The notes below the pieces were generated by a model, which did no database searches, was not told where the DNA came from, and saw only the letters and a list, made by a program, of their open reading frames with translations. From an uncultured Pseudomonadota bacterium (GTDB taxonomy: Bacteria > Desulfobacterota > Binatia > Binatales > Binataceae), in the NCBI GenBank assembly GCA_937889395.1, contig CALAOW010000116.1, positions 1 through 33,885 of the forward strand: a stretch of 33,885 nt of DNA, given 5' to 3'. Shown here one piece after another: positions 1 through 33,885 of this stretch. The position numbers and the translations under genes were made by a program. Every line of letters starts with the position of its first letter. Position 1 is the stretch's first letter.

Positions 1-76
1 CTGCGCTGCCGTCGCCACGGCCAGGGGTGACCCCTGCACCCAGTGTTAAGAAAAGATGCGGTCTTCGCCCTGTTAG
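1..76. repeat. Left-end copy of a dispersed repeat unit
   Basis: Bases 1-51 are identical to 33634-33684, and similarity continues, with small indels and substitutions, to about base 76 (matching up to 33712). A shorter relative of the core (20-50) lies at 33559-33589. The core contains the near-palindrome AGGGGTGACCCCT. The unit ends just before the stop codon of the acetyltransferase gene at 89. It may be a terminal part of a mobile element or a non-autonomous repeat; the right-end copy lies next to a transposase remnant. The window starts inside it, so its left boundary is unknown. Confidence 0.85.
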
Positions 77-88
77 GAAAGGTACGGT

Positions 89-547
89 TCAGTCGTCGCC
101 GGAGTCGTGGGGAGCGTCCGGGACCGGTGCGAGGAACTTCACATAGATGAGTTCCGGATCGCCTTCGTCGAGATTCTCTACGAAGCCGCTTTTGACGAAG
201 CCCAATCGATCGCACAACCGCTGCATCGGGAGGTTCGACTGATTGGTCGAGGTGAAGATCTTGGCGCCCTGGCAATCGAGCTCGGCCGCGCGCATCAGGG
301 CGGTCGCGAGTCCGCGGCGGCGAAAATCGGGATGCACGATCAGCAGGCGCACGAAGAATTGATCGAAGAAACTTTCGTCGAAGATGACGAAGCCGCGGAC
401 GGCGCCGTCAACGCGCGCGACTGCGACGGGGCCGTGGGCGAATGCCTCGCCGATAAATCTGCGCCGCGAGGCGCCCTGGTGGACAGTTTCGTCCAGCGCG
501 CAAATGTGCACAAAATCCTGACTGGAAGCCCGCTCGATTATCGTCAT
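89..547 (-). CDS. GNAT-family N-acetyltransferase
   Basis: The 152-residue product begins MTIIERASSQ and has the GNAT fold pattern: a beta strand ending FVRLLIVHP, then the acetyl-CoA pyrophosphate-binding motif DFRRRGLATALM (R-R-x-G-x-A type), then a C-terminal segment with N-L-P-M-Q-R-L-C-D-R-L-G-F typical of motif B. Family knowledge: these enzymes transfer acetyl from acetyl-CoA to an amine; the substrate cannot be read here. An upstream ATG at 745 would extend the protein by 66 Ser/Arg/Thr-rich residues antisense to the next gene, so I chose the ATG at 547. Only 25 bp separate this start from the divergent crotonase start at 573, so promoter elements must overlap the coding regions. Confidence 0.8.
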   Translation of the reverse strand: MTIIERASSQDFVHICALDETVHQGASRRRFIGEAFAHGPVAVARVDGAVRGFVIFDESFFDQFFVRLLIVHPDFRRRGLATALMRAAELDCQGAKIFTSTNQSNLPMQRLCDRLGFVKSGFVENLDEGDPELIYVKFLAPVPDAPHDSGDD

Positions 548-572
548 AAATCTCGCCAGAGGTACGATCTCC

Positions 573-1373
573 GTGAAGGATGAAACTTCAGTCGATCCGT
601 TGATAGTTCGCCGCGAGGCGCCGATTGGATGGCTGGTGCTGAACCGGCCGCAAGTTCGCAACGCGCTCAATCTTAGGACCTGGCAGCGGATTGCGGAAGG
701 TGTCGCGGAACTGGCGAGCGACGACACGGTTCGCGTGATCGTCATGCGCGGCGGGACGCCGGAGGCGTTTATCGCGGGCGCGGATATCTCGGAGTTCCCG
801 GCGATGCGGGCCGATGCGGCGCAGGCGCGTGCCTATCGCGACGCGCCCAACAACGCGATCGCGGCGCTTATCGAATGCCGCAAGCCGATCGTCGCGATGA
901 TCTCCGGGGTCTGCATCGGCGGCGGCGTGCAGGTCGCGCTCGCATGCGACATCCGGATAGCGGCGCGCGGCACACGCTTCGGCGTTCCCGCGGCGCGGCT
1001 GGGACTGGCGTATCCGCTGGAAGGCGTCATCCTGCTCGCGGATACGGTGGGCCCCGCCAACGCGCGCGATATCCTGCTGTCGGCGCGGCTGTTCGACGCG
1101 GAAGAGGCTATCCAGATGGGGCTAATCAACCGCGTGGTCGATCTCGAAAAGCTCGAGGCAAACGTGCGCGACTATGTGCTCAAGATGGCGGGCAACGCGC
1201 CGCTGACGATGGCTGCCGCCAAGCTGGCGATTGGCGAGAGCCTGAAAGATCGCGAGGAGCGCGACGTGAAGGCGGTTTCGACGATGGTCGCGCGATGCTT
1301 CGACAGCGAGGATTATCGCGAGGGCGTGCGCGCATTTCTGGAAAAGCGCCGGCCGAATTTCAGGGGCCGCTGA
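573..1373 (+). CDS. Enoyl-CoA hydratase/isomerase (crotonase) family protein
   Basis: The 266-residue product has the crotonase layout: oxyanion-hole segments around FIAGADISEF (67-76) and SGVCIGGGVQVALACD (111-126), then FGVPAARLGL (136-145), and the C-terminal FLEKRRPNF. Aligned to rat mitochondrial enoyl-CoA hydratase, the two catalytic glutamates (E144, E164) fall on Q120 and A140. It therefore probably does not perform classical syn-hydration and may be an isomerase, hydrolase or another acyl-CoA enzyme. The start is GTG at 573 with AGAGG about 10 bases upstream; the first in-frame ATG is far downstream. It leads a plus-strand cluster with a P450 gene 48 bp downstream, suggesting joint action on a CoA-activated or lipid-like substrate. 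Confidence 0.85.
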   Translation: MKDETSVDPLIVRREAPIGWLVLNRPQVRNALNLRTWQRIAEGVAELASDDTVRVIVMRGGTPEAFIAGADISEFPAMRADAAQARAYRDAPNNAIAALIECRKPIVAMISGVCIGGGVQVALACDIRIAARGTRFGVPAARLGLAYPLEGVILLADTVGPANARDILLSARLFDAEEAIQMGLINRVVDLEKLEANVRDYVLKMAGNAPLTMAAAKLAIGESLKDREERDVKAVSTMVARCFDSEDYREGVRAFLEKRRPNFRGR

Positions 1374-1421
1374 GTACCTGGATTCATTGCGTCGAATCGA
1401 GAAGCGGGAGGTAATCTGACG

Positions 1422-2642
1422 ATGAGCGAAGCAATCGCGCCCGGAGCGTCGCAGGATTTCTGCTTCAATCCGTGGGACGAGAACTTCCGCGCCAATCCGT
1501 ATCCGCATTACAAGCCGTTGCTCGCCGGTCCGCCGCGTATTCTCGACTTGTTCGGGACGACCGCGATGGTCGCTCGCTACGTCGACGTGATGGTGGTGCT
1601 GCGCGACCATGCCCACTTCTCGAGCGAGCGGCCGCGCGGTCCCCTCGAACCTCCGAACGAGGGACCGTTTGCCGGCGCACGCACGATGCTGTTTTCCGAT
1701 CCGCCGATGCATACCCGGCTGCGCCGCCTGGTCTCGCGTGATTTCACGCCGCGGCGAATCCGCGCGCTCGAACCGCGAATCCGCGAGATTGCAAAAAATC
1801 TCGTCGACGCTGCCCAGCGCAAGGGCGAGCTCGAAGTGATGAGCGGGTTTGCGAACGCGCTGCCGGTGATGGTTATCGCAGAGATGCTCGGCGTGCGGCA
1901 GGACCATTACGAACAGTTCAAGCACTGGTCCGACACGGTGGTATCGGGCGAGAACACTCTGCCAGGGACTCCGCTGCCGCAGCAATTTCATACCGCGATC
2001 AAGGCGCTGCGCAGCTATTTCGCCGAGGAGATTGAGCGGCGGCGCAAGAATCCCCGCACCGACCTGATAAGCGCGCTGGTCGCCGCGCACGACGACACCG
2101 AAGCGATGAACGCGGACGAATTGCTGGCGTTCGTGCTGCTCCTGCTGCTGGCCGGCAACGAGACCACGACCAATTTGATCGGCAACGGGATGCTCGCGCT
2201 CGGGCGCAATCCCGCGCAGATGAATCTACTGAGGCAAAGGCCGGAGCTGATGGCCAGGGCGATCGAGGAGATCCTGCGCTACGACGGACCGGTGCAGTCC
2301 ACCGTTCGCTTCACGAAGCAGGATACGAAACTCGGCGGCACCGAGCTGCCGGCCAATCTCGGATGCTTCATAATCCTTGCCGCGGCAAATCGCGATCCGG
2401 CGCAGTTCGAAGATCCCGATCGTTTCGACATCACGCGCGAGCCTCGCGACCACGTCGCGTTCGGCGAGGGAATCCACTTCTGTATCGGCGCGCCACTGGC
2501 GCGGATGGAGGGTGCGATCGCGATCGGCGCGATGCTCGAGCGCTTCCCGCGGCTGCGGCTGAAAGATCCCGCGATGAAACCGGCTTACAAGGGATCGTAC
2601 TTTTTGCGCGGTCTCGAGTCATTGCCGGTAGCGATCGATTGA
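1422..2642 (+). CDS. Cytochrome P450 (bacterial, soluble)
   Basis: The 406-residue product carries the P450 signatures: I-helix oxygen-activation motif AGNETT (244-249), K-helix ExxR (E283, R286), and the heme-binding loop FGEGIHFCIGAPLAR with thiolate ligand C354. There is no N-terminal membrane anchor, so it is a soluble bacterial class I type that needs separate ferredoxin and ferredoxin reductase partners; none is encoded nearby. GGGAGG lies about 10 bases before the ATG. The gene follows the crotonase gene and its stop overlaps the proposed start of the MFS transporter, so all three are probably co-transcribed. The substrate is unknown; the neighbours suggest fatty acid, terpenoid or xenobiotic oxidation. 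Confidence 0.95.
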   Translation: MSEAIAPGASQDFCFNPWDENFRANPYPHYKPLLAGPPRILDLFGTTAMVARYVDVMVVLRDHAHFSSERPRGPLEPPNEGPFAGARTMLFSDPPMHTRLRRLVSRDFTPRRIRALEPRIREIAKNLVDAAQRKGELEVMSGFANALPVMVIAEMLGVRQDHYEQFKHWSDTVVSGENTLPGTPLPQQFHTAIKALRSYFAEEIERRRKNPRTDLISALVAAHDDTEAMNADELLAFVLLLLLAGNETTTNLIGNGMLALGRNPAQMNLLRQRPELMARAIEEILRYDGPVQSTVRFTKQDTKLGGTELPANLGCFIILAAANRDPAQFEDPDRFDITREPRDHVAFGEGIHFCIGAPLARMEGAIAIGAMLERFPRLRLKDPAMKPAYKGSYFLRGLESLPVAID

Positions 2643-3973
2643 ATCCGGATGACCGATCCCGCGTCGCGTCGGATTTGAAATCCGAAACCGCGGCTTCGGC
2701 TGAGGAAGCCGGCAGGAGTGTCCACCTTGGGCTGTTGGGCAGGACGCCGCCGTTCACCAAGCGGCAGCGCCGGGTGTTCTGGATCGCGTCGACGGCGGGA
2801 TTTTTCGATCAATACGATCGCGCACTGCTAAGTCTCGCGCTCAAGCAAATTCAGGCGGGGCTCAAGATCGCGGAGTCGCACCTTGGCGCGCTGCTTTCGG
2901 TGATCCGGCTCGGCTACCTGCTGGCGCTGCTGATGACTCCCTTTGCCGACGTGTTCGGGCGCCGCCGCCTGCTGCTCTACACGATCTTCGGCTACACGAT
3001 TTTCACCGGTCTTATCGCGATCGCGCCGGGCGAGCGGAGCTTCGCTGCGTTTGAAATAATTGCGCGCGCGTTCGCGGGCGCCGAAGCCGCAATCGCGATG
3101 GTGATCGTGGCCGAGGAAGTTGATGCTGCCCATCGCGGATGGGCGATCGGGCTGCTCGGCGCGGTGTCGTCGGTGGGCTACGGCCTGGCCGCGATCGTGT
3201 TCGCGTTTATCAACGTGATTCCTTACGGATGGCGCGGGCTGTACGTGATCGCGCTGGTGCCGCTGGTGCTGATCATTCCGCTGCGCCGTATGCTGCCCGA
3301 AAGCATGCGCTTCGAGAAGGAGAAACTCGAAGGGCTGCGGCCGGTGAAGATCTGGCAGCCGCTCGCGCAGTTGTACAGCGCGTACCCCCGACGGCTTATC
3401 ATGATGCTGTCGGTCGCGTTTCTGGCCTCGATGGGCGGCAACGTGTCGGGCCTTATGTTTCCGAAGTTTCTGCAGGAGACGCATCATTGGTCGCCGGGCA
3501 ACGTCTCGTCGTTGTTTCTGTTCGGCGGTGCGCTCGGAATATTGGGCTCGATCGTCGCGGGCCGGATGAGCGATCTCTATGGGCGGCGCGTCATGGGCGC
3601 GGCGTTCATGTTCCTGTCGCCGCTGTTGACTATCTGGATGTACATGGCGCCGGGCTGGTCGATTGTTCCAGCATGGATATTGGAAGCATTCTTCGATATC
3701 GCGTCGAGCACGATTCTGGCTGCGTACAGCGCGGAGTTGTTCCCCACCTCTTATCGTTCGACTGCGGGAAGCGCGCTCGCGGTCGCGGGCACGACCGGCG
3801 GCGCACTCGGGCTGTTCCTCGAGGGCGTGCTGTTCAATCTCACCGGCTCGCACGCGCGTGCGATCTGCTGCCTGATGGTCTTCTGGATAATCGCGCCGGC
3901 AATCATTTGGTTCTTTCCGGAGACCTCGGGACGCGAGCTCGAGGAGATCTCGCCGGAAGCGAATCTGATTTGA
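2639..3973 (+). CDS. Major facilitator superfamily transporter
   Basis: The protein (about 444 residues from the chosen start) has roughly 12 hydrophobic segments and two copies of the MFS loop signature: DVFGRRRLLLY between TM2 and TM3, and GRMSDLYGRR in the second half. It ends with a short cytoplasmic tail. The layout matches sugar/organic-acid or multidrug transporters of the MFS. The start is uncertain: the frame stays open back into the P450 gene and holds no ATG near the first TM segment. I chose TTG at 2639, which overlaps the P450 TGA (TTGA); a second TTG lies at 2735. Its position after the P450 gene suggests import of the substrate or export of the product of that pathway. The substrate is not predictable. 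Confidence 0.85.
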   Translation: MNPDDRSRVASDLKSETAASAEEAGRSVHLGLLGRTPPFTKRQRRVFWIASTAGFFDQYDRALLSLALKQIQAGLKIAESHLGALLSVIRLGYLLALLMTPFADVFGRRRLLLYTIFGYTIFTGLIAIAPGERSFAAFEIIARAFAGAEAAIAMVIVAEEVDAAHRGWAIGLLGAVSSVGYGLAAIVFAFINVIPYGWRGLYVIALVPLVLIIPLRRMLPESMRFEKEKLEGLRPVKIWQPLAQLYSAYPRRLIMMLSVAFLASMGGNVSGLMFPKFLQETHHWSPGNVSSLFLFGGALGILGSIVAGRMSDLYGRRVMGAAFMFLSPLLTIWMYMAPGWSIVPAWILEAFFDIASSTILAAYSAELFPTSYRSTAGSALAVAGTTGGALGLFLEGVLFNLTGSHARAICCLMVFWIIAPAIIWFFPETSGRELEEISPEANLI

Positions 3974-4013
3974 TTTCCCGCGACTCATCGACGCGCTAGA
4001 TTTGCGCCTGAGT

Positions 4014-4496
4014 ATGGGAGCAACGTTGCATCGTCGCTTGCGCATCCGATTCGGCCCGTTTGCGCCCGTGGTCATCGTGCTCGCGTTGCTCGGATGCGCG
4101 CGCGGTCCATGCGTCACGATAGTCGGCGCTGACGGCAGGCCGCGCGCCACCGTTGCGGTCGAAGTGGCGAACACGGGGGCGCAGCGCGAGCTCGGCCTGA
4201 TGTATCGCAAGCATCTCGACGAGAATGCGGGGATGATCTTTGTTTTCCCGGATGCGGTGCACCGGAATTTCTGGATGCACAATACGCCGATTTCGCTCGA
4301 CATGATTTTCGCGGACGCGGCGGGCCGGGTGACGGGAATCGTCGCGAACGCGGAGCCGTTTTCCGACAAGCTGCTCGGCGTCGAAGGCGACTCGGAGTAT
4401 GTGCTCGAAGTGAACGGCGGTTTCTGCGCGAAAAACGCAATCAAGCCCGGCGACCGATTGGACTTCTCCGGGTTTTCAACCCGCGCGTCGGAATAA
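4014..4496 (+). CDS. DUF192 family lipoprotein
   Basis: The 160-residue product starts with a basic stretch, a hydrophobic segment and a lipobox (LLGC), so it is probably lipidated and anchored in the envelope. The mature part is a DUF192 domain: VEVANTGAQRELGLMYRK, then GMIFVFPD, then FWMHNTPISLDMIF and the terminal IKPGDRLDF. DUF192 proteins are small beta-rich proteins of unknown biochemical function, often exported. I chose ATG at 4014; TTG at 4002 would add four residues. No convincing Shine-Dalgarno sequence is visible. It is the last gene before the terminator at 4545, so it probably belongs to the transcription unit that starts at the crotonase gene. Confidence 0.85.
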   Translation: MGATLHRRLRIRFGPFAPVVIVLALLGCARGPCVTIVGADGRPRATVAVEVANTGAQRELGLMYRKHLDENAGMIFVFPDAVHRNFWMHNTPISLDMIFADAAGRVTGIVANAEPFSDKLLGVEGDSEYVLEVNGGFCAKNAIKPGDRLDFSGFSTRASE

Positions 4497-4544
4497 TCGG
4501 GCGCTTTAACCGGCCGCCGACATGCGGTATCTATGCTTGCCGGT

Positions 4545-4569
4545 GGCGCGTGACGGGCGCCTTTTTGTT
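4545..4569 (+). terminator. Rho-independent terminator after the DUF192 gene
   Basis: GGCGC at 4545-4549 pairs with GCGCC at 4557-4561 around a 7-base loop and is followed directly by TTTTTGTTT. The stem is short (5 bp, all G-C) but the placement is right, about 50 bases after the DUF192 stop and before the propionyl-CoA carboxylase gene, separating the two plus-strand clusters. Confidence 0.65.
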
Positions 4570-4603
4570 TGCCGTCTATCTCGCTTTGTCGCGGTCGTGA
4601 AAA

Positions 4604-6154
4604 ATGGGCCTTAAAGAAAATCTCGAACGACTTCAGCAACTCACGCGCGAGGCGGAGGCGGCCGGCGGCCAGGATCGGCTCAAGAAGCAGCGCGCACCGG
4701 GCCGCATGACCGCGCGCGAGCGGGTCGAGTTTCTCCTCGACCGTGGATCGTTCGTCGAGATCGACAAGTTCAAGACGCATCGAATCACCGACTTCGACAT
4801 GGCGGAGAAAAAAATCCCCGGCGACGGGGTCGTGACCGGCTACGGCACGATCGACGGGCGCCAGGTGTGCATCTTCAGCCACGATTTCACGGTCTTCGGC
4901 GGCAGCCTGTCGGGCGCATTCGCGGAGAAGGTCTGCAAGGTGATGGACCTCGCCATGAAGACCGGATGCCCGGTGATCGGGCTCAACGACGGCAGCGGCG
5001 CGCGAATCCAGGAGGGCGTCGTGTCGCTGGCAGGCTATGCGGATATTTTTCTGCGCAACGTACTGTCGTCGGGAGTGATTCCGCAAATTTCCGCAATCAT
5101 GGGACCGTGCGCCGGCGGCGCGGTCTATTCGCCGGCGATGACGGACTTCATCGTCATGGTGCGCGATACCTCGTACATGTTCATCACCGGGCCCGACGTG
5201 ATCCGGGCGACCACGCACGAAGAGGTCACGATGCAGGAGCTTGGCGGCGCAGATACCCATAGCCAGAAGTCGGGCGTGTGCCATCTCGAGGCCGACGACG
5301 ACGCGGGCGCGCTCGCGATGATCCGCGAACTGCTTTCATACATGCCATCGAACAATGTCGACGACCCGCCATTCGTCGCCGGCGGTGACGATCCCACCCG
5401 CTGCGATGCCGCGCTCGATTCGATCGTCCCTGAAAATCCCAACAAGGCTTACGACATGGGCGAGATTATTCGGCGCGTGGTCGATGACGGCCACTTCCTG
5501 GAAGTGCAGAAGGACTACGCGCACAACATGCTGATCGGGTTCGCGCGGCTCGGCGGCTACTCGGTCGGCGTGGTCGCGAATCAGCCGGCGTTTCTGGCGG
5601 GATGCCTCGATATCGACTCGTCGGTGAAGGCGGCTCGATTCGTGCGCTTCTGCGACGCGTTCAACATTCCACTGGTCACGTTCGTGGATGTGCCGGGCTT
5701 TCTGCCCGGTACGTCGCAGGAGTTCGCCGGAATCATCAGGCATGGCGCCAAACTGCTCTACGCGTTCTGCGAGGCCACCGTGCCCAAGGTGACGGTGATA
5801 ACGCGCAAGGCTTACGGCGGTGCGTACGACGTCATGTCGTCGAAGCATATTCGCGGCGATTTCAACTTCGCGTATCCGAGCGCCGAGATCGCGGTGATGG
5901 GACCCGAGCAGGCGATCAACATTGTTTTTCGCAACGAGCTCGCCAAGGCCAAAGACGCAGTCGCCGAGCGCGCGCGGCTGGCCGAGGACTATCGCAAAAC
6001 TTTTGCGAATCCGTTCAAGGCCGCCGAGCTCGGCTATATCGATGAAGTGATCATGCCGCGCGACACGCGTCCCAGGCTGATCGGCGCACTGAAGGCGCTC
6101 GCGAACAAGCGCGACAAGAATCCGCCGCGCAAGCACGGCAATATTCCACTTTGA
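4604..6154 (+). CDS. pccB: Propionyl-CoA carboxylase beta (carboxyltransferase) subunit
   Basis: The 516-residue product is a full-length biotin-dependent carboxyltransferase. It moves carboxyl from carboxybiotin to an acyl-CoA, here most likely propionyl-CoA to give methylmalonyl-CoA. The N-terminal half has GARIQEGV (132-139) and [12 protein letters not shown] (167-178), the acyl-CoA oxyanion region; the C-terminal half has GFLPGTSQE and [14 protein letters not shown]409 in GGAYDVM matches the Asp (D422 in Streptomyces coelicolor PccB) associated with propionyl-CoA preference, where acetyl-CoA enzymes carry Ile. The start is the ATG at 4604. The biotin carboxylase, carrier and mutase genes follow on the same strand, which supports the propionyl-CoA role. 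Confidence 0.93.
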
Positions 6155-6269
6155 GGATCAGCGCCGGAACCCGCCGCCGCGCGCAGTTAGCTCGCGTGGG
6201 CTGGATTCAGTATAGAATTTGGAGAGCGATGCGTCCGGTCCGAGGATGGCCGGAAGCCGGGGAAGATTG

Positions 6270-7784
6270 ATGTTCAAGCGGATTCTAATCGCCAACCGCG
6301 GAGAGATCGCGGTGCGGATCATCCGCGCATGCCGCGAGTTGGGAATCGAATCGGTCGCCGTTTACTCGGACGCCGATCGCGCCGCGCTGCACGTGCGCGA
6401 AGCCGATCATGCCTACCCGGTCGGTCCGGCGCCGGCGGCCCAGAGCTATCTTAACACCGCGAAAATTCTTGAAGCCGCGAAATCTTCCAAGGCCGACGCG
6501 GTCCATCCGGGTTACGGCTTTTTCTCCGAACGCGCCGCGTTTGCGCGCTCGGTGCAGCGCGCCGGCCTGACCTGGATCGGGCCGCCGCCCGATGCGATCG
6601 AGCGGATGGGCGACAAGGTCGAGGCGCGCAAATTGATGTCGGCGGCGGGAGTGGCGGTCGTGCCGGGCTCGCCGGGGACGTTGGAGACCGAAGCGGAAGT
6701 AGCCGCGATCGCGAAAAAGATCGGGTTTCCAATCATGGTGAAGGCGGCCGCCGGCGGCGGCGGCAAGGGACTGCGCTTCGTCGAGAACGACAAAGACCTC
6801 GCGTCAGTGGTGCGCACGGTCTCAAGCGAGGCCAAGTCGTCGTTCGGCGACGGGCGCTTTTACGTCGAGAAATTTCTGAAGCAGCCGCGCCATATCGAAG
6901 TGCAGGTGCTCGCCGACATGCACGGCAACATCGTCCATGTCTTCGAGCGCGAATGCTCGATTCAGCGGCGCCATCAGAAGGTTGTCGAGGAATCGCCGTC
7001 GCCGTTCATCACGGCGAAGATGCGGGCGGAGATGGGCGAGGTCGCGGTGCGCGCGGCCAAGGCGGTGAACTACGTCAGCGCGGGGACGATCGAGTTCCTG
7101 GTCGACGCGGAGCGCAACTTTTATTTCCTCGAGATGAACACCCGCATCCAGGTCGAGCATCCTGTCACCGAGCTGGTGACGGGCGTGGACCTGGTGCGCG
7201 CGCAAATCGAAATCGCCGCAGGCGCGAAGCTGCCGTTCAAGCAAAAGGATCTCACGCAGCGCGGATGGGCGATCGAGTGCCGAATCTATGCGGAAGATCC
7301 GGCCGCCGGCTTCGCTCCGGCGCCGGGAACGATCGAGACGCTCAGATTTCCCGACGGTCCGGGCGTGCGCAACGACGCGGGTGTTTATGCGGGCGCCGAA
7401 GTGCCGGTCTTTTACGACCCGATAATCTCCAAGCTGGTGGTGTGGGGCGCGGATCGCGAGCAGGCGATCGACAGGATGCGGCGCGCGCTCGGCGAATTCG
7501 TAATTTCCGGCGATCTGCGCACCAACCTCGACTTCCATCGCTGGATTATGACGAATCCCAGGTTTTTGAAAGGTGATTTCGATACCTATTTTATCGACCG
7601 CGAGTACCATCCGAATCAAAACGGCGCCGTGCCGCGCGGTGCGGAGCTGGCGGCGATTTTTCTCGCGGCGATCGCAGCGGATAAAAACCCCAACCACCGC
7701 AATGGCGCCGGCGCACAGCCGGTGGCCGCGCCGCCGGCGTCCGCATGGCGGTCGATTGGCCGATTCGAGATGCTGCGGAGATAG
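6270..7784 (+). CDS. pccA: Propionyl-CoA carboxylase biotin carboxylase subunit
   Basis: The 504-residue product is a stand-alone biotin carboxylase: the N-terminal domain begins MFKRILIANRGEIAVR, the ATP-grasp glycine loop is AGGGGKGL (161-168), and the catalytic segment EMNTRIQVEHPVTE is at 288-301. It ends soon after the biotin-carboxylase C domain and has no biotinyl domain; that is supplied by the next gene. It ATP-dependently carboxylates biotin on the carrier. An upstream in-frame ATG at 6219 is open, but the ATG at 6270 matches the conserved N-terminus and has GGGGAAG just upstream. The final 40 residues (Ala/Pro rich) look like a linker remnant, as if derived from a fused alpha subunit that was split. 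Confidence 0.93.
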   Translation: MFKRILIANRGEIAVRIIRACRELGIESVAVYSDADRAALHVREADHAYPVGPAPAAQSYLNTAKILEAAKSSKADAVHPGYGFFSERAAFARSVQRAGLTWIGPPPDAIERMGDKVEARKLMSAAGVAVVPGSPGTLETEAEVAAIAKKIGFPIMVKAAAGGGGKGLRFVENDKDLASVVRTVSSEAKSSFGDGRFYVEKFLKQPRHIEVQVLADMHGNIVHVFERECSIQRRHQKVVEESPSPFITAKMRAEMGEVAVRAAKAVNYVSAGTIEFLVDAERNFYFLEMNTRIQVEHPVTELVTGVDLVRAQIEIAAGAKLPFKQKDLTQRGWAIECRIYAEDPAAGFAPAPGTIETLRFPDGPGVRNDAGVYAGAEVPVFYDPIISKLVVWGADREQAIDRMRRALGEFVISGDLRTNLDFHRWIMTNPRFLKGDFDTYFIDREYHPNQNGAVPRGAELAAIFLAAIAADKNPNHRNGAGAQPVAAPPASAWRSIGRFEMLRR

Positions 7785-7799
7785 CCGGGACTCTTATCG

Positions 7800-8303
7800 A
7801 TGCGATACCTCGCGACTCTCGGCGGTCAGGAACACGAAATCGAGATTGAAGAACTCGCCGCGGACTCGTTCGCGATTCGTTTCGGTGAGAATCGTTTCGA
7901 AGCCGACTTGCGCAGGGTCGGGCCGCTGTCCTTTTCGGTGATTATCGACAATCGCTCGTTTGATTTCGACGTGGCGCGCGACGGCGAGGAAACTGTCGTC
8001 GCATCGCGCAGCGGTTCGACGCGGCTCACAGTCGCCGATCCGGCGCGACGGGCGGCGCGCGCGGCCGGCAAGCGGCGCGAGCTCAGCGGCCGCGTGGAAA
8101 TAAAATCCGCGATGCCGGGCCGGGTCATCAATGTGCTGGTCGCGCCGGGAGACGAAGTCAAAGCGGAACAGGGAATCATCGTCGTCGAAGCGATGAAGAT
8201 GGAAAACGAAGTCAAAGCGCCCAAGGCCGGCAAAGTCGTGGAAGTGAAGGTGGTCGCGGGCCAGGCGGTCGAGAAGGGCCAACTGATGATTGTCATCGAG
8301 TAG
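7800..8303 (+). CDS. Biotin carboxyl carrier protein for the acyl-CoA carboxylase
   Basis: The 167-residue product ends with a biotinyl domain holding the biotinylation motif EAMKMEN, with K133 as the modified lysine. The N-terminal 90 residues (MRYLATLGGQEHEIEIEEL, then a basic Ala/Arg linker) resemble the region that joins biotin carboxylase and biotinyl domains in fused alpha subunits (BT-like domain). It starts 15 bases after the biotin carboxylase stop, so it is translated from the same message and forms the third part of the holoenzyme with the pccB and pccA products. Confidence 0.93.
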   Translation: MRYLATLGGQEHEIEIEELAADSFAIRFGENRFEADLRRVGPLSFSVIIDNRSFDFDVARDGEETVVASRSGSTRLTVADPARRAARAAGKRRELSGRVEIKSAMPGRVINVLVAPGDEVKAEQGIIVVEAMKMENEVKAPKAGKVVEVKVVAGQAVEKGQLMIVIE

Positions 8304-8341
8304 GGGAGGCAGCCGGATTCGACCGGTAGAGGCAGGTTACG

Positions 8342-10015
<1,674 letters not shown>

Positions 10016-10076
10016 CATGGCGTTCGGCGGCCGGATTTGTATAAAAGAAAGCGGAATCGGAGAGGAGAGAAAATAA

Positions 10077-10640
10077 ATGGGGCCGATCCCGAAGGGGACA
10101 TTCTTGACCAAGGGTGTGGGCCGGCATCGCGAGAAGCTGACTTCTTTCGAGCTGGCGCTGCGTTCGGCGGGAATCGCCGAGTTCAACCTCGTGCGCGTCA
10201 AATCGATTTTCCCGCCCAACTGCAAACTGCTCAGCCAGCAGGAAGGCTTGAAGTACCTGACGCCGGGGCAGATCGTTTTTGCCGTGATGAGCGATAACGC
10301 GACCAACGAACCGCATCGGCTCATAGCGTCGTCGGTGGGCGTCGCGCTTCCCAGCAATCCCGCGCAGTACGGATACCTCTCCGAGCATCACAGCACGGGA
10401 GAGACGGATCAGAAGGCGGGCGACTACGCGGAGGATCTGGCGGCGATGATGCTGGCGACAATTCTTGGCGTCGATTTCGATCCGAATCTGAGCTACGACG
10501 AGCGCAAGGATCTGTGGCGGATGTCGGACAAAATCGTAACGACGCGCAACGTCACGCAGTCGGCGATAGGCGATCGCGACGGGCTGTGGTCGTCGGTGGT
10601 CGCCGCGGCGGTGTTCGTCGATATCCCCAACGGCAAGTAG
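10077..10640 (+). CDS. pdaD: Pyruvoyl-dependent arginine decarboxylase
   Basis: The 187-residue product matches the PvlArgDC family, which converts arginine to agmatine using a pyruvoyl group made by self-cleavage at a Ser-Ser bond. The cleavage site is visible as RLIASSVGVA (81-90; bond between S85 and S86), and the likely proton-donor Glu lies in YGYLSEHHS, as in the Methanocaldococcus jannaschii enzyme. The family is best known from archaea and Chlamydia and occurs in scattered bacterial phyla. The start is the ATG at 10077 behind a purine-rich GGAGAGGAG. It follows the mutase by 61 bp. Likely role: polyamine biosynthesis or acid resistance. No agmatine-processing gene is in the window. 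Confidence 0.93.
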   Translation: MGPIPKGTFLTKGVGRHREKLTSFELALRSAGIAEFNLVRVKSIFPPNCKLLSQQEGLKYLTPGQIVFAVMSDNATNEPHRLIASSVGVALPSNPAQYGYLSEHHSTGETDQKAGDYAEDLAAMMLATILGVDFDPNLSYDERKDLWRMSDKIVTTRNVTQSAIGDRDGLWSSVVAAAVFVDIPNGK

Positions 10641-10700
10641 TTCGCGAGCGAACCACAACGCGCGTTTGAACGGCGCGAGACCGGCGGGTACGCTTTAATC

Positions 10701-11003
10701 ATGGCTACAGAAATTCTCTACTGCGCTGCTTGAGGCTATAAGCCACGCGCGGCCAGTCTGGCCGCGTCATTAAATTCCAGGTTCGGCGAGAAGGCGGAAA
10801 TCACGGCCGGCAAATCGGGTCAGTTCGACGTGATCGTTAACGGGCGGCTGGTCTTCTCGAAATCGAGTGCCGGCCGATTCCCGGTTGACGGCGAAGTCGA
10901 AGAGATCTTCGCGGCTCTCAAAGAAGGCCGCGAGCCTGCGCCGGTGGAAGAAAAGAAACGGGAAGGGTTCGCCGCGCGCATGCTCGGAAAGCTCAGGAAG
11001 TGA
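10701..11003 (+). CDS. SelW-like Rdx-family selenoprotein with in-frame TGA (Sec)
   Basis: Read through the TGA at 10731-10733 as selenocysteine, the frame from ATG 10701 gives a 100-residue protein. It begins MATEILYCAAUGYKPRAASL, with a CxxU redox motif (C8, U11) in the same place as in selenoprotein W (YCGAUGYK). Downstream, GQFDVIVNGRLVFSKSSAGRF matches the SelW beta strand FEVMVAGKLIHSKK, and VEEIFAALKEG matches the terminal helix. A charged tail of about 20 residues ends the protein. Rdx proteins are thioredoxin-fold redox proteins. A SECIS-like hairpin follows the TGA. The gene lies 60 bp after the arginine decarboxylase. A weak point is the lack of a clear Shine-Dalgarno sequence. A nonsense mutation of a Cys version is the alternative. 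Confidence 0.88.
10747..10767 (+). promoter_or_regulatory. Bacterial SECIS-like hairpin inside the SelW-like gene
   Basis: An 8-bp perfect stem (CGCGGCCA at 10748-10755 with TGGCCGCG at 10759-10766), extended by one G-U pair, closes a GUC apex; opening the top A-U pair gives an AGUCU loop. The Escherichia coli fdhF SECIS, which SelB binds, has a similar GGUCU loop. The loop G is 23 bases after the UGA, close to the E. coli distance of about 20. The location in the coding sequence right after UGA is where bacterial SECIS elements lie. Confidence 0.75.
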
Positions 11004-11050
11004 GCGAATCAGCCGCCGACCGCGAACCGTCCCGACAAAAAATCAATCCG

Positions 11051-12145
11051 CTACGGATGCATGTCGAGGATCTGCTTGAAGCCGCTGCGATCGTGCGGAC
11101 CCAGGATTAACATCTCGAGCACCGCCATTCCCTGGCGCGAACCCATTTTCGCCTCGCATACCGCCTCGATGTGCTGATTAAAGAAATCGCTCTGGTCGAC
11201 GTCGGCGACTTTGAGCGAGTCGTAGGTCGAGACGTCGGGGCCGACGTACATTCCGTGGCCCCACTGGGGATGAAAGTAGCCGATGCCCTTCATGTAGAAG
11301 TTGTACAGGATCTTCAAATCGATGCGGCTCTCGCCGGCTTGCGGGGTGCGCACAATTATTTCGGCGCTTTTGGCGTGGCGCGTTCCGGAAGCATAGTTGA
11401 TTTTGAAGTCGAGGCCGCCGGTTGAGAGATCGACCGGAGCGCCGGGCACGGCGCGGGTGATGGCGCCGTGCTCGTGCCATCGCGAGCCGTCGGCATTTTC
11501 ATTGACGTCCCAAAGAGTGCAGACATCCTCGAAATTGCCCGGCGACCACAACCAGTAGTACTGGGCCTGGTCGGACGAGGGCACTCCCGCCGGATCCTGC
11601 GGCCCGATTCCGCGCACGCCCCACGAGCGATCGCGCGCACCCCACACTCGCGACGGTTTTGCTTCGTAGGTCTTGCCGGCAACCGTCAGGGTGCCGCTGT
11701 AACCGCCGTGCTGCGTGAACCGGGTCATGTCCATCACGATCCGCGGACCGGCGCGGCGCGTGAAGCGCGGCTCCTCGATTGCGGTGGCGCGCGCCTCGAA
11801 CATCAGGTCGGCCTTTATGGCTTCATGATTGACACGAATGCGCATCGATTGCATGGGGCGTACGACCTCGATCGAGATCGGGCCGACTCGCGTGTCCATC
11901 CGCTCGGCGCCGAGCACCCGCGACGCGCGCACGCTATGTTGCACGCCGCCGACGGTTACGCCGAATGCGGAATCGATGATTCCGAGGTTCGGATAGATGC
12001 CCATCCCGACGGCGAAGTACGGCTCGCCCTCGCGAAAGCAGCCGTTGAAAAAAAATCGATCGTAAAAATTGCGGTCGCTGGTGAAGACCTGCTGGACCGG
12101 CTCCGGCGTCTGATGAATCGGATATTCGTCGCCTTGCGTGATCAT
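11051..12145 (-). CDS. Conserved protein, possibly lipocalin-like (AttH/CrtC type)
   Basis: I do not recognise this 364-residue protein with certainty. It has no signal peptide or membrane segment and looks all-beta, with repeated short strands rich in Gly, Arg and Trp, such as GAERMDTRVGPISIEVVRP and SRVWGARDRSWGVRG. That style recalls AttH/hydroxyneurosporene-synthase (CrtC) lipocalin-like proteins, which bind or act on hydrophobic terpenoid or lipid ligands; this is a resemblance, not a firm match. The ATG at 12145 has AGGAGA 6 bases upstream. It sits 37 bp after hemQ on the same strand and is probably the last gene of that unit. It converges with the selenoprotein gene, with 47 bp between. 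Confidence 0.7.
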   Translation of the reverse strand: MITQGDEYPIHQTPEPVQQVFTSDRNFYDRFFFNGCFREGEPYFAVGMGIYPNLGIIDSAFGVTVGGVQHSVRASRVLGAERMDTRVGPISIEVVRPMQSMRIRVNHEAIKADLMFEARATAIEEPRFTRRAGPRIVMDMTRFTQHGGYSGTLTVAGKTYEAKPSRVWGARDRSWGVRGIGPQDPAGVPSSDQAQYYWLWSPGNFEDVCTLWDVNENADGSRWHEHGAITRAVPGAPVDLSTGGLDFKINYASGTRHAKSAEIIVRTPQAGESRIDLKILYNFYMKGIGYFHPQWGHGMYVGPDVSTYDSLKVADVDQSDFFNQHIEAVCEAKMGSRQGMAVLEMLILGPHDRSGFKQILDMHP

Positions 12146-12182
12146 CGTTGTCTCCTGCTATGAATTGAAATGCGTTGGTCGA

Positions 12183-13049
12183 TCAGATCGAAAACAGTTT
12201 GCCGAGTTCGGCCGCCTCGAGACGGATGCAGACGTAAAAAGGGCCGAACTTCGCATACGATGCGCTGGCCTCGTCGAAGCGCATCTCGTAAACGAGTTTC
12301 TTGAACACGAGCGGATCGTCGGCGAAAAGATCGACGCCCCATTCCCAATCGTCGAATCCGATCGAGCCCGAGATGATCTGCGTCACTTCGCCGGCGAAAC
12401 GCCGCCCGACCATGCCGTGTTCGTGCATGAGACGCTGGCGATCTTCGATCGGGATGCGATACCAGTTGTCGGCGCCTTCGCGCTTCTTGTCCATCGGATA
12501 GAAGCACAAGTAGGGCCGCGCGGGAATTTTCGGAAACAAGCGCGGCGAAATTTTCTCCCGCTGTCGCGAAATCTCGGAATCGATTTCAGACTTCCATTGC
12601 GGCGAGCGCGGTCCGACGCCATTCTCGACGAGCCGGCGATAGAGCGCGACCGTCGCTTCGTAGAGGCCGATTTCGATCACCGACAGATACGACGTAGTTA
12701 GTTCCAGGTAGTCGCTGAGTGCAAGCCCGGCGACGGCGAGTTCGGCCTGGCCGAGTTCCTCGAAGCTGCGGCGGAAGTGGACGATCATCAGATCGCCCTT
12801 GTGGCCGAGCGCGGAGAAGAGCGCGGTTTCGCCGTCTTCGCGCCGGGCCATCTCGCCAAACAGCTGCGACGCGTCCTTGAGAGCAGCGTTGCGTTTCGCG
12901 GCGTCGAGCGCGCGCAATTCGCGGCGCCGCACGCGGAACATCTGATGGAGAATGCTGTAACCTTCGAGCGTCAGAGGTGCGGCCGGAAAATCACCGGGAA
13001 TCTTCGACGTGTCCATTCCTCGATTTTGCTCTGTGCGGTCGATACTCAT
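12183..13049 (-). CDS. hemQ: HemQ / coproheme decarboxylase (chlorite dismutase family)
   Basis: The 288-residue product has the HemQ landmarks: the active-site tyrosine segment FYPMDKKR (Y184; Y145 in Staphylococcus aureus HemQ) and the proximal heme ligand in MHEHGMVGRRFAG (H211), followed by GFDDWEWGVDLFADDP. HemQ turns coproheme III into heme b using peroxide, the last step of the coproporphyrin-dependent heme route. I chose ATG at 13049, with AGGA 8 bases upstream; ATG at 13016 is an alternative. The reading frame runs open far upstream, but that part is antisense to the rhamnosidase gene. It lies 92 bp downstream of the rhamnosidase gene and 37 bp before the lipocalin-like gene. The heme it makes could serve the P450 in this window. 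Confidence 0.9.
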   Translation of the reverse strand: MSIDRTEQNRGMDTSKIPGDFPAAPLTLEGYSILHQMFRVRRRELRALDAAKRNAALKDASQLFGEMARREDGETALFSALGHKGDLMIVHFRRSFEELGQAELAVAGLALSDYLELTTSYLSVIEIGLYEATVALYRRLVENGVGPRSPQWKSEIDSEISRQREKISPRLFPKIPARPYLCFYPMDKKREGADNWYRIPIEDRQRLMHEHGMVGRRFAGEVTQIISGSIGFDDWEWGVDLFADDPLVFKKLVYEMRFDEASASYAKFGPFYVCIRLEAAELGKLFSI

Positions 13050-13141
13050 GGCGGCAATCCTAGACGCTACGCACCGGTTGTCTTGCCTGATGCGAAGCCG
13101 AAGGGCCGACGCGATTCTTACCACTGTCGCACGGGCAGGCG

Positions 13142-15556
13142 TCAACGGGAAATGCGATGGCGGCCGGGGCCGAATTCGCCGCCGGTGAGAGGCGCGTCGT
13201 CGAACCGCACGAGGGCAGCCACGCCGTCTGGAATCACGACCTCGCCGCCGCCTTCGCGATCCAGATTCACCTCGATGAGCCCGTGCGGGGTTGGGACGCG
13301 GCCTTCGAGATGCCTGAGCGATCCGAAGCGCGGCGCGATTTCCGCGCGCGAGTAGCCGGGCGCGGCCGGCCTGACGCCGAGAACCCAGGTGGTCAAATCG
13401 TAGGTCGGCGTCGCGGACCATGCGTGACATCTGCTGCCGGTGCCGGCGCGCGCGTCCCAGTACTCCTCGAACGCGGTGTCGCCTCGTTCGATCTGCGGCC
13501 ACCATTTCATGCATCGCGCAGGAATCAGATCGCGGCGGCCGGCACGGACGATCGCATCGTGCAGGAGGTGGGAAAAAAATGGTTGCGCCGCGACGACGTT
13601 GTGCCCGGCGTCGAAGGTCATGTGCTCGGCGGGGTCCATTCGTTGGCTCAAGTACGCTGCGAGGTTGTCGGAAATCGTGGGCGTGACGACGACGCGCGAT
13701 TCGTCGAGGATGTAGTCGAGCATCCGGGGCCACCGGTGTCGCGGGGCGCATCCAGCGACGATCGCGATCGCATTGGTCTGCTGACTGACTCGCTTGCGAG
13801 CGCCGTGCCGATCGGCCGCATCCACGTACACGCCCGCGGCCTCGTCCCACAGCAATTCGAATGCCCGCCGGGTGCCCTCTGCACATGCATGAGCATCGGC
13901 GGCAGCACGCGAATCCTTCAGGACGGTTTTGGACAACCACGCGGAATCATCGAGCGCCGCCGCGTAGAGCGCATCGAGCGCGCCGGTTGCTTCCGATCGC
14001 TCGGTCATCGCCCAGTCGATGAAAATCCATCCCGGCATCCCGCGAATCAGTCCGTCCGGTGCACGATAACGCTCGAAGGCCGTCAGCACGCCGGCCGCGG
14101 TCGGCATCAGTTCGCGAACCGTCGCGGCGTCGCCGGAATATTCGAAGTAGCGGGCGAGCGCGCGTATCCAATGCAATGAGTAGTCGGGGATGGTGGTCGA
14201 AGATATCGAGAAGTCGCACGCCGCGGCCATCGCCAGCAGACCGTCGCCGCGGCGCGAATGCGCGCAGATTCGCAGATGGCGGCGCACCAGGCGCCAATCG
14301 GTGTTGGTCGCATACGTCAGCAGGGCATGGATGTAGGAATCGCCGAGCCACGCGCGCTGCTCGTGGCCGGGACAGTCGATGAAGGCGTCGGTCGAACAGA
14401 GTTCCAAAGTGCGCGCACCAACGCGCCAGATTTTGTTGAGCGCCGGATCGTCGCATTCGAAGTACGCCTCGTCGCCGCGCGGATAGCGCCGCTCGATCGC
14501 GCCGGCCGATTCGATCTGCGCACCGCCGCGCGTGACGATCGACAGATAGCGGAAGCCGACCGACTCATAGGACTCGAGCCGTTCTGCCGCGCCGCCGCGC
14601 AGGATATAGCGCATCGCAAATTGGCGCGGATTCGTTTCCGCGCTGCCGTCGGCACGCAGATCCTCGCCGGAGTACAAGTCGATAGTTGAACCCGCTGGAC
14701 CGCGAACGACGGCCCAAGGCGTCGCGAGCGTGATCATTCCTGCGTCGAAATTAACGATGATGTCGGGACCATCAGTGGAATGCTCCACAGTCGGATACGC
14801 GCTGCGTGGGTCATCGCTATTAAGTGCCGCGACGCCACGGCGGGAGAGTTCATTCAGTGCGATCGGAATCGAAGTCAGCTGCGCTATTTCGTCGGGCTCG
14901 GGCGCCGTGAAAGGCTCGACCGGGATTCGCGTGCGATTGGGCGAGAGAGTGCCGGCCGACAATTCGACGGCAGACTGCCAATCGGAATCATCGAACGCTG
15001 CGTCGTTCCATCCAGCGGGAATTGCGGCGCCGTCGAGGATTTCGATCGGCGGAACCGGCAGCGCCGCGCTCTGAGCGACATCCTGCCAATACGGCGCGGC
15101 ACGTCCTTTCCATGTCGCATCCGAAATCACGCCGATGGCCGGCGATTCAAACGCGAATGATCCAAAACCGAGAAGGAAGCTCGGCATCGCGGGCCGCCAC
15201 CAGGGTCCCGGCAAGCCGTAGAAGCGCGCCAGTGACGCAATTGCGTTTCGACCCGCGTGAAGATACGGCGCGAGATCGATCTCCGTCCATGCCAGACGCT
15301 CGGGTACCGAACGCGCCGGTCCGCGAGCAACCTCGACGCCGTTGACGAACATCACGAAGCGCGAGTCGGCCGTCACTCGTGCGGGAACTGACGCAGGGAT
15401 CGATCCGAGTTGAACCGTCCGGCGCAAGTAGCAAAATCGATTCCAGGTTTCTTTCGGCGGAAGTCCGATCGGTTCGATCGGCGAAACCGGCAAGGGCGCG
15501 GGCCCGGCCCAAATCCATCGCGCATCCCAGGTAATCGGCCATTTCGATCCAGCCAT
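13142..15556 (-). CDS. GH78-like alpha-L-rhamnosidase
   Basis: The 804-residue protein begins MAGSKWPITWDARWIWAG and has the multi-domain plan of bacterial rhamnosidases: N-terminal beta-sandwich domains with RYFLRR-like CYLRRTVQL and FVNGVEVARGP, then an (alpha/alpha)6 barrel from about residue 360, then a C-terminal beta domain (TPHGLIEVNLDREGGGEV). The segment TDAFIDCPGHEQRAWLGDS (about 389-407) corresponds to the GH78 signature DCPQRDERLGWTGD and holds the likely general acid E399. There is no signal peptide, so it appears cytoplasmic. I chose ATG 15556 rather than an upstream alternative at 15613, because it avoids overlap with the acyl-CoA dehydrogenase gene (13-bp gap). Substrate: rhamnose-containing glycosides or glycolipids, inferred. 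Confidence 0.85.
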   Translation of the reverse strand: MAGSKWPITWDARWIWAGPAPLPVSPIEPIGLPPKETWNRFCYLRRTVQLGSIPASVPARVTADSRFVMFVNGVEVARGPARSVPERLAWTEIDLAPYLHAGRNAIASLARFYGLPGPWWRPAMPSFLLGFGSFAFESPAIGVISDATWKGRAAPYWQDVAQSAALPVPPIEILDGAAIPAGWNDAAFDDSDWQSAVELSAGTLSPNRTRIPVEPFTAPEPDEIAQLTSIPIALNELSRRGVAALNSDDPRSAYPTVEHSTDGPDIIVNFDAGMITLATPWAVVRGPAGSTIDLYSGEDLRADGSAETNPRQFAMRYILRGGAAERLESYESVGFRYLSIVTRGGAQIESAGAIERRYPRGDEAYFECDDPALNKIWRVGARTLELCSTDAFIDCPGHEQRAWLGDSYIHALLTYATNTDWRLVRRHLRICAHSRRGDGLLAMAAACDFSISSTTIPDYSLHWIRALARYFEYSGDAATVRELMPTAAGVLTAFERYRAPDGLIRGMPGWIFIDWAMTERSEATGALDALYAAALDDSAWLSKTVLKDSRAAADAHACAEGTRRAFELLWDEAAGVYVDAADRHGARKRVSQQTNAIAIVAGCAPRHRWPRMLDYILDESRVVVTPTISDNLAAYLSQRMDPAEHMTFDAGHNVVAAQPFFSHLLHDAIVRAGRRDLIPARCMKWWPQIERGDTAFEEYWDARAGTGSRCHAWSATPTYDLTTWVLGVRPAAPGYSRAEIAPRFGSLRHLEGRVPTPHGLIEVNLDREGGGEVVIPDGVAALVRFDDAPLTGGEFGPGRHRISR

Positions 15557-15569
15557 CCAGACGCCACCA

Positions 15570-16724
15570 CTAGTACGGGCGAGCAGTCTTGCCGATAATC
15601 TCGCGCGCGACAATCGTCTTCATGATCTGCGCGGTGCCGTCGCCGATCTCGAGTCCGATCACGTCGCGCATTCGCTGCTGATGCGGCAGGTCGAGGCTGT
15701 ACCCCAGATGCCCGTGCAGCAGAATGCACTGATGCAGAACGTCGGCGGCCAGCTCGGGCGCGAGCCACTTGGCGCCGGCCGCGAGCCATCCGTGCGGCTC
15801 TCCGCGATCCTTGAGCCATAGCGCTTCGTAGCAGAGCAGACGCGCGGCGCGCAGCCGAACTGCCGCCTCTGCGAGCGGAAACGATACCCCCTCGAACCGT
15901 GCAAGCGGGGCGCCGAACGCCTGGCGCTCGGCGACGTAGGCGCAAGTCTCATCGACGCTCTGCTCGGCCGCGCCGATGCACATCAGGCCAATCAACGAGC
16001 GGCTGAAATCGAATCCCTGCATCACCTCGACGAAGCCCGCGCCTTCCGCGCCGATGCGAGCGGCAGCGGGCACGCGGACGCCGTCAAAAAAGAGCTGACC
16101 GCGGCCGATTGCGCGCGAGCCCATATCGCGAAAGCGCGTGCGCGATACGCCCGGTGAGTTGAGGTCGACGTAAAATGCGCTCACGCCTCGAGCGGACTGC
16201 TGCGCCGTGCCGGTTCGGGCCAGGACGAGGGCAGCACCGGCCGATGATGAGAATGAGATGGAAGTTTTCTCGCCGCTCAAGACGTAGTTGTCGCCGTCGC
16301 GACGCGCTTGCATCATGACATGTGCGGCGTCGGAGCCGCCGCCGGGTTCGGTCACAGCCAGCGCCGCGATAATTTCGCCTCGGCAAATAGGAGGAAGAAA
16401 CGCGGCCCGCTGACGCGCGTCGCCGCTGCGGGAGATTATTGCGGCGACGAGCGCCGCAAGCAGCAGCACGTACGCGGCGTTGAAATCCCCGCGCGCGATT
16501 TCCTCGTGCGCGATTCCAAGCGACACATAATCGAGGCTGGAACCGCCGAGTTGCGCATCGACCATCGGCGCGAGCACACCCAGTTCGCCGAGTTTCCTCA
16601 CCAGCGCCGGCGGCAGATCTTTGTCCGCGTCGCGCGACGCGTAATTCGGAAGCAGTTCGCGCCGCGCAAAGTCACGCAGCGTTTCATCCAGCAACTTCTG
16701 CTCGGCGGTGAGCGAAAACTCCAT
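15570..16724 (-). CDS. Acyl-CoA dehydrogenase with Asp at the usual catalytic Glu
   Basis: The 384-residue product is a typical acyl-CoA dehydrogenase: N-terminal helical domain (MEFSLTAEQKLLDETLRDFA), FAD-contact segment AVTEPGGGSDAAHV (123-135), and C-terminal helices with the RQAFGAPLARFEGV motif (267-280). At the site of the MCAD catalytic base (E376 in YEGTAQI) it has GDGTAQI, giving D362. Asp is also the base described in cyclohexanecarboxyl-CoA dehydrogenases (AliB type), so alicyclic acyl-CoA is a possible substrate, but this is inference. It starts 11 bp after the lipoprotein stop and ends 13 bp before the rhamnosidase start, implying one transcript. An electron-transfer flavoprotein partner is not in the window. 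Confidence 0.92.
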   Translation of the reverse strand: MEFSLTAEQKLLDETLRDFARRELLPNYASRDADKDLPPALVRKLGELGVLAPMVDAQLGGSSLDYVSLGIAHEEIARGDFNAAYVLLLAALVAAIISRSGDARQRAAFLPPICRGEIIAALAVTEPGGGSDAAHVMMQARRDGDNYVLSGEKTSISFSSSAGAALVLARTGTAQQSARGVSAFYVDLNSPGVSRTRFRDMGSRAIGRGQLFFDGVRVPAAARIGAEGAGFVEVMQGFDFSRSLIGLMCIGAAEQSVDETCAYVAERQAFGAPLARFEGVSFPLAEAAVRLRAARLLCYEALWLKDRGEPHGWLAAGAKWLAPELAADVLHQCILLHGHLGYSLDLPHQQRMRDVIGLEIGDGTAQIMKTIVAREIIGKTARPY

Positions 16725-16735
16725 CGTCGCAAGCC

Positions 16736-17152
16736 TCAGTTGGACGGCGCGTTCTGTGTCGGCACCGTCACGGACTGCGGCGGCGCGCCCGACGGGCCGA
16801 CATACTCGGGAAGACTCTCCAGCCCGCCGAGATCGACGTTGGGGGTCGGCCGTTCGATCGATTCCTCGCTGTCGTCGGCGCCCATTTTGCCCTGGTAGTG
16901 TTGCATCACCTGCTTCTGCACTTCATCGGGCGACAAATTCGGCCGCATTCCCTGGTTGTGCGCAAAGTCGGCGCGGCTGTTGGCATCCATGTTGAGCCAG
17001 ATCTGGCTGGCCTGCGCGCCATTGCCGTGATTCATCGCTTCGATAAATTTTTGCTGCTGCGTTTCCTGATTGGAATGGAACGGCCAGCATCCCGCAAGCG
17101 CAATTGCACACGTAGCAATTGACAATGCGATCGCATTTATTCTGGTCTGCAT
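16736..17152 (-). CDS. Small putative lipoprotein of unknown function
   Basis: The 138-residue product starts MQTRINAIALSIATCAIALAGC, a signal peptide with lipobox LAGC (acceptor C22), so it is probably a lipoprotein. The mature part has a Q-rich stretch (NQETQQQKFIEAMNHG), a segment FAHNQGMRPNLSPDEVQKQVMQHY that could be helical, and a low-complexity Pro/Gly/Thr tail. I do not recognise the family. AGGGG lies 9 bases before the ATG at 17152; a longer frame to 17266 would run into the dehydrogenase relic and is rejected. It heads the minus-strand unit that continues with the acyl-CoA dehydrogenase gene. Confidence 0.8.
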   Translation of the reverse strand: MQTRINAIALSIATCAIALAGCWPFHSNQETQQQKFIEAMNHGNGAQASQIWLNMDANSRADFAHNQGMRPNLSPDEVQKQVMQHYQGKMGADDSEESIERPTPNVDLGGLESLPEYVGPSGAPPQSVTVPTQNAPSN

Positions 17153-17166
17153 CGGCACTGCCCCTG

Positions 17167-17241
17167 AAACGTCACCACCCTTCGAATCGACTTTCCTTCG
17201 TGCATCAGGCGAAAGGCGTTCGCGATTGCTGCTTTCACTTT
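17167..17241 (-). pseudogene. 3' relic of a zinc alcohol dehydrogenase gene
   Basis: On the minus strand, just before the lipoprotein start, translation gives ANAFRLMHEGKSIRRVVTF, the conserved C-terminal end of class III/medium-chain alcohol dehydrogenases (INDAFDLMHEGKSIRTV...). Only about 20-25 residues match; upstream the similarity stops. The expected stop after VVTF is CAG here, one base from TAG, so the frame runs on. No catalytic domain remains. It looks like the tail of a deleted gene that once preceded the lipoprotein in this unit. Confidence 0.6.
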
Positions 17242-17380
17242 CACGATTCCCGCGCGTTGCCCGCAATATAGTACGCCGGCGCCGCTTCCAGCGAACCCCG
17301 CATCGCGCGCCTTGATTGAGGCTTGGCGAGCTGTTTGGGAGAGCTGACGGCGCATACTATTTGAGGTCGAGGGATTTTCA

Positions 17381-18244
17381 ATGCGAGTAATAGGCACGGT
17401 CAAGGAAATCTGGCGATACCCAGTCAAGTCGATGGCCGGCGAACGAATGCAGCGCGCAAACGTCGGCGTGCTTGGAATCCATGGCGATCGCGGATGGGCG
17501 ATTCGCGACGAAAAGGCCGGCGAGATACGCAACGCGCGCAAGCTGCCCAGGCTGCTGCACTGCGTCGCCGTGTATATGCGCGAGCCATCCGAGAACGATG
17601 TGCCACCCGTTCAAATCACGATGCCCGACGGAACGACTTTTAGATCCGACTCCGCCGAGGCCAATGCCAGGCTCTCCGAGCTGCTCGGGCGACCCGTTTC
17701 GATCTGGCCGATACAGCCGCCGACCGAGCGCGACTTCCTTCGGCGTGGCACGCCCGACAATCCCGACTTCACCGCCGAGATGCGCGCGGTCTTCGGGCGG
17801 CTGGAAGATGAGCCGCTGCCTGACTTCTCGACGATGCCGCCGCAGATTCTCGAATTCACGTCGCCGTTGGGCACTTACTTTGACGTGTTTCCGTTTCACC
17901 TGATTACGACCGCGTCGCTGAGCGCGCTCGCCAGCCGCAATCCTGCCGCCGATTTCAACTCGCGCCGGTTTCGGCCCAACGTTCTGGTCGAGACTGAGCG
18001 CGGCATCGAAGGATTGGCCGAGGCCGAATGGTCGGGGCGGACGATCCAAATCGGCGCAACGCGCATCAAGCTCGAGATGCCCGCCGTGCGATGCCTGATA
18101 CCGACGCTCGACCAGCCCGGATTGCCGAAAGATCCCTCGGTGCTGCGAACCGTCGTGCGCGACGCAGCGCAAAATCTCGGCGCATACGCGACCATCGCAA
18201 CCGGCGGGGCCATCGCGGTCGGCGACGAAGTCGCGCTCGAATAG
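17381..18244 (+). CDS. MOSC domain-containing protein
   Basis: The 287-residue product has a MOSC N-terminal beta-barrel region (IWRYPVKSMAGE, 10-21; HGDRGWAIRDEKAGE) and a MOSC domain with FNSRRFRPNVLVE (192-204) and the Cys-containing segment MPAVRCLIPTLDQPG (C238), where the molybdenum cofactor thiolate ligand lies in mARC/YcbX-type proteins. Those proteins reduce N-hydroxylated or other substrates with Mo cofactor; electron donors are not encoded nearby. The ATG at 17381 has GAGG upstream. It is a single gene, divergent from the lipoprotein unit, and converges with the second GNAT gene with a 15-bp gap. Confidence 0.85.
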   Translation: MRVIGTVKEIWRYPVKSMAGERMQRANVGVLGIHGDRGWAIRDEKAGEIRNARKLPRLLHCVAVYMREPSENDVPPVQITMPDGTTFRSDSAEANARLSELLGRPVSIWPIQPPTERDFLRRGTPDNPDFTAEMRAVFGRLEDEPLPDFSTMPPQILEFTSPLGTYFDVFPFHLITTASLSALASRNPAADFNSRRFRPNVLVETERGIEGLAEAEWSGRTIQIGATRIKLEMPAVRCLIPTLDQPGLPKDPSVLRTVVRDAAQNLGAYATIATGGAIAVGDEVALE

Positions 18245-18259
18245 CAGGCTTCGAGGTCG

Positions 18260-18721
18260 TCAACGGAGTACCTTGATCATTTCGATGGTCTCCACCGGCT
18301 CCCCGCACTCTGTGCCTTCATAGCGACGCTGTTCAGTCCAACCGCGCTGCTTATAAAATTCGAGGGCTCCCACATTGAAGGCCCGCACTTCGAGTCTCGC
18401 CTCTCGATGGTCCGCGCCAATTCGGCGTTCCACCTCGTCCATCAGTCGAGAGCCGATTCGCTGCCTCTTACGCTTCGGCTCGAGGTGAATGGCATTGAGC
18501 CAATTCCCTTCTATATGGAACATGCCCACAACTGCGCCGCCGGCCGCAGCTACAACGAACGCTCTCCACTTGTCCTCGGCATAATGGCGAGCCGGGTCAT
18601 GCGTCGCGAATCGCTGAACCGCAACAAGAGGCAACTCTGGCGCCCACGTGGTCAGCCAGGAACGTCGCAGAATTGAAATCAAGGCCGATAGATCGGCTTC
18701 CATAGCGGGGCGAATTTCCAT
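18260..18721 (-). CDS. GNAT-family N-acetyltransferase
   Basis: The 153-residue product starts MEIRPAMEADLSALISI and shows the GNAT signature: FHIEGNWLNAIHLEP strand, then the acetyl-CoA loop KRKRQRIGSRLMDEVE (Q/R-x-x-G-x-R type), and ARLEVRAFNVGALEFYKQRGWT, the motif B that often supplies the Tyr general acid. It belongs to the same broad family as the gene at 89 but differs in sequence. The substrate is unknown. It is transcribed toward the MOSC gene, with no clear terminator in the 15-bp gap. Confidence 0.85.
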   Translation of the reverse strand: MEIRPAMEADLSALISILRRSWLTTWAPELPLVAVQRFATHDPARHYAEDKWRAFVVAAAGGAVVGMFHIEGNWLNAIHLEPKRKRQRIGSRLMDEVERRIGADHREARLEVRAFNVGALEFYKQRGWTEQRRYEGTECGEPVETIEMIKVLR

Positions 18722-18990
18722 CGGACGTCTTTCCTTGCCGTCGGCAGGGTAGCGGTGGCCGAGTGACGATTACAGGGTGATTTTTATGCCGTCGAATTTT
18801 GTGAAGGTGAAGCCCGCCGAATTTTCATTGTAGTACTTACGCCGATCGCACAACACGCTTATCGTGATCGCTTCGCCTGGCGGAAGCGAGGGGTGCAAAT
18901 ACAAGCAATAAACGAAAGAATCGCAAACGCCGGACTTTACGCGCGATGGCGCAAGCCTGCTAAAGTAGCGGGAGTTGAAGGAGAACAGTT

Positions 18991-20076
18991 ATGCGCGCGG
19001 CCGTAATGCGAGGCAAAAAGCTCGTCGTCGATAACATTCCCACGCCGGCTCCTGGAGCGGGCGAGGTGCTGGTTAAAACGCTCGCGTGCGGAATATGCGG
19101 GTCCGACCTGCACACGCTCAAGTACGGCGCGAAGCTCGTCGAGGCGTCGCGAAAATCCGGAGCGCCGTTCGTGATGGATCTCACTCGCGACGTCGTGATG
19201 GGTCACGAGTTCTGCGCGGAGGTGGTCGATTACGGGCCGCAGTCGCAAAAACGATTGAAGCCAGGGACGCGCGTGTGTTCGATGCCGGTGCTGATCAAGG
19301 CCGGCGGCGTCGAGTCGGTCGGCTACTCGAATGACAGTCCGGGCGGCTACGGCGAACTGATGCGGCTGACGGAGTTTCTGCTGCTCGAGGTGCCCAACGG
19401 GCTTTCCACCGAGCGCGCGGCGCTGACGGAGCCGATGGCGGTGGGCTATCACGCGGTGCAGAAAGCGCGGATGGCCAAGGATGACGCGCCGCTGGTTATA
19501 GGATGCGGGCCGGTGGGCCTGGCGGTGATTGCGGCGCTCAAGCTTGGCGGCGTATATCCAATCGTGGCTGCGGATTTTTCGCAGCGACGGCGCGAACTGG
19601 CGCGGCAGATGGGCGCAGACGTCGTCGTCGATCCAAAAGAGAAGTCGCCGTACGAGAGCTGGCGGCAGATGGCGACGTACAGCGATCCCGCCAAGGCGCC
19701 GATGCTGCCGCCGTGGATGCCGGGACCGGCGGTCAGGCCCGCGGTGATCTTCGAGTGCGTGGGCGTGCCGGGCGTGATCGACTCGATCATGTTGGCGGCG
19801 CCCGGCAATGCGCGGATCGTGGTGGTGGGAGTATGCATGGATCGCGACCAGATCGAGCCGCTCACAGGAATCAGCAAAGAGCTGAATATCCAGTTCGTGC
19901 TCGGCTATTCGCCCGAAGAGTTCGCGGCGACGCTGAGCCATTTAGCCGAGGGACGGGTCAACGGCGACGCGATGATCACGGGCAAGGTCGGCCTGGAAGG
20001 AGTGGCGAAGGCGTTCGAGGACCTCGCGTCACCGGAGAGGCACGCCAAGATCCTCGTCGAGCCGTGGCATAGCTGA
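18991..20076 (+). CDS. Zinc-dependent medium-chain dehydrogenase/reductase
   Basis: The 361-residue product has the catalytic-zinc motif CGICGSDLH (C36 as ligand) and GHEFC (H72, E73), and a Rossmann motif VIGCGPVGLAVIAALKLGG from about 169. The structural-zinc lobe, normally four closely spaced Cys, is missing: the segment LKPGTRVCSMPVLIKAGG has a single Cys. That places it with MDR members lacking the structural zinc, so the substrate is hard to guess. GGAGAA lies 7 bases before the ATG. The 268 bp upstream hold no recognised gene. It converges with the MetE-like gene, with a 22-bp gap. Confidence 0.85.
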   Translation: MRAAVMRGKKLVVDNIPTPAPGAGEVLVKTLACGICGSDLHTLKYGAKLVEASRKSGAPFVMDLTRDVVMGHEFCAEVVDYGPQSQKRLKPGTRVCSMPVLIKAGGVESVGYSNDSPGGYGELMRLTEFLLLEVPNGLSTERAALTEPMAVGYHAVQKARMAKDDAPLVIGCGPVGLAVIAALKLGGVYPIVAADFSQRRRELARQMGADVVVDPKEKSPYESWRQMATYSDPAKAPMLPPWMPGPAVRPAVIFECVGVPGVIDSIMLAAPGNARIVVVGVCMDRDQIEPLTGISKELNIQFVLGYSPEEFAATLSHLAEGRVNGDAMITGKVGLEGVAKAFEDLASPERHAKILVEPWHS

Positions 20077-20098
20077 GCAGCAGGACGTTCCACACACT

Positions 20099-21262
20099 TC
20101 AGTGAAACAGACGCTGCGAGGCTAGATCGGCGCCAGCGCGCATCGCGCGCAACTTTGCCCACACGATTTCCTCGGCGACTTCGCCGAGTCCGGCGGAAGT
20201 CTCGAAGCCGCAGTCGGTCCCCGCCATCACGCGGCGCGGATCACCGATCGCGTTGGCGGCGCGCTCGAGGCGGTCAGCGACAACCTCGTAATGTTCGACG
20301 TAGTTGGTCTTGGTATCGATGACGCCGGTGACCAGGCTCATGTGATCGGGAAGCGGGAATTCCTTGAAGCAGCGATATTCGTGCTGATGGCGCGGGTTGG
20401 CGGCTTCCAAAACGAGAGCGCCGACGTTGGCGCGGTAGAGCAGCGGCAGAATCTGGGCAAGCGGGACATCAAGGTCATGCGGCGCCTGGTAGTTTCCCCA
20501 GCATACGTGCATGCGGACGCGATCGGGCGCGATTCCATGCAGAGCGCGATTCATCGCGGCGATGTTCAGTTCGACGTACTCGAGGAAATCAGCGAGCGGA
20601 CGGTCGGCGTACGACGTGTGCCGCTCCATCGCGAGGTCCGGGCAATCGACCTGCAGAACGAATCCCTTCGATACTATGTACTCGTACTCAGTATGTAGTG
20701 CTTTGGCGACTGCGATTACATACTTTTCATAGTTCTCGTAATACTCATTGAGCATCGCCGACGCGATTATTCCCGGCGACGGCGCAGTCATAAACGGCTC
20801 GGCGAATTTCCCGGGCTGATCGGCGAGGATACGCAGGGTATCGGCGCATTCGAGATCGACGGCGTCGCAGTCGCGGTACTCGACCTCGCCAATTGCCTTC
20901 GGCGCGTGCAGCAGATCGACCATCGAGCGCTGAAGCATCGGCGCTATCAGCTTGCTGAAGCTCTGGTAGCGGACGAGATCGCGCATGATGGGCCGCTCGC
21001 TTCGTCCGCCAAAGCCGGTCATTCGATGCTGCACGTAGGTGAAGAAGCTCTCGCGTGATTGCTCGCCGTTGTTGCCGACGTCGATTCCCGCTTCGAGTTG
21101 TTTCTGTACAACGTAGCGGGTGGATATCTCGATCTCACGGAGCATCGCGGCGCGGTCCACGTCTTCACCGCGACTACTCTTTACGAGCATCGCGATCAGG
21201 CTTTCCCGCCGCGGCAGGCTGCCGGCGTGCGTGGTTAGAATACGGCCCTCGCTCCGAAGCAT
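20099..21262 (-). CDS. MetE-like (cobalamin-independent methionine synthase II) protein
   Basis: The 387-residue product is a single-domain relative of the MetE C-terminal (betaine/UROD-like) barrel, begins MLRSEGRILTTHAGSLPR, and keeps the zinc site seen in MetE: H252 and C254 (MHVCWGN), E286 (LVLEAANPRH), and C351 (GTDCGFE). Zinc in this family activates a thiol for alkyl transfer. It lacks the N-terminal MetE domain, so it is unlikely to be a methionine synthase itself; relatives act on other thiols such as coenzyme M or act in xenobiotic and epoxide metabolism. GGGAGG lies 7 bases before the ATG. An octamer repeat lies in its leader. Confidence 0.85.
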   Translation of the reverse strand: MLRSEGRILTTHAGSLPRRESLIAMLVKSSRGEDVDRAAMLREIEISTRYVVQKQLEAGIDVGNNGEQSRESFFTYVQHRMTGFGGRSERPIMRDLVRYQSFSKLIAPMLQRSMVDLLHAPKAIGEVEYRDCDAVDLECADTLRILADQPGKFAEPFMTAPSPGIIASAMLNEYYENYEKYVIAVAKALHTEYEYIVSKGFVLQVDCPDLAMERHTSYADRPLADFLEYVELNIAAMNRALHGIAPDRVRMHVCWGNYQAPHDLDVPLAQILPLLYRANVGALVLEAANPRHQHEYRCFKEFPLPDHMSLVTGVIDTKTNYVEHYEVVADRLERAANAIGDPRRVMAGTDCGFETSAGLGEVAEEIVWAKLRAMRAGADLASQRLFH

Positions 21263-21280
21263 AGTAGTTCCTCCCGGCCT

Positions 21281-21320
21281 CTTTCACTCTTTCACTTTTT
21301 CACTTTTTCACGTTTTCACC
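21281..21320. repeat. Five-copy octamer tandem repeat
   Basis: Five 8-bp units (TCTTTCAC twice, TTTTTCAC twice, GTTTTCAC) run without spacing between the MetE-like gene (start 21262) and the hydrolase gene (start 21474). Read on the minus strand the unit is GTGAAAAA. It sits about 20 to 60 bases upstream of the MetE-like start, in its likely leader or promoter. It could be a slippage-prone tract or a row of binding sites; the sequence alone does not say which. Confidence 0.85.
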
Positions 21321-21473
21321 GGTTCGCGCTGCCAACACAGCACGCCGAGTGGAAATTTCAGGAGTGGACACTCGCGGGATCTGCTCTCGCTGGCGGCGGC
21401 ATCTGCGGGCGCCGTTACCGGGAGATTGATTCCGCATGGAGAATCATTCTAAGCATTTGCAAGGAGTCTGAAG

Positions 21474-22202
21474 ATGCCAAGGTTCAAGCGCGCCGATATA
21501 TCGATATACTACGAGGAGTACGGCACAGGGTATCCGATTCTGCTATTTGCGCCCGGCGGGATGCGCTCGAGTATCGAGTTCTGGGCCAACAGCCCGTTCG
21601 ATCCAACCAAAGAATTCGCGGCTGACTTCCGCGTGATCGCGATGGACCAGCGCAACGCAGGCAAGTCGGCCGGGCCGATCAGCGCTGATGATGGGTGGGA
21701 CACTTACACGGGCGATCATATTGCGCTGCTCGATCATCTTGGGATCAAGCAATGCCACGTGATGGGCGGGTGCATCGGATCGTCGTACTGCCTGGGAATG
21801 ATCAAAACTGCGCCGCTACGGGTCAGCGCCGCGATTCTGCAAAATCCAATCGGACTCAGCCAGCGCAATCGCGAGATGTTCTTCGCGATGTTCGACGGAT
21901 GGGCGCAGGCGCTGAAGGTGCAGCGTCCAAAGCTTGACGACTGGGCGCTGCGGCAGTTCCGCGACCGGATGTATGGCGGCGATTTCGTGTTCAACGTTTC
22001 GCGCGAATTTGTGCGCTCGTGCAAAACGCCGATGCTGATTCTTTGCGGCAACGACGACTATCATCCGGCGGAAACCTCGAAGGAAATCGCCGCGCTCGCA
22101 CCGAACTCCCAACTTATCGACAACTGGAAGACGCCCGACGTGATTGGCGCGACCGTGAAGCGCGTGCGGGAATTCCTGATCTCGCACACGCCGAAGAGTT
22201 AA
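21474..22202 (+). CDS. Alpha/beta-hydrolase fold protein with Cys nucleophile position
   Basis: The 242-residue product has the alpha/beta-hydrolase order: oxyanion segment APGGMRS (26-32), VIAMDQRNAGKS (54-65), a nucleophile elbow MGGCIGSSY (97-105) and an acid-loop segment ILCGNDDYHP (189-198). The elbow carries C100 instead of Ser. The usual catalytic His near the C-terminus is not obvious: after D194/D195 only H197 and H238 occur, and neither is in the normal loop. It may be a Cys-dependent hydrolase (as in dienelactone hydrolase), or inactive. AAGGAG precedes the ATG. Its TAA overlaps the TAA of the convergent recD gene (TTAA). Confidence 0.85.
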   Translation: MPRFKRADISIYYEEYGTGYPILLFAPGGMRSSIEFWANSPFDPTKEFAADFRVIAMDQRNAGKSAGPISADDGWDTYTGDHIALLDHLGIKQCHVMGGCIGSSYCLGMIKTAPLRVSAAILQNPIGLSQRNREMFFAMFDGWAQALKVQRPKLDDWALRQFRDRMYGGDFVFNVSREFVRSCKTPMLILCGNDDYHPAETSKEIAALAPNSQLIDNWKTPDVIGATVKRVREFLISHTPKS

Positions 22203-24250
22203 CCGGCGAGCGCCAGTTTGATCCGATCGGCGAGTCCGGAGAATCGCTCGACGCGAGAGGCAATTGCATGGTTGAGCGTCGATTCGTCGCCGACGATGAC
22301 GACCGAGGTTCTGCTGCGGCTGACGGCGGTGTAGATGAGCTCGCGGGTCAGAACCGCGACGGGTTTCTCGGGAAGAACGATGGCGATCGAATCGAACTCG
22401 GAGCCCTGCGCCTTGTGCACCGTCATCGCGTAGCTGAGCTCGACGAATTCGCGCAGTGCCTCCAATCGGAATGCGACGAAGTTGTCGCCGCGCGGAAATA
22501 TCGCCATCGGGACTTGCGAGCCGTTGCGGCGTCGGACCCACAGTCTGATTCCATTGTCGCCGTTGAAGAGTCCGCGTTCGTAGTCGTTGCGCAGCACGAT
22601 CAGCGGCTCACCAACCACGAATGGGGCGCGCTCTGCCGCGACGCCCGCGGATTCGGCGGCGCGCGAATGAAGGCGCGCGTTTATTCGCTCGGCGCCGGTT
22701 TCGAAAACGCGCGTCACGCACAAGATGCGTGATTTTCCGGCGTGCGTGAACAGGTATCGCAATCGCTCGCAGTCGGCGTCATCGAAACGGCCATCGCGTT
22801 CGACGTATTCATGCGCAACCAATTCTTCCATTTCCGCCGCGCCGCGCACTCGATCGGTGTACCAGCGATCCAGAAACGGGCCGAGTTCGCGCGACCCAGT
22901 TGCAATAAATTCGACGCCGGCGAACGTGAGTTCGTCCGGTGATGAGCGCCGCGCCACCATCGGAATATTCGATTCGTCGATTGAATTCAGGAGCTTGGCA
23001 TCGCCGTCGTTAATCGACCGGGCCGCGAGCAGAATGGATCGGCCGGCGCTGCTTTCGCTGTTCATTCGATGATTCACTTCGAGCCGCATCGATGCCGTGG
23101 TGAGCGGACCGCTATCGTCCCCGGCAGACGGGACGAGATCGCGGAACACGGAACCCGCGGCGACCGACGGCAATTGGTTCGCATCGCCGAGCAGGATCAG
23201 CCGCGCTCCGGGCTGAATCGCGTTCGTCAGTCGTTCCATCAAGGTGAGGTCGAGCATCGAACCTTCGTCGACGATCACAACCTTCGCGGAGAGCGGGTTG
23301 TTGCGATGATGGCGGAAGCGCCCGGAATCGGGCGAGTAACCGAGCATGCGATGAATCGTCGCGGGCTCGAGATGCGCGTCGAGGAGCGCCTGGTCCACAC
23401 TGTCGAGCCGTTCTATTCGCGTCAGCGACTCGCCGATGCACTCGCCCATCCGATAGGCGGCTTTTCCCGTCGGGGCCGCCAGGGCAATCTGGGAGGGATC
23501 GACGCCGAGCCGCACCATCAGACGCATGATCGCGACGATAATCGAAGTCTTGCCGGTGCCCGGACCACCTGAAACAACTGTTAATCCCATGCGCGCCGAA
23601 GCGGCAACGACGTTGCACTGCTCATCAGACATCACAATCTGTTTGCCCTGCACAATGACGGGGCGAGCAATCACACCCTGAAGCGCGCTACTGAGTTTCT
23701 CCGCGTCCGCTTGCGCTTGCGTATCCATAGTCAATAGCGCGGCAAGTCGAATAGCCAGTTCACCCTCGTAGTGATAAATGCGGTGATGAACTATATAAGG
23801 CGCGATATATAATAAGGGTTTGTATTCATCCTCCCGCCGACCGACTACCGCTGATGCGCGGCCGGATTGTATAAGGGCTTCGATCGAAGTGGCGATCGTA
23901 GCGATGGCGTCGGCGCCAAAGCCATTGGCACACAGCGAACCGAGCGCGCGGTGCATCGGCGCTTGCGAAAGCGGACCAGTCACCGGAAAGCGGGTGCTCC
24001 CGTCCTGGAGGGCGACGAGCGAGATCAGGATGAGCACGATGAGTGCTATTCGGTCATCGTCTTTCAGAGCCGGTTCAAGCGCCGCGAGCTCGGCCGCCAA
24101 GTGGACAGACTCAGGCGCAAGATTAAGCCCGGACACCGAGACTTCGAGCGCGCGCATGCGAGCGTTGAATGCGGAACGGCCACCGTCACGGGCTGAATCA
24201 AAGCGTCGCCACGCGGTATCCATTCCGAGTAATGAGTATTTCTCTTTCAC
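22199..24250 (-). CDS. recD: RecBCD alpha subunit, 5'-3' helicase
   Basis: The 683-residue product is a superfamily 1 helicase with Walker A GGPGTGKT (228-235), Walker B-type segment VVIVDEGSMLD, helicase motif LILLGDANQLPSV and the late motif YAMTVHKAQGSEFDS. Together with recB and recC it forms the exonuclease V complex, RecD being the faster 5'-3' motor and the regulator of nuclease activity. The start is GTG at 24250; its GTGA overlaps the RecB TGA, typical of translational coupling. The N-terminal 200 residues, like other RecD proteins, are less conserved. The stop overlaps the stop of the hydrolase gene on the other strand. Confidence 0.93.
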   Translation of the reverse strand: MKEKYSLLGMDTAWRRFDSARDGGRSAFNARMRALEVSVSGLNLAPESVHLAAELAALEPALKDDDRIALIVLILISLVALQDGSTRFPVTGPLSQAPMHRALGSLCANGFGADAIATIATSIEALIQSGRASAVVGRREDEYKPLLYIAPYIVHHRIYHYEGELAIRLAALLTMDTQAQADAEKLSSALQGVIARPVIVQGKQIVMSDEQCNVVAASARMGLTVVSGGPGTGKTSIIVAIMRLMVRLGVDPSQIALAAPTGKAAYRMGECIGESLTRIERLDSVDQALLDAHLEPATIHRMLGYSPDSGRFRHHRNNPLSAKVVIVDEGSMLDLTLMERLTNAIQPGARLILLGDANQLPSVAAGSVFRDLVPSAGDDSGPLTTASMRLEVNHRMNSESSAGRSILLAARSINDGDAKLLNSIDESNIPMVARRSSPDELTFAGVEFIATGSRELGPFLDRWYTDRVRGAAEMEELVAHEYVERDGRFDDADCERLRYLFTHAGKSRILCVTRVFETGAERINARLHSRAAESAGVAAERAPFVVGEPLIVLRNDYERGLFNGDNGIRLWVRRRNGSQVPMAIFPRGDNFVAFRLEALREFVELSYAMTVHKAQGSEFDSIAIVLPEKPVAVLTRELIYTAVSRSRTSVVIVGDESTLNHAIASRVERFSGLADRIKLALAG

Positions 24251-27200
24251 GCGCGGAGCTCGGAGTCGGGTTCGCGAGTCAATAGATCGGATTCATAAGT
24301 GACTATTTCATTCCACGACGGTCTTGCGAAGTAAAATCCAGCTTTCCCGTCACCGGCCTGCGAGACGCCACGAAGAAAGACGTACAAAAGACCGCCAAAC
24401 CTCGACTCGTAGTCGTGCTCGGTGTGGATATCGAGCAGGCGCACGATACCGACCGAGTAAATTTGCGCCTGCAAACGATAGTGGCGTTCGACGTGCCGTG
24501 CGACTGCGGCAGGCTCATACGATGGCAGAAGATCTCCCTTCCAATCGGCGAAGTATATTAGCTGGTCGCGCCGGAATACCAAGTCGATAAAACCCTTTAT
24601 GTAGCCCCGTCCGACGATCCACGCGCCGTCCGGGGCGTCGCCGAGCAACGAGTGATGTTTCTCGGGAATTGGATAGGCGAATTCCATTTCGGGAACTCCG
24701 GGCAGCCGGTACAGTGCGCTCTCGAGTATTGTTTCGCCCAGCGCGACCGGCGAGGTGAGCGCGTTGAAAACCATCTCGCGTCCGCGGGCCAGCCATCGCG
24801 GATCATTCACGCCGTGGCGGCGCATGGCGCTCGCGAACAACTCGCGCACGTCGTCCCGCGCCATCCAGGATTCCAGATCCGGCGCATCGCCAAAGGATTT
24901 GAAATCGAGCTTCTCGATCGCCTCATGCAGGAAAATTCCGACGTGGCGGCCGCCGGGCAAATCGAGGTTGTCGGCACGCGCATCGATCGCATCGACGCTG
25001 GTTTTGAATTCGTCGGGATCGAAGCCGGTGGCCATCCCGGTTTCGCGCGCCGTCTGAAGCGAGGTGTAAGATTCGATCATCAAGCCGCGATGCCGTACGC
25101 CCAGCTCGGCGAATTCGCGGTCAAGGCCGGCGGTCTGTGACGCCGATGCGAGCCAGTCGCACAAGGCATTCTCGTCAAGCGCCGTTTCGTCGTCCTCTTT
25201 TTCAGTTTGTGAATCGATGGATGCCGGAGCGACTACAGTTTCCGTCGTGAAGAGCGTCTCCAATCGAGCTTCGCGATCGAGGGCGCGCAGTCGATCGTTC
25301 AGTTGCGCGTAGGCGCCCGACAAGTCTCGATTCAGCGCTCCATCCGGGACGTAGGGCAGTATCAGCCGGGCGCGCGCGCGAGTCAGCGCGACGTAGAGCA
25401 ATCGCTGATCCTCCTCGTCCTGCTCTTTCTTGAGCGCGGTCTTTTCCACGTCCCGCGCCGGTTTGCCAATCGCAAGACGCCGTTGGTTTCCGTCGTGGTA
25501 GACGCTGACCCAATCGCGCCGGTTGTTTGCGAAAAATCCTCCGTAGAGAGCTACGACGCCGGCTTCGAGCCCCTTGCTTTTGTGGATCGTCATGATTTGC
25601 ACGGCGGCGCGATCGTCTTGGGAGCGTTGCACATCCGGATCGCGATCGTCGCCCGCCGGCGCCGCTCGCCCCGTGATGTAGGCGTCGAGAAGTTCGATTA
25701 TTTCCGCGAGCGAGATTCCATGGCGCGATGCATCCTGAGTCAGAATCTCGAAGATGTGTTCGTAGTTGGTGAGTTCGCGGCGATCGTCCGACAACAGCAA
25801 TTCACGTTCGACCAGTCCGCTTTGATGGAGCAAGGCGTCGAACAAGCCGGCGAAACGCCCCGCCTCGGCAAGTGCGCGCCATTCGAACAGCCTTCCGAGC
25901 ATCGGATGCGCCTCGTCGTCAAGCCGCGCAAGGTCTCCGTATTCAACCGCGAAAAAAGGCGACGCCCACGCCTTGAGACGGTTCGAGCGGCGGCCGGGTT
26001 CGTCAATTCCTCTGAGCAGGTCGAGAATGTCGGCGGCCTCGCGGGTCTGGAACAGCCCGTCCTGCTTGTAAAAGGCAAACGGGACTCCCGCCTGACGCAG
26101 GTACCTGGCAATTTCCGCGCTGTCGCGGTTGGTCCGAGTCAGGACGTAAACGTCCCTGGCTGTAATCTTGTACGGCGCCTGCTTGTCATCACAAATTTCA
26201 ATCGCGTGATCCGGGTCCGCAATAATTCGCCGTATCGCTTGCGCGATTCGCGGACCTATCGCTTCGCGCATCGGCCGCGAAAACTTGTATCGATCGTCAC
26301 GCGGCTGGAACTTCATGAGCGTCACGGGTGCGATCGGCCGGCTGTTCGCCGCGACGGCTCGCAGAGCTGGACGCCCGCATTTTACCGGATGGTTGTAGGC
26401 GATCTCACCGGTGAACAATGGCGCCGCAGCATTCTGATCGAACATCAGGTTGCACGCCTCGATCATGTCGGCGGTCGAGCGGAAATTTTCGCGCAAGTGA
26501 ACAACCGCCGCTCCTGATTTGGAGAGTTGCTCGCGCGCTTCCAGGTAAGCGTGCACGTCGGCGCCACGAAACCCGTAGATCGCCTGCTTGGGATCCCCGA
26601 TTACGAAGACGGTGTTGCCGGCGCCGCCTTCGACGAACACCTGTCGAAAGATTTTCCACTGAAGTTCGTCCGTATCCTGGAATTCGTCGATCAGCGTCAC
26701 CCGATAGCGCTCGCGTAGGGTCGCCGCGAGCGATTTGCCGCGAGGACCGTCGAGTGCGTCTGCAAGCCACGCCAGCATGTCCTCGTAGTCCAGCGTCCCG
26801 CGCTCGCGTTTTCGCGCGTCCATTCGCGCAGCGATAGCGAGCAGCAGTTCGTCCACCACGCGTTGCTCGATAGTCAGCGCGGCCTGAACCCGCTCCCCCG
26901 CGTCGACGATCGCACGCACGCGGCCGGGCATCTCGCCTGGGAAAATAGGCCGCGTTTCGGCTCGCGTGCGGCGTGCACGTTTTGGATCACAGATGGGATC
27001 GAGATCGAAACCGGACAAGACTTCGGCCAGGATCGCGGCCGATCCATCGGCACGATTGACGAGCAGCTCGAGTTCACGCGTCGCGGCGATCGCGTCGCGC
27101 CGGGCATCATCTGTGACCGCCGCGAGCCGGAAGGCGTCCACCAAGGCGCCGGCATCGAACGCGCTGGCCAGATCGGTCAACGCCTGTTGATTGAGTTCGC

Positions 27201-27819
27201 GCCCCGCGGTCCGCAAGTAGCGTTGAGAGTGAGCATCCCAGAGCAGTTCCTCGAGGTCATCTAAAGTGCGGGTCTCATCCGAGAGCCACTCGCTGATGAG
27301 CCGCGCGACGCGATCGTCGGACTTCAGCCGCTCGCGCAATTCGGCGCGGATGGCCTCGTGGAACTCGAGACGGCCGCTGGTGAGGTCAATTCCAAAACGC
27401 ACTCCGCTATCAAAAGCGAGTTCGGTCAGCATCCGGCGGCAAAAGCTGTGAATCGTGTGGATGGGCGAATGATGAAACGAAAACAACGCGGTCGTCAGTC
27501 TTTCGCGCTCGTCGTCGCCCAACCGCTTGCGCTGCGATGGGTGCGCGGCGTCCGCACTATGGCCGGACAGGACGGCTTCGATTGTCGTACGGATTCGCGA
27601 GCGCAGTTCGGCCGTCGCCTTTTCGGTAAACGTCACGACCAGAATTTGATCGAGCAAAGCCGCGCCGGTGAGGACAAGGTCAACGACGATATGCTCGATC
27701 GTAAACGTCTTGCCGGTGCCGGCGGACGCGTCGATAACCTTGTGTCCGCCGTCGAGAATTTCATCGAGGATCGCGGGCCGATAGTAATCAATCTTTGCCG
27801 GGGCTGGAGTCGCGCTCAT
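24247..27819 (-). CDS. recB: RecBCD beta subunit, helicase-nuclease
   Basis: The 1190-residue product is a UvrD-like helicase with Walker A ASAGTGKT (31-38), the DEFQDT Walker B, and helicase motif VFVIGDPKQAIYGFRGAD. It ends in a RecB-family nuclease domain: HVGIFLHEAIEKLDF, GFIDLVF (D1079), and DWK (D1092, K1094), which line up with E. coli D1067, D1080 and K1082 at the same spacing, plus a QxxxY helix. The nuclease therefore looks intact. The ATG overlaps the RecC stop (ATGA), and its own stop overlaps recD. The unit order recC-recB-recD and the overlaps indicate one mRNA. Confidence 0.95.
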   Translation of the reverse strand: MSATPAPAKIDYYRPAILDEILDGGHKVIDASAGTGKTFTIEHIVVDLVLTGAALLDQILVVTFTEKATAELRSRIRTTIEAVLSGHSADAAHPSQRKRLGDDERERLTTALFSFHHSPIHTIHSFCRRMLTELAFDSGVRFGIDLTSGRLEFHEAIRAELRERLKSDDRVARLISEWLSDETRTLDDLEELLWDAHSQRYLRTAGRELNQQALTDLASAFDAGALVDAFRLAAVTDDARRDAIAATRELELLVNRADGSAAILAEVLSGFDLDPICDPKRARRTRAETRPIFPGEMPGRVRAIVDAGERVQAALTIEQRVVDELLLAIAARMDARKRERGTLDYEDMLAWLADALDGPRGKSLAATLRERYRVTLIDEFQDTDELQWKIFRQVFVEGGAGNTVFVIGDPKQAIYGFRGADVHAYLEAREQLSKSGAAVVHLRENFRSTADMIEACNLMFDQNAAAPLFTGEIAYNHPVKCGRPALRAVAANSRPIAPVTLMKFQPRDDRYKFSRPMREAIGPRIAQAIRRIIADPDHAIEICDDKQAPYKITARDVYVLTRTNRDSAEIARYLRQAGVPFAFYKQDGLFQTREAADILDLLRGIDEPGRRSNRLKAWASPFFAVEYGDLARLDDEAHPMLGRLFEWRALAEAGRFAGLFDALLHQSGLVERELLLSDDRRELTNYEHIFEILTQDASRHGISLAEIIELLDAYITGRAAPAGDDRDPDVQRSQDDRAAVQIMTIHKSKGLEAGVVALYGGFFANNRRDWVSVYHDGNQRRLAIGKPARDVEKTALKKEQDEEDQRLLYVALTRARARLILPYVPDGALNRDLSGAYAQLNDRLRALDREARLETLFTTETVVAPASIDSQTEKEDDETALDENALCDWLASASQTAGLDREFAELGVRHRGLMIESYTSLQTARETGMATGFDPDEFKTSVDAIDARADNLDLPGGRHVGIFLHEAIEKLDFKSFGDAPDLESWMARDDVRELFASAMRRHGVNDPRWLARGREMVFNALTSPVALGETILESALYRLPGVPEMEFAYPIPEKHHSLLGDAPDGAWIVGRGYIKGFIDLVFRRDQLIYFADWKGDLLPSYEPAAVARHVERHYRLQAQIYSVGIVRLLDIHTEHDYESRFGGLLYVFLRGVSQAGDGKAGFYFARPSWNEIVTYESDLLTREPDSELRA

Positions 27820-30800
27820 TTGAATATCCCGATTATCGGCTGGAAGCGTCGCGCGACGATTTTCGCGATCTCTTCTTCGTCCGGCGGATCGAAACCGGCG
27901 GCGTTTCGCAGCGGTCCGTATTCGGAACTGCTCTTCGAGAAATCATCCAAGCGGATGCGCTCGACAGCTTCGACCAAGTCGCGACGATTCGGGGGCTTGT
28001 GCAATTCCTCGACGACTTTTTCAACCGCCTCGATCGGCAGAAAGTAGTCATTGCCCGTCGAAAGCAGATCGCCGACGACGATGGACAAGAAGGCGAGCGC
28101 CGAGTCGCGGTCCATCGGGGGGAACTCGCGAATAAATTCGCTCTGTTTCGCTGACTGTGTTCCGATCACGATTGCGCGAAATCTCTCGGGCAGTTTTGCT
28201 CCGGTGGCGGCAAGGACAATTGCGTTCAGAAACGCCGGGAGAAAATCTTTCGGCTTGACCTTCTTATGAAGCACGCAGTTGATCGCAGCTCCCGACTCCG
28301 GGGACACAGTCCGAAGCGTGCCGTAGAGATTCACGCGCTGCGTCACTGTCGTTGCGTCGCGGCGGCGGACGTTGGCGTTCAGCGCGATTGGGGCAAGAAT
28401 CTCGCCGGCGCCGGCGAATTCGTCGGCGCGCCCGATCCGGATGTCCTTCCATCCGTCGAAATTGGTCACTCCCGCTTGAGAAGCCTGCGCGATCCATCGA
28501 CGAAGCGCCGCAGCGTCAGCCGTTGCAGCGATCTCCGCAAACTGCCCGGCGGGTGCGCGCCCATTGGCCTGCGCAATCCGAACCTGGCGCGCGTACTCTT
28601 CGTCGAGCGCCTCGGGCTTGGCGCCGGCGCGCCAGAAGACGTCGCGCAGCATCACGGTACGATCGAGCCGCGACCACAGGACCGGCTCGTCTTGCGCCTG
28701 CTCAGGCGCATCTTCGTCCTCGAGCATTCCGAGCGAATAACGCGCGGCGCCCTGCAAAGGACATTCGAGATATTTTCGAAGCGCGGCTATCGGAAGCGCG
28801 AACTCTTCGATCGGCGCGTGGCGTGGCGCGGCGGGCGCTGTTTCGAATTCGGCGAATTGCAAATCCTCTTGCAGGCGCTCGCGCAACTTCGCACCGAGAC
28901 GATCCAGCAAGCGCTCACGCTTCGGCTTTGCTCGATGCGTCGCAGCGGCATCGATCTTTTGCCGGAGCGCGAGCATCCGTGCGCCGCGGCGCGCGTCAGG
29001 ATCGAAGCTCGCGAATTCATGATCGCTGTTCGGAGTTGCGCGATCGGCGAATTCAGGAAAATATTTCAAATCATAACGGCTGACCGGATGTTTCACCGTC
29101 AGCTTCGCGAGCGTGTTCTTATCGATGAAACCCCGCAGCATGTATTGCAGTTCGCGAATGACGGACGAGGGTTCGAGGGCGTCGCCAGTTTTCGCATCGC
29201 GAGCAATGTAGGAGAAAAAAATCCGCTCGCGCGCGGCCAGGATCGTCTCGAGGAATAGATAACGGTCGCGCTCGGCCGGAGTGACATCGCCCGCGCCGCG
29301 TTTGAGCATCCGCAAATCAAGCGGGTCGCGACGTTCGCGCTCAGGAAAGGCAGCTTCGTTCAGCCCCAGCGCAAAGATGACTTTGAATGGGATCGACCGC
29401 AGCGAGGAAAGCGATCCAACCGCAACACCGCGCCCCGAAAATTGTCCGTGACGCGATTCGAGATCGGTGATTCGCGTTGCGATCATCTCGCGCGCCGATT
29501 CGTACGACATCGGACCAATGTTCAGTTCCGAGTCGCCGATGGACTCGATCGCCTCGAGGAAACTGTCCCTGACCCGTTCATCGAGCGCGCTCGCCGGGCG
29601 GAGGTATGCGTTCAAAAATTCGATGAGCATCCGCGACCAACGGCGCGGCGTGAGCCGCGCATTGCGCATCGAAAGCGCGTCGGCGATGAGCGAGCGTGCC
29701 CCGCGCATGAATCGCGCGGCAGTCTCGAGTTGATCCTGCGCCACTTCAAAGGGCAGGTAGCCGGGAGCTGTTGCTCCGGTCTCATAGAATGCGGGAATCC
29801 CGCTGCGCTGACCGGTCATCATGGCGCCCAGCGCGAGGCGTTTGATCGCCTGATCCCAGTGATAGAGGCCGCGCGGAATGTAGGTATCCTTCAGGTCGTC
29901 GTCGTCGGCGCCGAAGAAAATGCCCAGCGCCTCGCTCCATCGAGGCCACAGGCCGGCGTCGATTCGGGTTTCGCTTTCGCTGTTCAACGCGGGATGCGTC
30001 AGCAGCCGGATCATTTCCGCGCGCGAAAAGCGGCCGCGCGGCAGATTGAGAAGCAACTCGACGGCCTCGGCGACGCGGCTTGGGCCAGCGATGCTGCGGC
30101 CGACGAGATCGATTGGGATTCGGTGCTGCTTTCGGAAAACGCTCTCGATGTGCGCCATGTAGTCGTCAACCGCCGGGTCAGGAATCAGCACCGCGATTTC
30201 GTGAAACCGAATGCGCTCGGCGCCGCCGCTGGCGGCAAGTTTCTCGTTGTCGCGAACGATCGACCAGATCTCGTTCGCGACGATTTCGGCCTCGCGTCGA
30301 ATTCCCGGGGTGGCAAGAAACCGGATTCGCGCTTCGAACGGCTTGCCGTTGCCATCCTCGACGTCCGGGGGCTGCGGTTCGCGATCGAGGATGTTTTGCT
30401 GAAGAGCTTGGAGCAGCGTCGGTGGTTCGCGAGAAACCGGATCGGAAAAGAGCGGCGCGAAATCGCATTGAGACAGTTCGTTGAGCAGCCGAACGTATTC
30501 ACGGCCCGGCCGCCCCCAGAGCCTCAGAGCAGGCGGGTCGGACGATTCATTCAACGCGAACGGGTCTTCGGAATCTGCGAGTTTTTCTCCGACTTTGTCT
30601 TGACGATGAGCCCATGCGGTGAGCGCGCCGCGACGGGAACTGTCCACATCGTCCCAAAACTCGCGGCACGGATTGAGCGCGTAGATCCGAATATCGCCGA
30701 GCGCGCCGAGTTTCGCGAAAATCTCCGCATAAGCATTTCCCGCGTACGAGGAACCGAACACGTGAAGCGTCGCCGGCAGGGCAGATTTGAGGTGGTGGCT

Positions 30801-31424
30801 GTCGCCCGCCTCGAATGCATCGGGCAGCATCATCAATTGAGTCTCGCGCTTTAACAGCCATTGCTCGCGCACGCGGCCGTGCGAATCGAATACCGACTGC
30901 CACAAATGGCGCTGCCATCGCTCAGTCTCGCTCATTGCATCAACGTCAGATCGGCGGGCAGCGCGCCATTTCTCGATCATGCGCCGCCGCGAAATCGAAT
31001 ACTCGCGAAACAGCCGCGCCAACTGTGCGGCAAGCAGGATCGTTCTGAGCTCGACGTCGGCGTCAGTTTTGGATCCCGCCTGGATGTAGTCGCGCGCCGG
31101 CGTCAAGTTGGAGTCGTCGCGATGGCTCGAACTTCTAAGGCACTCGAACAGGATCAGTTGGAGCTCATCGGCGTCGAGGATCTTCAGGCGCGCATCCGTG
31201 GATTGGAGAAGTTTGGCTAAATATGTCCGCAGGAACGGAAAGTTCAGATTCGCCGCGACGCCGATCGATTCGGCCAGCCGATAGCGGACGAATTGTTCGA
31301 CGATGCGGTTGGGCACGACAATCGAGACCGGCTCGAGCGGCTCGCGCCTCTGATGCGCGGCAACCGCGTTGGCCAGCGGCGCGATCAGATTTTCGAGGCG
31401 ATTGGAATAGTAAAGACGAATCAT
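27816..31424 (-). CDS. recC: RecBCD gamma subunit (Chi recognition)
   Basis: The 1202-residue product starts MIRLYYSNRLENLIAPLA and has RecC features: an inactive helicase-like N-terminal part (IVVPNRIVEQFVRYRLAE, GVAANLNFPFLRTYLA), VFGSSYAGNAYAEIFA, the stretch FKVIFALGLNEAAFPERERRDPLD, and a long C-terminal nuclease-like inactive domain. In E. coli, RecC forms the tunnel that scans 3' strands for Chi. The Chi sequence of this organism cannot be read from the protein. There is no visible Shine-Dalgarno site before the ATG at 31424. It is first in the recCBD transcript, and its promoter must lie in the 119 bp shared with the divergent regulator. Confidence 0.93.
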   Translation of the reverse strand: MIRLYYSNRLENLIAPLANAVAAHQRREPLEPVSIVVPNRIVEQFVRYRLAESIGVAANLNFPFLRTYLAKLLQSTDARLKILDADELQLILFECLRSSSHRDDSNLTPARDYIQAGSKTDADVELRTILLAAQLARLFREYSISRRRMIEKWRAARRSDVDAMSETERWQRHLWQSVFDSHGRVREQWLLKRETQLMMLPDAFEAGDSHHLKSALPATLHVFGSSYAGNAYAEIFAKLGALGDIRIYALNPCREFWDDVDSSRRGALTAWAHRQDKVGEKLADSEDPFALNESSDPPALRLWGRPGREYVRLLNELSQCDFAPLFSDPVSREPPTLLQALQQNILDREPQPPDVEDGNGKPFEARIRFLATPGIRREAEIVANEIWSIVRDNEKLAASGGAERIRFHEIAVLIPDPAVDDYMAHIESVFRKQHRIPIDLVGRSIAGPSRVAEAVELLLNLPRGRFSRAEMIRLLTHPALNSESETRIDAGLWPRWSEALGIFFGADDDDLKDTYIPRGLYHWDQAIKRLALGAMMTGQRSGIPAFYETGATAPGYLPFEVAQDQLETAARFMRGARSLIADALSMRNARLTPRRWSRMLIEFLNAYLRPASALDERVRDSFLEAIESIGDSELNIGPMSYESAREMIATRITDLESRHGQFSGRGVAVGSLSSLRSIPFKVIFALGLNEAAFPERERRDPLDLRMLKRGAGDVTPAERDRYLFLETILAARERIFFSYIARDAKTGDALEPSSVIRELQYMLRGFIDKNTLAKLTVKHPVSRYDLKYFPEFADRATPNSDHEFASFDPDARRGARMLALRQKIDAAATHRAKPKRERLLDRLGAKLRERLQEDLQFAEFETAPAAPRHAPIEEFALPIAALRKYLECPLQGAARYSLGMLEDEDAPEQAQDEPVLWSRLDRTVMLRDVFWRAGAKPEALDEEYARQVRIAQANGRAPAGQFAEIAATADAAALRRWIAQASQAGVTNFDGWKDIRIGRADEFAGAGEILAPIALNANVRRRDATTVTQRVNLYGTLRTVSPESGAAINCVLHKKVKPKDFLPAFLNAIVLAATGAKLPERFRAIVIGTQSAKQSEFIREFPPMDRDSALAFLSIVVGDLLSTGNDYFLPIEAVEKVVEELHKPPNRRDLVEAVERIRLDDFSKSSSEYGPLRNAAGFDPPDEEEIAKIVARRFQPIIGIFK

Positions 31425-31477
31425 CGCGGCACAACTATGGATCGCGGATCAGGTTTTAGGAACATATATTGTCGTGC

Positions 31478-31492
31478 TGACAACCGTTGTCA
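31478..31492. promoter_or_regulatory. Perfect 15-bp palindrome, possible operator for recC and WYL gene
   Basis: TGACAAC-C-GTTGTCA (7-base arms, one-base centre) lies between the divergent recC (start 31424) and WYL regulator (start 31544) genes. Its centre is about 60 bases from each start, and a TTGTC half-site lies nearby at 31470-31474. That position suits a dimeric regulator acting on both promoters. The WYL protein next door is the obvious candidate, but WYL-family sites vary and this is inference. Confidence 0.5.
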
Positions 31493-31543
31493 TCGAATAA
31501 CGGGGATGATTGAATCAGCAAACTGTCGGAGCAGAGGCGATTC

Positions 31544-32572
31544 ATGAAGAAACTTCGCCGCAAACCCACCTACGGCGCCGCGATTCGGCTGGCACGAATC
31601 GCCGCCGGGTTGTTCTCGAAACCATACGGCTGGAGTTTCAGGGCGATCGAGGAAAGTCTGGACATTTCCGAGCGCACACTTGCCCGTTACGTGTCGGTGC
31701 TGCGCAGCGATCTGCTCGACTGGCGTGGCGATCCGCTGGTTGAAGTTGCCGGCACGGGCGGCGAGCGCAAACTTCGGCTGGTCAGTTCGATGAAAGCCGC
31801 GGAAGCATCTTCGTACCAGGTCGCGCTGCTGTATTTCTCGCTGACCGTGCTCAAGTTCCTGGAGGGCACGGTGCTGGAAGAAGGCGTTGAAGGGTTGTGG
31901 GAGAAGATTTATCAGAACCTGAGCCTTACGCAGCAGACGCGGCTGTCCGACCTCGAGCGCAAGTTTTACGCCGTCCCTTACGCGCCCAAGGACTACGGTG
32001 AGTTCAGCGAACAACTCGACGTAATTTTGCGAGCGCTGCTGGATCAGATTCGGCTCAAAGTCGATTACGCCGGTCTGACCGGCGAGGGCCGGCAACACGA
32101 CTTCGATCCATACTCGCTGATCGCCTACCGCGGCGGTCTCTACATTCTCGGCTACAGCCATCGAAGCAGCGCAATCATTTATCTCGCGGTGGAGCGAATC
32201 CGCTCGGTGGAATTCATCCATCAACCCGATGGAACCTCGACGCGGTTCATCTATCCGCGCGGCTTCGATCCGGCGGCGCACACCGAAGGGACTTTCGGAA
32301 TCGTCGAAGGCCCCGAGACCAGGGTCGAACTGAAGATTCATAGCGAACAAACCGAAGCGTACGTCCGTTCGCGCACAATTCATCGCAGCCAGCGTTTCTC
32401 GCATCGCCGCGACGGTACGACCATCATGACGATGACGGTCAGGGGTACGACGGAGTTGGCGAACTGGATAATGAGCATGGGGCCGTGGATCGAGGTGCTC
32501 AAGCCCGCCGCTCTGCGCAAGGAAATCGCGCAGCGCCATGCTGGAGCAGCGCGTCTTTACCGCGCCAGTTAG
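31544..32572 (+). CDS. WYL-domain transcriptional regulator
   Basis: The 342-residue product has an N-terminal winged helix-turn-helix (FRAIEESLDISERTLARYVSVLRSDL, about 31-56), a middle helical part, and a WYL domain at about 160-230 (RLKVDYAG, then DFDPYSLIAYRGGLYILGYSH, then YLAVERIRSVEFI). It ends with a WCX-like domain (VELKIHSEQTEAYVRSR...). WYL regulators often sense single-stranded DNA or nucleotides and control DNA-damage or phage-defence genes (for example PafBC, DriD). AGAGG is 7 bases before the ATG. It is divergent from recC, so control of recCBD is an attractive hypothesis. Confidence 0.88.
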   Translation: MKKLRRKPTYGAAIRLARIAAGLFSKPYGWSFRAIEESLDISERTLARYVSVLRSDLLDWRGDPLVEVAGTGGERKLRLVSSMKAAEASSYQVALLYFSLTVLKFLEGTVLEEGVEGLWEKIYQNLSLTQQTRLSDLERKFYAVPYAPKDYGEFSEQLDVILRALLDQIRLKVDYAGLTGEGRQHDFDPYSLIAYRGGLYILGYSHRSSAIIYLAVERIRSVEFIHQPDGTSTRFIYPRGFDPAAHTEGTFGIVEGPETRVELKIHSEQTEAYVRSRTIHRSQRFSHRRDGTTIMTMTVRGTTELANWIMSMGPWIEVLKPAALRKEIAQRHAGAARLYRAS

Positions 32573-32614
32573 TGCAATGGCGAAATCCATTATATGCTTG
32601 CGGGCGGGCAACCC

Positions 32615-33559
32615 ATGATCATATTAACCGGCGGCGCGGGCTTCATCGGCAGCAATATTCTGGGCGCGCTGAATGCCAAGAGCATCACCGACGTCCTGGT
32701 AGTCGATCGGCTGGGCGATAATTTCCGCAACCTTTGCGATCTGCGGTTTTCGGACTTCATGCAGCCCGGGGAATTCGTCCGGGCAATCGAGCGCAAAATT
32801 CTCCCTGACCGAATCGAAGCGATCTTTCATCAGGGCGCATGCGCCGACACAACCTGCGACGACGGCCGCTACATGATCGAAAACAATTTCACGTTTTCGA
32901 AGTCGATTCTGCACTTTGCTCTCTCGAGCAAAGTTCCACTGGTGTATGCGTCAAGCGCAGCCGTGTACGGCTCGTCGAGCGCGTTCGCGCCGTCACGCGA
33001 AAACGAACGCCCGCTCAACCTCTACGGGCTGTCCAAACTCGCTTTCGACAATCACGTCCGGATCGTTGCCGCGAAATCGGAGAGTACCGTGGCCGGCCTC
33101 CGATACTTCAACGTCTATGGTCCGCGCGAATCCCACAAGGGCAAAATGGCGTCGATGGTGTATCAGCTCTACCGGGATTTGAAGGCGAGCGGACGCGCAC
33201 GGCTGTTCAAGGGCACCGATGGATACGCCGACGGAGAGCAACGGCGCGATTTTATTTTTGTTGACGACATTGTCCGCGTAAACCTGGCGCTTGCCGAAGG
33301 TCCCGTGCGCAACGGCATCTTTAACGTCGGCACCGGACAGGCGCGCAGCTTCAACGACGCCGCCAGGATAATAATCGCGCAGATCGGTGCGGGTGAGATC
33401 GAGTATGTACCGTTTCCCGAGAACCTGGCGGGCAGGTATCAAAGCTTCACGCAAGCCGAAATCTCGGCGCTGAGGAATGCCGGCTACGCCGAGCCCTTTT
33501 CGACTCTGGAAGATGGAATCGCGCAGTCGATCTATTTCTGGACCCGTGGGCACGGGTAG
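32615..33559 (+). CDS. hldD: ADP-L-glycero-D-manno-heptose 6-epimerase
   Basis: The 314-residue product matches HldD/RfaD closely: N-terminal MIILTGGAGFIGSN with Rossmann glycine motif, FHQGACADTT, ASSAAVYGS, the catalytic Y137-x3-K141 (YGLSK), and RYFNVYGPRESHKGKMAS with the second catalytic Lys as in E. coli K178, then FIFVDDIVRVNLAL and FTQAEISALRNAGY. It epimerises ADP-D-glycero- to ADP-L-glycero-heptose for LPS inner core, so the host has an LPS-type outer membrane. ATG 32615 gives the conserved start; the ATG at 32594 would add seven residues. The stop TAG at 33557 lies at the edge of a repeat unit, so the last residues (TRGHG) may be repeat-derived. Confidence 0.93.
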   Translation: MIILTGGAGFIGSNILGALNAKSITDVLVVDRLGDNFRNLCDLRFSDFMQPGEFVRAIERKILPDRIEAIFHQGACADTTCDDGRYMIENNFTFSKSILHFALSSKVPLVYASSAAVYGSSSAFAPSRENERPLNLYGLSKLAFDNHVRIVAAKSESTVAGLRYFNVYGPRESHKGKMASMVYQLYRDLKASGRARLFKGTDGYADGEQRRDFIFVDDIVRVNLALAEGPVRNGIFNVGTGQARSFNDAARIIIAQIGAGEIEYVPFPENLAGRYQSFTQAEISALRNAGYAEPFSTLEDGIAQSIYFWTRGHG

Positions 33560-33589
33560 CCAGGGGTGATCCCTGCACTCAGTATTAAG
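33559..33589. repeat. Middle copy of the terminal repeat core
   Basis: This stretch differs from 20-50 and 33653-33683 at only a few positions (for example GTGATCCCT for GTGACCCCT, ACTCAGTATT for ACCCAGTGTT). It starts on the last base of the hldD stop codon. Confidence 0.8.
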
Positions 33590-33636
33590 GCGGCCCGCCG
33601 TTGGCGGGCGCGGCCCTTGCCAACGGCTTAATACTG
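33580..33636. repeat. Inverted repeat joining two repeat copies
   Basis: CAGTATTAAG (33580-33589) is the exact reverse complement of CTTAATACTG (33627-33636). Inside it GCCGTTGGC pairs with GCCAACGGC. The result is a long, G+C-rich hairpin with one unpaired side strand, sited after hldD. It could also act as a transcription stop, but no T tract follows. It resembles miniature-element or IS-end structures. Confidence 0.75.
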
Positions 33637-33712
33637 CGCTGCCGTCGCCACGGCCAGGGGTGACCCCTGCACCCAGTGTTAAGACAAAGATGCGGGACTT
33701 TGTCCCTGTTAG
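33634..33712. repeat. Right-end copy of the dispersed repeat unit
   Basis: The first 51 bases equal bases 1-51 of the window. After a one-base insertion the match continues with differences to about 33712. The tail includes ACAAAG and CTTTGT arms around ATGCGGGA. It is followed within about 50 bases by the transposase remnant. Between this copy and the transposase frame (33713-33745) I see no gene. Confidence 0.85.
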
Positions 33713-33745
33713 AAGGGGGTTGATGAAGAAAGCCATGCAGACTGA

Positions 33746-33885
33746 CTATTCGGAGTCGGCGGCCCGTTGGCACGGGAAGCGCTGCCCCAGGGGATCGGCA
33801 ACTGGTCGCTGACCAGCTTGCAGCAGCGGCTGGTGAAAACCGGCGGGCGTTTGATAAAGCATGCCCGGTACTACTGGTTGCTGCT
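33746..33885 (+). mobile_element. IS1380-type transposase remnant (partial, runs off window)
   Basis: The frame from 33764 reads PLAREALPQGIGNWSLTSLQ and continues QRLVKTGGRLIKHARYYW, the pattern seen near the C-terminus of IS1380-family transposases (WSLTSLxxRLVKxGxR...RYxxxxLAE). A stop in this frame lies at 33743-33745, so the N-terminal catalytic part is absent and this is a fragment, unless a frameshift joins it to something upstream. The window ends before the element does. The short ATG-initiated frame at 33723 has no recognisable similarity. Confidence 0.6.

Follow-up and report, generated by a model that had tools for sequence, protein, structure and literature searches.

A predicted palindromic operator connects a WYL-domain regulator to recCBD and to other repair and defence genes in Candidatus Binatota

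Does the WYL-domain regulator encoded beside the recCBD genes of a Binatus-like bacterium (Candidatus Binatota) control those genes, and through which DNA element? The window, that is, the whole stretch of 33,885 nucleotides analyzed in this study, comes from a genome of 2.75 Mb that is 91% complete (G000). On its minus strand, recC (exonuclease V gamma; 27816–31424, ATG at 31424), recB (24247–27819), and recD (22199–24250; NCBIfam TIGR01447, score over the cut-off) are joined by 4-bp overlaps at recC/recB and recB/recD in an operon-like arrangement, with recC as the first gene of the putative target operon. The regulator gene (31544–32572, plus strand, 342 aa, ATG at 31544) diverges from recC across an intergenic gap of 119 bp (31425–31543) and has an epimerase gene on its 3′ side. 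Its product was the sole WYL match in this 91%-complete genome.

A sequence-only reading of this DNA had pointed to a perfect 15-bp palindrome about 60 bp from both start codons, and we confirmed its presence. The palindrome, TGACAAC-C-GTTGTCA (TGACAACCGTTGTCA; 31478–31492, assigned to neither strand), has 7-bp arms around one central base and lies in the middle of the gap. Counted from its center at 31485, recC begins 61 bp away on one side and the WYL gene 59 bp away on the other. Palindromes with 7-bp arms and a spacer of 0–3 bp arise in 2.3% of shuffles of the gap; therefore, the palindrome alone is only mildly unlikely and constitutes weak evidence. It is conservation, rather than the shuffle odds, that makes it real.

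Sites were located by pattern searches, for example with the looser family consensus GACARCSGYTGTC. Most of 30 WYL homologs have a version of the palindrome upstream of their genes with this core, down to approximately 50% protein identity, across families and beside unrelated neighbors, and the palindrome is conserved across the class. Of 116 related genomes, 10 contain the perfect 15-mer, each of these ten encodes a WYL homolog, and a reversed control pattern gave matches in one genome of the 116. Within the family, sites matching the looser consensus number 5.8 per genome in the 23 genomes with the regulator versus 0.33 in the 18 without it (Mann-Whitney p = 1.8e-6). The same pattern holds inside genus g7, where four species with the regulator have 13–17 sites and three species without it have 0–1. 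Three genomes of the same family (G007, G010, and G018) have a WYL homolog and zero sites, and thus the WYL gene alone is no predictor of sites. A sizeable share of the sites, many of them from genus g7, lies inside predicted genes. The window's genome contains only one further perfect copy of the palindrome. It has only three exact consensus matches in all, which, together with the loss of an operator described below, suggests that the regulon of this species may be small. We consider that the palindrome is probably the operator of this WYL family.

The divergent arrangement of recC and the WYL gene recurs throughout the genus (seven of seven genomes) and in two members of another genus, G016 and G029, and the linked recC genes have the palindrome site in all genus members. 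In G006 and G002, one arm of the palindrome has decayed and the recC-proximal TTGTCA arm is intact. Unlinked recC genes also have the operator, 97 bp upstream in G023 (same family) and 31 bp upstream in G045 (another family). In genomes with recC and without the WYL gene, no good palindrome match was found upstream of recC. The two features behind the earlier suggestion of a RecBCD–WYL switch, the palindrome and the gene linkage, are thus conserved in relatives, the palindrome at linked and unlinked recC genes alike. Because unlinked recC genes keep the site and genomes without the regulator do not have it, a regulatory link from the WYL protein to RecBCD is well backed by the comparison, and recCBD is very probably a target of the regulator.

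The strongest result is the promoter geometry. Read on the minus strand from 31483 to 31461, the recC promoter is TTGTCAGCA-CGACAATA-TATGTT, in which the −26-type element TTGTCAGCA (31475–31483, minus strand) is formed by the recC-proximal palindrome arm and the predicted −10 element of recCBD, TATGTT (31461–31466, minus strand), lies 12 bp past TTGTC. The promoter motif of PafBC is tTGTCRgtg-8 nt-TannnT, i.e., TTGTC-N12-TANNNT (PMC5656591), and the distance from TTGTC to the −10 element is 12 bp in both. The 11/12-bp spacing was first noticed at recC and then tested over all other sites, and the offset is enriched regulon-wide: TANNNT occurs 11 or 12 bp past GTTGTC at 59 of 238 site-sides (3.6 expected), and at only a few per offset elsewhere. 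After removal of similar sequences, the non-redundant set retained 31 of 152 site-sides with this spacing (2.3 expected), whereas 1000 shuffles gave a maximum of 7. Without the recC–WYL gaps of the genus, the count was 30 of 150. Toward the WYL gene, the window's operator has no −10 element at the regulon spacing; since it is present on the recC side only, the activated direction would be toward recC. The sequence-only reading had also considered the flanking sequence suggestive of a PafBC-type motif. That sequence, TTGTCGTG, is indeed present at 31469–31476, but it is not conserved, its counterparts being TTGTCTTT in G005 and TTGTGGTG in G001, and we rejected it as the PafBC motif because close relatives differ there; the PafBC-like element is instead the palindrome arm, in the form TTGTCAGCA-N8-TATGTT.

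The regulator consists of a winged helix-turn-helix (wHTH), a three-helix region, a WYL domain (157–223), and a WCX domain (258–335). Both WYL (PF13280) and WCX (PF25583) score above the Pfam cut-off, and the helix-turn-helix is present in a single-chain structural model (mean pLDDT 75, pTM 0.53); with these domains, the protein can be assigned to the wHTH-WYL-WCX transcription factors. Profile and Foldseek searches both placed DriD first and PafBC next, DriD being the best full-length match (1e-14 by sequence, 1e-16 by fold), and the Foldseek relatives also include BrxR and CapW. In the homolog alignment, R44 and R48 in the recognition helix (approximately 43–56) are invariant, and they correspond to the arginines with which PafB reads DNA (PMC6789036). 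The WYL loop is different. Among 20 homologs, the position of I212 is never arginine and A215 is invariant, whereas DriD has R-S-W-R there. Judging from the DriD alignment, these would be the loop positions of R211 and R214, which PafB requires for ssDNA binding (PMC11804915). The proposal that the regulator senses ssDNA made by RecBCD is therefore unsupported so far, the R-x-x-R pair of the β4/β5 loop being replaced in 20 of 20 homologs. The missing pair makes it likely that the regulator uses another ligand or another binding mode.

The genes downstream of sites were clustered and then annotated by Pfam. On inspection, the annotations appear to center on DNA repair and defence, with several seemingly unrelated targets among them. 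AddB-like proteins of two kinds are represented, a label that rests on a weak UvrD_C match and on our reading of the sequence and should be taken as provisional. Most regulator-bearing genomes have the operator at the addB-like gene; in G026 and G037, which have no regulator, it is absent. It is kept in G001, G002, G003, G004, and G005 and lost in the window's genome, where the region upstream of position 6720 on contig C70 (L258) has a GC-rich sequence in its place. That sequence resembles a repeat at 33560–33680 of the window, which comprises short repeats in direct and inverted orientation that read CCAGGGGTGA(C/T)CCCTGCAC and TTAATACTGCGCTGCCGTCG and is possibly a dispersed element. Operators also precede genes for Cas3 (G003 and G004), RmuC (G002 and G045), UvrB (G002), DnaB (G005), and a DnaQ-GIY-YIG nuclease (G004).

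Several genes of less obvious function were observed behind operators. A gene for a dual-specificity phosphatase–ADP-ribosylglycohydrolase fusion is located directly behind the operator in G009 and G023 (L224:350-1912 and L219:1997-3595), and the phosphatase alone is in this position in G030. A gene pair (L032:1614-3007) encodes a 109-aa protein without a recognizable family and, after it, a DUF6745 protein; in the window's genome the pair is placed behind the sole other perfect operator, and it is also found behind a site in G006. A gene for a zinc-ribbon protein of 70–89 aa (L050:1556-1825; CxxC...CxC...CPxC, no Pfam match) is repeatedly downstream of the operator, also in G002, G003, G004, G023, and G038; in G004, and apparently in G003, it is between the operator and recC. 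This small protein is a candidate for a new repair or defence factor. Other sites were set aside. The operator near Cas10/Csm1 in G045 is a weak case with no −10 element at offset 11–12; the cas3 sites of G012 and G038 are within the cas3 gene, and only those of G003 and G004 were counted as cas3 promoters; the site at TatD in G005 overlaps the first codons and is likely a coding coincidence; and the CaiB-type CoA-transferase cluster and several clusters of genus g7 have a variable distance, belong to a large paralogous family, or have an intragenic site. The site at dnaB in the window's genome, GACAACCGTTGGC, is degenerate and only suggestive.

We propose a DriD/PafBC-like role for the WYL protein, which would activate recCBD as well as other repair and defence genes via the palindromic operator, and we consider this reading likely. 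The observations are that the operator is conserved, co-occurs with the regulator, and keeps a fixed spacing to the −10 element; from these we infer operator binding, activation, a dimeric state, and a DNA-damage-type signal. The protein would bind TGACAACNGTTGTCA as a homodimer, and the recC-facing arm would provide TTGTC at about −29 to −25 in place of the normal −35 element, 12 bp before TANNNT. The regulator might then recruit or re-aim the housekeeping RNA polymerase, as in the sigma adaptation by PafBC. The operator before the WYL gene itself would allow autoregulation. In relatives, the operator possibly also drives the genes for AddB-like nucleases, RmuC, UvrB, DnaB, Cas3, the zinc-ribbon protein, and the phosphatase–ADP-ribosylglycohydrolase, and the whole would form a DNA-repair and defence regulon alongside LexA.

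The fixed spacing also bears on an opposite reading, in which the protein would be a BrxR/CapW-like repressor that covers the region just upstream of the −10 element and is released by a ligand upon phage attack or damage. BrxR and CapW are relatives by Foldseek, the operator would cover a −35 region too, and in family f6 it is located just downstream of the WYL gene's own TATAGT −10 element, suggesting autorepression. However, a repressor needs no fixed distance to the −10 element, and the strong preference for 11–12 bp is the geometry of an activator promoter; the nearest structures, DriD and PafBC, are activators. We regard repression as unlikely. It is far less probable still that the palindrome only autoregulates the WYL gene and that its adjacency to recCBD is accidental. 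The operator does precede WYL genes apart from recC, as in G009, but the unlinked recC genes of G023 and G045 have the site while genomes without the regulator do not, and the −10 element at the regulon spacing faces recC rather than the WYL gene. Equally slight is the chance that the palindrome is the target of a different regulator whose distribution is identical: the co-occurrence of regulator and site is a correlation, but the site precedes the WYL gene itself across families, sites disappear together with the WYL gene inside one genus, and R44 and R48 match their counterparts in PafB.

LexA is separately present, being found in 112 of the 116 related genomes, and on the activator reading the WYL regulon would thus be parallel to the SOS response. 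More tentatively, we suggest as a possibility that Binatota have a second, LexA-independent genome-defence regulon, in which a WYL activator without the ssDNA-binding arginines responds to another signal and raises the levels of end-processing RecBCD/AddB-type nucleases, Cas3, the zinc-ribbon protein, and the DUF6745 protein. Among the papers searched for WYL proteins with recBCD, AddAB, or Binatota, none described this regulon. The new elements are the occurrence of such a regulon in Binatota, the combination of a palindrome with PafBC-type promoter architecture, RecBCD and AddB-like proteins as targets, and the absence of the sensor arginines. The data make a connection between a WYL activator and RecBCD/AddB-type nucleases open to testing, and the shared operator points to new candidates among repair or defence genes.

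Among known WYL regulators, PafBC, the mycobacterial DNA-damage activator of RecA-NDp promoters, shares with the Binatota system the wHTH-WYL-WCX protein, TTGTC at −26 instead of −35 with TANNNT 12 bp on, and, on the reading proposed here, a DNA-repair regulon parallel to LexA; in a pafBC mutant, the level of RecB falls (PMC5656591). PafBC, a heterodimer or a fusion protein, recognizes a non-palindromic motif, adjoins the Pup-proteasome genes, and has the R-x-x-R sensor pair. The Binatota system instead has a single WYL gene, whose product is without the pair, and a palindrome that is perfect at recC, with both arms kept at other sites. DriD of Caulobacter, a homodimeric WYL activator that responds to ssDNA, is LexA-independent, as the Binatota regulator would be, and its sites are also at a fixed distance from the −10 element (PMC12340889). 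Its operator, ATACGAC-N7-GTCGTAT, differs from TGACAAC-N-GTTGTCA of Binatota, and its known targets are didA, bapE, recJ, and dnaG, with no RecBCD. SiwR of M. smegmatis is a homodimeric WYL activator with a palindrome in the −26 region and a gene adjoining its target (PMC10693628); however, that palindrome is 19 bp long and imperfect with GGA at −26, the targets are DinB/YfiT-like genes, and SiwR, an ssDNA sensor, needs R204/R207. BrxR and CapW are also WYL-family regulators that adjoin defence or nuclease genes, but they are found in BREX or CBASS loci, whereas the genes here are core repair genes with an activator-type promoter geometry. Promoters of PafBC-type geometry are known from actinobacteria, and the same spacing is now seen in an unrelated uncultured phylum. 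Its combination there with a palindromic site and just one WYL protein suggests that activation from −26 is old or has arisen repeatedly.
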